NCBI RefSeq assembly: GCF_009766105.1
Contig: NZ_LMUH01000025.1
Span: 315,190-379,189 of the forward strand
Direction: 5' to 3'
DNA length: 64,000 bases
Source: Granulicella sp. S156
GTDB lineage: Bacteria; Acidobacteriota; Terriglobia; Terriglobales; Acidobacteriaceae
Positions within the stretch are counted from its first letter, which is position 1, and each line of letters starts with the position of its first letter. The notes beneath the pieces are model-generated. The model was given only the letters and a program-made list of their open reading frames with translations, searched no databases and was not told the origin of the DNA. Both the position numbers and the translations under genes were made by a program. This document shows positions 1-64,000 of this stretch, one piece after another.

Positions 1-2
1 CC

Positions 3-2705
3 ATTGCTCCTGTCATGGTCTTGACCCTGACCTCCGATGTGCACGATCGAGGAGCGCTGTACGACACCGCCTCCTCGATCATCCAACAGAAGATCTCTCA
101 GTTGGATGGGATCGGTCAGGTGCAGGTGGTCGGCAGTTCTCTGCCCGCCGTGCGTATCGATCTGAACCCGCAGCAGCTCAATAGCTACGGGCTAGGCACG
201 CAGGACGTTGCCAACGTGATGTCGGGACAGAACTCCAATCGTCCCAAAGGACAGATCGGCGACGATCTGACGACAGCGGACATCACGGCAAATGATCAGA
301 TCCAAAAAGCGAAGGACTACGCGCCGATCGTCATCAGTACCAGCAATGGCAAGGTAGTACGGTTGGAAGATGTAGCCACCGTCACCGACTCCGTTCAAAC
401 CGTTCGCGCCGCCGGCTTCGTCAATGGAAAACCCTGCGTCGTGATCCTGGTCTACCGGCTGCCGGGCGCGAATGTGATCGAAACAGTCGATCGCGTAAAG
501 AAAGAACTCCCTTCTGTTCGCGCTTCGATTCCTCAATCCGATCAACTGGATGTCATTGACGATCTGACGACGACGATTCGCGCCTCAGTGAACGACGTGG
601 AACGAACGCTGATTCTTTCCATCGTCCTAGTCGTCGCCGTCGTGTTTGTCTTCCTGCGCAGCCCCCGCGCCACGTTGATTCCTGGGGTGGCCGTGACGAC
701 CTCCCTCATCGCGACCTTTGCGGTGATGTATTTCTGTGGCTATAGCCTCGACAACCTCTCACTGATGGCGCTCACCATCTCAACGGGCTTCGTCGTCGAT
801 GACGCCATCGTTGTGATGGAGAACATCACACGCTACATCGAGGAGGGTCTCCCACCAAAGAAAGCTGCCTTGAAGGGAGCGCAGGAGGTCTCCTTCACCG
901 TGCTCTCCATGAGCATGTCGCTGATTGCAGTGTTCACACCCATTCTCTTTATGGGCGGAATCCTGGGGCGGCTCTTTCACGAATTCGCTTTCACGCTTGC
1001 CACCTCGATCGCGATCTCGATGGTCATCTCGCTCACCGTAACTCCGATGATGTGCGCGTACCTGCTGAAGTCGACCAAGAACGAAGAGCATGGATTTTTC
1101 TATCGTCTCAGCGAGCGCAGCTTCGACTTCCTGCAAGCCGGATACCGGCGCAGTCTTACCTGGACTCTGCGCCACCCAATCCTCATCATCCTGAGTCTCG
1201 TTCTCACGCTTGCGCTGAACGTAGTCCTCATCGGAAAGGTTCAGAAAGGATTTTTCCCTCTCCAGGACACCGGAACCATCTTCGGAGGCATACAAGGCCC
1301 TCAGGATGCGTCTTTTCCAGCGATGCGGGATTCTATCCTTGATGCTCAGCGCATCATCAAGGCCGACCCCGCTGTGTCCTCCGTCGCTGGCTTCACAGGA
1401 GGCGGGGGCGGAGCGAGCAATACGGGCTTCATCTTTATGGCGCTGAAGCCTCTGGGTGAACGCAAGATCAGCGCTGCCGGCGTGGTCGATCGGCTACGGC
1501 CTCAGTTGGCCGGGCTGACGGGAGCTTCTACATTTCTGCAAGCCGCACAGGATCTCAGCGTGGGGGGCCGGCAAAGCAATGCTGCCTATCAATACCAACT
1601 GTCCGCCGATACGGTCGACGACCTCAGCACCTGGGGACCAAAGCTCTTTCAGGCGATGCGAAACCTGCCGCAATTGAAGGACGTGACAACCGATCAGCAG
1701 AACGACGGCCTACAGATGCTGCTGAACTATGATCGCCCCACCGCAGCACGCCTCGGTGTAACACCTCAACTGATCGACAACTCGCTCTACTATGAGTTCG
1801 GCGAGTCACAGGTTTCCACGATCTATACGTCACTCAACCAGTACTACGTGGTCATGGAGGCGGCGCCACAGTACTATCGCAGCCCAACGACGCTTCGTGA
1901 CACGTTCCTGCACTCTTCAGGCTCGGGATCCGTTCCCCTGAACGCCGTAACCAAAGCAACGGCTTCCACGTCGCCGCTTGCGGTCAATCACTCCGCGCTG
2001 TTTCCTTCGGTCACGATTGCGTTCAACCTTACGCCGGGAGTCTCTCTCGATCAGGCAACAGTCGCGATTCAGCAGCTGCAACAGAAGCTGGGTATTCCGC
2101 CTACTGTTCGCTCCCAGTTCGCAGGTACAGCAGAAGCCTTTCGGAAGTCGCTCTCGTCCGAACCACTTCTCATCGTTACGGCACTGCTTGCCATCTACAT
2201 CGTGCTCGGAGTCCTCTACGAGAGTCTGATTCATCCGATCACAATTCTTACGACGCTACCCTCCGCAAGCGTTGGAGCCTTCTTCGCGCTGATCGTCTTC
2301 AAGAGTGAGTTCGATGTCATCTCGCTCATCGGGATCTTCTTGCTGATTGGCATCGTCAAGAAGAACGCCATCATGATGATCGATTTCGCGCTTCAGGCAG
2401 AGCGTGAAGAAGGTAAGAATACCGAGGACTCGATCTTCGAGGCCTGCATGCTGCGCTTCCGCCCGATCCTGATGACAACCCTCGCCGCACTCTTCGGGGC
2501 GCTTCCGCTGGCCCTCGGGCAAGGCACAGGATCGGAGCTGCGGCGTCCGCTGGGCATCACGATTGCCGGAGGGTTGGTGTTTAGCCAGATCCTCACGCTC
2601 TACACCACGCCCGTGATCTACCTCTACTTCGATCGCATCAGCCAATGGTTTAAACATCGCCGTGGCCGCACATTCGCCGCCACGCCAGGAACCGCAACAT
2701 CCTAG
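3..2705 (+). CDS. RND multidrug efflux permease, MdtB/MdtC-like (5' partial)
   Basis: Inner-membrane proton/drug antiporter of the HAE1 RND family, the pump subunit of a tripartite efflux system. The frame is open from the left window edge, so roughly the first 130 residues of a ~1030-residue protein are missing. About 900 residues are visible: periplasmic porter domain, a block of membrane helices with the TM4 motif GFVVDDAIVVMENI (the paired Asp of the proton relay), a second porter domain, and a C-terminal helix block with GIFLLIGIVKKNAIMMIDFA, whose Lys is the other relay residue and whose wording matches MdtB/MdtC. The NodT lipoprotein gene follows after 14 bp, so pump and outer-membrane channel share an operon; the membrane-fusion partner is presumably upstream. 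Family assignment is firm; substrate is unknown. Confidence 0.95.
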   Translation: MAPVMVLTLTSDVHDRGALYDTASSIIQQKISQLDGIGQVQVVGSSLPAVRIDLNPQQLNSYGLGTQDVANVMSGQNSNRPKGQIGDDLTTADITANDQIQKAKDYAPIVISTSNGKVVRLEDVATVTDSVQTVRAAGFVNGKPCVVILVYRLPGANVIETVDRVKKELPSVRASIPQSDQLDVIDDLTTTIRASVNDVERTLILSIVLVVAVVFVFLRSPRATLIPGVAVTTSLIATFAVMYFCGYSLDNLSLMALTISTGFVVDDAIVVMENITRYIEEGLPPKKAALKGAQEVSFTVLSMSMSLIAVFTPILFMGGILGRLFHEFAFTLATSIAISMVISLTVTPMMCAYLLKSTKNEEHGFFYRLSERSFDFLQAGYRRSLTWTLRHPILIILSLVLTLALNVVLIGKVQKGFFPLQDTGTIFGGIQGPQDASFPAMRDSILDAQRIIKADPAVSSVAGFTGGGGGASNTGFIFMALKPLGERKISAAGVVDRLRPQLAGLTGASTFLQAAQDLSVGGRQSNAAYQYQLSADTVDDLSTWGPKLFQAMRNLPQLKDVTTDQQNDGLQMLLNYDRPTAARLGVTPQLIDNSLYYEFGESQVSTIYTSLNQYYVVMEAAPQYYRSPTTLRDTFLHSSGSGSVPLNAVTKATASTSPLAVNHSALFPSVTIAFNLTPGVSLDQATVAIQQLQQKLGIPPTVRSQFAGTAEAFRKSLSSEPLLIVTALLAIYIVLGVLYESLIHPITILTTLPSASVGAFFALIVFKSEFDVISLIGIFLLIGIVKKNAIMMIDFALQAEREEGKNTEDSIFEACMLRFRPILMTTLAALFGALPLALGQGTGSELRRPLGITIAGGLVFSQILTLYTTPVIYLYFDRISQWFKHRRGRTFAATPGTATS

Positions 2706-2719
2706 AGAAGGAAATAGCT

Positions 2720-4228
2720 ATGGACTTATTCAACCCCAATAAACCCGTTCGATTGCGCCTTGCAGCGACAGCAAGCCTGATGACATCGCTGCTGTGTCTG
2801 CAAGGATGTACCGTCGGTCCAAAGTATGTGCGGCCTACCATGCAGGCTCCTCCTGCCTTCAAAGAGAGTGCGCCACAGCAGTCCGCAGATGGAACCCTGT
2901 GGAAGCCGGTCAATCCACAGGACGCCGCGCTGCGCAGCAACTGGTGGGAGATCTATCAGGAGCCTGAGCTTAACGCGCTCGAAGACAAACTCAACAACTC
3001 CAATCAGAACATTGCCCAGTCGTACCAGAACTTCATGGCGGCACGCGCACAGGTTCGACAGGCCCGCGCCAGCTACTCCCCCACGGTTACGACGACTCCT
3101 GCTTATACACGGTCCCGTACCTCGGCCAATGAACTGGGTGGTGCGTCACTAGGAAGCACGAATCTCAACAGCAATGAATTCGATCTTCCGTTTGACGTCT
3201 CGTGGGAGCCCGACGTGTGGGGTCGCATCCGCAATACCGTCCGCGAATATGCGAACGCGGCGCAGGCAAGTGCTGCCGACCTGGCCAATGAACGACTCAC
3301 AGAACAGGCCAATCTTGCCGTGGACTACTTTGAGTTGCGGGGACAGGACTCGCAGATAGATCTCTACGAGAAAACTATCGAAGCCTATCGCCGCAGCCTT
3401 GAGCTCACTCGCACTCTCGGAACTACGGGAATCGATAGCGAACAATCTGTGGCCCAGGCCGAAACCACCCTCAAGACCGCCGAAGCGACTGCGACAAACC
3501 TCAACATCGCCCGCGCACAGTATGAACATGCGATCGCTCTCCTCATTGGAGAGCCGGCGTCCTCGTTCTCCCTGCCCCATCGGCCGCTCACCACGAACCT
3601 TCCGGCGGTTCCGATTGGCTTGCCTTCCGATCTGCTACAGCGTCGCCCCGACATCGCCGCAGCTGAGCGCACCATGTCTGAGGCGAACGCTCTTATCGGG
3701 GTGGAGACAGCGGCGTTCTATCCGAGCTTCAGCATCAGCGCTAGTGGAGGCTTCGAAAGCTCCAGCGTCGGAAGCTGGTTGAGCTGGCCCAGTCGCTTCT
3801 TCTCGATAGGACCCTCCGCTACGGAGACACTGTTCGATGCAGGCTTGCGGCGTGCCACAGTGGCACAGTACACGGCCCAATACAACGCGGATGTCGCGGC
3901 CTATCGGCAGACGGTCCTTACAGCCTTCCAGCAGACGGAGGACTACATCGCGACGGAGCGGATTCTTGGTCAGCAGATCCAGCAACAGAACGAAGCCATT
4001 GCCGCAGCGCAACATTATCTCGACCTGGCAAATATTCGCTATAAGACAGGCGTAGATCCCTATCTGGATGTCGCCACGGCAGAGACCAGCCTGCTCAGCA
4101 ACCAGTTGACTGAAGCTACGCTACGTATCCAGCAGATGACGAGCAACGTTCAACTCATCGAAGCTCTTGGCGGAGGTTGGGATGTGAGTCAACTGCCGTC
4201 GACGAAGAGCGTAGCCGCAAAGAAGTGA
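2720..4228 (+). CDS. NodT/OprM-type outer-membrane efflux lipoprotein
   Basis: Outer-membrane channel of the tripartite efflux system. The N-terminus has a hydrophobic signal followed by a lipobox, LLCLQGC, with the lipidated Cys near residue 29 and the sequence TVGPKYVRP that is typical right after it. Two outer-membrane-efflux-protein repeats follow (about residues 80-285 and 300-490), with the family phrases NWW near residue 75, RRPDIAAAER and LFDAG. The length of 502 aa is normal. The ATG has an AAGGA ribosome site 7-8 nt upstream and lies 14 bp after the pump gene, so the two are co-transcribed. A strong hairpin follows the stop codon. Function is well supported by family. Confidence 0.95.
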   Translation: MDLFNPNKPVRLRLAATASLMTSLLCLQGCTVGPKYVRPTMQAPPAFKESAPQQSADGTLWKPVNPQDAALRSNWWEIYQEPELNALEDKLNNSNQNIAQSYQNFMAARAQVRQARASYSPTVTTTPAYTRSRTSANELGGASLGSTNLNSNEFDLPFDVSWEPDVWGRIRNTVREYANAAQASAADLANERLTEQANLAVDYFELRGQDSQIDLYEKTIEAYRRSLELTRTLGTTGIDSEQSVAQAETTLKTAEATATNLNIARAQYEHAIALLIGEPASSFSLPHRPLTTNLPAVPIGLPSDLLQRRPDIAAAERTMSEANALIGVETAAFYPSFSISASGGFESSSVGSWLSWPSRFFSIGPSATETLFDAGLRRATVAQYTAQYNADVAAYRQTVLTAFQQTEDYIATERILGQQIQQQNEAIAAAQHYLDLANIRYKTGVDPYLDVATAETSLLSNQLTEATLRIQQMTSNVQLIEALGGGWDVSQLPSTKSVAAKK

Positions 4229-4249
4229 TTGCGGATTCGTATACGCAGG

Positions 4250-4306
4250 CTTCGAGCGTGTCATCGGATTCTCGAATCAAGCGAGAATCCGATGACATGC
4301 TCGAAG
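4250..4306. terminator. Bidirectional hairpin terminator
   Basis: Arms 4250-4274 and 4282-4306 pair over 25 bp with a single G-T wobble and a 7-nt loop. The hairpin sits exactly between the convergent efflux lipoprotein gene (stop at 4228) and the minus-strand gene ending at 4308. Few T residues follow on either side, so it may act as an RNA-stabilising stem as well as a terminator. Confidence 0.7.
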
Positions 4307-4307
4307 G

Positions 4308-5306
4308 CTAGTTAGGATTCTTCCCTCTGCTTGTGAACTTACTGAGGATGAACTCCTGGGCGAGCGCATTGATCATACGGCCACCCGTTGAGAGCGCCAC
4401 GCTGCTAAAGATCAGGCCCGCACCGCGATCTGAAGGTGGGTAGTACACATTTGTCAGTGCGGCTGAAGCCAGATCGCCGCCAATGCTGGAGTAGTTGAAC
4501 TCCTGGCTACCGTTATCACCCCTGGTAATGAACGGACTGGAGAGTGCATGGATGACACGCGACCTCCTGGTTCCCGTGCCTTGATAGAAGTAACGCGGGT
4601 CCTGATGCAACAGCGACGGCAGAATAGCTCCGCCGATCATAATGTCGGAGGCTGCATCAGCATAGGCAGCACCGAAGCGCTGGCCATACCCCTTCGCTCC
4701 TTCAACATAGGCGGGAGTATCGGCGGCCTGGTTGATGCCGGCCAGAAAGCCGGCGGTGGCGAAGACGACAGCATCCGTGGAAGTCTTGAAGGCGAGCTGG
4801 TACTTCAGCTTCGTCGTGAGCGGCACAGGGTGTGCGTCGTAGGTGACATAAAAGTTGGGAATGACTCCCAGCACGCGCTGCTGCTCCTCTGCCTTGACCT
4901 CTTCAAGAGCGATCTCCTCAGGAAGAGCCGCATTCACGGACTGCACACTTGATACGGTGAGCTTGATGCCCGTGATCTCTTCATTCTGGCCCGGCGTCAA
5001 AACGACAGCAGGCGACGTCCAGCCGGCAAACCCCTTTGCGCTGACCGTGATGTAATAGGAAACAGAGGGATGAAGACCGTTGAGCGTGAAATATCCGGTC
5101 TGGTCCGCCACAGCCTTGTGGTGCTCGCTGGGAGAGGTGCTGTCAACACTAACCGTGGCTCCGGGGATAGCATCGCCATCAGAGTCGGTCGCAAAACCAT
5201 CAATACTTGCGGGCTGCGGCTCAGGTGCTGAAATTAATTGACCTGAAACAGAAACAGCAGAGAGACAAAAAACAAAAATACAGAGGTACTGCCTGATGCG
5301 CATCAT
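4308..5306 (-). CDS. Secreted protein with carboxypeptidase-regulatory-like domain
   Basis: A 332-aa exported protein. An N-terminal signal peptide (hydrophobic stretch YLCIFVFCLSAVSVSG) is followed by a carboxypeptidase-regulatory-like beta-sandwich at about residues 32-110, recognisable from GFATDSDGDAIPGATVSV and DQTGYFTLNGLHP. The rest (about 130-332) is alpha/beta with small hydrophobic helices and no catalytic motif that I recognise. Proteins built this way are frequent in Acidobacteria and usually have no assigned role; a surface or outer-membrane location is an inference. The ATG pair at 5306/5303 has an AGAGGA ribosome site upstream. It is transcribed alone, convergent with the efflux operon. 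Confidence 0.8.
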   Translation of the reverse strand: MMRIRQYLCIFVFCLSAVSVSGQLISAPEPQPASIDGFATDSDGDAIPGATVSVDSTSPSEHHKAVADQTGYFTLNGLHPSVSYYITVSAKGFAGWTSPAVVLTPGQNEEITGIKLTVSSVQSVNAALPEEIALEEVKAEEQQRVLGVIPNFYVTYDAHPVPLTTKLKYQLAFKTSTDAVVFATAGFLAGINQAADTPAYVEGAKGYGQRFGAAYADAASDIMIGGAILPSLLHQDPRYFYQGTGTRRSRVIHALSSPFITRGDNGSQEFNYSSIGGDLASAALTNVYYPPSDRGAGLIFSSVALSTGGRMINALAQEFILSKFTSRGKNPN

Positions 5307-6000
5307 TTAAAACGTCCTCTTGGAACAGACGCGACAGCACCCCCTAACGGTGCAAACATTGACAATTCTCGACAGAGGAAATGCACTGTAAAGACGCGGT
5401 AATCGGCGATCAGATGCATTCGGTCAGAAGTCATCACAAGAAGTATCTATGCCTTGCCAATTACTTTGCATCCGAAGTGACGATAGCTTCATCTGAATTG
5501 ATTGGATTTTAATCTCATGAAGGCGCTCCGCTCATACGGAACTGCAAAGCAGTGATTCTGCGTTGCCTTCATCCTGCGCGTGCGATGTGCTGGACAGCGC
5601 GTTGAAATCCTGGTGGATCGTTGAGCTCGGAAACACCGTCTAAGGATTCGGCATGTGCTGACGAGCAATCCGAGATCGGGCGGAATGTCACGTTAGTCTA
5701 GTCGCAGAGTCCCACAGGAATCGCATACAGCTCACAGCTGCACATGCCCCTCACATAGAGAACCCGTGGTGTTTCTCTATGTTACGAAACATATGCTAAC
5801 ATTCCGATTTAACACAGACTGACAATAATTCAGGTAACTATGGGTCATTTCCTTTCTTCGGCCCAGCACTGAGACGTATTGTGTAAAGAGCCTGATACAA
5901 CAGATCGCTGCCTCAAATCACAGGGCAGTGAACACCAATCGCTGAAACGGTACGATATTTCGACGGTCCTATTTGCTGTGTATGTGGAGGTAAGTGTTTC
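5307..6000. other. 694-bp divergent intergenic region
   Basis: Lies between the minus-strand exported-protein gene and the MFS gene and must hold both promoters. The only structure I see is around 5771-5793: GTTTC and GAAAC ten bases apart (5771-5775, 5786-5790) overlapping the palindrome TATGTTACGAAACATA (5778-5793). This could be an operator for the sugar transporter and includes one CGAAA half-site like those upstream of the beta-galactosidase gene. No convincing coding sequence or RNA gene was found. Confidence 0.4.
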
Positions 6001-7821
6001 ATGCCCTATGTTGCTCCCGCCGCTCCTGATTCAACATCGCACCCTATCGACGACGGAAATAAAACATACAACCGTCTGTTGCTGACCGTCGCTGGACTCG
6101 GAGGTCTGCTCTATGGAGTGGATGTTGGCATCATTGGCGGAGCGCTGCCTTATCTCGAAGCCACTTCGCATCTGAACGCCGGACAGCTTTCCATCATCGT
6201 TGCAGCAGTGCTGCTTGGAACCGTGATCTCCACGTTATTTGCGGGCCTGCTTGCCGACTGGATGGGCCGCAAACCCCTTATGGCCTTGAGCGGGCTCACC
6301 TTTGTGGTGAGTATTCCAGTCATTGCCCTCTCGCATGGCTACGGGCCATTGTTCTTCGGACGCCTGCTGCAAGGCATCAGCGGCGGGTTGATCGGCATCG
6401 TTATTCCGCTCTACCTGGCCGAGTGCCTGCCAGCATCGAAACGTGGCAAGGGTACAGGCACTTTTCAGTGGCTGCTCACATTCGGTATCTTTGCGGCGGC
6501 ACTTATTGGCATGTACTTCAGCTATCGTCTCAAAGCGATACCCACGACTGCCAACGCGGCGACTCTATTCACATTCAAAGACCACGCGTGGCGTCAGATC
6601 TTCTGGGTCTCCTTACCACCAGGAGTTCTCTTTGTGATTGGCAGCCTGTTCCTCGGCGAATCTCCGCGCTGGCTCTTCAAACGTGGGGAAAAAGACCGTG
6701 CGCTGGCTTCCCTGCTTCGCTCACGCAGCCCCCAACAGGCAGCGACCGAACTGCAGGAGATGGAACAAATCGCGCTTGCCGTCAAGGTGCAGCCCTCTAC
6801 AGGAAAAGAGATCAAGGATTCTCTGCTGCGCCGAAAGTATGTATTCCCATTTCTGCTAACCTGCGTGATCCTGTTCTGCAACACGGCGACAGGAATCAAT
6901 TCGATCATTGGATATAACACCACCATCCTGATGCAAAGCGGTCTCTCCGACTTCCTTGCGCACTGGGGCTATGTCATCTTCACCATGATGAATTTCCTGA
7001 TGACGATGATCGGCGTGACACTGGTGGATAAGAAAGGCCGCAAGTTTCTATTCATCCTCGGCACCTCGGGAATTACTGTGTCGCTGATCTGCGTCGGCGT
7101 GTTATTTCTACAGACCGAAAAGCTGAATGTAGATTGTCGCAACTCGATTCAGTCCAAGGTGAGCACCGATCAGACTCTGACGCTGCCCTTCAATGAGGGC
7201 GAAGCGCAAAAGCTTCTTGCAGCCAGCGGATACTCCGGAGATCAGATCCAAAGCAATCGGGCATCCCTGACCGTCATCTACTCCTATGGTGATTTCACAG
7301 CAGCAACCGACTTTGTGCGCTCGGACGATTCCGGAGTAGCTCCCATTCAGATCACGCGCGAAAGCGCTGTACCGACGAACAAGGTGGAATCATTTTTCAA
7401 AAATCCCTTCGCCGATCTGGATGCCGCTCGCACTGCGCCGCTGAAGATTGACCGAGCCTATATCGGGTACGTTCCAGACGCGAGACATGGTTGGCTTGTA
7501 GCTCTCTGTCTGTATGGGTTTGTGTCGTTCTACGCGCTTGGTCCTGGGGTGTGCGTGTGGATCGCGCTGTCGGAGTTGATGCCGACGCGCATTCGCTCCA
7601 ACGGCATGAGCTTCGCCCTCGTCATCAACCAGACGGTTGCAACGACGCTTGCGGGAATCTTCCTCCCGGTCGTCAGCAAGCATGGGTATTCCTCGATGTT
7701 CTTCCTGTTCACCGGGTTTACGGTGATCTATCTGCTGACGATTCTCTTCTTTCTCCCGGAGACAAAGGGCAAGACGCTGGAAGAGATCGAAGCCCATTTT
7801 GAAGCGCCACGACAAGCTTAA
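6001..7821 (+). CDS. Sugar-porter family MFS transporter with large periplasmic loop
   Basis: Inner-membrane sugar/proton symporter of the MFS sugar-porter family (XylE/GalP type). Signatures: DWMGRKPL after TM2, GRLLQGISGGLIGIVIPLYLAE at TM4, GESPRWLFKRG at the end of the first half, DKKGRK between TM8 and TM9, and PETKGKTLEEIE at the C-terminus. The protein has 606 aa against ~470-500 for the family; the excess is a hydrophilic stretch of about 125 residues (approximately 371-495) between TM9 and TM10, predicted to face the periplasm. The ATG has GGAGG ten bases upstream. It converges on the DeoR regulator and GH35 beta-galactosidase genes, so the substrate is plausibly galactose or a galactoside; that is inference from context. 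Confidence 0.9.
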   Translation: MPYVAPAAPDSTSHPIDDGNKTYNRLLLTVAGLGGLLYGVDVGIIGGALPYLEATSHLNAGQLSIIVAAVLLGTVISTLFAGLLADWMGRKPLMALSGLTFVVSIPVIALSHGYGPLFFGRLLQGISGGLIGIVIPLYLAECLPASKRGKGTGTFQWLLTFGIFAAALIGMYFSYRLKAIPTTANAATLFTFKDHAWRQIFWVSLPPGVLFVIGSLFLGESPRWLFKRGEKDRALASLLRSRSPQQAATELQEMEQIALAVKVQPSTGKEIKDSLLRRKYVFPFLLTCVILFCNTATGINSIIGYNTTILMQSGLSDFLAHWGYVIFTMMNFLMTMIGVTLVDKKGRKFLFILGTSGITVSLICVGVLFLQTEKLNVDCRNSIQSKVSTDQTLTLPFNEGEAQKLLAASGYSGDQIQSNRASLTVIYSYGDFTAATDFVRSDDSGVAPIQITRESAVPTNKVESFFKNPFADLDAARTAPLKIDRAYIGYVPDARHGWLVALCLYGFVSFYALGPGVCVWIALSELMPTRIRSNGMSFALVINQTVATTLAGIFLPVVSKHGYSSMFFLFTGFTVIYLLTILFFLPETKGKTLEEIEAHFEAPRQA

Positions 7822-7826
7822 ACAGA

Positions 7827-7870
7827 GGGAGCCTGCGCGGCAGAAATAGCGGCGCAGGCTCCAGTTATTT
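7827..7870. terminator. Bidirectional terminator between MFS and DeoR genes
   Basis: An 11-bp perfect GC-rich stem, GGAGCCTGCGC (7828-7838) with GCGCAGGCTCC (7852-7862), separated by 13 nt and followed by AGTTATTTA. It separates the convergent transporter and regulator genes. Confidence 0.7.
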
Positions 7871-7879
7871 ACAGCGGTG

Positions 7880-8701
7880 CTAGACCAGGATGAGTTCTAT
7901 TCCAAGCCCTCTGATGGCCTCTTCCTGATCCGCAGGAAGGTTCGAATCGGTAATCACCGTATGAATCGCATCTGCTGGAACGATGAGCGAAAGGCTCCGC
8001 CGTCCGAACTTGGTGGAGTCACAGACCATCACCACTTTTTCCGCCGTGTGAACCATCGCCCGATTGATACGAGCCTCCAATACATTGGGGGTCGTCAGGC
8101 CTGCCTTGGCATCGAACCCGTCCACACCGAGAAACAAGATATCCGCGTGGATCTCGCGAATCATATCTTCCGCAATCGGTCCGGCCAGGGAAAAAGAGCT
8201 CTTACGTAAAGTCCCGCCGGTAAGGATTACGTCGAAGTCGGTTTCAGCTAGTTCGGTGGCGATGTTGACGGCATTGGTAATGATGGTCAGGTTGGTAAAT
8301 CCGGAGAGAGCGCGAGCAATCGCCGTGGTCGTCGTGCCGGAGTCCAGAAGAACGCATTGCCCTTCCTGAATCAGCTTTACGGCAGCGGCAGCAATCCGCT
8401 GTTTTTCCTTAAGTTGATGCTGCTCTTTCGCCTTGAGGGGAGGGTCGATCAGCACACTGCTGCGTGGAAGAGCTCCGCCGTGACTGCGCTGCAAAAGTCC
8501 CTTCGACTCCAGATAGTCGAGATCCTTGCGGATAGTGATACGAGATATCCCGAAGATATCCGAAAGCTCGGAGACCAGCACTCGACCATCACGTTGAATG
8601 AGCTCAAGCATGCGCTGTCTGCGTTCCCCAATCAGCAGACCTTCCCTGTTTGATGTATCTGATGTTGACGTTTTAGGCTTTCGCATAGGCGTATCCATCA
8701 T
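7880..8701 (-). CDS. DeoR/GlpR-family transcriptional repressor
   Basis: Sugar-responsive repressor of about 273 aa. An N-terminal DeoR helix-turn-helix (about residues 22-75: ERRQRMLELIQRDGRVLVSE, ISRITIRKDLDYLESKG, then LLQRSHGGA) precedes a sugar-phosphate-sensing domain with the ligand loop DSGTTT and the motif ILTGGTLR. The frame stays open upstream, but family proteins begin near MRKPKTS...GLLIGERR, so I use the ATG pair at 8701/8698, which has AGG just upstream. The gene follows the GH35 beta-galactosidase stop by 40 bp and is co-oriented, so they form an operon. It probably represses the locus through the CGAAA-repeat site at 10692-10712; the effector is likely a phosphorylated sugar (inference). 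Confidence 0.88.
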   Translation of the reverse strand: MMDTPMRKPKTSTSDTSNREGLLIGERRQRMLELIQRDGRVLVSELSDIFGISRITIRKDLDYLESKGLLQRSHGGALPRSSVLIDPPLKAKEQHQLKEKQRIAAAAVKLIQEGQCVLLDSGTTTTAIARALSGFTNLTIITNAVNIATELAETDFDVILTGGTLRKSSFSLAGPIAEDMIREIHADILFLGVDGFDAKAGLTTPNVLEARINRAMVHTAEKVVMVCDSTKFGRRSLSLIVPADAIHTVITDSNLPADQEEAIRGLGIELILV

Positions 8702-8741
8702 AACCTTGCATCGCAAGTGATACGAAAACAAATCAGCTTTA

Positions 8742-10610
8742 CTATTCAGGCTTGGTTGCGCTTGAGTAGTAAGGCTCCGTTTTACCCACAAGTTTGCGGC
8801 CAGGCGCGCTATCCAAATCGAGAACAACGACTTCGTTCTTGCCCTTCTTGAGGAACGGCGCTGGCAGATACAGCGTCTTTTGCGGCCCAATACTCCAGAT
8901 GCGGCCCAAAGCATGCCCATTCACCCATACGGCACCCTTCGTAAATGAGCTGGTATCGAGAAAGGTATCTCCAATCTTATCGACCTTGAAACTGCCCCGA
9001 TACAAGCATGGCCCCGCACAGTCGGGGGCTCCAAACGACAGCTTTTGGGGAGCTTCGAAAGGAAGCGAATAGATATCCCAGTTCTGAAGAGCCTTTCCAG
9101 CCAGGGTTACGCCGCCTGTAACTCCCTTTCGTTCTCCGCGTAACTCATGGCTGAAGTTGATGCGGCCACTGTTCTCTACCAGGATATCGAGCTGGGTCTT
9201 GGTGTCGGTCAAATCAACCGCGAGGTGATTCTCTTTCAAGCGCCGATCCAACGTTCCTACATACTTCCCATTGGCATAGATACGCGCATAGTCATGCAGA
9301 CCATCGAGAAGAAGATCACCGGAGACAGGCCCCTGAACCGTCGTTCGATAAAGAATGTAGCCATAGGCCTGACCAACGTCCTCCATGGTTAAAACATCCG
9401 TGGAGTGAACCGGCGCCGGCAGAGACCGCCAGAGCGAAACAGAAGATGTAAGGTCGATTGCAGGAAGAGCGATCGTGGGCGGCACGCTGGGCACAGGAGG
9501 CGGTGTCACCCCGGTAACTTTTGCGATGGCATCGCGAAACAGATAGTACTTCGGCGTGGTCCGGCCGCTTTCATTCAGCGCAGCGTCGTAGTCATAGCTC
9601 GTTACATCGGGCTCGTACTTGCCGTTGTCATAGTTTGCGCCGTTCATCCACCCAAAACTGGTTCCACCGTGGAACATGTAGATATTGAGGGAGTAGCCAT
9701 TCTTCAGCATCCACGCAACTTCGTTCGCCTGCTGCGTGGAATTCGTAACCTGGTGAGGCCCACCCCAGTGATCGAACCATCCATCCCAATACTCTCCCGC
9801 CATAAACGGCCCCTGAGGACGGAGCTCCTTGATCTTGGCGAATCCTTTCTCTGCCTCGCCGGGGCCAAAGTTGATTACCGCGGGCAGCTCCGGCAGCGAT
9901 CCCTTGGGTGTCTGCTCCGGACCATCCGCGGTGTAGAGCATTGCCTTCGTAAAGCCGCTGCTCAGCAGCGCCTGATGGATGTCTTCCATGTAGGCGTGGT
10001 CGTCGCCAAAGGAGCCATATTCGTTCTCGACCTGGACGGCGATGATGGGTCCGCCATTACCTATCTGTAACGGCGCAAGCTCCTGCCCCAGGCGAGCCAG
10101 CCAACGCTTTGCGGGAACCATGAACTTAGGGTCCCGGCTACGAACGACCGTGGTGCGGTCCTTGAGCAGCCACGCCGGGTAGCCTCCGAACTCCCACTCC
10201 GCGCAGGAATACGGCCCTGGGCGAAGAATCACATAGAGACCTTCCTGCTGAGCCTCGCGGATGAACTCGGCGACATCGCGCTGCCCGGTAAAGTCAAACT
10301 GGCCCGGGACCTGCTCATGCTCGTTCCAGAAGACATACGTCGTGATTGTATTGAGGCCCATGGCTTTCGCCATCTTCAAACGCGCCCGCCAATATTCGCG
10401 CGGGACGCGGGGATAATGTATCTCGCCGGTGATGATCTGAAAGGGCTTGCCATCAAGAGTGAACTGCCCATTCGCCGCAACAAAGCTATGCTGCGATGAC
10501 AAACCGTTCCCAGCAACCGGGCTTGCCTGCTGGGCCTGTGCGATCGAAGGGAGAATACAGGGTAGAGAGAGCGCGGCACCGCAAACAATCGGAAGAAAGA
10601 AACGAGTCAT
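8742..10610 (-). CDS. GH35 beta-galactosidase, secreted
   Basis: Glycoside hydrolase family 35 enzyme that releases terminal beta-galactose by a retaining mechanism. The start is set at 10610, where a GAGAG ribosome site precedes a signal peptide (hydrophobic core, then PSIAQAQQ), giving 622 aa; the open frame continues 64 codons upstream without signal-like sequence. GH35 signatures are clear: GEIHYPRVPREYWRARL near residue 62, TYVFWNEHE near 91, NEYG with the predicted acid/base Glu197, and AGEYWDGWFDHWGG with the predicted nucleophile Glu273. C-terminal beta-sandwich domains follow (about 385-620). It is first in an operon with the DeoR regulator, with the sugar transporter nearby, suggesting extracytoplasmic galactoside use. 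Confidence 0.95.
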   Translation of the reverse strand: MTRFFLPIVCGAALSLPCILPSIAQAQQASPVAGNGLSSQHSFVAANGQFTLDGKPFQIITGEIHYPRVPREYWRARLKMAKAMGLNTITTYVFWNEHEQVPGQFDFTGQRDVAEFIREAQQEGLYVILRPGPYSCAEWEFGGYPAWLLKDRTTVVRSRDPKFMVPAKRWLARLGQELAPLQIGNGGPIIAVQVENEYGSFGDDHAYMEDIHQALLSSGFTKAMLYTADGPEQTPKGSLPELPAVINFGPGEAEKGFAKIKELRPQGPFMAGEYWDGWFDHWGGPHQVTNSTQQANEVAWMLKNGYSLNIYMFHGGTSFGWMNGANYDNGKYEPDVTSYDYDAALNESGRTTPKYYLFRDAIAKVTGVTPPPVPSVPPTIALPAIDLTSSVSLWRSLPAPVHSTDVLTMEDVGQAYGYILYRTTVQGPVSGDLLLDGLHDYARIYANGKYVGTLDRRLKENHLAVDLTDTKTQLDILVENSGRINFSHELRGERKGVTGGVTLAGKALQNWDIYSLPFEAPQKLSFGAPDCAGPCLYRGSFKVDKIGDTFLDTSSFTKGAVWVNGHALGRIWSIGPQKTLYLPAPFLKKGKNEVVVLDLDSAPGRKLVGKTEPYYSSATKPE

Positions 10611-10691
10611 AGATCTCTCACGATAGGACAACACTTTGGACGATACCTCTAGGCGCACCTGTATACCCTCATTTATGATAATGATTAGACC

Positions 10692-10712
10692 CGAAAACGA
10701 AATAAAACGAAA
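10692..10712. promoter_or_regulatory. Candidate DeoR-type operator (three CGAAA repeats)
   Basis: Three direct CGAAA repeats at 10692, 10698 and 10708 (spacing 6 and 10) lie in the 181-bp divergent region between the GH35 and SIS genes. DeoR-family repressors commonly bind direct repeats of TTTC/GAAA type, and the only DeoR regulator in the window is encoded in the adjacent operon. Assignment is inference from motif and position. Confidence 0.5.
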
Positions 10713-10791
10713 CCATCTTAGAAAAGCATCATACCAGGGCTTGAATCTTTTTGGGATGCTGAAACGAACGTGATTGTGAGGGATTGAAACG

Positions 10792-11928
10792 ATGTCAGAC
10801 ACACCGAACCCCGCGCCTTATGCGCACTGGATGCTGCGCGAGATACACGAACAGCCGGAGACGCTGGCAGCCACACTGAATAGCTACGTGGATGCGCAAG
10901 GATTTCGCGCGGACCTAAGTGCCCCGATATTGGCGTGGCTGAAAGAGGCTCGCGGGAAGATTGTGATCGCTGCGAGCGGATCCAGCCGACATGCCGGGTT
11001 GGCGGCTGAGCTGATGTTCGAAGACTTGAGCGGCATCCACGTCGATGTGGAGTATGCCAGCGAATACACCTACCGCGCGGAGAAGGCACTGAGCGAAGCT
11101 GCAGTGATGGTGGTATCTCAGTCGGGCGAGACAGCCGATACATTGGCCGCGCTGCGCAAGGCGACGCTGGCAGGACATGCAACGCTGGCGATTACGAACG
11201 TAGCGAGCTCGACGATGGCGAAGGAAGCGATTGTATCGTTTCCGACTGCGGCCGGGCGCGAGCGGGCGATTCCGGCGACCAAGAGCTTTACGGGACAACT
11301 GCTGAATCTTTATCTGCTGTCGATTTTGGCAGCAGAGGCACGCGGTGCGATATCTGCGGAGGAGTTGGCTGCACGGCTCGAAGAGTTGCGCGCGCTACCT
11401 GCGCGAGTGAAGGCGCAGCTGCAGGGATGGGAAGATTCCGTTCGAGAGGTTGCGGAGCGCTACAAGACGGCGAAGAACTTCCTATTTCTGGGGCGTGGCG
11501 TTCATTATCCGATCGCACGTGAGGGCGCGTTGAAGCTGAAGGAGTCAGCGTACCTGCATGCCGAAGGCTATCCGAGCGGTGAGTTGAAGCATGGCCCGAA
11601 TGCGCTCGTGAGCGACGCAACGCCGCTGGTCATGATCGCGACGGTAGACCCCAACGACACGGAGTCGGTGCAGCGTTACGAAAAGATTGTGCAGCTGATG
11701 CGCGATATGCGTGAGCAAGGCGCAAACATACTGGCCGTTGCTAACCAGGGTGATGATGTCGTGGCCGGGCTGGCGACGAATGTCGTCTTCGTCGAGTCCG
11801 CGCGAGAAGCCTTGTTGCCGTTGTATGAGGTGATTCCGCTGCAGCTATTCGCCTACTTCATGGCGATCAATAACGGGATCGACGTGGATCATCCGCGCAA
11901 TCTGACCAAGGCAGTTCTGGCAGAGTAG
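10792..11928 (+). CDS. Double-SIS sugar isomerase/deaminase (GlmS-like, no glutaminase domain)
   Basis: A 378-aa cytosolic protein equal to the isomerase half of glucosamine-6-phosphate synthase. It begins with MLREIHEQP, has SIS domain 1 at about 35-165 (SGSSRHAG, then SQSGETADTLAALRKA) and SIS domain 2 at about 205-345, with ALKLKESAYLHAEGY, SGELKHGP and the GlmS-like C-terminus DVDHPRNLTKAVLAE. The N-terminal Cys-dependent glutaminase domain is absent, so it cannot use glutamine as GlmS does. Family precedents are NagB-II-type glucosamine-6-phosphate deaminase and AgaS-like amino-sugar isomerases. It is divergent from the GH35-DeoR operon and shares its upstream region. A catabolic amino-sugar or galactosamine role is likely but unproven. 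Confidence 0.85.
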   Translation: MSDTPNPAPYAHWMLREIHEQPETLAATLNSYVDAQGFRADLSAPILAWLKEARGKIVIAASGSSRHAGLAAELMFEDLSGIHVDVEYASEYTYRAEKALSEAAVMVVSQSGETADTLAALRKATLAGHATLAITNVASSTMAKEAIVSFPTAAGRERAIPATKSFTGQLLNLYLLSILAAEARGAISAEELAARLEELRALPARVKAQLQGWEDSVREVAERYKTAKNFLFLGRGVHYPIAREGALKLKESAYLHAEGYPSGELKHGPNALVSDATPLVMIATVDPNDTESVQRYEKIVQLMRDMREQGANILAVANQGDDVVAGLATNVVFVESAREALLPLYEVIPLQLFAYFMAINNGIDVDHPRNLTKAVLAE

Positions 11929-11939
11929 CTTTCTCTGCG

Positions 11940-11975
11940 ACGACGATACGTATCCGCTAGCGCGCTCGCGGGTGC
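11940..11975. terminator. Hairpin between convergent SIS and xerC genes
   Basis: Arms ACGACGATACG (11940-11950) and CGTATCGTCGT (11965-11975) pair perfectly over 11 bp and the right arm overlaps the end of xerC. There is no clear T tract, so termination strength is uncertain. Confidence 0.45.
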
Positions 11976-12943
11976 GTATCGTCGTACACACGCTGCACCT
12001 GTCCTACTGTGAGCTGCGTATAGCGCTGCGTCGTGGAGAGCCGTTCGTGCCCGAGCATCTCCTGGATCGCTCTCAGATCTGCGCCCTCTTCCAGCATGTG
12101 TGTTCCAAAGGCGTGGCGCAGCGTGTGCGGATGCACATCGGCAGCAAGCCCCCGGCTCAGCGCAATGCTCTTGACAATACGCCCGACACTGCGTGTCGTG
12201 AGCCTGCACGTACCACGCATGCGCAGGTTCATCAGCAGAGCGCCGTCATGTACGAGCTTCGCCTTCCCTGCTGCTTCAAGCTTCGCCTGGCGCTGCGGCA
12301 GATACGCGCGGATCGCCACCGCAGCCTCATCTCCCAGGGGAACCAGCCGTTCTTTCTTCCCTTTGCCGAAGACGCGAATCGCATCGTCGTGCCAATGGAT
12401 GCTGTCAAGGTCCAGGCCCACAAGCTCCGAGTTGCGAATGCCACAGCCGTAGAGCAGTTCGAAGATGACGCGATCGCGTTCGGGCCAACTGGCGGCTTCC
12501 TGCCCATCCTCCGTCTTCGCGCCCGCGCTCATCGAGTTCAGCACACGGTTCAGCTCTTCCACTCCCGGAACACGTGGAAGATGCTTTGGCAGCTTTGGGG
12601 TGCTCACCAGCGACGCGGGATTCGCTTCGACCAACCCTGATTTGGCCAGCCACTTGAACCAGCTCCGTACCACTGCGAGCGCTCGGGCGGCGCTGGCTTT
12701 TGTCAGTCCCTTGTCGTAGAGCACCGCAAGATACGCTCGAATGTGGGTGTGCTCCACACTGCGAATGGCGGCGTCTTCCCCAAGCAGCTCCCCAAGAAAA
12801 TCAGCGAAGGCACGCACCTCGCGCGAGTACGCTCGCAGCGTGTGCTCGGACGCACCTCGCTCATCGCGCATCATCGCAAGGAACCTCTCCGCAAGCGTTT
12901 TAAAGGAAGCGGAATCCAGCCCCGAGGGGATCTTCGCGCTCAC
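11957..12943 (-). CDS. xerC: Tyrosine recombinase, XerC type
   Basis: Site-specific tyrosine recombinase of 328 aa, expected to act with XerD at the chromosomal dif site to resolve dimers. An N-terminal SAM-like core-binding domain (about 15-110, with [23 protein letters not shown] written here in parts as [12 protein letters not shown] and [10 protein letters not shown]) precedes the catalytic domain. The active-site set is complete: Arg in [12 protein letters not shown], Lys in [24 protein letters not shown] (His and Arg), LGHERLST (His) and the nucleophile Tyr in TQRYTQL. Its ATG overlaps the xerD stop by 4 bp (ATGA), so the two are translationally coupled, an unusual arrangement because these genes are normally apart. 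XerC rather than XerD is judged from overall wording and is less certain than the family. Confidence 0.85.
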
Positions 12944-13896
12944 GATGCCATCTCCTGTGGAGTTGCTTCCAGACGTACCTTCGCCCGTGGATGATGCAGG
13001 CGATGTACCTGCTTCAGGCGATCAATCGCCAGGTGCGTATACACCTGCGTTGTCGCAATGTCTGCGTGGCCCAGCAGGGTCTGCACGGTGCGCAGGTCAG
13101 CGCCATGTTCCACCATGTGGGTCGCGCAGCTATGGCGCAGCTTATGCGGGCTCGCATGCGAGTTCACACTGCGTACCATCTGCCATACCTTTTGGGTGGT
13201 TAGCGGGTTGCCGCGCACGGAAAGAAAGAGTGTCCGCTGTATGCCTGACTTCGAGCGCATCAACTCCGGACGTCCGCGCTGCACGTATTGCTCCAGCGCC
13301 TGGATCGCCGAGCGCCCTATCGGAACGATGCGCTCCTTATCTCCCTTACCGCGCACCTGAACGCTCGCCGTTTCGAGCCGGAGATCTTCCTGACGCAGCG
13401 AGACGATCTCTCCTACACGCAGCCCGCCCGCATACAGCAACTCGAGAATGGCGTGATCGCGAAGGGACGCTCCATCCGCAGCATCGCTGTGCGCCGCAGC
13501 TCCGGTGCGGTCCAGCATCTCATTCACTTCGCTCTCCGCAAGACTCTTGGGCAGCACCTTCCAGCTCGACGGCGACTCGATGTTCAACGTCGGATCGTGC
13601 GGGATGCGCTTGTCCATCAACAGCCAGCGGTAGAACCCCCGCAAGCAGCTCAGTTTGCGCGCAACGGACCGTGACTCGATGCCGTGTTCGCGCAGATGCT
13701 GCATAAAGCCGCTGATGCTCTCCTGCCGCGCTGTCAGCAGCGTTGTGTTCGCCCCTTCCAGGAACTCGGCAAACATCTCCAGATCGCGCTGATACGCCTC
13801 ACAGCTTAGTGGACGCAGCCCTCGCTCCACGCGGAGATGCGTCAGGTACTCGCGCAGCAGCGTAGCAGAGCTGATCGTTGTGGGCGGCAAAGGCAT
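12940..13896 (-). CDS. xerD: Tyrosine recombinase, XerD type
   Basis: Second tyrosine recombinase, 318 aa from the ATG at 13896. The open frame continues upstream to 14076, but that part is not Xer-like and runs into the ffh leader. Core-binding domain at about 10-100 ([31 protein letters not shown]) and catalytic domain with Arg in [12 protein letters not shown], Lys in [34 protein letters not shown] and the nucleophile Tyr in QVYTHL. All catalytic residues are present. It is upstream of and overlaps xerC by 4 bp; it is divergent from ffh. A dedicated mobile-element recombinase pair is the alternative reading, but no element boundaries are visible nearby. Confidence 0.85.
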
Positions 13897-13998
13897 ATGT
13901 TTGATTCTTGCTCCCCGAAGAGCTTCCGCGCCAGCCCCCGGAACCACGCTTGCCAAGTACCCAGGGTGGCCCTTGCAAGTTTGCCTTTGCTGTTGTCT

Positions 13999-14047
13999 GT
14001 TTTTCGTCGTCATCCTGAGCCGTAGGCCAAGGATGACGACGAAAAAC
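13999..14047. repeat. Palindromic intergenic repeat (GTCATCCTGAGC family)
   Basis: An 18-bp perfect inverted repeat (13999-14016 with 14030-14047) around a 13-nt loop in the divergent xerD-ffh spacer. It contains GTCATCCTGAGC (14009-14020), the reverse complement of GCTCAGGATGAC at 25503-25514, so it looks like a shortened copy of the same dispersed element. It would form a stem in either transcript. Confidence 0.6.
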
Positions 14048-14093
14048 GAGCTATAGCCGGATGTCCGGTTCCTCACTGGTAAACTTAAGATCT

Positions 14094-15476
14094 ATGTTTG
14101 AGAACCTTTCCGAGAAGCTGCAACGCTCGTTCAAGACCCTGCGCGGCCAGGGCACCCTCACCGACGAGAACATCAACGACGCCCTGCGCGAGATCCGTCT
14201 TGCGCTGCTGGAGTCCGACGTCAACCTCAACGTCGCCAAAGATCTCATCGAGCATATCCGCGTCAAAGCACTCGGCTCGCAGGTTGCGACCGCACTCTCG
14301 CCCGCCGAACAGATCGTCAAGATCGTCCGCGACGAGCTCATCGAGGTCCTCGGCCGCGATACCGCGCGCTTCAAGTTCGCCTCACAGCCGCCGACCGTCA
14401 TCCTCATGGCCGGCCTGCAGGGTTCCGGTAAGACAACCACCTCCGGCAAACTCGCCCAGTGGCTCAAGAAGGGCGGTCACCGCCCGATGCTCGTCTCCGT
14501 GGACGTTTACCGCCCCGCTGCGCGCGAGCAGTTGAAGGTTGTGGCGCAGTCCATCAACGCGCAGCTCTACGAGGGCGACACCAAAGGCGAAGCTGCAGGT
14601 ACACCGCTCGTTGAGCGTCTGGCCCGTGAGGCAAGGCGCGAAGCCGCCAACTACGGCTGCGACATCCTTATCGTCGATACGGCCGGGCGCCTTGGCATCG
14701 ATGAGGCGCTTATGGAGGAGATGGCTCTGCTGAAGAAGCAGCTCAATCCTTCCGAGATCCTCTTCGTCGCCGACGCCATGACCGGCCAGGACGCCGTAAA
14801 CTCCGCCAAGGCCTTCAACGATAAGCTTTCCATCACCGGCTCTATCCTCACGAAGATGGATGGCGACTCCCGCGGCGGCGCTGCGCTGTCCATTCGCCAG
14901 ATCACAGGGCAACCCGTCAAGTTCATCGGCACGGGTGAGAAACCCGACGCCTTCGAGCCCTTCCATCCCGACCGCATCGTCGGCCGCATCCTCGGCATGG
15001 GCGATATTGCCACGTTGCTCGAGCGCGCCGAAGAGAAACTCGATAAGACCAAGGCCGAAGCCTTCGCCAAGAAGGCTCTCTCCGGCGATGGCTTCTCGCT
15101 CGAAGACTTCCGCGAACAGCTTCGCCAGATCAAGAAGCTGGGTAGCATGCAATCGATCCTGAAGATGCTGCCCTCGGTCGGCCCCTTCGCGGGCATGCAG
15201 AAGGCCGCAGAGAATGTCGATGAGAGCCAGTTCACGCGCGTGGAGTCGATCATCAACTCGATGACTAACAAAGAGCGCCAGAACTCGGCGATCATCAACG
15301 GCAGCCGCCGTAAGCGCATCGCGCTGGGCGCAGGCGTTCAGGTTTCAGAGGTCAACAACCTCCTCCGCCAGCACGCTCAGATGAGCAAGATGTTCAAGAC
15401 TATGGGCAGCGGAGGCGGCAAAATGCAGCAACGCCTCATGAGCCAGATGCAGGGTGGGCAGCGCTTCGGGCGGTGA
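14094..15476 (+). CDS. ffh: Signal recognition particle protein Ffh
   Basis: SRP54-type GTPase (460 aa) that binds 4.5S RNA and signal peptides and targets ribosomes to FtsY at the membrane. The start at MFENLSEKLQ is the conserved Ffh N-terminus; the frame is open 11 codons upstream but that stretch is not conserved. N domain 1-~85, G domain ~95-295 with P-loop GLQGSGKTTTSGKLA (G107-), DVYRPAAREQL, DTAGRLGID and TKMDGDSRGGAALS, then a Met-rich M domain (~325-460) with SMQSILKMLPSVGPFAGMQ and a terminal KMFKTMGSGGGKMQQRLMSQ. Length and all motifs are normal. The usual downstream partner rpsP is not here; convergent genes follow. Confidence 0.97.
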   Translation: MFENLSEKLQRSFKTLRGQGTLTDENINDALREIRLALLESDVNLNVAKDLIEHIRVKALGSQVATALSPAEQIVKIVRDELIEVLGRDTARFKFASQPPTVILMAGLQGSGKTTTSGKLAQWLKKGGHRPMLVSVDVYRPAAREQLKVVAQSINAQLYEGDTKGEAAGTPLVERLAREARREAANYGCDILIVDTAGRLGIDEALMEEMALLKKQLNPSEILFVADAMTGQDAVNSAKAFNDKLSITGSILTKMDGDSRGGAALSIRQITGQPVKFIGTGEKPDAFEPFHPDRIVGRILGMGDIATLLERAEEKLDKTKAEAFAKKALSGDGFSLEDFREQLRQIKKLGSMQSILKMLPSVGPFAGMQKAAENVDESQFTRVESIINSMTNKERQNSAIINGSRRKRIALGAGVQVSEVNNLLRQHAQMSKMFKTMGSGGGKMQQRLMSQMQGGQRFGR

Positions 15477-15493
15477 TAATCGCTCGAAGCGCT
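15460..15493. terminator. Weak hairpin at the ffh stop
   Basis: AGCGCTTCG (15460-15468) pairs with CGAAGCGCT (15485-15493) over 9 bp, enclosing the ffh stop codon. A T-rich run (CTTCTCTTT) follows only after 15 nt, so this is a candidate only. Confidence 0.35.
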
Positions 15494-15511
15494 CCTTCGA
15501 TCAGCTTCTCT

Positions 15512-15622
15512 TTAGGGCGTCGGTTTGAAACACGCCAGGAACAATACACAAGTTACCCCAAAAAGGATCAGGAACAGTGGCCACCACCGTTCGAGCCAGG
15601 ACTCCGATTCATGCGAACTCAT
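15512..15622 (-). CDS. Small single-pass membrane protein (36 aa)
   Basis: A short gene starting at ATG 15622 with an AGGAGAG ribosome site 8 bases upstream and ending TAA at 15512. The peptide has a charged N-terminus (MSSHESESWLERWW), one hydrophobic helix (PLFLILFGVTCVLFLAC) and a short tail FKPTP. The clean SD, start, TM segment and stop in so short a frame argue that it is real. It lies on the minus strand between ffh and the carboxylesterase gene and is co-oriented with the latter, 65 bp downstream of it. Function unknown; a small subunit or regulator of a membrane complex is possible. Confidence 0.6.
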   Translation of the reverse strand: MSSHESESWLERWWPLFLILFGVTCVLFLACFKPTP

Positions 15623-15687
15623 TTAAAAACTCTCCTTCCCACTTTCAAAATCCTAACCGAAATCGTTAGCTGATTGGGCACATTGCA

Positions 15688-17232
15688 TCACAGTACCCCG
15701 TCCCACAGTCGCAACTCCGCCTCTTGAGGTTTTTCCTCAACGCGGCTCTGCACATCCAGAATCATCGTCTCGTGAGCCCCATTGAGATACTGCGGCCATG
15801 ACGGCAGCCCCGGTGCACCAGGATTCTCCCCACGGATAAACGCTATCCACGCCTGGTGCAACTGCGTGGCCAGCGCCGCCTCCGCAGCCGCGTTGTCGAT
15901 GTTCCGGTTCGGCTTGTCCCATACCAGCCCCAGTTCCTCCGAGTGGTACGCGTAGCTCTTGAACCTGCCGCTACTCGGCGCAAAGTCCAGCCGGTACATC
16001 CAAGCGCTCCCACCACCGCGTACATGCGCATCCGCCACGCGCACTGACGGCACCCAGTACTCCTCCGCCGTCAGCGCACGAATGCGTAGCCGTTCGTCGC
16101 TCATCTCGGGGTATAGCGCTTTGTACTTCGCATACACCGCCTGAAACCGTGCGACTGGCACATTCCCCAGGTCGGCACCGGTCGCATCATGCTGCGGATG
16201 CGGCCCCACGAACAGCGCGCTCTCCTCGCGATTGGTTCCAATCAGCAGCCGCTTTCCGCGTGTCGATCCTCTGGCAATCGTCTCAACAGGAAGCTTCGGC
16301 AATACCTTGCCTTCGACCTCGGCACGCAAGGGAAAGTGCTGCGGCCAGCTATCGATAAAACGCGTCTGTGCCGCAATCAGATCCGTCGCTGGAGCCGTCT
16401 TCAAGCCAGAGGCTCCGCGCTCGCCCCACACCTCGCCGAATCCCTTCGCCACCGCAGCTGCATTGGCCGCGGAGGACACACGCTCCGCGCCGCCGCTCTC
16501 CGAGATCATCTGCTGAAAGAGCCCCTGCGCCTCCGGGACGCCCATCAGGATGTCGGTAAGCTTTGCGCCCGCCGACTCCCCGCCCAACGTCACCCGCGCA
16601 GGGTCGCCGCCAAACGCGGCAACGTTCTCCTGCACCCACTGGAGTGCGAGGATCAGGTCGCGCAGCGCATTGTTCCCCGAGCCTGCGTACTCCGAGCCCA
16701 GCAGCGGCTCCATATCCAGAAATCCCAGCACCCCCAGCCGATAGGCGACTGTGATGCAGACGATTCCCTCGCGGGCAAATGGAGTGCCATCGAAGATCGG
16801 CGCGAAGGAGGACCCGCCGGTAAAGCCTCCACCGTGGATCCAAACGTAAACCGGCATCCCTGCACCGGGCTTCGCGGCTGCGCTTTCCGGAGTCCACACA
16901 TTCAGGTACAGGCAGTCCTCGCTCTTGCTGATCGCAGGATCGTCCGGCTGCATCGCCGCGGACGCAAAGCGCGTCGCATCACGCTCGCCCTTCCAGGGAG
17001 CATTTTTCACCGGAGACCTAAAACGCAGTGGACCTATCGGCGGCTCGGCAAACGGGACGCCGCGAAATACCCGTACTCCATTCACGCTCTCGCCGCGCAG
17101 AGCACCCGTGGGTGCCCTCACCACACACGACTCTGCCGCAACCTGCGCAAACAGCCTGTGCCCCTGCAACGACAGCGCCACCATCGCGCTCTTTGCGAGA
17201 AACCCTCTTCGGTTCATGCCATGTTCGATCAT
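15688..17232 (-). CDS. Type-B carboxylesterase, exported (Tat-like signal)
   Basis: Carboxylesterase/lipase family alpha/beta hydrolase of 514 aa. The N-terminus MNRRGFLAKSAMVALSL is a twin-arginine-type signal (RRGFL), so export in folded form is likely; translation may start at 17232 or, better matching the Tat signal, at 17217. Family signatures: FRGVPFAEPPIGPLRF near 57, EDCLYLNVWTP near 105, oxyanion HGGG at 133-136, nucleophile Ser220 in GGESAG, Glu in NREESALF and His in HSEELGLVW near 426. The triad is complete. It is a monocistronic gene followed by the 36-aa membrane peptide; substrate is unknown. Confidence 0.93.
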   Translation of the reverse strand: MIEHGMNRRGFLAKSAMVALSLQGHRLFAQVAAESCVVRAPTGALRGESVNGVRVFRGVPFAEPPIGPLRFRSPVKNAPWKGERDATRFASAAMQPDDPAISKSEDCLYLNVWTPESAAAKPGAGMPVYVWIHGGGFTGGSSFAPIFDGTPFAREGIVCITVAYRLGVLGFLDMEPLLGSEYAGSGNNALRDLILALQWVQENVAAFGGDPARVTLGGESAGAKLTDILMGVPEAQGLFQQMISESGGAERVSSAANAAAVAKGFGEVWGERGASGLKTAPATDLIAAQTRFIDSWPQHFPLRAEVEGKVLPKLPVETIARGSTRGKRLLIGTNREESALFVGPHPQHDATGADLGNVPVARFQAVYAKYKALYPEMSDERLRIRALTAEEYWVPSVRVADAHVRGGGSAWMYRLDFAPSSGRFKSYAYHSEELGLVWDKPNRNIDNAAAEAALATQLHQAWIAFIRGENPGAPGLPSWPQYLNGAHETMILDVQSRVEEKPQEAELRLWDGVL

Positions 17233-17336
17233 CCGGTCATTTTAGGTCAGCCTCGGCAACTGCACGAGCGACCTGGCACATGTAACAGTCCTTTCATCTT
17301 CGCCAAGCCTCATCCTGTGTTACAAATAACCATCGC

Positions 17337-17420
17337 ATGAGCACCCTTTTCCAATCTTTCGCTGCTCTGCCCACGCCTGCGTACACGTGTTGTTGTACAG
17401 GCCATAGCTGTCTGCGCTAA
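17337..17420 (+). CDS. Cys-rich leader peptide ORF upstream of the YeiH transporter
   Basis: A 27-codon ORF (ATG 17337, TAA 17418-17420) in the 5' region of the sulfur-type transporter operon. It ends in CCCTGHSCLR: three consecutive TGT Cys codons, a fourth Cys and a final Arg. I see no strong SD. Cys-rich leader peptides ahead of sulfur-metabolism genes are known in other phyla (notably actinobacteria), where ribosome stalling at Cys codons reports cysteine supply. Here the position (about 90 bp before the 35-aa ORF and 210 bp before the transporter) fits the same idea. Assignment as a regulatory uORF is inference. Confidence 0.5.
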   Translation: MSTLFQSFAALPTPAYTCCCTGHSCLR

Positions 17421-17508
17421 GTGCCCCCGCACCACCCTCTACAAAATCCAAATCAAGAACCGCTGTGGGCCCAGTTCTACGCATACACCGCCCGTTAAGG
17501 AGCCCTTT

Positions 17509-17616
17509 ATGCCGGCCAACTCACGCCGCCTCTCGCCAGACACCTGGGCCGTTCTGCTTTCGCTCGGCCTCGCTCTCCTCATTCGCTTCGGCGTTCTCAA
17601 AGTCGTGCCCTGGTAG
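17509..17616 (+). CDS. Small membrane protein (35 aa) in YeiH operon
   Basis: ATG at 17509 with a strong AAGGAG site 7 bases upstream, stop TAG at 17614-17616, and 15 bp to the transporter start. The peptide has a basic N-terminus (MPANSRRLSPDTW), one hydrophobic helix (AVLLSLGLALLIRFGVL) and ends KVVPW. The tight spacing implies co-translation with the YeiH-like transporter; it may be a small subunit or a translational coupler. No family recognised. Confidence 0.65.
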   Translation: MPANSRRLSPDTWAVLLSLGLALLIRFGVLKVVPW

Positions 17617-17631
17617 GCACCGGAGACCCTC

Positions 17632-18741
17632 ATGTCCACACCCACTCAAACCGTTCCCCAGATCGCGGACCCGGCCGTAGTCCAGACGGCGCCTGCATCC
17701 TCCACGAACCCGCTCGGCCTCATCCCCGGCCTGCTGCTGCTCGTCGTCGTGGGTTACGGCGGCAAGTTCATCGAGCAGTTCATCGCCCGCTACGGCAAGA
17801 CCCACCACCTGGTGCTGCCCAACATCGAGTACGTCCTCTGGGCCATCTTGATCGGTCTGCTCATCTCCAACACCGTTGGAGTACCTGCGCTCTTCCGCCG
17901 CGGCGTCGCCACCTACGAGTTCTGGCTCAAGACCGGCATCGTTCTGCTTGGAGCACGATTTATCCTCGGCGATATCGCCAAGCTCGGCGGCATCTCTCTG
18001 GCGCTCGTCTTCATCGAGATCGCCCTCGCCCTTACCTTCATGACCTTCCTGGGCAAGGGATTCAAACTCTCTCCCAAGCTCGTCACGCTGCTCGCGGTCG
18101 GCAGCTCTGTCTGCGGAGTCTCCGCCATCATTGCCACGCAGGGCGCCATCGAGGCCGACGAAGAAGACTCGTCGTACGCTATCGCCGCTATCCTTGCGCT
18201 CGGAGCGATCTCGCTCTTTATCTTCCCCCTCGTCGGCCACGCGCTGCACCTCTCCGACCACGCTTACGGCGTCTGGACCGGCCTTGCCGTAGACAACACC
18301 GCCGAGACCGCTGCGGCCGGTGCTCTTTACTCCGACGCCGCCGGCAAGATCGCCGTTCTCACCAAGACCTGCCGCAACGCCCTTATCGGCTTCGTTGTCC
18401 TTGGCTATGCCATCTACTGGGCCTCCAAGGGCCAGGCGGCGCAAGTCCAGAACAAGGCCGCTTTCCTCTGGTCGAAGTTCCCCAAGTTTGTTCTCGGCTT
18501 CCTGTTGATCTCGCTGCTTGCCACGGTCGGATTCTTCTCCAAGCCACAGCTGCTAGCGGTCGGGAACCTGTCGCGCTGGGCTTTTCTGCTCACCTTCGCC
18601 GGCGTCGGTCTGCGCACCAGCTTTCGCGACCTTAGCAAGCAAGGCATCCGTCCGTTCCTGGTCGGAGCCATCGGAGAGGTCGTCATCGCGCTTCTCACAC
18701 TCGGCCTCGTCTTTGGGGCAGACCACGTCTTCCATTTGTAG
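17632..18741 (+). CDS. YeiH family transporter (putative sulfate exporter family)
   Basis: Polytopic inner-membrane protein of 369 aa with about ten hydrophobic helices, matching the YeiH/UPF0324 'putative sulfate exporter' family: YEFWLKTGIVLLGARF, AVGSSVCGVSAIIAT, GLAVDNTAETAAAG and the C-terminal phrases AFLLTFAGVGLRTSFRDL and GVGLRTSF. The start is an ATG with GGAG nearby. Two small ORFs precede it, the Cys-rich leader and the 35-aa membrane peptide, and a 115-bp palindromic element follows directly. Transport of a sulfur compound is the family suggestion, supported loosely by the Cys leader; direct evidence is lacking. Confidence 0.88.
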   Translation: MSTPTQTVPQIADPAVVQTAPASSTNPLGLIPGLLLLVVVGYGGKFIEQFIARYGKTHHLVLPNIEYVLWAILIGLLISNTVGVPALFRRGVATYEFWLKTGIVLLGARFILGDIAKLGGISLALVFIEIALALTFMTFLGKGFKLSPKLVTLLAVGSSVCGVSAIIATQGAIEADEEDSSYAIAAILALGAISLFIFPLVGHALHLSDHAYGVWTGLAVDNTAETAAAGALYSDAAGKIAVLTKTCRNALIGFVVLGYAIYWASKGQAAQVQNKAAFLWSKFPKFVLGFLLISLLATVGFFSKPQLLAVGNLSRWAFLLTFAGVGLRTSFRDLSKQGIRPFLVGAIGEVVIALLTLGLVFGADHVFHL

Positions 18742-18745
18742 CCTC

Positions 18746-18860
18746 TAGAGCAGTTCCCGTATTGATGTGGAGTGGAAAACCCCTGCGAGTGCTGTTTTTC
18801 TTGGGGAAAAACAGCGTATAGGCCTGTGGCTCGCCATACACCTATACGGGAACTGCTCTA
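18746..18860. repeat. 115-bp palindrome-ended element, copy 1
   Basis: Begins TAGAGCAGTTCCCGTAT (18746-18762) and ends with its perfect 17-bp reverse complement (18844-18860). An internal 10-bp hairpin GCTGTTTTTC/GAAAAACAGC (18791-18800, 18806-18815) sits in the centre. A second copy of identical length is at 29203-29317, same orientation, with about ten base differences by eye. No coding capacity. The TA at each end would fit a TA target duplication, so a miniature transposable element is possible. Confidence 0.85.
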
Positions 18861-18942
18861 CCCCCGTCGACCCAGACATGCACAGCCACTGTTGGAAGAA
18901 CGTAGGAGTGGGTTGGCGGGGTACCATCTACACTGGAAGCAG

Positions 18943-19599
18943 ATGCCGTCCCCCGTTACATCCCGCCTTCAAGATCAGCTCGACACCATCACCGCGCAAA
19001 CCCGGGATCTGGTCCAGCCTGAGCGCCTCGCCGTTACTGACAATGCTGTGCAGGAGCTCCTCGCCACCGGCATCGAGTCCCGCATCCTGCCTGTCGGGGC
19101 GCAGGCGCCTGAGTTTGCACTGCCCGACGCCATCAACGGTAAGATCATCCGCTCGTCCGACCTGCTCGCCGTCGGTCCAGTCATCGTCAACTTCTTTCGC
19201 GGCCGCTGGTGCCCCTACTGCATGACCGAGCTGGAAGCCTGGCAGAAGCTCTACCCTACCGTTCGCGAACGTGGTGCGCTGCTGATCGCTGTCTCGCCAC
19301 AGCTGCCCCGCCAGAACGATTTCACCGTTCAACAGCACGGCCTGACCTTCCCTATCCTGTCCGATGCAGGGGCTCAGCTCGCCGATAAGTTCGGCATTAC
19401 CTATACCGTTCCCGAAGTGATGCAGCGCCACTACCGCAGCATTTTGGTGAACATTCCCTTCGTCAACGGAGACCAAAGCTGGCGGTTGCCGCTCCCCGCG
19501 ACATTTGTGATCTCACGGAGCGGCCAAATCCTCTTCAGCGAGGCCCACGCCGACCACCGCGTCAGACCCGACCCAATGGACGTATTGGCTGCGTTGTAA
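18943..19599 (+). CDS. AhpC/TSA-type peroxiredoxin-like thiol oxidoreductase
   Basis: A 218-aa thioredoxin-fold protein. ATG 18943 (GGAAG just upstream) is preferred over the upstream open frame, which lies in the repeat element. Residues 1-45 are a helical extension; the redox domain runs ~50-215 with APEFALPDAING, then VIVNFFRGRWCPYCMTEL carrying Cys90 and Cys93 (CPYC), SPQLPRQNDF and PATFVISRSGQI. The CxxC spacing and the N-terminal extension fit the 'AhpC/TSA, alkyl hydroperoxide reductase-like' group, probably cytosolic with no signal peptide. Peroxide reduction is the family role; thiol-disulfide exchange is the alternative. Confidence 0.88.
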   Translation: MPSPVTSRLQDQLDTITAQTRDLVQPERLAVTDNAVQELLATGIESRILPVGAQAPEFALPDAINGKIIRSSDLLAVGPVIVNFFRGRWCPYCMTELEAWQKLYPTVRERGALLIAVSPQLPRQNDFTVQQHGLTFPILSDAGAQLADKFGITYTVPEVMQRHYRSILVNIPFVNGDQSWRLPLPATFVISRSGQILFSEAHADHRVRPDPMDVLAAL

Positions 19600-19711
19600 T
19601 CTCAATCGGCACCCGCACACGTCGTAATCAAAAGACACCGCCTGGCGCCACAATCCATCGGATTAGGTGAGGATTTTCGCCTTCGGGGTGACCGTCGTAT
19701 CATGGGATTGT

Positions 19712-19933
19712 ATGGGTTTTCCGATTAAAGTCTGCGTCATCTGCTCCGAAGAGTTCGAGCTCAAGCCGGATAAACCCGGTTACGCCAACCGCTGCCCAGA
19801 GTGCAGTGCCCCTGAATCTTCCGACTCCACCGGCAAACACCGTATGGACGCCACCGAACGCAAGACCATCGCCGAAGCAAACGAGGCTCGCCGGCAGGCG
19901 ATGCGCAATCTTTTGTATCGCAAAGACAGTTAG
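19712..19933 (+). CDS. Small zinc-ribbon protein (73 aa)
   Basis: Start at ATG 19712 (MGFPIKVCVIC). Two CxxC knuckles, Cys8/Cys11 (CVIC) and Cys28/Cys31 (CPEC), separated by 16 residues, form a treble-clef or rubredoxin-like Zn site. The C-terminal half is charged and helical (TERKTIAEANEARRQAMRNLLY). Such small ribbons often bind nucleic acid or ribosomes, but nothing specific can be said here. It converges on the alpha/beta hydrolase gene with a shared hairpin. Confidence 0.75.
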   Translation: MGFPIKVCVICSEEFELKPDKPGYANRCPECSAPESSDSTGKHRMDATERKTIAEANEARRQAMRNLLYRKDS

Positions 19934-19942
19934 CTGGCAGGG

Positions 19943-19971
19943 CCAGGGTTTACGCGACCGGCAAACCCTGG
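19943..19971. terminator. Hairpin between convergent genes
   Basis: CCAGGGTTT (19943-19951) pairs with AAACCCTGG (19963-19971), 9 bp with an 11-nt loop, overlapping the 3' end of the minus-strand hydrolase gene. Candidate bidirectional terminator without a strong T tract. Confidence 0.4.
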
Positions 19972-20687
19972 GCAGCCTTCATTCGATCTCCCTGCACAAA
20001 TCTCACCACCACATCTGCACACAACTTCGGCTCCCGCTGCATCAGCAGGTGCGGCCCATCGACCACCACCGTCTCTTCAGGTTTGATACGCTGTGCCTCC
20101 GCCAAACAGTCCGGGCTCACTAGTTGATCCTGGGCAGCCTGCAGATACAGGATGGGCACAGAGACCTTCGCCAACGCTGCCCGCACGTCACACATCAGCA
20201 CATCGCGAACACGCCCGGCCATCACCTCCGGCTCCACCCATGAAGCCGCCGCCTTCACCGCAGCCACCAACGTACGCGGAGCATTTGGCCCTGTCAGAAA
20301 CATTTCCACTAAAAAGCCAGGCAGCGGCAGCCAGAAGATGAACTGTGCCAACCCGAAGGCGAGCGTTCGACGCCACCCCTGCAGAGGGCTGGTGCAAAAT
20401 CCCGCGCAAAGAACCAACCCCTTCAGGTTCGGTGGATTCGTTGCCGCGAACTGAATTGCGAGTGGAGTGGAAAAAGACTCGGCCACCAGACAAAAAGGCT
20501 CTTCTGTCGAAGCCGCCGCAATCACAGAAACGGCCCCTCGCACGAACTCCATCAATCCCGCGTACCGTAACCGGCGATCACCCGGATAGTGCGCCACCAC
20601 GGTCTCAGTCCCCTCCGGCAACGCCGCTACAAACTCCCGGAACAGCTCTCCGGTCCCATCCATGCCGGGCAACAACACGAGCTTCAT
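19950..20687 (-). CDS. Alpha/beta hydrolase
   Basis: A 245-aa cytosolic alpha/beta-hydrolase. VLLPGMDGTGELF gives the oxyanion-loop region, the nucleophile elbow is VAESFSTPLA (Ser near 72), the acid is in LQAAQDQLVSPDC and the His in VDGPHLLMQREP. The elbow is A-E-S-F-S instead of the usual G-x-S-x-G, which is unusual but tolerated in some members. Start is ATG 20687 or the GTG three bases before; the upstream gene's TAG overlaps at 20690-20692 (TAGTGATG), so the two genes are translationally coupled. Substrate unknown. Confidence 0.85.
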   Translation of the reverse strand: MKLVLLPGMDGTGELFREFVAALPEGTETVVAHYPGDRRLRYAGLMEFVRGAVSVIAAASTEEPFCLVAESFSTPLAIQFAATNPPNLKGLVLCAGFCTSPLQGWRRTLAFGLAQFIFWLPLPGFLVEMFLTGPNAPRTLVAAVKAAASWVEPEVMAGRVRDVLMCDVRAALAKVSVPILYLQAAQDQLVSPDCLAEAQRIKPEETVVVDGPHLLMQREPKLCADVVVRFVQGDRMKAAQGLPVA

Positions 20688-20689
20688 CA

Positions 20690-21106
20690 CTAGCGAATAC
20701 CCGTCCTCTCAAACACCGCAATCCCCCTGGCCACTTTCTTCTTCCCCCGAAACACCGTGTACGTCATGCGCATCGAGTCCCCTTCTTCTGCCGCCACCAG
20801 CATCTCCCGAATCGCGATAATTCCCTGTTTGCAGGCAGTTCCCGAGATCGTATGGCTGTCAAGGCGCGTATAGGCCATGGTATCCGCTACCGGCGATCCA
20901 CTCACGGGATACGATTTGCCGTTGAATTTAGCCTCAATCTCAACCGTTGCCTCGTTGCCGCCACCGAAGTCGATCTCCTCCCGCACACTCACCGCATCGC
21001 CCTCGCACTCGATCGTCTTCACCCAACTACGCGGCCCCGGTGTACTCATTTTCGACAGGGCGGACCGGTACGTCCATCTGCCTGTGAATGAATCGCCAAC
21101 ACCCAT
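20690..21106 (-). CDS. Conserved hypothetical beta-rich protein (138 aa)
   Basis: Not recognised. The sequence is beta-rich and polar: a start [17 protein letters not shown], then alternating strands ([39 protein letters not shown]). The opening pattern 'FxGxWxY' and closing pattern 'TRLDSHT...[10 protein letters not shown]' resemble small lipocalin/'steroid-isomerase-like' soil bacterial proteins that score in 'GTWKLN' style families, without catalytic motif. No signal peptide. Its stop overlaps the start of the alpha/beta hydrolase, indicating a two-gene operon; it is divergent from pgi, whose ATG is 93 bp away. Confidence 0.65.
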
Positions 21107-21199
21107 AGGAGTGTGATGATAGAAGTGAGTACCGGTTGCCTCGGGGCTGTCATAAAGATGACATACCCGAATGTTCTAATAGCGTCAGGAGAGATTTAT

Positions 21200-22831
<1,632 letters not shown>

Positions 22832-22855
22832 CTCTCGCTTTTTGAAATCAGTATC

Positions 22856-22889
22856 GAAGGGCATGGTTGAGACCATGCCCTTCTTTTTT
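22856..22889 (+). terminator. Rho-independent terminator of pgi
   Basis: GAAGGGCATGGT (22856-22867) pairs perfectly with ACCATGCCCTTC (22872-22883) over 12 bp with a TGAG loop and is followed by TTTTTT. Confidence 0.92.
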
Positions 22890-22950
22890 GGATGGGGTGC
22901 GTTCGACATAAATTCGCGGAAGCTGGGACAAAGCCGTACAGAAATCTAGA

Positions 22951-22962
22951 ATTTACGTAAAT
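22951..22962. promoter_or_regulatory. Palindrome ATTTACGTAAAT upstream of IclR gene
   Basis: A perfect 12-bp palindrome in an AT-rich promoter region 130 bp before the IclR-family start. IclR regulators usually bind short palindromes and often autoregulate; this is a candidate operator, by position only. Confidence 0.35.
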
Positions 22963-23093
22963 ATCTATTATTTATCTGTTCTTTTTGAAAAAATGACTGG
23001 CGGGTCATCTTGCGCTTTTCCACATCGTGCGTTTATCGTAGATACAGGACGGCAATCGCACCATTTGGTATGCGACCGTTTCCGGAGGTTTCC

Positions 23094-23954
23094 ATGAACC
23101 CCACTCTTTCCGCGGTCGTGCCAGCAGCAGCAGACCCCGCCACGCTCCCCACTCCTAAGGTCAAGGTCTCTCCTGCCACTGCGCTTGAGATTTATACAGG
23201 AGATCCAAACTTCATGGCCTCGCTGGCGCGCGGCCTGGTTGTGATCCAGGCCTTCACGCCACAGACACCGCAGATGACGATCTCGCAGCTCAGCGTGCGT
23301 ACTGGTCTTTCGCGCGCAGCCGTAAGACGATGTCTGTACACGCTGGTCAAGCTGGGATTTGCCGGCTCCGATGAGACGCAGCGCTATTCGCTGCGTCCGA
23401 AGATGCTGACCCTGGCCAACACCTACACGGCCTCCAGCACCCTCGCCAACGCCGCGCAGCCCATCCTGGAGCGCATGTCATCCCTACTGCATGAGTCCTT
23501 CTCTGTGGCCACGCTCGATGGCGACGACATCGTCTACATCGCACGGACCAGCGTCACCCGGGTTATGTCGGTCGACCTGCACATCGGATCGCGACTGCCG
23601 GCATTCTGTACCAGCATGGGCCGCGTTCTGCTGGCGTATCTTCCCCAGGATCAGCTCGAACTCTATCTCTCGCGTGCGACGTTCACACAGTTCACACCGC
23701 GAACCATCACCTCGGCCGACAAGCTGCGGCTGGCCTTGCGGAATGTTCGACGCAACGGATATGCGCTGGTGGATCAGGAGCTGGAGATCGGTCTGCGGTC
23801 CCTGGCGGTGCCGGTACAGGCGCCCAATGGACGCGTCGTTGCTACCGTCAATCTGAGCGGCCATGCACCTCGCATGCCGATGCTCGAGATGCAGACACGC
23901 TTCCTCTCACACCTTCGCGGAGCAGCGGCGGAACTGAGCGTCTTTCTGCGCTGA
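23094..23954 (+). CDS. IclR-family transcriptional regulator (PcaR/PobR-like)
   Basis: A 286-aa regulator. ATG 23094 has a perfect GGAGG six bases upstream; a longer frame upstream lacks this. N-terminal Pro/Ala-rich stretch, IclR winged helix at about 40-105 (FMASLARGLVVIQAF, SQLSVRTGLSRAAVRRCLYTL, VKLGFA), then the effector-binding domain (~120-285) with GDDIVYIART, HIGSRLPAFCTSMGRVLLA, GYALVDQELEIGLRSLAVPV and VNLSGHAPRM. The RSLAVPV and 'GRVLLA' wording is that of the beta-ketoadipate group (PcaR/PcaU/PobR), usually aromatic-acid responsive, but no aromatic-degradation gene is adjacent, so its targets are elsewhere. Strong terminator follows. Confidence 0.92.
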   Translation: MNPTLSAVVPAAADPATLPTPKVKVSPATALEIYTGDPNFMASLARGLVVIQAFTPQTPQMTISQLSVRTGLSRAAVRRCLYTLVKLGFAGSDETQRYSLRPKMLTLANTYTASSTLANAAQPILERMSSLLHESFSVATLDGDDIVYIARTSVTRVMSVDLHIGSRLPAFCTSMGRVLLAYLPQDQLELYLSRATFTQFTPRTITSADKLRLALRNVRRNGYALVDQELEIGLRSLAVPVQAPNGRVVATVNLSGHAPRMPMLEMQTRFLSHLRGAAAELSVFLR

Positions 23955-23999
23955 CCGGTCCCTTCATATACAGGGAGTCATATACAGTATTCCATTTTT

Positions 24000-24035
24000 C
24001 CACAGAAAACCCGGCTTCCGCCGGGTTTTCTGTGG
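24000..24035 (+). terminator. Terminator after the IclR gene
   Basis: A perfect 16-bp stem (24000-24015 with 24020-24035) around a TTCC tetraloop, with internal AAAA/TTTT flanking the GC core, 46 bp after the stop codon. Confidence 0.85.
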
Positions 24036-24274
24036 TGCGCGCAAACGAGATACCCACCATAAGTTATTGCAAATAAAACACATACGATGGCCATGTAATC
24101 TTATTTGAAGGGTACGCGTCAAAGACATAGCAGGATGGGCTTATAGGTTTTCGATGAGAAACCATATTCCTCTGCTGTAACTTGATGACGTTTAATCTGT
24201 GAAGTTCGGGCGCACGAGTTCTATCCCGCAAGCGGACTTACAGGTAGAATCAAACCCACCAACCCTTGGATTAC
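24036..24274. other. Intergenic region upstream of the O-acetylation pair
   Basis: AT-rich 239-bp spacer that must hold the promoter for the SGNH gene. No repeat, small ORF with a good SD, or RNA gene was seen. Confidence 0.35.
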
Positions 24275-25357
24275 ATGAATCTGGCACTCGAGCTTCACGA
24301 AGCCGCGACCCACTTGCCTCAGGCTGCCGTCGATCAACGGGCAGGGCATAGAGCCGCCGAACCAGCTGTTGCGTACTGCCTGCTGGTCGTTCTGCTACCC
24401 CTGCTGTCGATTCCGGCGTTTATCTGCCTCGGCAAATCGAACTTTTTTCTTCATCATGGAGCCAGTGTCTGGGTCCAGTCGAACGATGCCATCTTTGATA
24501 TTCAGGACCGCAACTGCGACGTGCTGGTCTATGGAGACTCCACTGCGATGACAGGCATCGATCCCGAGGTGGTGGACCGCCAGACCGGTTTCAAGACCTG
24601 CAACATCTCTGTGACCAACGCCGTACTGGCCGTCACCGGCAATCTCACGCTCGACCACTATCTGCAACAGAACGTTCACCCCAAGATGCTGATCGTGCAG
24701 CTTTCGCCGGACGACTTCCAGCAGGAAAACCGTGTCTGGAAACAGACCATCTATGCGGAGGGTCTGCTGGAACTGCTGCGCCATGGATCGCCGGAAGAAA
24801 GCCGTCGTGTCCTTGTGACTCACCCCCATGAAGCCATTGCGTTTGCCGGCTATGCCGCAGGCTTCACAGCGTATTACGCAATCAAAGACGTTTGGTTCCA
24901 TACAACGCGTCTTCGCGCAGAAGAAGATCAGATTCGGGTGCGCAACGGCTTCTTCACCCCGCCATCACCCGCCCGCACCCATTGCGAAGCGGCCGCCAAG
25001 CTCACCGACGGCTCAAGCGGGGCCTTCCCCCGCGCGATTGCGGATAACTATCGCAAGAGCTACTCGGATCGCAGTGCCATTGTCCTGGTCGACGTGGCCC
25101 CCATCCCCTCCTGCGACGACAATCTCAAAGCCTACTCGTCGGAGTTGCAGGGTGTCACCAGCAACTCCCTGCAGTCGTTGCCCATCGGGCTCTTCAATGA
25201 CGGACGTCACTACACGGCCTTCGGATCACAGATCGTCAGCACCTTAGTAGCGCGCCAGGTGAATGAGGTCGCCCAGAAAAATCCGTACATCGACGATCGA
25301 GACTTCGGGCCACGTTACAACGTTGCGGCGTTTCGTGCGGTCTCTTTGCGGCGTTAG
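24275..25357 (+). CDS. Membrane-anchored SGNH/AlgX-J-like protein, partner of MBOAT
   Basis: A 360-aa protein from ATG 24275. One membrane helix at about 32-52 anchors a periplasmic domain with an SGNH-type fold: box I is VYGDSTAMTGI (Gly87-Asp88-Ser89) and the C-terminal block NDGRHYTAFGSQ supplies the Asp-x-x-His pair. Between them are NISVTNAVLAVTGN and LIVQLSPDDFQQ. This layout matches AlgJ/AlgX/DltD-like proteins that take acyl groups from an MBOAT partner and load them on extracytoplasmic glycans; an MBOAT gene follows 283 bp downstream on the same strand, with a repeat between. The family call is from motif pattern and context, not from close identity. Confidence 0.75.
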   Translation: MNLALELHEAATHLPQAAVDQRAGHRAAEPAVAYCLLVVLLPLLSIPAFICLGKSNFFLHHGASVWVQSNDAIFDIQDRNCDVLVYGDSTAMTGIDPEVVDRQTGFKTCNISVTNAVLAVTGNLTLDHYLQQNVHPKMLIVQLSPDDFQQENRVWKQTIYAEGLLELLRHGSPEESRRVLVTHPHEAIAFAGYAAGFTAYYAIKDVWFHTTRLRAEEDQIRVRNGFFTPPSPARTHCEAAAKLTDGSSGAFPRAIADNYRKSYSDRSAIVLVDVAPIPSCDDNLKAYSSELQGVTSNSLQSLPIGLFNDGRHYTAFGSQIVSTLVARQVNEVAQKNPYIDDRDFGPRYNVAAFRAVSLRR

Positions 25358-25416
25358 TGCAGCAAGAGCTCTGGAGGTTGAAATGGTTCGGTCTGTATCG
25401 GCAAATAGAGCTCTTC

Positions 25417-25514
25417 GGGGTCCTTCGACTGCGTAGCTCGCAAAGTGCGCGAGCTACTTGCACCCAGCGAACAAAGAACATTCGCCGGGGACCCCGCACT
25501 TCGCTCAGGATGAC
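25417..25514. repeat. Dispersed intergenic repeat (GTCATCCTGAGC family)
   Basis: Runs from GGGGTCCTTCGAC to GCTCAGGATGAC (25503-25514), with an internal inverted repeat GTAGCTCG/CGAGCTAC (25433-25440 and after 25448). GTCATCCTGAGC...GGTCCTTCGAC elements recur in acidobacterial intergenic DNA (family knowledge); a shortened relative is at 13999-14047. Lies between the SGNH and MBOAT genes and is non-coding. Confidence 0.65.
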
Positions 25515-25640
25515 GGTTTTGGGGTGATACAAAAAACAAAACACCCTTGGTACAGCTACTTCGATATCGCTCTAGTTTTTGAGTAGGGCGACAAGCCCCT
25601 GCTTTGATACCCGCATCATTCCTTCACGCTACGTCAAACG

Positions 25641-27161
25641 ATGCTTTTCAACTCTTTCAAATTCATCTTCTGCTTTCTTCCCATCACCATGGTGGGCTTC
25701 CATCTGCTCGGGCGTCTCGGACGACGGCCGGTGATTGCCTGGCTAGCTCTCTGCTCCATCGTCTTCTATGCGGTCTACAAGCCGGTCTTCGTCTTCTTTC
25801 TGCTTGGTTCTATCGTCGTCAACTACCTGGTTTCGATCGCCATCTCCTCCAGCCAGGAAGGAGGCTCGCGCCGACGACAGATTCTGGCTCTGGGCGTGAC
25901 GCTCAACCTGCTGGCGCTCTTCTATTTCAAATACCTGTATAAGACGCTGCTGCTGATTCACAGCCTGCACCTGCCTGCACCCGCAGCGCACCCGATACTG
26001 CTGCCGCTCGGCATCTCCTTTTTCACGTTTACGCAGATCTCGTATCTGGTCGATCTCGCGCAAGGACAGGCGGAGCGTCAGGACCTTCTTAGCTATGTCC
26101 TGTTCGTCACCTTCTTCCCTCACCTCATCATCGGCCCGATCCTCCACCACAAAGAGATGATGCCGCAGTTCGCAGCCGGGCGGCGCTTCCGGCTGGTACC
26201 CGCGGATGTCGCGTTGGGAACTACCTGGTTTTTATTTGGGCTGGGAAAGAAAGTACTGATCGCGGACAAGCTCTCCGCGCAGGCTGACATCGCGTTCGCT
26301 CATGCGGGTTCGCAGACCGCAGCCTCCGCATGGGTCGGCCTCATCCTCTACACGATGCAGCTCTACTTTGATTTTTCGGGCTACTCGGATATGGCGCTCG
26401 GCCTGGCGCGCATCTTTTCGATACGCTTCCCGCTCAACTTCGACTCCCCCTACAAGGCCACCAGCGTGACCGAATACTGGCAGCGCTGGCACATGACACT
26501 CACCCGTTACGTCACACTCTATCTCTACAACCCGATCCTGCTGGGTGTGCAGCGCCGACGCCTCGCAGCCGGAAAGAAGATCTCACGCAAATCTCTGGCG
26601 ACTGTAGGTGGCTTCTCCGCGATGGTTGCGTATCCGACGATCATTACCATGCTGCTTACCGGCCTCTGGCATGGCGCGGGCCTGCAGTTCCTCATCTTCG
26701 GTCTGTTGCACGGGATCTACCTGACGGCCAACCAGGCATGGCGGCACTTCAAGCAGCGGCAGAAGGGTGCTGTGGAAGAGCCTCCAACCGGCCTTTTGCG
26801 CATGGCGCTCCGCATCAGCGTCTACCTGCAGGTTTCCTTCGCGATTATCTTCTTCCGCGCGGATTCCCTGCATGCTGCCTTTGCCATGTTGCGCGACCTC
26901 TGCGGCCGCAACGGTCATGGACATATGAGTTCTTTTCTGGACGGCGCTCTTGGCCTTGCCCTCTTCCCTGTCGTCTGGTTCATGCCCAACACCCAAGAGA
27001 TTCTCGGAGAAGAAACATCGGCCGCTGCGGCGCCCAGCATCCTTCTGTCGCGTCTGCGCTGGTCGCCGAATCTTGGCTGGGGCATCGTGATGGCGGTGCT
27101 CTTCTTCGCCATCCTCGCTAATCTCGACCAGACGAGTTCGTTCCTTTACTTCCAGTTCTGA
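25641..27161 (+). CDS. MBOAT-family O-acyltransferase (AlgI/DltB-like)
   Basis: Polytopic inner-membrane acyltransferase of 506 aa that moves acetyl (or other acyl) groups across the membrane for cell-surface polysaccharide modification. Begins with the classic AlgI-type start MLFNSFKFIFCFLP, then LGISFFTFTQISYLVDL, FPHLIIGPILHHKEMMPQF, FDFSGYSDMALGLARIF, VTEYWQRWHMTLT and the catalytic-His region TGLWHGAGLQFLIFGLLHG; C-terminal FAIIFFRADSLHAAFAML is also conserved. About 11 membrane segments; length normal. The SGNH-like gene upstream is its likely periplasmic partner. No polysaccharide biosynthesis genes are adjacent, so the acceptor is unknown. Confidence 0.93.
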   Translation: MLFNSFKFIFCFLPITMVGFHLLGRLGRRPVIAWLALCSIVFYAVYKPVFVFFLLGSIVVNYLVSIAISSSQEGGSRRRQILALGVTLNLLALFYFKYLYKTLLLIHSLHLPAPAAHPILLPLGISFFTFTQISYLVDLAQGQAERQDLLSYVLFVTFFPHLIIGPILHHKEMMPQFAAGRRFRLVPADVALGTTWFLFGLGKKVLIADKLSAQADIAFAHAGSQTAASAWVGLILYTMQLYFDFSGYSDMALGLARIFSIRFPLNFDSPYKATSVTEYWQRWHMTLTRYVTLYLYNPILLGVQRRRLAAGKKISRKSLATVGGFSAMVAYPTIITMLLTGLWHGAGLQFLIFGLLHGIYLTANQAWRHFKQRQKGAVEEPPTGLLRMALRISVYLQVSFAIIFFRADSLHAAFAMLRDLCGRNGHGHMSSFLDGALGLALFPVVWFMPNTQEILGEETSAAAAPSILLSRLRWSPNLGWGIVMAVLFFAILANLDQTSSFLYFQF

Positions 27162-27225
27162 GTGTGTGATCGTTTTCGGAGTAGTCAGAACAGAGATAGC
27201 CGCGAAGACAGGACTTCTTCCAATC

Positions 27226-28095
27226 ATGATCAAGTCGGCTGACCGAAAACTGCCTTTCCTCAAAACGCTGTTGCTGCTCGCAGCCTCATCGCTGACTATC
27301 ACGTCACTCGCCCAGACTTCTGCGCCACCGCTGACTCCTCCACTGCCACTTGTTGCCGCTTCTGTCGCTGCGGCTCCCCCAGTCTTCGAAGCGGCCACGG
27401 TCAAGATAAACAAGTCCGGCAGTTCAGGCTCCCATTCCGATTTTGACGACGGGCGCTACTCTGCAACGAATATTGCGTTGAAAAACCTCATGCACCGTAG
27501 CGCCTACGGAGTACCGGAACCTCGGATTTTGGGCGGTCCGAAGTGGCTCGACTCGGAACGATTCGATATTGAGGCGAAGGTAGATAGTTCGTTCGTCGAT
27601 CAGATGCGAACGCTTAGCCCCGAGCAGCGCAAGCTTCAAAGGCAGGCGATGTTTCAGCAGCTTCTGGCTGACCGTTTCAAACTGGCCGTTCATTGGGAGA
27701 CACTAGAGCTTCCGGTCTATGCTCTAGTGGTCGCAAAAAATGGTCCCAAGCTTCAGGTATCGACGAAACCTGGCAGTGGTACGTCATCGAGCACCGGCCA
27801 GCTCACTGCCGAGGGTATGACTCTGGCGGAGATCGCCCAGGCATTGACACAGGAGTTGGCCACGGAACTGGGCCGCGTCGTTATCGATAAAACTGGAATC
27901 GCCGGAAGATACGACGTCACGCTCAAATGGACGCCAGATGCCAGCGGAGCTCCGGCGGACAATGGGACAGAGAACAGCTCTGGCCCTTCGATCTTCACTG
28001 CTATGCAGGAACAGCTTGGACTAAAGCTGGAGTCTACAAAAGGGCCAGTACAGGTGCTCGTCATCGATCATGTTGAGATGCCTTCGGAAAATTAG
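27226..28095 (+). CDS. TIGR03435 family protein (soil-associated)
   Basis: A 289-aa exported protein with a signal peptide (LPFLKTLLLLAASSLTITSLAQ) after the ATG at 27226. Hallmarks of TIGR03435: PPVFEAATVKINKSG, the early motif NIALKNLMHRSAYGVPEPRILGGP (given here as NIALKNLMHRSAYG and PRILGGP), LDSERFDIEAK, the MFQQLLADRFKLAVHWE block, YALVVAKNGPKLQ and a C-terminal DKTGIAGRYDVTLKWTPD and DHVEMPSEN. The family is abundant in Acidobacteria and its function is unknown. It follows the MBOAT stop closely but has no good SD at the upstream frame, so a separate unit is possible. Confidence 0.93.
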   Translation: MIKSADRKLPFLKTLLLLAASSLTITSLAQTSAPPLTPPLPLVAASVAAAPPVFEAATVKINKSGSSGSHSDFDDGRYSATNIALKNLMHRSAYGVPEPRILGGPKWLDSERFDIEAKVDSSFVDQMRTLSPEQRKLQRQAMFQQLLADRFKLAVHWETLELPVYALVVAKNGPKLQVSTKPGSGTSSSTGQLTAEGMTLAEIAQALTQELATELGRVVIDKTGIAGRYDVTLKWTPDASGAPADNGTENSSGPSIFTAMQEQLGLKLESTKGPVQVLVIDHVEMPSEN

Positions 28096-28146
28096 GGCAA
28101 TTTCGCCCATAGTGAGATGCGGTTCTTTTCTTCCCTTCCCATACGT

Positions 28147-28293
28147 TGTCATCTCGACCGGAGGCGGCGCTTTTGCCGCCGTAGCGGAGAGACCTGCAGC
28201 TTGCCCATGCAGGCATGATCGCCTGCGCGGACAACCTGCAGGTCTCTCCACTTCGCATGACGATAAAGCCATCATGCTTCGGTCGAGATGACA
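28147..28293. repeat. Dispersed inverted-repeat element, copy A (TGTCATCTCGACC)
   Basis: Starts TGTCATCTCGACCGGAGG and ends with CTTCGGTCGAGATGACA. Inside are a GCGGC/GCCGC stem, GGAGAGACCTGCAG and its counterpart CTGCAGGTCTCTCC, so the whole unit folds into a long imperfect hairpin. Its left and right halves match those of copy B at 31620-31821 when that copy is reverse-complemented. Non-coding. Confidence 0.8.
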
Positions 28294-28325
28294 ATTTTGT
28301 GGTGGTTCTGTAGTGGTGTTTGTCA

Positions 28326-28455
28326 CGCGGTTAATGAAAAATGCTTTAGAAGTTGCTGAAAAAGTCGCAGCGCGCTGAAGCGCGTTACCTCTGCGGCTAA
28401 AGCCGAGTCGCAATGGAAGCATTTACGGCACGGGTAAACCCGTGCCGTAAACGAA
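28326..28455. repeat. Palindromic downstream region of the HAD gene
   Basis: Contains a 14-bp perfect hairpin TTTACGGCACGGGT (28422-28435) with ACCCGTGCCGTAAA (28438-28451), plus two smaller stems (AGCGCG/CGCGCT around 28368-28382 and CGGCTAAAGCCG at 28394-28405). It lies just 3' of the minus-strand HAD gene and could act as its terminator; the chain of small stems also looks like a repetitive extragenic palindrome. Confidence 0.5.
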
Positions 28456-28476
28456 ACACTCCTTTTCCAGCCCCCT

Positions 28477-29187
28477 CTACAACCCGAGTGCTGCAGGCCA
28501 TTCCGACGCGTGGTCGACAAGGGCGTCAGGCTGTGCGCCCGCCAGAGCATGAGGGGACAAGCCGAAAGCGCATCCGAGGGTACGAGCCCCGCAACCGCGG
28601 CCCGTGAGCACATCGACATCCGTGTCTCCGATCATGACCACCTCATCTGCCTGTAGCGGACGTTCGGAACGTTCCGCGAAAATCGCGTTGGCTTCAGCGA
28701 TGAGGGTCAACAGTCCCTGCGGGTCGGGCTTCTTGGTGGGAAAAGAGTCGCCGCCGTAGTTCTGGAAGAAGAACGGGGCAAGCCCTAACTGCGTGCAGAT
28801 GTCGAGGGAAGGGCCGACCGGTTTGTTGGTCAGCACCGCCATAAGAATGTGCGGATAGCGACTGCGAATGTGCTCTAGCGATGCGAGCACCCCCTCATAG
28901 ACGAGGGTGTTATCGAGCTTATGCACGCGATAGTAGCGAATAAAGAAATCAAGCGCCTCGCGCAGAACACTCTCGTCATGAATACTGGCGTCGAGGTCTC
29001 CGGGATCGCCCAGAGCGCGGCGAACCAGCATCGCCGCGCCATCACCGATATAGCTTGCAATGACTGCATTCGGCAGCGGCGGCTTGCCAAGATGCTCGAG
29101 CATTGCATTGACCGAGTTGCAAAGGTCAAGAGAAGAGTTGATCAGGGTACCGTCGAGATCGAAGACCAGCAAGCGTGGAACAGGCAT
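28477..29187 (-). CDS. HAD-superfamily phosphatase, phosphoglycolate phosphatase-like
   Basis: A 236-aa haloacid-dehalogenase hydrolase of the Gph type. Motif I LLVFDLDGTLINSS (nucleophile Asp10 and acid/base Asp12) is followed by a helical cap domain (about 20-90), motif II MAVLTNK, motif III Lys in PTKKPDPQGLL and motif IV MIGDTDVDVLTGRGCGA. All catalytic residues are present. Phosphoglycolate is the default substrate of this subgroup, though closely similar enzymes act on other phosphates (pyrophosphatase, indole-glycerol phosphate and others). Upstream lies the 115-bp repeat copy 2; there is no operon partner tightly linked. Confidence 0.9.
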   Translation of the reverse strand: MPVPRLLVFDLDGTLINSSLDLCNSVNAMLEHLGKPPLPNAVIASYIGDGAAMLVRRALGDPGDLDASIHDESVLREALDFFIRYYRVHKLDNTLVYEGVLASLEHIRSRYPHILMAVLTNKPVGPSLDICTQLGLAPFFFQNYGGDSFPTKKPDPQGLLTLIAEANAIFAERSERPLQADEVVMIGDTDVDVLTGRGCGARTLGCAFGLSPHALAGAQPDALVDHASEWPAALGL

Positions 29188-29202
29188 GAAGCTAGTTTAG
29201 GG

Positions 29203-29317
29203 TAGAGCAGTTACCGTATTCATGTAGAGTGGACAACCCCTGCGAGTGCTGTTTTTCTTGGGAAAAAACAGCGCATAGACCTGTGGCTCGCTCTGCACCT
29301 ATACGGGAACTGCTCTA
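29203..29317. repeat. 115-bp palindrome-ended element, copy 2
   Basis: Same length and orientation as 18746-18860. Left end TAGAGCAGTTACCGTAT (one change from the perfect arm) and right end ATACGGGAACTGCTCTA (29301-29317). The internal hairpin is kept with one mismatch. The final CTA (29315-29317) is the stop codon of the minus-strand gene that ends at 29315, so the element defines that gene's C-terminus. Confidence 0.85.
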
Positions 29318-30169
29318 GCGAGGTGTGACCTCGATATCGCCGGAGCCAGTATGAATCTCCAGGGGATCGCCGCCGCCATTGATGGACGCGGTGAGATGGT
29401 GCCGGGAGTTATCATCCTGCTTTGGAGCTCCCGGGAAGTTGACATGGATATCACCAGAGCCGGTCGCGGCCTGCAGGTTGAAGTGCGAATCCGGGTTCAG
29501 ATGCAGACGCACTGAGCCCGAACCGCTGGTCACGGTGGAAGAACTCGCAAGCCGCCCATTGGCTTCAATATCGCCAGAACCGGTACGGAGAGTGAGCGCA
29601 CCGTTGAATTCGTGGATACGAACGCTCCCCGAACCGGTCTTAGCCTTCACATCGCCGGCAGCATCCTGCTGCAGTTCAATGTCTCCGGAGCCGGTTTGAA
29701 GTTCCGCCGGACCATGAATACCGTGAGCGCGCACATCCCCGGAGCCGGTTGCCGCCGAAAGATAGCGGCCGACATCGGCGACTTCGATGTCACCTGACCC
29801 GCTATGCAGATTGAGCGCGACCGCGGCGGGAACGGATAGATCATAGTCGATCGAGATGTTGTTGAGCAGGCTGCGGTCGGTCGTCTCGCCGATGCGAATC
29901 TGATTTCCATTCTGCACGATCGGCGGATTGTCGATGATGCGCTGCTCGCGTGACTTGACGTCGCCGAAGGAGCTCCAACTGGCGTGAACGTGGCCCTTTA
30001 TATGTACCTGGTTATCACTGGATGGGGTGATCCTGATGTCTCCTGCTCCAGTGGAGACATAGACATCGGCCTGGGACGAGACACTGAGCGTGCGTTCGAA
30101 GGTGTTATCCGCATAGGCCGCAGTGGCGACTGCCAGGAGCGTTGAGGCGGCGAGAAGTTGAAGTTTCAT
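29315..30169 (-). CDS. Exported DUF4097-like beta-solenoid protein
   Basis: A 284-aa protein starting at ATG 30169 (GGAG 9 nt upstream) with a signal peptide (KLQLLAASTLLAVATAAYA). The mature part is built of short repeats around the phrase TGSGDI (for example VSTGAGDIRI, HSGSGDIEV, QTGSGDIELQ, RTGSGDIEA, TSGSGSVRL, HTGSGDIEV), about every 20 residues, which is the DUF4097/'adhesin-like' right-handed beta-solenoid pattern. Function is unknown; surface or periplasmic location is expected. It follows the MacA-like gene on the same strand after a 102-bp gap. Its last codon comes from the end of a 115-bp repeat, so its C-terminus may have been trimmed. Confidence 0.85.
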   Translation of the reverse strand: MKLQLLAASTLLAVATAAYADNTFERTLSVSSQADVYVSTGAGDIRITPSSDNQVHIKGHVHASWSSFGDVKSREQRIIDNPPIVQNGNQIRIGETTDRSLLNNISIDYDLSVPAAVALNLHSGSGDIEVADVGRYLSAATGSGDVRAHGIHGPAELQTGSGDIELQQDAAGDVKAKTGSGSVRIHEFNGALTLRTGSGDIEANGRLASSSTVTSGSGSVRLHLNPDSHFNLQAATGSGDIHVNFPGAPKQDDNSRHHLTASINGGGDPLEIHTGSGDIEVTPR

Positions 30170-30271
30170 GATGGCGGCTCCTTGAAGAATCGAAGATGAA
30201 TCAAAAGTGTTCAGCAATAAATTACTAGAACAGGATTGAGGTAAAAATTACTAAACCAAGGTTGAGACAAA

Positions 30272-31543
30272 TTAAGACGTTTGTTGCAGGACAACCGCAT
30301 CGCCCGATTTCAGGCCGGAAGTAATTTCGATGCGGCTTCCGTTGGAAAGGCCTACTTTGATCGGAACGATACGGTGCCCGTCTTTGCCGTGCGCATCGGG
30401 TACCCATACAGTTGCATTGCGATCCTTGTCGTAGAGGACGGCTTGTTCGGGGACAGTGAGTACATTTTTGTGTTCCTCGAGCACGATTTCCGCGTTGGCG
30501 GTCATATTCGCCTTCAGCTCGCCACCGGGGTTCTCGATAGAGATCTGCACCTCGAAGGTCGTGACATTGTCCTTCTCGACGCCGAGTGGAGCGATCTTCG
30601 TTACTTTGCCCTGGAATGTCTTGTCGCGGAAGCTCTGGACCTTGATCCGCGCGGCCTGGCCCAGGTACACCTTGCCGATGTCAGACTCGTCCACCTTGCC
30701 CTTGACGTAGACCTCATGGATGTCGCCGAGCGTCATGACCAGCGTGGCGGTGCTGCCCAATACCAGGATGGAGCTGACTGCATCGCCCATCTGCACATCG
30801 CGGGAGAGCACGACACCGTCGATGGGAGAGGTGATAGTGGTGTAGCTGAGTTGCTCTTCGAGCTGCTTGAGCGAGGCCTCAGCCGCGGCAACCTGGGCCT
30901 GGGCCTGGCGTTGCTTGGCGCTGTCGACGATGATCTGAGAGACGGCGCGGTCGCGCGTATTCGCAGCGGCGCGATATTGCTGCTCGGCAGTGTCGAGGGC
31001 CTGTTGCGAGACGACGCCATCCTTCTGCATGGCGAGAGAGCGCTTATACGTGTGTTCGAGCATGGGAAGGTCCGGAGCCTCAGCCGCAACCTTGTCATAT
31101 TCGACCGCAGCACTGGCAGAGCGCGCATTGGCCTCTGCGCCGTCCAACCCTGCCTTCTGCGCGGCGACCTGGTCGAGGATCTCCTGCTGGTCAAGCTGCG
31201 CCAGCACCTGGCCGGTGCGGACGGTCTGGTTGATGTCCGTATCGAGCTTCGTGACGATGCCGCTGGCCTTGGATTTGACCTCGACCTCGGTAATAGGCTG
31301 CACCTTGCCGGTGGCTACGACCGAACGAGCAACATCCCCCAGCTCAGCCTTGCCGAGCTGCGAAGGATCCAGCGGCGAGGAGCTGCCCAGCGTCTTGGCG
31401 GCTACAACGCCGCCGGTGACCAGAACAATGGCAATGACGCCAAGTACGATCCAAAGTCTTCTGCGAGATTTGCGTGACGAGTTCAACGTATCCCCCAAGC
31501 TTTCGAGTGCTCGATGAGACAGGATACGCAGAGATGTATACAT
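30272..31543 (-). CDS. MacA/HlyD-like membrane-fusion protein (efflux adaptor)
   Basis: A 423-aa periplasmic adaptor. A single N-terminal membrane helix (RLWIVLGVIAIVLVTGGVVAA, about 30-50) is followed by a biotinyl-lipoyl half (VKSKASGIVTKLDTDINQTV), a long alpha-hairpin (about 110-230, Ala/Gln-rich), the second lipoyl half (TTITSPIDGVVLSRDVQMGD) and beta-barrel plus C-terminal domains (KIAPLGVEKDNVTTFEVQI, LTVPEQAVLYDKD). This is the RND/ABC (MacA-type) adaptor layout. The ATG at 31543 has no good SD; a TTG at 31486 with GGGGA upstream is an alternative start. No MacB-type ABC permease or other pump is adjacent, so its partner is unknown. Confidence 0.9.
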   Translation of the reverse strand: MYTSLRILSHRALESLGDTLNSSRKSRRRLWIVLGVIAIVLVTGGVVAAKTLGSSSPLDPSQLGKAELGDVARSVVATGKVQPITEVEVKSKASGIVTKLDTDINQTVRTGQVLAQLDQQEILDQVAAQKAGLDGAEANARSASAAVEYDKVAAEAPDLPMLEHTYKRSLAMQKDGVVSQQALDTAEQQYRAAANTRDRAVSQIIVDSAKQRQAQAQVAAAEASLKQLEEQLSYTTITSPIDGVVLSRDVQMGDAVSSILVLGSTATLVMTLGDIHEVYVKGKVDESDIGKVYLGQAARIKVQSFRDKTFQGKVTKIAPLGVEKDNVTTFEVQISIENPGGELKANMTANAEIVLEEHKNVLTVPEQAVLYDKDRNATVWVPDAHGKDGHRIVPIKVGLSNGSRIEITSGLKSGDAVVLQQTS

Positions 31544-31619
31544 TGGTTCCGCGAGTTGCGGAAAGAGGTCTAGGACATTTTCATAAATAGTGGGTCTTAG
31601 GAGCGAACCACCCCAGAAC

Positions 31620-31821
31620 TGTCATCTCGACCGGAGCAGGATGGTTTTATCGTCATGCGGAGTGGAGAGACCTGTAGGTTGCAGAGCGCGATGCGAATGT
31701 TTGTGGCGCGCTTTGCATCAAGATCTGCAGGTTGTCTGGGCAGGCAAAGGTGCCCGCGCGAGCAACCTGCAGGTCTCTCCGCTACGGCGGCTAAAAAACG
31801 CCGCCTTCGGTCGAGATGACA
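31620..31821. repeat. Dispersed inverted-repeat element, copy B
   Basis: Begins TGTCATCTCGACCGGAGC and ends GGTCGAGATGACA. Its reverse complement matches copy A (28147-28293) in both outer halves of about 50-60 bp, but the centre is ~55 bp longer. The two copies are in opposite orientation and bracket about 3.3 kb. It fills most of the 333-bp lexA-MacA spacer. Confidence 0.8.
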
Positions 31822-31876
31822 AGGTATGGTGGGGGGGCGAAAAACCATATTACACAATATGATCGGTGAAAATGCT

Positions 31877-32482
31877 CTAGGCGTACTTCCGTAGGACGCC
31901 TAACACCTTGCCCTGAATACTCACATTCGAGGCCGGAGCGTAGATCGGGGCCATCTCCGTATTGGAGGGCTGCAACCGGATGAGGTTGCCCTCCCGGTAG
32001 AAACGCTTGAGCGTGGCGTCGGCGCCGTCGATCAGAGCGACGATGATCTCTCCCTCGCGTGCGGTACGGGTCCTCTCGACGAGCACATAGTCTCCAGAGA
32101 CGATATGTTCATCGCGCATGGAATCCCCGCGAACCTCCAGGGCATAGACCTCGCGGTTGCCGATAATATCGCCCAGCGAGATCGATTCGGCAGTCTCAAT
32201 GGCCTCGACCGGCTTGCCCGCCGCGATGCGGCCCAGCAGAGGAAGGCGGTCGAAGCCCTTCTTCGCCGAGCGCTGGGGCAGAACATCAATAGACCGGCTT
32301 CGATTGTGGGCACGCTGGAGCAAGCCTTTGTTCTGCAGGTTGGTGACGTGTTTATGCACCGTGGCCAACGAATTCAGGCCGAGGCCTGAAGCGATCTCCT
32401 CATACGAAGGAGAGTAGCCGTTCCTGGTGGTAAAGCTCGAAAGAAAGTCGATGACTTCTTTTTGCCGCCGCGTAATCGCCAT
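31877..32482 (-). CDS. lexA: LexA repressor (SOS response)
   Basis: SOS repressor, 201 aa, normal length. N-terminal winged helix (MAITRRQKEVIDFLSSFTTR, then NGYSPSYEEIASGLGL, residues ~1-65) and a C-terminal S24 peptidase domain. Autocleavage residues are all visible: the Ala88-Gly89 bond in RIAAGKPV, Ser121 in VRGDSM and Lys159 in ATLKRF. RecA-stimulated self-cleavage frees damage-inducible genes. It is divergent from the dienelactone hydrolase gene with 184 bp between; I could not identify a convincing LexA box there. Confidence 0.96.
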   Translation of the reverse strand: MAITRRQKEVIDFLSSFTTRNGYSPSYEEIASGLGLNSLATVHKHVTNLQNKGLLQRAHNRSRSIDVLPQRSAKKGFDRLPLLGRIAAGKPVEAIETAESISLGDIIGNREVYALEVRGDSMRDEHIVSGDYVLVERTRTAREGEIIVALIDGADATLKRFYREGNLIRLQPSNTEMAPIYAPASNVSIQGKVLGVLRKYA

Positions 32483-32666
32483 GCGGACATTCTAGCGAAT
32501 AAAAAGCGAATTGCAAGTGGGGGAATACGATTTGTTATCAAAAGGCACTTTTTCTCGCCAAAATGAACCCTGCAATAAATCATCGCTCTCTCCAGGAACC
32601 TTGAGGAAAACAGTGCAGCTTTTCACGGGTATCCTTCGTCTGATGGCAATGAAGGAGAGCAACATA

Positions 32667-33353
32667 ATGAGCGAGTGGGTCAATTTAAAAGCAGCCGACG
32701 GACATGAACTTTCGGCCTATGTGGCAAAGCCTGTAGGGGAACCAATCGGCGCGCTGGTGGTGATACAGGAGATCTTCGGAGTGAACCCGTCGATCCAACA
32801 CGTTGCAGACAGCTATGCGAAGGAGGGATTTCTGGCGATCGCACCGGCGATCTTCGATCGTTTCGAACGTGGTCTCGAGCTGACCTACGGAGAGGACGAC
32901 ATGAAGAGGGCCTTCGAACTCTATGGAAAGCTCGATCCTGCGGTGCAACTCCTGGATGTCGCTGCGGCTTTCAAGCATGTAAAGGCTGCCGGGAAAAAAG
33001 TTGGCGTCCTTGGGTACTGCTACGGAGGCTTGTTGACCTGGCTGAGCACAACTCGCGCCAAAGCCCTCCAGATACAGCCGGATGCGGGCGTCGGATACTA
33101 CGCGGGCGGGATCGGTAAGGTGGCTGCAGAAGAGCCTGTCTGCCCTGTCGCATTGCACTTTGGTGCAGATGATGACCACATCGGCAGCGACCAGGTCAAT
33201 GCCGTACGGAACGCACATCCTGAAGTAGAGATCTTCCTCTATGAGGGTGTCGGCCACGCGTTCGCCAACCCAGATCGCCCCAGCTATAACGCAGAGGCGG
33301 CAAAACTGGCCGACGAGCGCTCCTTGGCGTTCCTGAAGAAGCACCTTGGGTAA
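32667..33353 (+). CDS. Dienelactone hydrolase family protein
   Basis: A 228-aa cytosolic alpha/beta-hydrolase. ATG 32667 has GGAGA upstream and the family start MSEWVNLKAADGHELSAYV; the longer frame upstream is not conserved. Motifs: VVIQEIFGVN with the conserved Glu36, nucleophile Cys118 in VLGYCYGG, Asp in HFGADDDHI and His in EGVGHAF near 198. The Cys-Asp-His triad is the DLH signature. Carboxymethylenebutenolidase activity is the name-giving reaction, but many members act on other esters. Divergent from lexA and ended by its own hairpin. Confidence 0.93.
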   Translation: MSEWVNLKAADGHELSAYVAKPVGEPIGALVVIQEIFGVNPSIQHVADSYAKEGFLAIAPAIFDRFERGLELTYGEDDMKRAFELYGKLDPAVQLLDVAAAFKHVKAAGKKVGVLGYCYGGLLTWLSTTRAKALQIQPDAGVGYYAGGIGKVAAEEPVCPVALHFGADDDHIGSDQVNAVRNAHPEVEIFLYEGVGHAFANPDRPSYNAEAAKLADERSLAFLKKHLG

Positions 33354-33362
33354 AGCAGAAGA

Positions 33363-33510
33363 TAGAGCGTAGAGGATAGAGACGGCGAGGCCAAAAGGCA
33401 GCCGTCTCTATTCCTTTAAAGGCGACCGAAAGAAGGTAAACCAAGCGAATACATCTGGTTTGGGCACAAGAGAGAGCCCCAATTTCGCAATCTCTATCCT
33501 CTCCGCTCTA
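33363..33510. repeat. Long-distance inverted repeat downstream of DLH
   Basis: TAGAGCGTAGAGGATAGAGA (33363-33382) and its near-perfect reverse complement at 33491-33510 (one mismatch in 20) enclose about 108 bp, with a 10-bp stem TAGAGACGGC/GCCGTCTCTA (33377-33386, 33401-33410) nested inside the left part that probably ends the DLH transcript. Confidence 0.55.
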
Positions 33511-33604
33511 TTCTCTACACTCTGCCTTTAATTAGCGTGCTATTCTTAATTGGACACTGAGAGAAGTGGACTAGAGCACAGAGAATCAGGAGTACGTTAC
33601 AGCC

Positions 33605-33871
33605 GTGTTGGCACCCGCAAAGAAGACTGACATCATCACTAAATTCCGCACGCATGATTCGGACACTGGAAGTCCGGAAGTGCAGATTGCGATCCTCAGC
33701 GAGCGTATCGGTGAGCTGACCGAGCACTTCAAAACCCACAAGAAGGATCATGGTTCCCGCCGCGGTCTGCTGATGCTTGTGAGCAAGCGCCGCCGCCTTC
33801 TGGATTACCTGAAGAAGACGGATCCGGATCGCTATCGCGACGTTATCGGCAAGCTGGGTATCCGCAAGTAG
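33605..33871 (+). CDS. rpsO: 30S ribosomal protein S15
   Basis: An 88-aa primary 16S rRNA-binding protein of the small-subunit platform. The sequence is clear S15 ([22 protein letters not shown], written here as [15 protein letters not shown], then [23 protein letters not shown], shortened as [13 protein letters not shown] and [12 protein letters not shown]). Start is GTG at 33605 with GGAG 12 nt upstream; no ATG is available in frame. It precedes pnp by 331 bp, the usual conserved rpsO-pnp order. Confidence 0.96.
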
Positions 33872-33894
33872 CTTGCACGTATCCCATCGAGGGC

Positions 33895-33918
33895 TGCGCA
33901 GCACAACTGTGCTGCGCA
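33895..33918 (+). other. RNA hairpin in rpsO 3' region
   Basis: TGCGCAGCAC (33895-33904) pairs with GTGCTGCGCA (33909-33918) around AACT, 24 bp after the rpsO stop. No T tract follows, so it may be a processing or stabilising stem rather than a terminator. Confidence 0.5.
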
Positions 33919-34090
33919 CTCTTCAGGAGTGTAGGAGAGTATTGAGTTCGCCAAGCGCCATGGATTGGATGGGAGCCCCTTCGAGCGTTCCCGTTCCCGC
34001 TGCCCTTAGCAGCGTTACCCAACGCTTGCCGCTTATGCTGCCGGTTTTCTGCACCCTCAACCCACCAAATTTTTATCATCCGTACCAAGG

Positions 34091-34127
34091 AGCCCCGCCC
34101 GAAGCTACTTCGGCGGGGCTTTCGTCT
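34091..34127 (+). terminator. Terminator/attenuator before pnp
   Basis: AGCCCCGCC (34091-34099) pairs with GGCGGGGCT (34112-34120) with an inner GAA/TTC stem and is followed by TTCGTCTT. It ends transcription from rpsO or attenuates read-through into pnp, 75 bp before the pnp ATG. The rest of the rpsO-pnp spacer (33872-34202) shows no gene. Confidence 0.75.
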
Positions 34128-34202
34128 TAGCCCCGCTCTCAGAGCGAGCTGGCGGACCTTTATAAAGCTTAGAGACAAAAGAAGAGAAGAAGAGGAACGT
34201 AC

Positions 34203-36662
34203 ATGAAACAGGACGTTACAGTTGAGCTTGCCGGTGGCAAGCACATTAAGTTTGAGACGGGACGGATCGCTAAACAGGCCTCCGGCGCCGCTTTCACGAC
34301 CAGCGGCGACAACGCCGTTCTGGCAACGGCAGTCGCCTCCCCCGACCCAAAGGAAGGGATTGACTTTTTCCCGCTTACCGTTGAATACAGGGAGTTTACC
34401 TATGCGGGTGGACGCATCCCCGGCGGCTTCATCAAGCGCGAGGGCCGGCCTTCCGAGAAGGAGATCCTGACCAGCCGTCAGATCGATCGCCCCATCCGCC
34501 CGTTGTTTCCGGAGGCCTTCCGGAACGAGACGCAAGTTGTCGCCTTCGTGTACTCGGCCGACAAGGAAAACGATCCGGACGTACTCGGCATCAACGGCGC
34601 GAGCTGCGCGCTGGCACTCTCTGATATTCCCTTCCACGGTCCCGTGGGCGCGGTACGTATCGGCTATATCGACGAGCAGTATGTCGTAAACCCGACCTAC
34701 ACCGAGCGTCTCACCAGCAAGCTGAACATCATGGTCGTCGGCACCAAAGACGGCATCGTGATGGTTGAGTCGGGTGCGAAGGAGATTCCCGAAGAGGTCG
34801 TCGTCGGAGCGATTGAGTTTGCTCACGAAGAGATCAAGAAGATTGTCGCCGGTATCGAAGACCTGGTCAGCCGCGCCGGCAAGACCAAGCGCACTGTGAC
34901 CGCGCTCGACAGCGACACCGCTTACGCGGCCGGCCTCAAAGCCAAGGTCGGCGAGCGCCTTGCAGATGCTCTGAACACCAAGAAGTATCCGAAGTTCGAG
35001 AGCTACGCCAAGGTCAAGGAGATCAAGGACGAGCTGAAGAAGGAGCTTCCTGAGGGTGAGCCGGATGCAGCGAAGAAACTCGGCAAGTACTTCGAGGGAC
35101 TCCGCGAGACTATCTTCCGGGAGCAGGTGCTGAACGACCGCATCCGCCCCGATCACCGCTCCTTTGACGAGATCCGCGCGATCTCCATCGAGACCGGTGT
35201 CCTTCCTCGCGTACATGGTTCCGCATTGTTCACTCGCGGCGAAACCCAGGCACTGGTCTCTGCGACGCTCGGTACCACCGACGACGCACAGCGCATGGAG
35301 AGCTACGAAGGCGAGCAGAAGCGGAAGTTCATGTTGCACTATAACTTTCCGCCGTTCTCGGTAGGTGAAGTTGGACGTATGACCGGTGTGGGCCGTCGCG
35401 AGATCGGCCACGGCGCTCTTGCATGGCGCGCTATCGAAGCGGTGCTTCCTGGCGAAGACGAGTCGCCCTACACGCTGCGCGTCGTCTCGGACATCCTCGA
35501 GTCGAACGGTTCGTCGTCCATGGCAACGGTGTGCGGCGCTTCCCTCTCGCTGATGCAGGCGGGTATTCCGCTCAAGGGTTCTGTGGCAGGCGTTGCGATG
35601 GGCCTGGTGAAGGAGGGCGACAAGTACGCCATCCTGACCGACATCGCGGGAGCCGAAGACCACTATGGCGACATGGACTTCAAGGTCGCCGGCACGCGCA
35701 ATGGCATCACCGCCTTGCAAATGGATATCAAGATCATGGGCATCACCACCCAGATCATGCGTGAGGCTCTCGAACAGGCTCGCCGCGGACGGTTGTTCCT
35801 GCTGGACACGATGGACGCCGTCATCTCGAAGGGCAACGAAGAAAAGAGCGCCTTTGCACCGCGCATCCACACCATCCAGATCCCGACCGACAAGATCCGC
35901 GACCTCATCGGACCTGGCGGCAAGGTTATCCGCGGTATCGTGGATGCGACCGGCGTCAAGATCGATGTGGACGATACGGGCCGCGTCAATGTGGCTTCGT
36001 CGGATGCCGAGGGACTCGCTAAAGCGATCCAGATGATCAGCGACATCACCGCTGTTCCCGAAGTCGGCAAGACGTACCTCGGCAAGGTCGTTCGTTTGGC
36101 GGAGTTCGGCGCTTTCGTCGAGATCTTCCCCGGAACCGATGGTCTGCTGCACGTCTCCGAGATCGCAGAGCATCGCGTGAAGGACGTGAAGGACGAACTT
36201 CGCGACGGCGACCAGGTGCTGGTGAAGGTGCTTTCGATCGACGGCAACCGCATCAAGCTCTCGCGCAAGGCCGTGCTCAAGGAGCAGCGCGCCAAGCTCG
36301 GCCTGCCCGATCCTGAAAATGAACAGCCCACGGGCGGTGACGAGCCGCGGCGTGAGCGTGCGCCACGCCCTGAGCGTGGTTCGCGTCCCGAGGCTCCCAA
36401 GCACGAGGACACCATCACCATCGAAGGCGGCGAAGATTTCGACGACGACGATGAGGATGATGACTTCGAAGGCGATGAGGATGAGGGTGGCGAGGAGAAC
36501 GGCGACGAAGAAAACGGCGACGCTCCGGCACCAGCGCCACAGAACGGCGCTGCGGCAGGCAATCGTCCCGCAGGAGCAGGCCAGAAGCGTCGCCGCCGTC
36601 GCGGTGGACGCCGGCCCGGTCAGGGTGGCGGCGCTCCGCAGGGCGGCAGTGCCAATAGCTAG
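34203..36662 (+). CDS. pnp: Polynucleotide phosphorylase with acidic/basic C-terminal tail
   Basis: 3'-5' phosphorolytic exoribonuclease of the RNA degradosome, 819 aa. RNase PH-like domain 1 (DGRPSEKEILTSRQIDRPIRPLFP shortened as TSRQIDRPIRPLFP, ~75-100), helical linker, RNase PH-like domain 2 (~320-540: GSALFTRGETQALV, DHYGDMDFKVAGT), KH domain (~555-620: KIRDLIGPGGKVIRGI) and S1 domain (~622-692: LRVHV-like GLLHVSEIAEHRVKDV). The canonical protein ends near residue 710; here a ~110-residue tail follows with a run of Asp/Glu (EDFDDDDEDDDFEGDEDE) and an Arg/Gly-rich end (QKRRRRRGGRRPGQGG), likely disordered and RNA- or protein-binding. Strong terminator after the gene. Confidence 0.97.
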   Translation: MKQDVTVELAGGKHIKFETGRIAKQASGAAFTTSGDNAVLATAVASPDPKEGIDFFPLTVEYREFTYAGGRIPGGFIKREGRPSEKEILTSRQIDRPIRPLFPEAFRNETQVVAFVYSADKENDPDVLGINGASCALALSDIPFHGPVGAVRIGYIDEQYVVNPTYTERLTSKLNIMVVGTKDGIVMVESGAKEIPEEVVVGAIEFAHEEIKKIVAGIEDLVSRAGKTKRTVTALDSDTAYAAGLKAKVGERLADALNTKKYPKFESYAKVKEIKDELKKELPEGEPDAAKKLGKYFEGLRETIFREQVLNDRIRPDHRSFDEIRAISIETGVLPRVHGSALFTRGETQALVSATLGTTDDAQRMESYEGEQKRKFMLHYNFPPFSVGEVGRMTGVGRREIGHGALAWRAIEAVLPGEDESPYTLRVVSDILESNGSSSMATVCGASLSLMQAGIPLKGSVAGVAMGLVKEGDKYAILTDIAGAEDHYGDMDFKVAGTRNGITALQMDIKIMGITTQIMREALEQARRGRLFLLDTMDAVISKGNEEKSAFAPRIHTIQIPTDKIRDLIGPGGKVIRGIVDATGVKIDVDDTGRVNVASSDAEGLAKAIQMISDITAVPEVGKTYLGKVVRLAEFGAFVEIFPGTDGLLHVSEIAEHRVKDVKDELRDGDQVLVKVLSIDGNRIKLSRKAVLKEQRAKLGLPDPENEQPTGGDEPRRERAPRPERGSRPEAPKHEDTITIEGGEDFDDDDEDDDFEGDEDEGGEENGDEENGDAPAPAPQNGAAAGNRPAGAGQKRRRRRGGRRPGQGGGAPQGGSANS

Positions 36663-36682
36663 TCCGCAAGAGTAACGAATGC

Positions 36683-36727
36683 ACAAACTATAGAAGCCGC
36701 GCCTTGTGCGCGGCTTCTATAGTTTGT
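36683..36727. terminator. Strong terminator after pnp
   Basis: A perfect 20-bp stem (36683-36702 with 36708-36727) around CTTGT, AT-rich at its base and GC-rich at its tip. It overlaps the leader of the next gene, whose ATG is at 36750. Confidence 0.85.
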
Positions 36728-36749
36728 GGGACGAAGTAGAAGAGGTCTT

Positions 36750-37652
36750 ATGGCAGAGAGACACCCAACGAGCTTGTGGCATCGGTGGTGGCCATTTGCT
36801 CTGCTTTGCCTCGCCGCTTCCAGCGAATGGCTGATCACCGACACCTGGCCACAGGCTGGTTCAACCGTTGCCACTGAAACAGTCGCCTGTGCACTTGCTG
36901 CAGGCTTAAGCCTTGGTCTGGCACTTAAGAATCGGAGCAGGCGTCCGTCAGAGACGTCCTTCTTTTCAGCCGCGCTGGGAGGGGTTCTGGTTCTTGTTGG
37001 CCCAGTCCTCGGAATCCTTCTCCAAGTACCTTCGCTTTCTCCCGCAAGTCTGGTTCTTGCACTGGCACTTACTCCGGTCGTGACCGCTGTTGCCGAGGCA
37101 GCCTTCGGCTCCACGGAGCAGGACTTTTCGACGGCAAGTCTTTGGCCGGGCCTCGCGGCTCTGGTTGGCCTGCTGCTGGTGCTACCAGAACCATCCTTTT
37201 CAAGCCCACTGAATGATGTAGTTTTGCTGATGGCACCTCTGTTGACGGGCGTCGGGTGCGTCCTCTTCCGTCGTTCTGTCGCTCCCGCGAGCGTCACCTG
37301 GAGTTCCGCCGCGGCTTTTGCCAGCGCAGGATTTGTCTTTGGAATAGCGGCGGCGGCACAATCCCTGCGGCAACACGCGATTCCTGCTTTGGCACCTGCT
37401 GCGGTAGCCATCGACTTCGTTCTCGCGCTGCTCACCATCCTGGCCTTGCAAAGACTGACGGCCTCACAGTACACCGCACGATACGTGCTGGTACCACTGG
37501 CGATTCTGTTGCAGGGGCTTCTCCTGCTGCATTCCATAACCACAGCGCGCAGCGTGGCCTGCGGTGTTTTGCTGGCAGGCGCGGCCGTGTCTCTTCTATT
37601 GTCCAGAAGCGAGAAAAACAGCGCTGAACCACCAAAGATTATGTCGAGCTAA
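36750..37652 (+). CDS. EamA/DMT-like multipass membrane protein
   Basis: A 300-aa protein (ATG 36750, AGAGG 5 nt upstream) with nine or ten hydrophobic helices in two similar halves, for example WWPFALLCLAAS, GVLVLVGPVLGILLQV, ASLVLALALTPVVTAVAEAA, GLAALVGLLLVL, VLLMAPLLTGVGCVLF, AIDFVLALLTILALQ and YVLVPLAILLQGLLLL. The ALTPVV...AL in the third-fourth helix and the 'P' positions fit the EamA drug/metabolite transporter fold. Alanine-rich and poorly conserved; substrate unknown and the family call is by topology rather than motif. Confidence 0.65.
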   Translation: MAERHPTSLWHRWWPFALLCLAASSEWLITDTWPQAGSTVATETVACALAAGLSLGLALKNRSRRPSETSFFSAALGGVLVLVGPVLGILLQVPSLSPASLVLALALTPVVTAVAEAAFGSTEQDFSTASLWPGLAALVGLLLVLPEPSFSSPLNDVVLLMAPLLTGVGCVLFRRSVAPASVTWSSAAAFASAGFVFGIAAAAQSLRQHAIPALAPAAVAIDFVLALLTILALQRLTASQYTARYVLVPLAILLQGLLLLHSITTARSVACGVLLAGAAVSLLLSRSEKNSAEPPKIMSS

Positions 37653-37693
37653 AAAGCTCGAAGATTCGAGCCTGCGAGGGTAAACTTCGGAAC

Positions 37694-38104
37694 ATGGCAG
37701 CATCGATGTACATCGTGGTCGAGGGTGAGGATCCCGGCTTCAACATCTTCGTAAACGGACGTGCACTGGCGCGGCATGAAAGCGCCGTTGAGCGCCTGGC
37801 ACTTGAGCTTAGTGTGCGTCCCCTGATCGAATTCTTCTCGGCGGACGAAAGTTCTATGGCCCTGCTGATCGAAGAGGGCGCGGGCAATCCTGACCTGCTG
37901 AAACGTCTGCCGCCGCCGCAGTGGTATCGCGGCGAAGATGGGTTACCTACGGTTATGGCACTGATCCAATCGCTCGAAGGCGATCCTCAACAGCTCGGCA
38001 CCGAAGGGGCTTCGGTGCTGGAAGAACTACGGGAGTATGAGATTGTCCTGCGCAAGACGGCGGAGCGTGGTCTTCGCTGGCACCTTGCGGTAAGCTGGCG
38101 CTGA
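37694..38104 (+). CDS. Conserved hypothetical protein (136 aa)
   Basis: Not recognised. A soluble acidic protein starting MAASMYIVVEGEDPGF (or at the second Met, 37706) with FVNGRALARHESAVERLA and a helical end EELREYEIVLRKTAERGL. No signal peptide, Cys or catalytic motif. Starts 42 bp after the EamA-like gene on the same strand and so may be in the same unit. The strand-helix pattern suggests a small alpha/beta fold; no function can be given. Confidence 0.7.
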   Translation: MAASMYIVVEGEDPGFNIFVNGRALARHESAVERLALELSVRPLIEFFSADESSMALLIEEGAGNPDLLKRLPPPQWYRGEDGLPTVMALIQSLEGDPQQLGTEGASVLEELREYEIVLRKTAERGLRWHLAVSWR

Positions 38105-38115
38105 CTCATCAGCCC

Positions 38116-38628
38116 TTATTTCTTCCAGGCCCCAAGCAGTCGTCGCAGCACGATCAGCTCGCCCGTATGGTACGAGTTGTGGTCTGCGATCAACAAGGCC
38201 TCGCGCAGCAGCGTCTGGCCGTCTCCCCAGGAAAAGGGTTCTGTCAGCGACTTGTCATCGGTTTCTTTGAGGAGTTTTTCAAAGAGCTTGCGGTCGGCAT
38301 GAATCTCGCGGATCGAATGTTCCCACGCAGCCTCACTGGGCGGAGCGGACTCCTTCGGCCAATAGTCATCCGGCCACTTTATCTCCCGATAGCCACCTTC
38401 TTTATTGTCGGTGAACTCGAGAATGTCACGCTGCGTGATGCGCAGATGCTCGACGATCTGCCATGCGGAGTACGGCAATCCCTCCGGAACCTCCCCGCGA
38501 AGCTTCGCGGGAAAGTCTTTCACGGCAGCCTCAAAGGTGGCATGAGCATTGCCACCCTCGAGAAGCGCGAGCAGTTCCTGGATCAATGTTCCCTTAAGAT
38601 AGGTTGCGGACTGCACATTGTGTGTCAT
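38116..38628 (-). CDS. DinB-family metal-binding protein
   Basis: A 170-aa four-helix bundle of the DinB/YfiT superfamily. Typical layout: helix 1 GTLIQELLALLEGGNAHATFEAAV, YSAWQIVEHLRITQRDILEF with His of the metal site, WPKESAPPSEAAWEHSI, and the last helix LLREALLIADHNSYHTGELIVLRR with the other two His (written in fragments: YSAWQIVEHLR and IADHNSYHTGEL). The three His are at the usual places, so a divalent metal site is likely. Members include thiol-S-transferases and damage-inducible proteins; the particular activity is unknown. Convergent with the preceding gene. Confidence 0.88.
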   Translation of the reverse strand: MTHNVQSATYLKGTLIQELLALLEGGNAHATFEAAVKDFPAKLRGEVPEGLPYSAWQIVEHLRITQRDILEFTDNKEGGYREIKWPDDYWPKESAPPSEAAWEHSIREIHADRKLFEKLLKETDDKSLTEPFSWGDGQTLLREALLIADHNSYHTGELIVLRRLLGAWKK

Positions 38629-38676
38629 GTCTCTATCGGATGCAGCTTGATGGAAAACTGTCGCACAAAGTAATTC

Positions 38677-39582
38677 TCAGCGAGTCTCCGGCTGCCAGAG
38701 CCAGGCTGCGCCTCGTACTCCGCTGGAGTCCCCGTGGATAGCCTGGACGATGGGCGTATCGACGCCTCCACCGAAGGGGTAATCGCGCAGCCGCTGCGAG
38801 ACACCTGCGTAGAGGCTCTCAATATTGGAGAGGCCGCCGCCCAGCACGATCACATCCGGATCGAGGACGTCGATCACCATCGCGAGTCCGCGTGCCATGC
38901 GATCCTCGAGGCGTTCAAACGCAGCCAAAGCTACTGCATCTCCGGCCTCGGCCGCAGCAAGAATCTCCTTGCCGCGAAGCTCTCGGCCGCTGCTGCGGGC
39001 AAAATCCTGCTCAAAGCCTGTGCCCGAGATCCAGGTCTCCAGGCATCCCGTTCGACCGCAGTAGCACTGCGGACCGGGCACCTCGTCACCCTGCGCCCAG
39101 GGCAACGGCATGTGTCCCCACTCTCCGGCAATGCCGTTTCTTCCCGCATGGACACGCCCGTCAATCGCAACGCCACCGCCGCAGCCGGTACCGACGATGA
39201 CGCCAAAGACAATGCGCACGCCACGGGCCGCGCCGTCGGTGGCCTCGCTGACGGCAAAACAATTCGCATCATTCGCGCAACGGACTTCACGGTCGAGCGC
39301 AAGGCTCAGATCGTGCTCAAACGGACGACCATTGATCCACGTCGAGTTGGCATTCTTCACGAGGCCGGTCGACGCAATGACCGTTCCCGGAATCCCTACG
39401 CCGACACTGCCAACCCGCTTGGTTGCCTGCTCCATATCGCGAACGAGTCCGGCAATCGTTGCGATCGTTGCGTCATAGTCTCCACGCGGTGTTGCCACTC
39501 GAATGCGACGCAGTTCCTGCCCTTTTGCGTCTAGCGCTATTGCCTCTATCTTCGTCCCACCCAGATCAATTCCAATTCGCAC
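38677..39582 (-). CDS. ROK-family sugar kinase (Mak/N-acetylglucosamine/fructokinase-like)
   Basis: A 301-aa ATP-dependent hexose kinase. [13 protein letters not shown] is the phosphate-binding motif; [19 protein letters not shown] with the catalytic Asp and the Zn-site block [19 protein letters not shown] (Cys3-His) and WISGTG follow, then [15 protein letters not shown]. The '[18 protein letters not shown]' wording is that of Mak/NagK fructokinases. No repressor HTH is present, so it is an enzyme rather than a NagC-like regulator. Exact sugar is unproved. Transcribed alone; a 95-bp gap from DinB downstream. Confidence 0.92.
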
Positions 39583-39897
39583 GTCTTTTTATTCACTCCA
39601 GAAGTCTTGTTAAGGGTATCGCGAGCGCGGGACTTTGGACTACATCCACCTGATATCAATTACGTTGCTGCCTATATTTTTGTTCCAACCAGGCAAGAGA
39701 GTAGTCGAGAACACACTCCACTTCCGCTGATTCCGCGACAGGAAGCTCAGTGCTCCGCTGCTTCCTGACATCGAAGCGTCAGAAAACAAACTGCACCTTC
39801 CAACTAACCCACTACCTTCCACCCTATTAGGGGTTTACAATTAGCGCGTCTTAAGCTACCAACTTTTGCAGCTACTTCAGTAGGCGAGGAGAATACT
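39583..39897. other. 315-bp divergent intergenic region
   Basis: Lies between the ROK kinase and the Pro/Gly-rich membrane protein and must carry both promoters. A small 8-bp hairpin (CAGGAAGC 39739-39746 with GCTTCCTG 39760-39767) and a short direct repeat of ACCTTCCA around 39790-39830 are the only structures seen. No gene with an SD was found. Confidence 0.35.
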
Positions 39898-40467
39898 ATG
39901 CAGAACCCAACGAATCAGGGTGGCGAATGGGAACATGTACCCAGTAGTGATTTCAGCGCAGGAAGCGCTCCGGCCTCTAATGTCTATGCATCGTCGGGTT
40001 CTGGCTACCCACCGCCGAACGACCCGAACTATCCTCCTCCGCCGCCGCAAGGCGGTGGATACCCTCCACAAGGCGGTGGTGGATACCCTCCACCTCAGGG
40101 TGGTCCCCCGCAGGGTGACGGGCTGTCTCCGACCGCGGCAGCAGCCATCGCCTACATCACCATCATTCCGGCGATCATCTTCCTCGTCATGGACCCGTAC
40201 AAGCGCATGGCCCTCGTACGCTTCCACTCGCTGCAGTGCTTGTTCTTCGCGGGTGCCTGGATCGTCGTCGACATTTTGGCCGCCATCATCCTCCATATTC
40301 TTTCCCATATTCCAGTCCTTGGCTGCGTAGTCATTTTGATCTGGCCCCTCATCGGCCTGTTCTTTCTGATCGTATGGATTCTGTGCATCTTCAAAGCCAG
40401 CAAGGGCGAGTACTTCAAGCTGCCTGTCATCGGCGACCTGGCCCTCAAGATGAGCCAGCAGGTCTAA
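39898..40467 (+). CDS. DUF4870-like membrane protein with Pro/Gly-rich N-terminus
   Basis: A 189-aa protein with AGGAG upstream. The first ~75 residues are a low-complexity cytoplasmic tail with repeats such as GYPPQGGG and YPPPQGGPPQ. Three membrane helices follow (AAIAYITIIPAIIFLV, CLFFAGAWIVVDILAAIILHIL, VILIWPLIGLFFLIVWILCIF), with RFHSLQCLFF between the first two and YFKLPVIGDLA near the end, matching the DUF4870/'Tic20-like' pattern. Unknown function; such proteins are common in soil bacteria. A long bidirectional palindrome separates it from the T6SS locus. Confidence 0.8.
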   Translation: MQNPTNQGGEWEHVPSSDFSAGSAPASNVYASSGSGYPPPNDPNYPPPPPQGGGYPPQGGGGYPPPQGGPPQGDGLSPTAAAAIAYITIIPAIIFLVMDPYKRMALVRFHSLQCLFFAGAWIVVDILAAIILHILSHIPVLGCVVILIWPLIGLFFLIVWILCIFKASKGEYFKLPVIGDLALKMSQQV

Positions 40468-40482
40468 TCCCAGTTATTTCCA

Positions 40483-40526
40483 GCAAAGCGAAGGGCGAGT
40501 CGAATTCGACTCGCCCTTCGCTTTGC
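40483..40526. terminator. 44-bp perfect palindrome, bidirectional terminator
   Basis: A 22-bp stem with no loop bases (arms 40483-40504 and 40505-40526), centred on GAATTC. It lies between the convergent membrane-protein gene and tssK1 and would terminate in both directions. Confidence 0.8.
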
Positions 40527-40542
40527 GCCTTTGAACTCTTCA

Positions 40543-41898
40543 CTAGACCGCGTTCGGCAACAGAATGATCAGCTCGAAGACAGGATTCATAAACTCTTCC
40601 GGCGAGTACACCGCAAAGTTGCGCGCACGCGTAACCGCCTCCCACACGCCGCCTGTGCGGTCGATGCTGAAATACTGGTAGTTCAGTTTTACAGGCAGAG
40701 CTCGCGGTGGAGAGGGCACGTGTGTCAGCTTCAATCCCGGCAATGCCTGATTGATCAGCTGCTCGATGTGCGTCGCGGAGCAAGCCTTCAACAGGAGCGG
40801 CGCTCGCGAGATGATCTCTTCCTTGCGAATGTCGGCGGCTATCGCGAGATAGAAACGGGAGTTCTCGAAGTAGCTGTCTTTGTCGATCGACGTTGCGTAG
40901 ATATTCGGCCGCAGGATCTTCAAGGGCAGAGAGATAAAGTTACTCGGAACTACAGTATCCAGCAGTTGCCGTATCTGCAGGTCGAGCGTCGCAAAGCACT
41001 CGCCGAGCGCTTCGTGGTCATAACGCGGCAGATCGCGCGGCTCTATCTTCGTCGAAAACGCCGTCAGTGCACCGGCCAGCTCCAGTAACGACGTATACAT
41101 ATCCTCTGGATGGACCAGAGATTTCTCGAACAAGTGGCGCAGCACGGGCAGGTGCGTGTTGATGGTGTACAACAGCCAGAAGTTCGCGATGTCGGACGCA
41201 CCAAAGTCCGCCAGTGACTGATTTTTCTGCCGCCGAGTTCCCGCAAGCTGGCTGCTGCGCGCCACCAGCAGCTCTATCGTGCTGCGTAGAATGCCGTTCA
41301 GAAAATCGTTGTCACGGATATTGATGACCGGCGGCACATACGCGGGTGCGAGGCGATAGGTGCCGGCCTCGGTCTTTTCCACCCTGGCTATCGGCAGGAG
41401 GGTGGCCCCTTCGAGGTTATCCAGCTCGGAGAGCAACTGCAGGTTCTTCCCTGCCAACTGCACGGACTTCTCGCCGATGCCGGTGTTCTCATCCCGCAAC
41501 ATGCGTACCTGCGAGACAAAGCGAGTGCTTACCCCACCGCGCTGCAACGAGACATTCATGCCGCCGAGCCGATGCTGAGGAATGGAAAGATAGAACGTGC
41601 ACGCGGAACGTCCGTCCTGAAAACACTCTTCGAGCGAGCGAGCCCCCGGCGCATGGTCCGATCCTGGAATATCCAGCGGCAGTGCGTCCGGGAAGATGCC
41701 CACGGCGCTGCTAATCGACAGAGCTCCGCTGGCCAGTGCCTTCGGGTCGATCTGTAGCGACGAGAAGCCCCAGTAATACGAAGCGACCGATTCGAGATGG
41801 AACCGGACCATCTCCTCGATGAATCTTTCCTGTGCCTGCAAGTGCTGCGGCGAAAGGAAAGTACCTTTTGACCAGATAACAGGCTGTAACTGTCGCAT
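40543..41898 (-). CDS. tssK: T6SS baseplate protein TssK (copy 1)
   Basis: Baseplate adaptor that links the T6SS membrane complex to the wedge (TssE-F-G). 451 aa, with the family start QPVIWSKGTFLSPQHLQAQERFIEEM, here shown as VIWSKGTFLSPQHLQ, then the N-terminal shoulder, middle helical bundle (about 200-330: FWLLYTINTHLPVLRHLFE) and C-terminal head (KLNYQYFSIDRTGGVWEAV). Good SD (GGAG 6 nt upstream). It is the only core gene on the minus strand at the left edge and shares a 366-bp divergent region with tssB. A second tssK begins at 62648. Confidence 0.95.
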   Translation of the reverse strand: MRQLQPVIWSKGTFLSPQHLQAQERFIEEMVRFHLESVASYYWGFSSLQIDPKALASGALSISSAVGIFPDALPLDIPGSDHAPGARSLEECFQDGRSACTFYLSIPQHRLGGMNVSLQRGGVSTRFVSQVRMLRDENTGIGEKSVQLAGKNLQLLSELDNLEGATLLPIARVEKTEAGTYRLAPAYVPPVINIRDNDFLNGILRSTIELLVARSSQLAGTRRQKNQSLADFGASDIANFWLLYTINTHLPVLRHLFEKSLVHPEDMYTSLLELAGALTAFSTKIEPRDLPRYDHEALGECFATLDLQIRQLLDTVVPSNFISLPLKILRPNIYATSIDKDSYFENSRFYLAIAADIRKEEIISRAPLLLKACSATHIEQLINQALPGLKLTHVPSPPRALPVKLNYQYFSIDRTGGVWEAVTRARNFAVYSPEEFMNPVFELIILLPNAV

Positions 41899-42049
41899 GG
41901 ACAGCTCCTTAGTTTTTGGCGGGAACCATTGCCATGAGACTATAACCCCACTTAGCCCCTACTGCAAAGCTAAATATATTCAGCCATATTGCGCATAACA
42001 AAGCAGTTGGCGAATTAATGTATTTTTATATTTTTTCGTCCCTAGCTCG

Positions 42050-42078
42050 TTGACTTTGACCTACCCCCTGAGTAAGGT
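42050..42078 (+). promoter_or_regulatory. Candidate sigma-70 promoter for the T6SS operon
   Basis: TTGACT (42050-42055) and TAAGGT (42073-42078) with 17 bp between, 187 bp before the tssB ATG, in the AT-rich 366-bp divergent region 41899-42264. The rest of that region shows no gene or clear operator. Sequence match only. Confidence 0.3.
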
Positions 42079-42264
42079 TCGTCGCAGGTTATCTATAGAT
42101 TTTCGAAGCAGTGCATTGCGACTCTGCGATCTGCACTGGGATCTTCATCCAGCTCATCCGAGGGGGGAGGGACCAACTGCGCCTCGAAGATCAAAAAATA
42201 AGGTTTGCGTTCTCCGTCTGTAACGGTCACGTCACTGTTCGCACTATTCAAAAAGAGGGTCGTC

Positions 42265-42786
42265 ATGGCAAATGAAAGCACGCAACATAAACTCGATCGG
42301 GTTCGCTCACCGCGCGTTCACATTACCTACGATGTGGAAGTTGGTGACGCCATCGAGATGAAGGAACTGCCCTTTGTCATGGGCGTTCTTGGAGACCTTT
42401 CCGGCCAACCCGAGCAGCCGCTGGCGGCGCTCAAGGACCGTAAGTTCGTCGAGATCAACCCCGACAACTTCGACACGGTCCTTAAAGGCATGAAGCCGCA
42501 CCTGGCCTATGCCGTGGATAACAAGCTCAGCGACGACCCCAACGCCGGGCAGGTGAAAGTCAACCTGAACTTCGAGAGCATGGACGACTTCTCCCCCGCA
42601 AACGTCGCCAAACAGGTAAAACCGCTCAACGATCTGCTGGAGCTGCGCGGCAAGCTCTCCGACCTGCGCGGCAGCCTGCAGGGAAACGACAAGCTCGACG
42701 AACTGCTGTTCGAATCCATGTCCAACACCGAGACGCGCAACAAGCTGCGTGAGGAACTGGGCGCGGATGCGGGAGGTGCTAAATGA
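42265..42786 (+). CDS. tssB: T6SS contractile sheath small subunit TssB
   Basis: VipA/TssB, 173 aa; with TssC it forms the contractile sheath. ATG 42265 has GAGGG 5 nt upstream; the extra upstream frame is not conserved. Family phrases: STQHKLDRVRSPRVHITYDV, ELPFVMGVLGDLSG, RKFVEINPDNFDTVLKGM, LNFESMDDFSPANVAKQV and LNDLLELRGKLSDL. The gene ends ATGA, overlapping the tssC start by 4 bp. First gene of the plus-strand T6SS array. Confidence 0.96.
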   Translation: MANESTQHKLDRVRSPRVHITYDVEVGDAIEMKELPFVMGVLGDLSGQPEQPLAALKDRKFVEINPDNFDTVLKGMKPHLAYAVDNKLSDDPNAGQVKVNLNFESMDDFSPANVAKQVKPLNDLLELRGKLSDLRGSLQGNDKLDELLFESMSNTETRNKLREELGADAGGAK

Positions 42787-44273
42787 GCGGAACCTTAAAT
42801 CCAGTAGCGGCTGCCCAGCAAGCCGAAACAACTACCAGCGAAGCTACTTTGCTGGATCAGATCGTCTCCGAAGGCCGTTTTCGCGATGCAGCCTCTCTCG
42901 ACCGCGGCCGCGACATGGTCAAGGAGTTCGTCAACCAGGTGCTGCAAGGCCAGATGACGCTCAGCCGCGACGCCGATGCCACGCTTTCGGCGCGCATCGC
43001 GCAGATCGACAAGCTGATCTCACTGCAGCTCAACGAGGTCATCCACCACCCCTCCTTCCAGAAGCTCGAAGGAACGTGGCGCGGCATTAAGTACCTGATG
43101 GACCAGAGCGAAACCAACGCCATGCTCAAGATCAAGGTACTCAACACCTCCAAGAAGGACCTGCTCAAGGACCTGCAGCGCGCACCCGAATTCGACCAGA
43201 GTGCCCTGTTCAAGAAGGTCTACGAAGAAGAGTTCGGGGTCTTCGGCGGCGCACCGTTCGCGGCTATCGTCGGCGACTACGAGTTCGGCAAGGGCCCGGA
43301 AGATCTGGAGTTGCTGGAAAAGATCGGCAATGTGGCCTCCGCGGCGCATGCTCCGTTCCTCTCCGCAGCAGCCCCTTCGCTACTTAATATGGATGACTAC
43401 TCGCAGCTTGGCAGCCCGCGCGATATCGGCAAGATCTTCGACACGGCCGAGTATGCCAAGTGGAAGTCGTTCCGCGCCTCCGACGACTCGCGCTACGTAG
43501 CTCTTACCCTTCCACACATCCTCATGCGCCAGCCTTACGGGCGAGACACCAAACAGATTGAGGAGTTCGACTTCGAAGAGGGTGTCGACGGCACCGACCA
43601 CTCTAAGTATCTGTGGAGCAACGCAGCCTATGGTCTGGCGGCGCGACTCACCAACTCCTTCGCCAAGTACGGCTGGTGCGCGGCGATTCGCGGAGTAGAA
43701 GGCGGAGGTCTCGTCGAGGGGCTTCCTACCCATACCTTCAAGACCGACGAAGGCGATGTAGCTCTGAAGTGCCCAACGGAAGTGACGATCACGGACCGCC
43801 GCGAGAAAGAGCTTGCCGATCAGGGGCTGGTTCCACTCGTGCACTGCAAGGGTACCGACTATGCTGCGTTCTTCAGCATCCAAACGGCCAACAAGCCCAA
43901 GCTCTTCGACAAGGATGCGGCAAACGCTAACGCCCGTCTCTCCGCTCAACTTCCTTACATCCTCGCGATGTCGCGTTTTGCGCACTACCTGAAAGCCATG
44001 ATGCGCGACAAGATCGGCAGCTTTATGACCCGCGGGGACTGCGAAAAATTCCTCAACCAGTGGATCTCCAACTATGTCTGCACCGACGACAATGCATCGC
44101 AGTCGGTCAAGGCACGGCTGCCACTGCGCGAGGCTTCTATTCAGGTTATGGAGGTCGCCGGCAAACCCGGCGCCTACCGTGCCGTCGCCTTCATGAAACC
44201 ACACTTCCAGCTGGACGAGCTCTCGGTCTCTCTTCGTCTGGTAGCAGATCTGCCGGAGTCGGCGCGGAAATAA
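42783..44273 (+). CDS. tssC: T6SS contractile sheath large subunit TssC
   Basis: VipB/TssC, 496 aa, normal length. Motifs EGRFRDAASLDRGRDMVKEF, IDKLISLQLNEVIHHPSF, KLEGTWRGIKYLM, SKKDLLKDLQRA, GAPFAAIVGDYEF, KWKSFRASDDSRYVALTLP, LPHILMRQPYG and the conserved C-terminal AFMKPHFQLDELSVSLRL are all present. Strong SD GGAGG upstream. Translationally coupled to tssB. It forms the outer tube whose contraction drives the Hcp tube and is recycled by ClpV (gene at 50897). Confidence 0.97.
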   Translation: MSGTLNPVAAAQQAETTTSEATLLDQIVSEGRFRDAASLDRGRDMVKEFVNQVLQGQMTLSRDADATLSARIAQIDKLISLQLNEVIHHPSFQKLEGTWRGIKYLMDQSETNAMLKIKVLNTSKKDLLKDLQRAPEFDQSALFKKVYEEEFGVFGGAPFAAIVGDYEFGKGPEDLELLEKIGNVASAAHAPFLSAAAPSLLNMDDYSQLGSPRDIGKIFDTAEYAKWKSFRASDDSRYVALTLPHILMRQPYGRDTKQIEEFDFEEGVDGTDHSKYLWSNAAYGLAARLTNSFAKYGWCAAIRGVEGGGLVEGLPTHTFKTDEGDVALKCPTEVTITDRREKELADQGLVPLVHCKGTDYAAFFSIQTANKPKLFDKDAANANARLSAQLPYILAMSRFAHYLKAMMRDKIGSFMTRGDCEKFLNQWISNYVCTDDNASQSVKARLPLREASIQVMEVAGKPGAYRAVAFMKPHFQLDELSVSLRLVADLPESARK

Positions 44274-44353
44274 ACCACGGCTCGAAGCCGCCGGCTGCGC
44301 ACTCGAGAGGGCGTAGCCGGTAGCCTCCCCAACCGGAAACCAGGAGAACTTTC

Positions 44354-44842
44354 ATGGCAACAGCAGATTATTTCCTCAAACTCGATGGCATTGAGGGCGA
44401 GTCCGTAGACCAGGCGCACAAGAACGAAATCGAGCTGGATAGTTTTTCCTGGAGCGGGCACCTGGCTGCATCGAATACCGCAGGCGCAGGACTTGGCAAA
44501 GGCAAGGTCGTACCGCAAAGCCTGGACTGTGTCTCAAAGCTGGCCAAGGATACCCCGAAGCTGGTCACCGCCCTTTGCAGCGGTACTCACATTGCTTCAG
44601 CCGTTCTGACGGCGCGCAAATCGGGTGGAGACGGAAAGCAGGTCGACTACGCCACGTGGAAGTTGACCGAGGTCGCTATCTCGAAGTTCGACATCGGCGC
44701 CGGTGAAGGCAGCATTCCCGTCGTCACGTTTGGTCTCTCCTTCGCCAAATTTGAGTGGTCGTACAAGGCACAGGATGCCAAGGGCAACGTCTCCGTCGCG
44801 GCAACAGGCGGCTGGGACTTCAAGAGCAACGTCAAGGTCTAA
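44354..44842 (+). CDS. hcp: T6SS tube protein Hcp (TssD)
   Basis: Inner-tube ring protein, 162 aa, secreted. Family start YFLKLDGIEGESVDQAHKNE then IELDSFSWSG, LDCVSKLAKDTPKL, GTHIASAVLTARKSGGDGK and the end VSVAATGGWDFKSNVKV. Length normal, with no C-terminal effector extension. AGGAGA precedes the ATG. An 80-bp spacer after tssC contains an imperfect GCCGGC/GCCGGT hairpin that could tune hcp mRNA levels. Confidence 0.96.
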   Translation: MATADYFLKLDGIEGESVDQAHKNEIELDSFSWSGHLAASNTAGAGLGKGKVVPQSLDCVSKLAKDTPKLVTALCSGTHIASAVLTARKSGGDGKQVDYATWKLTEVAISKFDIGAGEGSIPVVTFGLSFAKFEWSYKAQDAKGNVSVAATGGWDFKSNVKV

Positions 44843-44854
44843 CTTGGAGCAGCC

Positions 44855-45598
44855 ATGGATGCGCTTTCTCTCTACCGAGCCGGCCATCTGCGGCAGGCCA
44901 TTACAGCGCTTGGTGACGAGCTGAAGAAATCTCCGCTCGACACTAAGCGCCGTACTTTTCTCTTCGAACTCCTCTGCTTCGCGGGTGAGTACGATCGCGC
45001 CGAAAAGCACCTCAACTTCCTGGCCGACTCCAGCAAAGAGGCCGCTGCCGGCACGCTTCTCTATCGCTCTGCCCTGCATGCAGAGCGAACGCGCCGCGAC
45101 ATGTTTACAGCCAAAAGCTTCCCTCTCGACCGTTCCACAAAGCCAGCGCTTCCCGGTACGCTGAACGGCACGCCCTTCGATGCTTTTGCCGATGCTGATC
45201 CGCGTATCGGAGCGAACCTCGAAGTATTTATTGCAGGCAGCTATACATGGATTCCCTTCACCGGCATCGAGCAGGTTGAAGTTCAGAAGCCTACACGCCT
45301 GCGCGACCTTCTCTGGACGCCCGCGAAGGTTCGCACCACACCAGACTTCCGTCTACAGGATCTCGGTGAAGTTCTGCTGCCCGTACTGGCGCCACTCTCT
45401 TACCTGTCCGATGACGAGACGGTTGCGCTCGGGCAAAGCACTCAATGGCTGAACGACACGGAGTACGGCCAGCTTCCACTAGGCCAGAAGATCTTCGCCG
45501 TCGATAGCGACGATGTGTCGCTGCTGGAAATTCGTGATCTGACCTGGCCGGTAGTCGAGGTTTCCACACCGGAGGAGGCTCCACTTGCCCCTGCGTGA
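44855..45598 (+). CDS. tagJ: T6SS accessory protein TagJ (ImpE/SciE family)
   Basis: A 247-aa protein of the ImpE/SciE family, known from other systems to bind TssB and thought to modulate sheath/ClpV interplay. It starts 12 bp after hcp with GGAG. Family phrases: AGHLRQAITALGDELKKSPL, RRTFLFELLCFAGEYDRAE, FDAFADADPRIGANLEVFIA, YTWIPFTGIEQVEVQKP and RDLLWTPAKVRT. Its stop overlaps the tssA TTG start by 14 bp. Present only in a subset of T6SS types. Confidence 0.9.
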   Translation: MDALSLYRAGHLRQAITALGDELKKSPLDTKRRTFLFELLCFAGEYDRAEKHLNFLADSSKEAAAGTLLYRSALHAERTRRDMFTAKSFPLDRSTKPALPGTLNGTPFDAFADADPRIGANLEVFIAGSYTWIPFTGIEQVEVQKPTRLRDLLWTPAKVRTTPDFRLQDLGEVLLPVLAPLSYLSDDETVALGQSTQWLNDTEYGQLPLGQKIFAVDSDDVSLLEIRDLTWPVVEVSTPEEAPLAPA

Positions 45599-47405
45599 CG
45601 ATCTGCTTGTGCCCATCCCCGGGGAAAATCCCTCCGGCGCGTCGCTTCGATACGACAAAGTCTACGATCAGATCAAAGAAGCCCGCACCGAAGACGATAG
45701 TTCTATTCCCACAGGAGATTGGGGCCGCACGGCCAAGAAAGCTGATACCGCACTCGTCATCAAGCTCGCCGGCGAGGTGCTCGCAACTCGTAGCAAAGAT
45801 CTGCAACTCGCCGCCTGGCTCAGCGAAGCGCATCTCAAGCGCGAAGGCTTTGCCCTGCTCACCGCCAGCCTCGCACTGCTGCGCGATCTGCAGGAGACCT
45901 TCTGGGACACGATCTACCCCGAGCCCGATGAGGGTGACGTCAGCATTCGCGCCGTTCCTGTGGAGTGGCTGGGCAATCGATTCGCCGCTCTCCTGCGCGA
46001 ATTGGGACTGACGAAGTCTGGGCTGAATTACTTTCAGTACAAAGAGTCGCGTGCCGTCGGCTATGAGGCCGATGGTGAGGCCAGCGAGCAGAAGCGTGAG
46101 ATGCGTTCTGCCGCAATCAGTGATGGCAAACTCACAGCCGAAGAGTTCGACAGCGCTTTTAACGGCACACCCAAGAATTTCTATGCGGGCCTGGAGACGA
46201 CGCTCTCAGAGGCGCAGGAGAAACTTACCTCTCTCGAAGAGTTTCAGGACGAACGCTACGGCAACGACAGCCCGAACATGGCAAAGCTGCGCACCTCGAT
46301 CGAAGAGGTGAAGCAGGTTGTTACCTCTCTGTTGAATCGCAAACGCGAGACAGAACCCGATGAAGCTTCCGAGAGCGAGGAGATTGTCGAAGCCACAGAG
46401 GACTCGGAACTCGAAACTCAAGACTCGGAACTCGAAGCACAATCATCCTCCGCGCCCGCTAAAAAGAAAGCGCGCTCCGGCGCGGGCTTTGCCGAACCGC
46501 AGAGCGTAGACGATGCCTACGCCGTCATCGCTGCCAGCGCACGCTACCTGCGCACGGAGACACCGGGTTCGCCCATTCCCTACTTGTTGGCTACGGCTGT
46601 GCGCTGGGGAGAGCTTCGACTCGCCGAATCACCCTCTTATGACTTCATGGTTGCACCGCCGACCGAGGTTCGCCAAAATCTGAAGCGGCTTGCCAATGAA
46701 GAGTCGTGGGAAGAGTTACTTACTGAATCACTTGCCGCGCTGGCTGGACCCTGTGGTCGGGTCTGGCTCGATGTCCATCGCTATATCTGGCGTGCGGCAT
46801 CCTCGTACGGTTATTCCGCAATTGCTCTGGCGGTAGTAAGCTCTCTGCGCGCCGTTCTGCGTGACTTTCCCAACATGCTGCAGTGGAGCCTGGACGACGA
46901 CACCCCTACAGCCAATCCCGAAACACGCGCGTGGATTGAAAACGAGGTTCTGCTTCCGGAATCTGCGGCAGAGTCTTCTCTTGAAACGCATCACTACGAA
47001 GAAGAGGCCAGCACTTCTTCAGCGGCAGAAGCCACTCCCAGCGTGTATGACGCCGCGATGGAGATGGTACGTCACGGAAAGGCGCGTCAGGCCATCGACC
47101 TGCTCATGCGCGACTCAGCGCAACAGCCATCCGGTCGTCTTCGCTTTCTTCGCCGCGTGCAGGTCGCCCAACTCTGCCTCACCGCAGGACAGGACGTTGT
47201 GGCCTACCCCCTGCTCAAAAATCTGGCGGATGAGATCTCTACGCGCAACCTGGAGACATGGGAGTCCGGCGATATGCTGGCGCAGCCTCTTTCACTTCTT
47301 TTAAAAGTTCTCGATGAAAAACAGCATACCGACATCGACCGCGAAAAGATCTTCACGGTTCTCTGTCGCATCGACCCAACCGCTGCCTTTGGATCTCTTG
47401 GTTAA
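45585..47405 (+). CDS. tssA: T6SS protein TssA (ImpA family)
   Basis: A 606-aa ImpA-domain protein, cap/assembly factor at baseplate and sheath end. The start is TTG at 45585 with a strong GGAGGAGG-type SD 6 nt upstream, overlapping tagJ by 14 bp. N-terminal ImpA (VPIPGENPSGASLRYD, DLQLAAWLSEAHLKREGF, about 10-130), an acidic linker with an imperfect tandem repeat (DSELETQ, then DSELEAQ, ~262-277), then VasJ-like helical C-terminus (SASARYLRTETPGSPIPYLL shortened here as RYLRTETPGSPIPYLL, and LVPVARRCTWRD-like ESWEELLTESLAAL). Well supported family; the long acidic insert is a local oddity. Confidence 0.93.
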   Translation: MPLRDDLLVPIPGENPSGASLRYDKVYDQIKEARTEDDSSIPTGDWGRTAKKADTALVIKLAGEVLATRSKDLQLAAWLSEAHLKREGFALLTASLALLRDLQETFWDTIYPEPDEGDVSIRAVPVEWLGNRFAALLRELGLTKSGLNYFQYKESRAVGYEADGEASEQKREMRSAAISDGKLTAEEFDSAFNGTPKNFYAGLETTLSEAQEKLTSLEEFQDERYGNDSPNMAKLRTSIEEVKQVVTSLLNRKRETEPDEASESEEIVEATEDSELETQDSELEAQSSSAPAKKKARSGAGFAEPQSVDDAYAVIAASARYLRTETPGSPIPYLLATAVRWGELRLAESPSYDFMVAPPTEVRQNLKRLANEESWEELLTESLAALAGPCGRVWLDVHRYIWRAASSYGYSAIALAVVSSLRAVLRDFPNMLQWSLDDDTPTANPETRAWIENEVLLPESAAESSLETHHYEEEASTSSAAEATPSVYDAAMEMVRHGKARQAIDLLMRDSAQQPSGRLRFLRRVQVAQLCLTAGQDVVAYPLLKNLADEISTRNLETWESGDMLAQPLSLLLKVLDEKQHTDIDREKIFTVLCRIDPTAAFGSLG

Positions 47406-47446
47406 CGCCTAGCCGTTATTTTTCATCTTCGTACGAGGTAGTTGTA

Positions 47447-47917
47447 ATGGCAAAGACGAAAAACGAATCCGTCGTCACGCAGTCGCTCATGGAACGTCTC
47501 ATCACCTCGGAGACGGACGACTGGACGGCCTCGCGTGCGCAGTCTTTGCGCATCTTTCGCGATGCGCTCAAACGCGATGTCGAGTGGCTCCTGAACTCAC
47601 GCCGCCCACCCATCGACGCTATCGCCGACTATCCGCTCGCTGCTGCTTCGGTCATCAACTACGGTCTTCCGGACATCAGCTCCATGGGTCTGAACTCCGC
47701 CTCCGACCAGCGCACACTCATCTCCGCGGTGCAACAGTGCCTGCGCAACTACGAGCCGCGCATCACCGATGTTCGTGTCTATCTGGAGAGCTCTGAGGTC
47801 GTCAATCGCAGTCTGCGCTTCCGCATTGAAGGCATGATGATGGTCGATCCCGCACCCGAGGAGATCAACTTCGACACCGTGTTGGAACTCAGTAAGGGAG
47901 AGTACGAGGTCAAGTAA
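47447..47917 (+). CDS. tssE: T6SS baseplate protein TssE (gp25-like)
   Basis: A 156-aa lysozyme-like gp25/GpW family baseplate wedge protein. SD GAGG 8 nt upstream. Phrases: SLMERLITSETDDW, LRIFRDALKRDVEWLLNSRRP, YPLAAASVINYGLPDIS, LISAVQQCLRNYEPRI and LRFRIEGMM(M)VDPAPEEINFD. Stops right before tssF (no gap), so the wedge genes tssE-F-G are one translational unit. Confidence 0.95.
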   Translation: MAKTKNESVVTQSLMERLITSETDDWTASRAQSLRIFRDALKRDVEWLLNSRRPPIDAIADYPLAAASVINYGLPDISSMGLNSASDQRTLISAVQQCLRNYEPRITDVRVYLESSEVVNRSLRFRIEGMMMVDPAPEEINFDTVLELSKGEYEVK

Positions 47918-49756
47918 ATGCGCGAAGAGCTGCTTGAATACTACGAACGGGAGCTGGCGTACATGCGCCAGATGGGGGCGCAGTTTGCCGCCAAGTACCC
48001 GCGCGTGGCCGGGCGGCTGCTCCTCGAACCTGACCGCTGTGAAGACCCGCACGTCGAGCGGCTGCTCGAAGGCTTTGCCTTCCTCGCCGCGCGTATTCAT
48101 CTCCGCATCGACGATGACTTTCCGGAGATCACCTCGTCCCTGCTCAACATCCTTTACCCCTCGTACCTGCGGCCGATTCCGCCGATGACCGTCGTGGAGT
48201 GTGCGCTGGACCCAGAGCAGGGCAAGAAGACAACCAAGCTCACCATACCGGCAGGAACACCGATGGTCACACGCAAGACCGTCGATGGTATGCCCTGCCG
48301 TTTCCGTACCGGCTACGATGTCGATCTCTGGCCCTTCAATATCGTCGAGGGTGAGTGGCGTCAGCCCGAGCGCTTGCAGCCACCTCTGTATGTTCAGGGT
48401 GCAGCCGCCGCGCTTCGGCTCAAGCTCAAATGCCTCACCGACGTCAGCTTCGCCGCACTGCCTATCGATCATCTCCGCTTCTACCTCTCAGGCGAAACGA
48501 ATGTCGTTCACACGCTCTACGAGCTGATGTCCACAAACTGCCTCGAGATTCTGGTGCGTCATCCTAAGGACGCGCAGAAGACCATCCGCATCTCGCCTGA
48601 CGATTTACAGGCCGTCGGCTTTGAAGATGAAGAGAGCCTGCTTCCCTATACCCGGCGTTCGTTCTCTGGGTATCGCCTGCTGCAGGAGTACTTCACCTTT
48701 CAGGAGAAGTTTCTCTTCTTTGACCTGCGCGGTCTTGAAGAGCTGCAGTTTGCCGGGTTTACCGACGAGCTCGAACTCGTCTTTCTCTTCTCTCGCTTTG
48801 AACGGCCTGAACGCCAGCAAATGCTCGAGTTGGGCGTGAACGCGCGAACCTTTCGCACCGGCTGCACACCCATCATCAATCTCTACGCGCAGTCGGCTGA
48901 GCCTATTCTCGTCTCACAAACGAAGCACGAGTATCCCGTGATTCCCGATACGCGCCATGAAAAGAGCATGGAGATCTACAGCATCGAAGACGTCGTCGCC
49001 ACCAACCCGAGTACGCGTGAGACGACACGCATCGACCCCGTCTATCTCTATCGCAGCGAGACGCGAGTGGACAACGGCACCGTCTACTGGAACGCGATGC
49101 GCCGCCCGAACAAACTCGGCGAACGCGAGCCCTCCACCATGTACATTGCGCTCGTCGATGTCGACAGCCGCGTCACAGAGCCCGACGCCGATGTGCTTAC
49201 AGTGCGCTGCATGTGCACCAATCACGACCTGCCATCTCGCCTGCCGTTCGGCGCACCCGACGGGGACTTCGTGGCTGAAGGCTTCCCTGCCGTCAAAATG
49301 ATTACGGCACTTCGACGCCCAACTGCAAGCTACGATGCGCCCGATGCAAAAGGGCAGCTCTGGCGGCTGGTCTCACATCTATCCCTTAATTATTTATCGC
49401 TGACTGAGGACGGTCGCGAAGCCCTGCAGGAGATCCTTCGCCTGCACAACTTCACCGACTCCAGCTATCTCGAGAATCAGGTTGGCGGCATCCTCGATCT
49501 GCAGTCCGGGCACCACTTCGCGCTCGTTAGTTCGCAATACGGATTGTCTCCGGCGCGAGGAACGAAGGTGGACATTCACCTCGATGAGCAGCAGTTCGCC
49601 GGTGGTGGTGCCTTTCTCTTTGCGGCGGTGCTGGAACGCTTTCTCGGCTCCTACGCGCAGATGAACAGCTTCTGCCAACTCTCGGCAACTTCCAATCTAC
49701 GAAAGGAGCCTCTCGGACAATGGCCACCACGAGCGGGGAACATGGTGCTTCTGTAG
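47918..49756 (+). CDS. tssF: T6SS baseplate protein TssF
   Basis: VasA/TssF, 612 aa, the wedge scaffold. Start MREELLEYYERELAYMRQMG directly follows the tssE stop. Family blocks: FAAKYPRVAGRLLLEPDRC, DPHVERLLEGFAFLAARIHL, IDDDFPEITSSLLNILYPSYL, RPIPPMTVVEC, TLMHYALV-like RFLGSYAQMNSFCQLSA and the conserved LLQEYFTFQEKFLFFDLRGL region near 250. Normal length. The last 37 bp overlap tssG. Confidence 0.95.
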   Translation: MREELLEYYERELAYMRQMGAQFAAKYPRVAGRLLLEPDRCEDPHVERLLEGFAFLAARIHLRIDDDFPEITSSLLNILYPSYLRPIPPMTVVECALDPEQGKKTTKLTIPAGTPMVTRKTVDGMPCRFRTGYDVDLWPFNIVEGEWRQPERLQPPLYVQGAAAALRLKLKCLTDVSFAALPIDHLRFYLSGETNVVHTLYELMSTNCLEILVRHPKDAQKTIRISPDDLQAVGFEDEESLLPYTRRSFSGYRLLQEYFTFQEKFLFFDLRGLEELQFAGFTDELELVFLFSRFERPERQQMLELGVNARTFRTGCTPIINLYAQSAEPILVSQTKHEYPVIPDTRHEKSMEIYSIEDVVATNPSTRETTRIDPVYLYRSETRVDNGTVYWNAMRRPNKLGEREPSTMYIALVDVDSRVTEPDADVLTVRCMCTNHDLPSRLPFGAPDGDFVAEGFPAVKMITALRRPTASYDAPDAKGQLWRLVSHLSLNYLSLTEDGREALQEILRLHNFTDSSYLENQVGGILDLQSGHHFALVSSQYGLSPARGTKVDIHLDEQQFAGGGAFLFAAVLERFLGSYAQMNSFCQLSATSNLRKEPLGQWPPRAGNMVLL

Positions 49757-50856
49757 ACCCCGGTAATGATGAGATCGTCGAAACTCCGCTCCCAGTTCCG
49801 GGGCCCAAGACGCTTCTGCTTAAAAAGCAGAGCCTGCCCTGGGAGGTAGACGCGCGCTATGCGGGCATCGCCGCGATGCTGCAGCGAGAGCCCTATCGCG
49901 TGCGCTTCTTCCAGGCCGTGCGCCTGATGGAGCGCATCGACCCAAAGCGTCGTCCTGTGGGTCTATTCGTTACGCCGTCCGCCGAGATCGTTCAGTTCTC
50001 TGCGCTTCCCACACTCAACTTTCCACCCAGCGAGTTGCACTCCATCACGGTAGATGCTGAGGGGCATCGTCATATGGTCGTCCAGTTCATGGGACTAAAC
50101 GCAGCGATCTCCGTGCTGCCGACTCCTTATACCGAGTTGTTGCTGAACCGCATCCGAGCCAAAGATCGCGGCCCGTCGGACTTCTTCGATCTCTTCAACC
50201 ACCGGCTCATCTCGCTCTTCTATCGCGGCTGGCAGAAGTATCGCTTCTACATTGCACTGGAACGTGGCGCCGAGGATGCGCTTACGCCGCGCGTTATGGA
50301 TATGGTTGGCCTCGGCACTGCTGGACTGCAGCGTCGCATGGATATTCCTGACGAGGCTTGTCTCTACTACGCCGGCCTGCTTGGCCAGCGCAAACGTTCT
50401 GCCACAGGCTTGCGACAGATTCTGGAAGATTACTTCCGCGTCTCCGTACAGATTGAACAGTTCCACGGCGTCTGGCGCGCGCTGCAAAAGCCGGATCAGA
50501 CCTTCCTGCTCGGCACCACACGCCGCAGTGAACGGCTTGGCCTCGGAACGATCATCGGCGACGAGGTCTGGGACCAGAACGGCACGGTCAAACTCCGCCT
50601 CGGCCCCCTACCCTTCGATCGCTACACGCAGTTTCTTCCAGGTGCCTCCGCGCATAAAGAACTCACCGCGTGGCTTCGGTTTTATTCGAATCGCTCTCTC
50701 GATTTTCTGGTCCAGCTCGTGCTGGAACGAGAGGAGACGCCTCCGGTAGTTCTGGGCGACCGCAGCGCTCTTGGACCACGTCTTGGCTTTGTCAGTTGGA
50801 TAAAAAATCGACCGCTGGGCCGTGACCCGGATGAGGCCACTTTTCTGATTCATTAA
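49720..50856 (+). CDS. tssG: T6SS baseplate protein TssG
   Basis: VasB/TssG, 378 aa, wedge subunit. ATG 49720 lies inside the end of tssF (37-bp overlap); an AGGAG stands 11 nt upstream. Blocks: LQREPYRVRFFQAVRLMERI, VGLFVTPSAEIVQFSALPTLNFPPSEL (quoted as VRFSxxPSLxFPxSE type), MVVQFMGLNAAISVLPTPYTELLL, FFDLFNHRLISLFYRGWQKYR and AGLLGQRKRSATGLRQILEDYF. Good match to TssG across its length. Ends 40 bp before clpV. Confidence 0.93.
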   Translation: MATTSGEHGASVDPGNDEIVETPLPVPGPKTLLLKKQSLPWEVDARYAGIAAMLQREPYRVRFFQAVRLMERIDPKRRPVGLFVTPSAEIVQFSALPTLNFPPSELHSITVDAEGHRHMVVQFMGLNAAISVLPTPYTELLLNRIRAKDRGPSDFFDLFNHRLISLFYRGWQKYRFYIALERGAEDALTPRVMDMVGLGTAGLQRRMDIPDEACLYYAGLLGQRKRSATGLRQILEDYFRVSVQIEQFHGVWRALQKPDQTFLLGTTRRSERLGLGTIIGDEVWDQNGTVKLRLGPLPFDRYTQFLPGASAHKELTAWLRFYSNRSLDFLVQLVLEREETPPVVLGDRSALGPRLGFVSWIKNRPLGRDPDEATFLIH

Positions 50857-50896
50857 CTCGAACACGCGACGTACGTTTCCTCCGGAGGAAACACCG

Positions 50897-53599
<2,703 letters not shown>

Positions 53600-53619
53600 C
53601 TCCGCCAGATGGATCCAGC

Positions 53620-55662
53620 ATGGCTACGTATTCGCTGTCAAAACGGACGATCACCTTCACCTCCCCTGTGGGAGAAGACGTTCTTCTGCCTGAATCCTTC
53701 CAGGGCACAGAGGGCCTCTCGCAGCTGTTCGACTTCCAACTCGAGCTTCTCGCGGAGACTGGAGCTAAGGTTGATCCCAAGTCGATCGTCGGGCAAAAGG
53801 TTACGGTTGGACTCCAGGTCCTCGGCGCCAGCGGACAGCGATACGTCAACGGTCTGGTGGCGAGCCTCTCACGCGGCGACAGCGATAGCCAGTTCGACGT
53901 CTATCGTGCGCGCATCGTTCCAGCGCTATGGCTGCTCACACTGAACACCAACTGCCGCATCTTCCAGAGCAAAAGCGTTATCGACATTCTCAAGGCCGTC
54001 TTCCAGCCGTACGGTCTGAGCATTCGCGTCGATGCACAAGGCAGCTATCCCTCGCTGGACTACTGCACACAGTATCGCGAAACAGACTTCCAGTTTGTCT
54101 CGCGCCTGATGGAGCAGAACGGAATCTTCTACTTCTTCGTTCACACGGCGGACGATCACCAACTGGTCCTGGCCGACGGCCGCAACTCCTACGCTGCATG
54201 CCCACTGAACGCGAGCCTGCAATATGTTCCAAGCATGGTCGCCGCGCAGGACCTCGTCGACAACGTTCTGCACGACCTGCGCGAAGAGTCGACCATGGTC
54301 GCCGGCAAACATACTCGCTGGGACTATAACTTCCGCAACTTTGCCTCGATGAAGACAGAGCCTGCCACCAGCACCAGCGATTTCGGAAAAGTAACGACCA
54401 ATGAACGCTATGACTATCCGGGTGCCGGAGCCAACATCAACGATGCAGAAGCGAATTCTTTAAGTAAGCTCGACACCGCACAGATTCAGGTGTCAGCCGT
54501 CGCCGAAGATGTCACGAGCGACGTATTTCACGGCAGCTCAAACAGCTCTTCGCTCACCCCGGGCTATACCTTCGATGTAACAAAGCACACCAACACCGCC
54601 TGGAACCGCAAGTACCTTCTCACCCAAGTCACCCACACAGCCTTCCAGTCCCCCTCCTATCGCAGTGAAAAAGAAAACCCTTTGGGCGATTATCGAAACA
54701 TCTTTGCAGCCATCAAAAGTGACATTACCTACAAATCGCAGCAGAATACTGAAAAACCCAACATCCCAGGCCCCCAAACAGGCATAGTCGTCGGCACCTC
54801 CGGCGACGAGATCTATCTCGACAAGTTTGGCCGCATCAAGGTTCAGTTTTTCTGGGATCGCGTAGGCAAGGACGATGAGAACAGCGGCGCCTGGCTGCGG
54901 GTCGCGCAGCAGTGGGCAGGCAAAGGCTGGGGCACTCACTTCTGGCCGCGCATGAGCGATGAGGTCATCATCTCTTTCCTCGACGGTGATCCCGATCACC
55001 CCATTGTCGTCGGCTCGGTCTACAACGGCGTCAACATGCCTCCCTATGCTCTGCCCGACAACGGAACGCGCTCCGGAATCCTCACGCGCTCCAGCAAAGG
55101 TGGATCGGCCAGCAATGCTAATGAACTGCGCTTTGAAGACAAGATGGGCAGTGAACAGATTTACCTCCATGCCGAAAAGGACATGGACCAGAGCATCGAG
55201 AACAACTCCAACATCTATGTCGGGAAAAACGAGAATATCCACGTGAAAGCCGACCAGTTGATCGCGGTCGACGGCAACAAGAACGAGACCATCGGCGGCG
55301 CACACAAAGAGCAGATCGGCGCAGCTTCTAACCGCTCTGTAGGAGCGGACTTCAACGAACAGATCACTGGCAACTACTCGCTACAGACCGGACAAAACCA
55401 ATACAACACGGTCGGTCAGGTCTATGTCGTGGACTCCGGACAAGAGGTTCACATCAAGGGCGGCATGAAGGTCGTTATTGAGAGCAGTATGGCCCTCTGC
55501 CTCACCGGTGCCGGTGGCTTTATCTCCATCGATCCCAGCGGCGTCACCATTCAAGGCCTGCTGGTCAAAATAAACAGCGGAGGCGCGCAGCTGCAGGGCA
55601 CCCCCGCCTCACCCACCAGTCCCACGGCTCCCGACAAGCCGGTGGACGCTGAAGGAGCCTAA
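53620..55662 (+). CDS. vgrG: T6SS spike protein VgrG (TssI)
   Basis: Trimeric spike tip, 680 aa. gp27-like base domain (about 1-370: PLTFTSPVGEDVLLPESFQG-type TFTSPVGEDVLLPESF, CTQYRETDFQFVSRLMEQNGIFYFF as YRETDFQFVSRLMEQNG), gp5 OB domain (~385-485: TGIVVGTSGDEIYLDKFGRI, GAWLRVAQQWAGKGWGTHFW, DEVIISFLDGDPDHPIVVGS) and a beta-helix stalk with GNKNETI-, NYSLQTGQ-type repeats (~510-650). The end is Pro/Thr-rich (GTPASPTSPTAPDKPV) without an enzymatic domain, so it is a carrier rather than an evolved effector. The PAAR gene follows in 38 bp. Confidence 0.96.
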   Translation: MATYSLSKRTITFTSPVGEDVLLPESFQGTEGLSQLFDFQLELLAETGAKVDPKSIVGQKVTVGLQVLGASGQRYVNGLVASLSRGDSDSQFDVYRARIVPALWLLTLNTNCRIFQSKSVIDILKAVFQPYGLSIRVDAQGSYPSLDYCTQYRETDFQFVSRLMEQNGIFYFFVHTADDHQLVLADGRNSYAACPLNASLQYVPSMVAAQDLVDNVLHDLREESTMVAGKHTRWDYNFRNFASMKTEPATSTSDFGKVTTNERYDYPGAGANINDAEANSLSKLDTAQIQVSAVAEDVTSDVFHGSSNSSSLTPGYTFDVTKHTNTAWNRKYLLTQVTHTAFQSPSYRSEKENPLGDYRNIFAAIKSDITYKSQQNTEKPNIPGPQTGIVVGTSGDEIYLDKFGRIKVQFFWDRVGKDDENSGAWLRVAQQWAGKGWGTHFWPRMSDEVIISFLDGDPDHPIVVGSVYNGVNMPPYALPDNGTRSGILTRSSKGGSASNANELRFEDKMGSEQIYLHAEKDMDQSIENNSNIYVGKNENIHVKADQLIAVDGNKNETIGGAHKEQIGAASNRSVGADFNEQITGNYSLQTGQNQYNTVGQVYVVDSGQEVHIKGGMKVVIESSMALCLTGAGGFISIDPSGVTIQGLLVKINSGGAQLQGTPASPTSPTAPDKPVDAEGA

Positions 55663-55700
55663 GACTAGCAACGAGTTTGTGAAGGAAAGGAGAAAGAGCA

Positions 55701-56585
55701 ATGGGAATGCCAGCATGCCGCATCACCGATCCAACCGCACACGGCGGCATCGTCGTGCTTGGATTCCCTACGGTGCTCATCGGGTACATGCCGGCCTCGC
55801 GCATCGGCGACCTCCACATTTGCCCGACAGTCACAGGCATTGTTCCTCACGTTGGAGGACCTTTCGTACTCGGCTCGTTTACTGTGCTCGTCGGCAACAT
55901 GCCCCAATCGCGCGTCACCGACATGCTTATCTGCGTCGGACCCCCGGATATCGCGGTCATGGGCGAACCTACGGTTCTCGTCGGAATGGTCGGCATGGGT
56001 GGAATCGTCGCAGCTTCTACCGGCATGCAGATGTCAGGTGTATCTACGACGACAGCGTCTGCCGCATCGAATGCAACCTCAAACCTCACAGCCACACTTC
56101 AGCAGGACGGCACAACGAAGGTCGCAGCGGCTGTCGGCAACTTGCCTCCAATCACACTCCAGCAGCCCGGATGGCCCGATCTTCCCGCGGCAGACACCAT
56201 CAACTTCTCGTCTGTGCAGCCGGTCACGCTTCCGCTGGGCACTCCCTTGTCTGCCTTGCAGAACGCCGCCGGAGCGCCCAGCAGTTACTTCATGCCGGCG
56301 GTTCCTCCGGAGCTAGCCAATCAGGTCAAACAGTCTGCAACCTCCGCGCTGGATGCAGACAAACAGGTGGTTAGTGCCGTCGTCGATAAGGCAGATGGAG
56401 TGAAGGCCTGGATGGGGCAGGCAGCCAACAACGCCAAGCAAGGCGCAACGCAGATCTGGGCGCAGGCCGGCGCTGTCTCCTCACAAGCTCAACAAGCCGC
56501 AAACGCCGCAAAGAGCGCTGCAGGCGCCTCCAGCACTGCCGCGCAGTCAGCCACGAACGCTCTCAAGGGGGTACCTCATGTCTAG
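55701..56585 (+). CDS. PAAR-domain spike-tip protein with Ala-rich C-terminal extension
   Basis: A 294-aa protein with AGGAG upstream. The PAAR domain fills about the first 105 residues: MPACRITDPTAHGGIVV, GFPTVLIGYMPASRIGD, GPFVLGSFTVLVGNMPQSRV and the closing PPDIAVMGEPTVLVG-style repeats, with the conserved Cys/His that bind Zn. The remaining ~190 residues are low-complexity Ala/Ser/Gln (TASAASNATSNL, AQQAANAAKSAAG), probably a long helix or disordered linker; no toxin fold is recognisable. It caps VgrG; the extension may hold cargo or the DUF1795-like chaperone. Confidence 0.88.
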   Translation: MGMPACRITDPTAHGGIVVLGFPTVLIGYMPASRIGDLHICPTVTGIVPHVGGPFVLGSFTVLVGNMPQSRVTDMLICVGPPDIAVMGEPTVLVGMVGMGGIVAASTGMQMSGVSTTTASAASNATSNLTATLQQDGTTKVAAAVGNLPPITLQQPGWPDLPAADTINFSSVQPVTLPLGTPLSALQNAAGAPSSYFMPAVPPELANQVKQSATSALDADKQVVSAVVDKADGVKAWMGQAANNAKQGATQIWAQAGAVSSQAQQAANAAKSAAGASSTAAQSATNALKGVPHV

Positions 56586-56970
56586 CGCAATGAATGCACC
56601 GGCGATTCCCCAGTCGCTCGTCGAACGGTTCGCTACAACCTATGCCGACTTCGTCAGCGCGCTCGAGGTCGCCGTGCAGTCGGCGCCACAGCATCCGGGC
56701 TTCACTGCCGGAGCCGCCCTTCGATCTCTCGAGCAACGCGCGCTTCCAGAACTTCGAAATCAACTGATCAACGTACAAGCTGCGAGGCAGACCTACGCCG
56801 ATGGCGACACGGCTCCACTGCTCGCTACTGCTCACACGGCACAGAGTCTCTCCCGGGATCTCGACGGCTACGACCTCAACATCAATCACACCGGTAACTA
56901 CATCCGCGAACAACTCACGTATGTCGTGATGGCTGCCTACCAGGTCATCACAGCTGCAGGAACCGCATGA
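56578..56970 (+). CDS. Hypothetical helical T6SS-linked protein (130 aa)
   Basis: Not recognised. Starts inside the PAAR gene (8-bp overlap; GGGGG SD) and overlaps the next gene by 4 bp (ATGA), so it is embedded in the spike-cargo module. All-helical by eye (FATTYADFVSALEVAVQSAP, RSLEQRALPELRNQLINVQA, YIREQLTYVVMAAYQVITAA), no signal peptide, Cys or catalytic motif. Effector, immunity or chaperone are the options given the position; I cannot choose among them from sequence. Confidence 0.7.
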   Translation: MSSAMNAPAIPQSLVERFATTYADFVSALEVAVQSAPQHPGFTAGAALRSLEQRALPELRNQLINVQAARQTYADGDTAPLLATAHTAQSLSRDLDGYDLNINHTGNYIREQLTYVVMAAYQVITAAGTA

Positions 56971-57458
56971 GCGAACTTCCACAACCCGCTCCTGGCACCG
57001 CGCCTATTGGGCGCTGGCTACTCACAGTCGTTCCTGTGGGTTGGGGATTCGTAGCTGGTTATGGTCTCCGCAGCACGACGAACACGCTCGTGCCAAGCAG
57101 CCTTCTTTTTAGCGAAGATGTTCTGCCGGCCGGCGACAAGCTTGATCCCTATGTGCAGGCACAAAATAAGATGCTCGCGCAGACCTATCCGATGATGCAG
57201 ATCGCCGGTCCAGCCGACGCACAGGTGCCCGGCGCGGATCATGCCCAACTGCTCATACTGAAACATCCGGCCACAGGCGGAGGAGATGTCTTCCAGATTC
57301 AGACATACGCGCTCGCCACCCGCTGGATCGGCATCGTCACGCTTACCGCAACGCCACAGGAGATTGCTGCAGCACGCTCCGCCATGAATCAAGTCATCGC
57401 CGGGCTGCACATTCTTCCTGAAGCCGCCGAACTTCCTCCCAAAGAGGCCTCTCCATGA
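56967..57458 (+). CDS. DUF1795/DcrB-like protein (candidate Eag-type T6SS adaptor)
   Basis: A 163-aa protein with AGGA upstream, overlapping the previous gene by 4 bp. After an N-terminal stretch (IGRWLLTVVPVGWGFVAGYG) the core follows the DUF1795/DcrB layout: TLVPSSLLFSEDVLPAG, LDPYVQAQNKMLAQTYPMMQ, AQLLILKHPATGGGDVFQIQTY (given as HAQLLILKHPATGGG), ATRWIGIVTLTATPQE and a final helix AAARSAMNQVIAGLHIL. DUF1795 (Eag) proteins load PAAR/VgrG-linked effectors by shielding their hydrophobic helices. The family call is by pattern and is moderate; adjacency to PAAR supports it. Confidence 0.7.
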   Translation: MSELPQPAPGTAPIGRWLLTVVPVGWGFVAGYGLRSTTNTLVPSSLLFSEDVLPAGDKLDPYVQAQNKMLAQTYPMMQIAGPADAQVPGADHAQLLILKHPATGGGDVFQIQTYALATRWIGIVTLTATPQEIAAARSAMNQVIAGLHILPEAAELPPKEASP

Positions 57459-57602
57459 GAATGCTGTCGTGTTTTTCCTTAATCGTCTCGGAAAGATATC
57501 CCCCTCAATTTACTTTTAGCGAAATCTTCCGGTGCACATTCAATCGGCTAACAACAAGTGCTGTTTACAGCAGACAGCAAGATGCTCCAAGAGGAGTCCG
57601 AT

Positions 57603-59231
57603 ATGTCCTTTGAAACTGGTCAACGCGTAGGCGATTACGAAATTCTGCAGATGCTGGGTGCTGGAGGGATGGGCCACGTTTATCGCGTGCGAAATGTTAT
57701 CTCCGACCGCATCGAAGCTATGAAGGTTCTCCTCCCCGATCTCGCTGCCGAACCCGATCTCGCTGTTCGCTTCATCTCTGAGATTCGCACACTCGCGAGC
57801 TTCGATCATCCCAACATCGCGCAGCTCCACACGGCCTTCCAGGCCGACAACCAACTTGTCATGATGATGGAGTTCGTCGAGGGCTTTACGCTGGAGCATC
57901 GCGGCCAGCAAGGGGCGATGCCAGGCGGCGAAGTGGTGCAATACATCTCGCAGACACTCTCGGCGCTCAGCTATGCGCATGCCCGTGGTGTCGTCCATCG
58001 GGATATCAAGCCGGCCAACATCATGGTCACGTCGCACGGCATCGCCAAGCTGATGGACTTCGGCATCGCCAAATCGGCGGTCGACAACAACCTGACGCGT
58101 CCCGGCACTACGATGGGTTCGTTGTACTACATGTCACCGGAACAGGTGCGCGGCACCACGGTCGACGCACGCTCCGACATCTACTCCATCGGCATCGTGC
58201 TCTATGAGTTGCTCGCCGGCCACCGCCCGTTTGAAGCAGACACAACATTTACTATTTTGAACAAGCAGCTCAATGAGCAGCCGCGACCGCCTATTGAGGT
58301 TAACCCCTCGCTGCCGACAGCGCTCAACGACATTATTCTTACCGCGCTTGCCAAAGACCCGGCTCAACGTTTCCAGTCTGCAGACGCCTTCCGCAACGCG
58401 CTCAAGAATTTTGCTCTGCCTCTCTCAGGAGAAGCCGCCAACAACGTTGCTGCACCAATCCCCATACCATCCGCTACGCCAGCGCCTGGCTATCAGCCTG
58501 TACCAACTCCTCAGCCGATACAAGGCGCTCCGCCTTCTTACGCCTCGGCTCCGCCACCGCCTCGTTCCGGTGGTAACAAGCCGCTTTGGATCGCCACTGG
58601 AGCGATCGCCGTGGTGCTCGCACTCGTTGCCATAGGCTTCGCCGTGCCGCACTACATGCACACGCACGCCGCCTCTTCAAGCACTCCTACGCTGACCGAC
58701 ACCAGCAATCCTCCCCAAACAGCCCCGGCAAGTACTACGCCGGATTCGGCTCCTGCAACACCGGTGCCCACTGCTGATAGCACTCCTCCAGCGACTCCAC
58801 CCAGCTCACCCACGCCGACGCCTTCTACACCGATGGCGTCTTCAGGCAACAATAGCGTCGCCAGCGGCACGGGTGCGCCGCATAATCGTCCACTGCATAA
58901 CGGACAACAGGGCCCAGCTAATAGCAGCCCTGCCGGAAGCGCTCCACCACCTCCTGACAATAGCGCGGAGTTGGAACAGGTAAAGGACCAGCTCATCCAG
59001 TTGAATGCGCGAGCCAGTGCGGCACGCCATGGCGTGCAGGAGATTCGCAGTCAGCAGGAGCAGATGGGCCTCGGGCTCCGTGGCGACATCGATTCCGCCG
59101 AATCGCGACTCAATGCCTATCTGCACGCGGCCAACGACGAGGTGCGAACAGGTAACGCCACAGCAGCGTCGCGCGACATGGACAAAGCCGAGGTCGAACT
59201 TAGCACGATCGAAAAATTCCTCGGACATTGA
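57603..59231 (+). CDS. Membrane Ser/Thr protein kinase, PpkA-like (T6SS-associated)
   Basis: A 542-aa eukaryotic-type kinase; ATG 57603 has GAGGAG 7 nt upstream. Kinase domain ~1-275: P-loop GAGGMGHVYRV, Lys in EAMKVLLPD, HRDIKPANIM (His132-Arg-Asp134), DFGIAKSA, YYMSPEQVRG and FEADTTFTILNKQL. One membrane helix follows (LWIATGAIAVVLALVAIGFAV, ~340-360), then a Pro/Thr-rich periplasmic stretch and a C-terminal coiled coil (ELEQVKDQLIQLNARAS). PpkA-type kinases gate T6SS firing elsewhere by phosphorylating Fha; no PppA phosphatase or FHA gene is in this window. The 144-bp gap may hold its own promoter. Confidence 0.93.
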   Translation: MSFETGQRVGDYEILQMLGAGGMGHVYRVRNVISDRIEAMKVLLPDLAAEPDLAVRFISEIRTLASFDHPNIAQLHTAFQADNQLVMMMEFVEGFTLEHRGQQGAMPGGEVVQYISQTLSALSYAHARGVVHRDIKPANIMVTSHGIAKLMDFGIAKSAVDNNLTRPGTTMGSLYYMSPEQVRGTTVDARSDIYSIGIVLYELLAGHRPFEADTTFTILNKQLNEQPRPPIEVNPSLPTALNDIILTALAKDPAQRFQSADAFRNALKNFALPLSGEAANNVAAPIPIPSATPAPGYQPVPTPQPIQGAPPSYASAPPPPRSGGNKPLWIATGAIAVVLALVAIGFAVPHYMHTHAASSSTPTLTDTSNPPQTAPASTTPDSAPATPVPTADSTPPATPPSSPTPTPSTPMASSGNNSVASGTGAPHNRPLHNGQQGPANSSPAGSAPPPPDNSAELEQVKDQLIQLNARASAARHGVQEIRSQQEQMGLGLRGDIDSAESRLNAYLHAANDEVRTGNATAASRDMDKAEVELSTIEKFLGH

Positions 59232-59293
59232 TGTATTGCTGATTTCATCTGTAACTTTCACGTGTTCCAGCCATCGTAAGGAGCTCTACTACC

Positions 59294-60271
59294 ATGCGTA
59301 AAATCAATAGTTTTATCGTTGCCCTTCTTCTCGCGACGTCCCCTCTTTTAGCCCAACAGAAGCGCCGCGTCGCCGTTCTCGATTTCAACTATGGCACCGT
59401 CATGACGAGTGTGCAGGCTATCTTCGGGACCAATCAGGACATAGGCAAAGGCATCACCGACTTGCTCATCGACAAGCTGGTGAATGACGGCACCTATCGT
59501 GTCATCGAGCGCTCGGCCATGAGCAAGATCATCGCCGAACAGAACTTCTCCAACTCAAACCGCGCAGATACAACCACAGCTGCGCAGATCGGCAAACTCC
59601 TCGGCGTGGACACCATCATCATCGGTGACATCACGCAGTTTGGCCGTGACGACCACAATATCAATACGGGTGGAGGAGGCGGCACGTTCGGCAGGTACGG
59701 CCTTGGCGGCGTCGGCATCCACAAAGCAAAGGCCACAGTTGCCATCACGGCACGCATGATCGACGTCAACACTGGGGAGATCCTCGCTTCCTCCACAGGC
59801 ACAGGCACCTCGCAGCGTAACGGCACGGATCTTCTCGGTGGCGGCGGCTCCGGCTGGAGTGGTGGTGGCGGACACCTCGACATGGGCAGCTCGAACTTTG
59901 GCCAGACCATTATTGGTGAAGCCGTGAAGGCTTCCGTCGATCAACTTGGCGCAGCGCTTGATGCTGACGCCGCAAAACTCCCGGTCGCCGCAGCACCTGC
60001 TCCAGTGCCAGTCAACGGTCTTGTTGCCGATGCCTCGGGTGCAGAACTAATCCTCAATGTGGGCGCATCGCAAGGTGTCAGAGTTGGAGACACGCTCAAT
60101 GTAGCGCACGTAGGTCGTGTCATTAAAGATCCAGCCACCGGCAAACCGCTGCGCACCCTGGAGACGGTGATTGGAACGGTGACCATTGAGAGCGTCGACT
60201 CGACCTCCGCTACCGGCAAGTTCTCGGGTTCCGGCGTGGCCAAGGTCGGGGATACGGTTAAAACACCCTAA
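59294..60271 (+). CDS. CsgG-like exported protein
   Basis: A 325-aa exported protein (AAGGAG upstream, signal peptide IVALLLATSPLLAQQ; no lipobox). The core has the CsgG/curli-assembly pattern: RRVAVLDFNYGTVMTS, GKGITDLLIDKLVNDG, YRVIERSAMSKIIAEQNF, AAQIGKLLGVDTIIIGDIT and VNTGEILASSTGTGTS, then TIIGEAVKASVDQLGAAL. A second domain (~240-325: ILNVGASQGVRVGDTLNV) resembles FlgT/'conserved curli-like' C-terminal modules. Its site may be periplasm or outer membrane. Its position after the PpkA-like kinase in a T6SS locus is striking; a functional link is inference. Confidence 0.85.
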   Translation: MRKINSFIVALLLATSPLLAQQKRRVAVLDFNYGTVMTSVQAIFGTNQDIGKGITDLLIDKLVNDGTYRVIERSAMSKIIAEQNFSNSNRADTTTAAQIGKLLGVDTIIIGDITQFGRDDHNINTGGGGGTFGRYGLGGVGIHKAKATVAITARMIDVNTGEILASSTGTGTSQRNGTDLLGGGGSGWSGGGGHLDMGSSNFGQTIIGEAVKASVDQLGAALDADAAKLPVAAAPAPVPVNGLVADASGAELILNVGASQGVRVGDTLNVAHVGRVIKDPATGKPLRTLETVIGTVTIESVDSTSATGKFSGSGVAKVGDTVKTP

Positions 60272-60366
60272 CTATAGATTGGCTTGATCCTAGTTACGAA
60301 CAAAATCTTTAACGCAGAGGGCGCAGAGGTTTCGCGGAGGTCGCAACGAGATTCGAACCCTCTCCC
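60272..60366. other. Short intergenic region with repeat-like tract
   Basis: Between convergent CsgG-like and Pro-rich genes. Around 60311-60345 a tract with AACGCAGAGGGCGCAGAGG and TTTCGCGGAGG resembles AACGCAGAGG-type dispersed repeats that I recall from several soil phyla. Only one copy in this window, so it is noted but weakly supported. Confidence 0.3.
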
Positions 60367-62367
60367 CTATTTGTGTCCGTGCAACACGAAGAACACTATC
60401 ACCACGATCACAATAATCAGCAGAACATTTCCGATGAGGATCAACGGAAGATATTTTTGAAGCTTCGATTTCTGAGGAGCAGCAGGAGGTGCGGAGACCT
60501 GAGGTGGTTGCAGCTGTGGCATCGGCATTCCGGGCATCTGCATCTGCGGCATCGCCATAGGTGTGGGTTGCGGCGCTTGTGGCATTTGCATTTGCGGCAT
60601 AGAGAAACCCGGCATCTGCATTGCGACGGGAACGATGGGCGCAGGTGGTGGTCCGGGTGGTATTGCCGGAGCCTGTGCGCGCGCATCCCGCAGAGCCGAG
60701 CCGCTGAGTATCTGCGTGAACTCGCTGGGCCCTGACGGAGCAGCAGACTGGGGCACAGGGTTAGAAGGCACGGCAAAGATGTTTGTAGCGCTGCCCGGTA
60801 TGCCAGAGCTTCCGCCTTTAACAACAGGTGACGGTGGAGGAGTTGTTGAAGGGCCATCCAAAGTCTGCATCAACCGGGTAAAGCCCCCTGGCCCGGCGAG
60901 TCCTGCATTGGCAGCGCTCAAACCCTGGTCGCTAAAGGGCGAATCACCTTGACTCGATGTCGAGAATGCAGGCGCTGAAGGTGAGTCCTGTGACATTAGC
61001 CCACGCAGCGCGGGATCGCTCGGCGGTGTGCCTGCCTTGGGTTGATCCAATGCCTGCATCAATTGCGTGAACGAGCCGCCCTTCATCGAGGACTCTGACT
61101 GACTCGGCTTGGCAGTGTCGAACGGGCTTTGAACGGCCTCGCGTTGAGGCGTTGCCATCGGATTCTGAAAGAACTGAGTGAAGCCGCCGGAGACACTTTG
61201 AGGCGCACTGGAAGGGGCCGCAGAAGGTGGTTGTGAAGACTGCAATGCCTCCGTAGCGGCTCCTGCTGTGCGAGGCTTATCCAGCGATTGCAGCAACTGC
61301 GTCATGCTGCCCGGGTTCGAAGGCTGCGCATTCGTAGTTACCTGTGGCTGTAGCGATTCCGCAGGCTTGGCAGGAGCGCGCGCCGAACCCAGAGAGGCCA
61401 TGATCTGCGTAAAGCTCCCCGGAGCCCCGGCTGCAGCCGTAGAAGCTTGTGGCGGCGGTGTCTGAACCAAGGGTGTCGATTCAACAGAAGTCTGCTGCGC
61501 GGGAGTGATCCCCGACATGAACTGGGTGAAGCTTCCAGCATCCTCCTTCTTTATCTCAGGTGCCACAGGTGAAGACGCGACGGGAGGTACAGACGCATCA
61601 TGAGGTGTGGCCACAGGTTGTACAGGAGGAGTGGGTGATGCCGCGCTCCTGGGTCGATCCAAGCGCTCAAGAATCTGTGTGATGCTCTCGACCTTCACTG
61701 GAGGCGGCATAGTAGCCTGTGCTGCTGGGGCCGGAGGTGCAGGCTTCTGATCTGTGATCGCTCGCAGAAGCTGACTGAAGCTCGCCTTATCCTGCACTGC
61801 ATCGCCAGGCTTTATCTCAGGACTCGCGGCTGCAACTGCAGGTGGCATTGAAGGCGGTGCGGAAGGTGTAGCCGAACTCGGAATTTCAGAGGCTCTAAAT
61901 ATCCGTGTAAAGTCTCCAGGCATCTGTACCGACGCTGGCGCGGGAGGAGGCTGCGCCACGACTGGCTCTGGAGGCGGACTCGTTCGCACCTTGCCTGTAG
62001 AGGACTTGATGAACACCTCCCGCAACTGCGGCGTCTGGGATCGCACCGCTGGCTTCTGAGTTTCAAAGGCCTGCGGTGCCAGTGGCGTATTCACAAATGC
62101 CGGGATACTTCCGCCTGATGGCGTTTGGGGTGCGACGAATGCCGGTGGATGGACCGGGGCAGCCGCCGGAACTTGCGCCGGAGGAGGGGCTTGCACGGCT
62201 ACGGGTGGCGGCGTTGGCTCACGGAACTGCGCAAAGAAATCGTCGACAGCTGGTTCGCCTGGCTGCGGCGGCGCTTCGGGTGCAGAAAACATACCTGTGG
62301 CACTGGAAGGAGCAGGATGAGATGCGTTTCCCGGATCGTTGGGATCGTTTGGATTGCTCGAGGACAT
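60367..62367 (-). CDS. Proline-rich tail-anchored protein with FTQ-type motif array
   Basis: A 666-aa protein (AAAGAGG 6 nt upstream). Almost all of it is low-complexity Pro/Ser/Ala/Gln sequence punctuated by about ten short motifs of the form [S/G/D]-F-[T/S]-[Q/R]-[L/I/F]-[L/M/F]: GDFTRIFRAS (near 151), ASFSQLLRAI, ESITQILERLD, GSFTQFMSGI, GSFTQIMASLG, GSMTQLLQSLD, GGFTQFFQNP, GSFTQLMQALD, GGFTRLMQTLD and SEFTQILSG. A Met/Pro/Gln run (MPQMQMPGMPMPQLQPPQ) precedes one C-terminal membrane helix (LPLILIGNVLLIIVIVVIVFF) and HGHK, so it is tail-anchored with the array in the cytoplasm. No known domain. It sits between the kinase/CsgG unit and tssK2 on the opposite strand; a scaffold or docking protein is a reasonable guess. 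Confidence 0.85.
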   Translation of the reverse strand: MSSSNPNDPNDPGNASHPAPSSATGMFSAPEAPPQPGEPAVDDFFAQFREPTPPPVAVQAPPPAQVPAAAPVHPPAFVAPQTPSGGSIPAFVNTPLAPQAFETQKPAVRSQTPQLREVFIKSSTGKVRTSPPPEPVVAQPPPAPASVQMPGDFTRIFRASEIPSSATPSAPPSMPPAVAAASPEIKPGDAVQDKASFSQLLRAITDQKPAPPAPAAQATMPPPVKVESITQILERLDRPRSAASPTPPVQPVATPHDASVPPVASSPVAPEIKKEDAGSFTQFMSGITPAQQTSVESTPLVQTPPPQASTAAAGAPGSFTQIMASLGSARAPAKPAESLQPQVTTNAQPSNPGSMTQLLQSLDKPRTAGAATEALQSSQPPSAAPSSAPQSVSGGFTQFFQNPMATPQREAVQSPFDTAKPSQSESSMKGGSFTQLMQALDQPKAGTPPSDPALRGLMSQDSPSAPAFSTSSQGDSPFSDQGLSAANAGLAGPGGFTRLMQTLDGPSTTPPPSPVVKGGSSGIPGSATNIFAVPSNPVPQSAAPSGPSEFTQILSGSALRDARAQAPAIPPGPPPAPIVPVAMQMPGFSMPQMQMPQAPQPTPMAMPQMQMPGMPMPQLQPPQVSAPPAAPQKSKLQKYLPLILIGNVLLIIVIVVIVFFVLHGHK

Positions 62368-62647
62368 CGGAGAACCTCTTTAGGACTCTGACTTCGCAGA
62401 ACATGCACTTCTGTCCGCAGGCCAAGAAGGCATCGGGATCTGCGATTGTAGTTAGACAGCGGACAGTTGCAGCAAGATTACACTTGCCGCACTTGACAGT
62501 AAAGGCCATAAAAACCTAATATCCATGCACCATTCAGTAACTTAATTGAACCTCATCAAGCACGGGTCGCCATGTTTCATGCGTCACGTGTAACTGAATG
62601 CAATTGCATCGGTTGCATAAGCTCCGCCAGAGTTCAGGAACTCATTT
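62368..62647. other. 280-bp divergent region between FTQ-array gene and tssK2
   Basis: Must hold both promoters. A minus-strand frame from 62509 begins MAFTVKCGKCNLAATV with Cys pairs but soon runs into the coding region of the FTQ-array gene in another frame. An AT-rich stretch near 62515-62560 may be the promoter core. No terminator or repeat seen. Confidence 0.35.
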
Positions 62648-64000
62648 ATGAAATTTCTTTCACGAGTCGTCTGGTCCGAGGGCATGTATCTAGGGCCGCA
62701 TCACTTTCAAACCCAGAGCCGCTACTTTGAAGACTTGTTGAATTTTCTTACGGTAAGTCTGTGGCACAACCCCTGGGGATTTCTAAACCTGCAACTCGAT
62801 ACCGAAGCCATTCGCAATGGGAGTGCTGTCCTGTTACATGCCTCCGGCATGATGCCCGACGGCCTGACCTTCGATGTACCTGAATGCGACGACGCGCCGC
62901 CAGCCGTCAACATCCTCGCGGCCTTCCCACCCACGGATGCAGAGTTACCGATCTTTCTCGCCATCCCCCGCCGGAAAGACAACGGACTCGACTTTGATCC
63001 ATCGGCCGATCGCGGCTCCGTTCGCTACGGAAGCATGGAGCGCACCCTGCGCGATGAGACAAGCGGGATCGAAGACCGCGAGATTACTCTCGGCGCAAAG
63101 AACCTGCAGATACTCACAAAGGACCAACTCACTCCCGACCTCACATCCCTGCCCATTGCACGAGTACTGCGCGACGGCAACGGCGGTCTGATGTACGACC
63201 CGGAATTTATCCCTGCGTGCCTGCGCATTCACGCCAGCGACGCGTTGATGGTGCTGATCAAGCGCCTGATGGAGACACTTACCGAAAAAAGCCGGACGAT
63301 CGCGCGGGGAGATCTAAAGCCCGGACAGTTTCAGGTCGGCATCTCGGCGCTGGAAGTCGCGAACTACTGGTTTCTGCACTCGCTCCACTCAGCGATGCCA
63401 ACGTTACAGCATCTTTATGCGACGAAGCGCGGACATCCTGAAGAGTTGTTCATGGAACTTTCAAAGCTGGCCGGAGCGCTCTGCACCTTTGCGGTCGACT
63501 CCGATCCTTCAACACTGCCTGCTTACGATCACATGAATCCCGGCCAGGGCTTCCGCCAGCTCGACGCACACATCCGGCGACATCTTGAGATCGTCGTTCC
63601 TTCCAACTCGGTAAAACTGAACTTTGTGCCCAGTGCCGAACCTTATATTCAGGAGGCACCTGTAACGGATGAGCGCTGCATCCGCCGTGCCCGCTGGATC
63701 TTCGGCATTCGTTCTGATATCGGCGAAGCTGATTTGCTTCGCTACGTGCCGCAACTGGTCAAGGTATGTTCGGCGCGCTTTGTTCCGGAACTCGTCAAAC
63801 GTGCTGTGCCGGGTCTTGTGCTTACGCATGTTCCCGTTCCCCCTTCGGCGATGCGTGCACAGGCTGACATGCAGTATTTCAGCGTCAGCACCTCAGGACC
63901 CTGCTGGGAACACATTCTACAAACACGCAAGGTCGGCATTTATATCCCCGGCGAGATTCGCGATCCGCACTTCGAACTAACTGTCATTCTGGAGAACGCC
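62648..64000 (+). CDS. tssK: T6SS baseplate protein TssK, second copy (3' partial)
   Basis: The ATG at 62648 opens a frame of 451 codons that is still open at the window end. The start MKFLSRVVWSEGMYLGPHHF is the TssK signature (VxWxEGxxLxPxHFQ), followed by QTQSRYFEDLLNFL, SALEVANYWFLHSLHSAMPT in the middle bundle and C-terminal VVPSNSVKLNFVP, then ARFVPELVKRAVPGLVLTHV and ADMQYFSVSTSGPCWEHIL, matching the head region of copy 1 (KLNYQYFSIDRTGGVWEAV). It is clearly diverged from copy 1. By common gene order it should be followed by tssL and tssM beyond 64000. Only the last few residues are missing judging by the length of copy 1. Confidence 0.93.
   Translation, partial: MKFLSRVVWSEGMYLGPHHFQTQSRYFEDLLNFLTVSLWHNPWGFLNLQLDTEAIRNGSAVLLHASGMMPDGLTFDVPECDDAPPAVNILAAFPPTDAELPIFLAIPRRKDNGLDFDPSADRGSVRYGSMERTLRDETSGIEDREITLGAKNLQILTKDQLTPDLTSLPIARVLRDGNGGLMYDPEFIPACLRIHASDALMVLIKRLMETLTEKSRTIARGDLKPGQFQVGISALEVANYWFLHSLHSAMPTLQHLYATKRGHPEELFMELSKLAGALCTFAVDSDPSTLPAYDHMNPGQGFRQLDAHIRRHLEIVVPSNSVKLNFVPSAEPYIQEAPVTDERCIRRARWIFGIRSDIGEADLLRYVPQLVKVCSARFVPELVKRAVPGLVLTHVPVPPSAMRAQADMQYFSVSTSGPCWEHILQTRKVGIYIPGEIRDPHFELTVILENA

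Follow-up and report, generated by a model that had tools for sequence, protein, structure and literature searches.

The window, a stretch of 64,000 nucleotides of Granulicella sp. S156 (contig NZ_LMUH01000025.1, positions 315,190 to 379,189), holds on its forward strand a membrane transporter gene preceded by two small open reading frames. Both ORFs had been pointed out in a sequence-only reading of this DNA, and both were found where it had placed them. The first is a leader ORF of 27 codons (MSTLFQSFAALPTPAYTCCCTGHSCLR), running from the ATG at 17337 to the TAA at 17420 and backed by related Cys-run ORFs and by the frame test given below. Its candidate sensor codons (17388..17411) are three successive TGT codons (17388-17396, codons 18-20) and a fourth TGT at 17409-17411 (codon 25); counted back from the last codon, the triple run ends 7 codons earlier and the fourth Cys stands 2 codons earlier. 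An extended -10 promoter-like element, TGTTACAAA, is located at 17318..17326, and similar TGnTAnnA elements stand at a like distance before the leader ATG in related loci. This element ends 10 nt short of the leader ATG, so that a leaderless or almost leaderless transcript is probable. The leader is followed by a C-rich, G-poor spacer (17421..17496; 31 C and 13 G in 76 nt), a candidate Rho-loading region, and by the Shine-Dalgarno (SD) sequence AAGGAG (17497..17502) of the second small ORF, ahead of which SD-like motifs are also found in many related loci. This second ORF (17509..17616) encodes a 35-aa peptide with a single TM helix (MPANSRRLSPDTWAVLLSLGLALLIRFGVLKVVPW) and stops 15 nt before the transporter gene (17632..18741; 369 aa), which matches PF03601 (Cons_hypoth698, YeiH-like) with 264.8 bits and whose ATG at 17632 lies 211 nt from the leader stop. 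The neighbours are a divergent carboxylesterase gene upstream (15688-17232, PF00135) and an AhpC/TSA-type gene downstream. A search of the window and ten loci against Rfam returned no leader family, one tRNA being the only match.

The earlier description of the transporter as YeiH-type holds in the broad sense only, because the protein belongs to the PF03601 family but reaches 115.4 bits against the TIGR00698 (YeiH) cut-off of 232.6; the distant type with a LysR neighbour, at 111.1 bits, is below it too. This distant paralogue adjoins a LysR-like gene (LysR by reading) in three loci and is without a Cys leader in all of them: the two genes are tail-to-tail in L021 and L022 (genomes G005 and G010) and in tandem in L029 (G023). 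An ORF matching the 35-aa membrane peptide is present in 122 of 131 distinct loci, a recount of a set of 147 that held duplicates. Over 37 distinct orthologues, which all keep the residues D, A, A and W, the true frame has a pN/pS of 0.44 and the two shifted frames have 1.12 and 2.33. Neither Pfam nor NCBIfam has a model that the window peptide matches, and the NCBIfam match of one relative to YohP is sub-threshold (15 vs 58 bits). Judged by this conservation, the peptide seen ahead of the transporter in the sequence-only reading is a structural gene in its own right and not part of the sensor, and on the simplest reading it would be a one-helix partner of the transporter.

PF03601 matches, whether close or distant, occur in 23 of the 28 genomes of the genus Granulicella. 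Of 22 close homologues compared (identity 56% or more), 21 have a Cys-run ORF starting 284-520 nt upstream, L006 being the exception; none of eight distant homologues (27-31% identity) is preceded by one, bar a long TTG-started ORF in L030. Leaders in related loci include MKQIHTAAFCCMCCRMPRCRAGVCLL, MSRQTQSRRTSQCCPRCCCR and MKLPLPSATRQLLGCCCR. Taken alone, the Cys run of the window stands out only slightly, as 2% of upstream regions reach 4 Cys in 15 codons when shuffled; the significance of the ORF comes from the comparative evidence. Upstream of close homologues, 41 of 68 regions contain an ATG ORF with 4 or more Cys in 15 codons, as against 56 of 2720 dinucleotide shuffles, a difference that rules out a chance origin; the same threshold is reached on 4 of 68 reverse strands, ahead of none of nine distant YeiH paralogues and in 2 of 47 stretches taken from downstream. 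Lowering the threshold to 3 Cys gives 53/68 and 326/2720. Among 129 distinct upstream regions of homologues, an ATG ORF reaches 3 Cys in 15 codons in 78, some of these by chance since shuffles also reach 3, and 4 Cys in 48; about 40% are without a Cys ORF, many of them belonging to less similar homologues. When GTG starts are admitted beside ATG, 3 or more Cys in 15 codons are reached in 46 of 80 named loci, but so loose a criterion also catches some unlikely ORFs (e.g. L198). The close subfamily, delimited at E 1e-60, occurs in 17 of 247 genomes of the phylum, including that of the window (G000), all of them in the window's own family. Four truncated or duplicate loci (L018, L031, L042, L122) were left out of the leader, SD, shuffle, terminator, frame and peptide counts, L018 being kept in the cluster lists; loci with short upstream sequence were left out of the second terminator scan, the frame test, pN/pS and the 129-region and 131-locus counts.

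Two sets of leaders were compared in particular, group A (31 chosen leaders of the window's type) and group B (25 leaders of paralogue operons, 55-65% identity). In group B a promoter-like element of TTGAC/TA type stands directly before the ATG, and a terminator, ACCCACGC...GCGTGGGT with T-rich sequence behind it, is placed between the leader and the membrane-peptide gene. When 19 paralogue sequences were aligned, 152 of 152 terminator cells were paired and 3 of 8 pairs were changed on both sides, which none of 500 shuffles equalled. The alignment comprises 19 of 22 prepared sequences, those omitted being the near-duplicates L025 and L105 and also L007, whose stem is weaker and different (-13.2 kcal/mol). 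A candidate antiterminator is offered by the distal half of the leader, GCTGTTGCG, which can pair with the 5' arm and loop of the terminator, CGCAACAGC: 84.6% of its cells are paired, against 20-46% when it is slid. Less favourable are its pairing energy, with p<0.05 in 14 of 38 loci, and its covariation in the paralogue leaders, which is not above that of shuffles. Terminators are also present in a third set, L092-L098. A first terminator scan, with loops of up to 10 nt, missed many of those in group B. A second scan, with its limit set at -14 kcal/mol, picked out 58 of 130 regions; as it also fired on 80 of 650 shuffles, the case for termination rests on the group B terminators and the 19-sequence alignment.

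Cys-run ORFs are likewise found ahead of genes for sulfur assimilation. The cysD gene of G000 (L220, G000:C15:567000-580000) is preceded by VEVMCIAGCCCPRPFGCC, and other cysD leaders are VKVTCMCGCRCPQLFGCC in G003, MVMHRTPACLTCCSCCCQACSCGCACCR in G010, then a terminator, and MKGVYCCCQCFSCCCC in G023. Within Granulicella 4 of 10 cysD regions have such an ORF, the other six having none within 450-500 nt. In a set of 28 distinct cysD regions, mostly of the family and with no shuffle control, an ORF starting with ATG or GTG contains 4 or more Cys in 15 codons in 15 cases. A sample of the phylum gave, with at least 4 Cys, 8 of 8 in the window's own family and 1 of 17 in other families (L299, whose relative L298 has 3). 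In another family of the order, L204/L223 also have a Cys ORF before cysD. Altogether such ORFs were seen before cysD in L220, L211, L204, L225, L230, L233, L235, L296 and L297, several of them then followed by terminator-like hairpins.

A second form of the run is attached to a sulfur carrier of the ThiS family (PF02597; 58.2 bits with the SAMP1 model, just under its cut-off of 60), whose gene is followed in most loci by a ThiF-rhodanese gene of the MoeB/MoeZ kind. Behind the Gly-Gly of the carrier a tail with adjacent Cys codons is present in 20 of 25 Granulicella copies, three of 28 rows having been excluded as another carrier type; for 3 of the 20 tailed carriers (L266, L269, L280) no moeB motif is found downstream in the locus. 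In a family sample of 30 loci the carrier is fused to MoeB in 4, and the remaining 26 comprise 5 with a tail of at least 3 Cys, 4 with a separate Cys ORF 0-5 nt past the carrier stop and 17 with neither, the weak ORFs of L347 and L348 not being counted. The carrier loci are L116:190-489 (G000:C19:631789-632088), L254-L280 and L327-L356. At L229 (G045:C12) an open frame 502 to 82 nt before cysD encodes a carrier with a Cys-rich tail, AGVCRAMCCCAGAHTRPRRYR, and a strong hairpin with T-rich sequence stands directly before cysD. In mycobacteria, CysO is the partner of MoeZR. A role of mycobacterial MoeZR in cysteine biosynthesis has been described (PMC3227635, in excerpt). We read the distribution of these runs as a putative cysteine-attenuation regulon that covers many, but not all, of the cysD and carrier/moeB genes.

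We propose, as very probable, that the small-membrane-peptide/yeiH-like operon is under a ribosome-mediated cysteine attenuator whose sensor is the ORF at 17337-17420, and that the operon would be ON when cysteine is short. The earlier suggestion that a Cys-codon leader ties the transporter to cysteine status gains support from the Cys runs, start, frame and stop conserved in Acidobacteriaceae, and further support from the terminators of the paralogue leaders and the runs at many cysD and carrier/moeB genes; since similar tiny Cys genes stand before other sulfur genes in many relatives, they are most likely switches for cysteine shortage. As a check, that reading had asked for a conserved leader with a dN/dS below 1. 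Cys codons, start and stop are kept, but the dN/dS part fails, because the small clusters compared show no amino-acid constraint outside the Cys codons and no third-position variation in the shared ones. Leader peptide bodies diverge between clades, mainly the Cys runs being kept; in the small leader clusters compared, variable columns at codon positions 1/2/3 number 11/12/11, and the third position of Cys codons common to cluster members is invariant. Such even variation around kept Cys is expected if the codons, and not the peptide, matter. These observations bear on the proposal that the leaders encode Cys-rich peptides with a function of their own (metal-binding, redox or RiPP-like) and are not sensors. 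Their maintenance as ORFs and their very high Cys content would agree with it, but the clades have little except Cys in common, the codon positions vary equally, and the Cys codons are biased to TGT: the TGT:TGC ratio is 99:9 in group A and 121:51 in group B, against 5:88 in the yeiH-like genes of those loci and 7:18 in eight genes of the window. Terminators or terminator-like hairpins behind many group B and cysD leaders, and the recurrence of a similar run as the tail of an unrelated carrier protein, argue further against a functional peptide, which we regard as scarcely credible. It is also conceivable that TGTTGTTGT is a DNA or RNA motif bound by a protein, and not a translated run. The group A run is indeed nearly invariant at the nucleotide level, without variation at third positions. 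However, the Cys run shares its frame with the ATG nearest the promoter-like element in 47 of 48 promoter/ATG cases, drawn from 46 loci (a test limited to loci with both a promoter-like match and a run, in which related loci are not independent and L169 and L185 count twice). Moreover, in 19 paralogue leaders all 60 of the 60 gap runs inside the ORF are multiples of three, as are 29 of the 72 that follow the stop, and the Cys codons of paralogue leaders are interspersed with other codons. A binding motif is accordingly considered highly improbable.

How the signal from the cysteine attenuator would reach the operon has to be considered separately for group A, in which the last Cys lies 0-3 codons from the ORF end. 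Between leader and gene, the terminator scans revealed no intrinsic terminator in the window and no convincing one in group A; for 13 leaders of group A, RNAalifold returned no structure. The C/G ratio of the window spacer, 2.38 over 76 nt, is reached by 1.7% of the 76-mers of the window. Group A spacers have medians of 2.36 for C/G, 36% C and 15% G, with a folding energy per nt about half that of coding sequence; the group B spacer statistics come from 23 of the 25 leaders. The predicted accessibility of the SD over 26 group A leaders averages 0.21 with no ribosome, 0.21 with a ribosome stalled at Cys and 0.22 with one at the stop, and a model of SD sequestration was rejected for group A as this value is the same for all ribosome positions. 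It also weighs against translational attenuation in the style of M. smegmatis, in which the start region of the next gene is hidden in an RNA structure until a ribosome stalled on the leader opens it. The leaderless Cys uORFs of mycobacteria are described as translation attenuators (PMC9031893, PMC13236596, both in excerpt) and the group A leaders look alike, with Cys near the ORF end and a probably leaderless transcript, but the paralogue leaders carry intrinsic terminators instead; we consider this mechanism rather unlikely here. A boosting role, by ribosome delivery or reinitiation at the next gene, has been proposed for short leader genes generally (PMC4833913, in excerpt), and would make the Cys codons incidental. 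The distance of 62-105 nt from leader stop to next start in 12 group A examples argues against it, and it leaves both the Cys enrichment and the terminators unexplained; it can be given very little weight. Rho is favoured for the window copy because of the missing intrinsic terminator, the C-rich and G-poor spacer and the unchanged SD accessibility, and would thus, by elimination, be the likeliest off-switch.

The proposed attenuator would operate as follows. RNA polymerase would start just ahead of the leader ATG, and a ribosome would begin translation almost at the 5' end of the RNA. With ample Cys-tRNA, this ribosome would pass the TGT codons and leave at the stop, and transcription would end before the transporter gene. 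With little Cys-tRNA it would stall on the TGT codons, and termination would be prevented. In the paralogous operons the off-switch would be the intrinsic terminator, in competition with the candidate antiterminator from the distal half of the leader; in the window operon, Rho would load on the C-rich spacer unless it were blocked by a ribosome stalled near the stop. Of this scheme, the sequences themselves display the ORF family with its Cys runs and frame, the place of the promoter-like element, the TGT bias, the paralogue terminators and the runs at many cysD and carrier/moeB genes, while we infer the stalling, the sense of the response and the involvement of Rho. Points that speak against it are the homologues and cysD genes without a Cys ORF, the covariation and pairing energy of the antiterminator, the missing terminator of the window leader and the fact that in this leader just the fourth Cys is close to the stop.

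The physiological role may be sought in sulfur supply, to which the transporter and its one-helix partner would contribute, perhaps by uptake of sulfate or sulfite. No SulP match is found in G000, and neither G000 nor 11 relatives have a sulfate ABC permease over the cut-off, a strict one that 3 of 14 control genomes pass; the best score in G000 is 121 vs 240 bits. Uptake of a sulfur anion under cysteine shortage is plausible on these grounds, taken with the Cys leader on the window subfamily. In Salmonella, YeiH gives resistance to sulfite under the control of YeiE (PMC12880088, in excerpt), a protective function that would not obviously fit induction by cysteine shortage. Joining these elements, it can be tentatively suggested that Acidobacteriaceae have a Cys regulon controlled by codon-run attenuation. 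Its sensor would be a free leader ORF, an ORF that begins at the stop of the gene before it, or an in-frame tail behind the Gly-Gly of a ubiquitin-like sulfur carrier, the structural gene doubling as the leader of the next gene; the YeiH-like transporter and its one-helix partner would then form an importer, and not an exporter, of sulfur anions. Taken as a whole this picture is possible, with the balance somewhat against it.

Comparison with known systems places the proposed attenuator between several types. The closest are the leaderless poly-Cys uORFs of mycobacteria, on which the work of Canestrari in 2020 is reportedly the key paper. With these the present leaders have in common a short ORF, a Cys run near the stop and a position upstream of sulfur or cysteine genes, and the promoter-like element about 10 nt before the ATG makes a leaderless transcript probable here too; they differ by the phylum, by the target, which is a PF03601 transporter with a one-helix partner, and by the Cys run that is also fused to the tail of a carrier. 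That Cys-run leaders were already known in actinobacteria, as the sequence-only reading had stated, is borne out by the excerpts available: mycobacterial leaderless poly-Cys uORFs are described in PMC9031893, PMC13236596 and PMC9094748, a candidate is given in PMC4633059 and others are predicted in PMC1262725. The last of these, a 2005 survey of actinobacteria, did not, in the excerpt available, find a terminator-type architecture for cysteine. Its Cys leaders, like those of group A, are without terminator, and Rho is suggested there for mycobacterial cys operons, the tnaC-type Rho-dependent attenuator of E. coli being named as a parallel; in contrast, the paralogue leaders and some cysD leaders described here have intrinsic terminators or terminator-like hairpins. 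With E. coli tnaC the window leader shares a presumed stall site near the leader stop and then a C-rich, G-poor spacer, but it would sense a shortage of Cys-tRNA and not free tryptophan, and Rho is here an inferred component. The paralogue leaders resemble the trp/his/ilv attenuators in their run of leader codons, their intrinsic terminator and a candidate antiterminator directed to its 5' arm; they differ in that cysteine would be sensed and that a promoter-like element lies at the ATG, and the window copy has no terminator. The enterobacterial YeiE-YeiH pair (PMC12880088, in excerpt) has the PF03601 family in common with the window operon, in which a Cys leader replaces the adjacent LysR gene and the transporter is below the TIGR00698 cut-off.

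A literature search, with most subscription papers outside its reach, found no earlier acidobacterial Cys-run leader. The phylum, the YeiH-like target, the terminator-type architecture and the carrier-tail version appear to be new, Cys-run leaders themselves being known from mycobacteria. As of 2010, the predicted attenuators of the phylum had almost no assigned functions (PMC2965389, in excerpt). The proposed system would extend cysteine-sensing leaders to the Acidobacteriota and add a terminator-type architecture for cysteine, and would connect cysteine supply with a transporter family that is poorly understood and with an as yet unnamed one-helix protein. In the carrier-tail version the leader would be part of a structural gene, which would be unusual as a design.

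Two minor observations concern the same genome. A loose pattern, CCC[RS]-stop, was rejected as a regulon finder, its 13 sites in G000 mostly looking like ordinary coding sequence or chance; it did lead to the carrier tail (L116) and to a single, doubtful leader that stands ahead of a gene read as NmrA-like. This leader is a short ORF, MEAQTLLQPAGGRLLTCCCR, at L112 (G000:C15:142800-146300, minus strand), with its run 91 nt before the gene, and may be another Cys leader or chance. Directly behind the yeiH-like gene of the window, a perfect 17-nt inverted repeat (TAGAGCAGTTCCCGTAT/ATACGGGAACTGCTCTA) is found at 18746-18762 and 18844-18860, its arms 81 nt apart, and is possibly a mobile or REP-like element.
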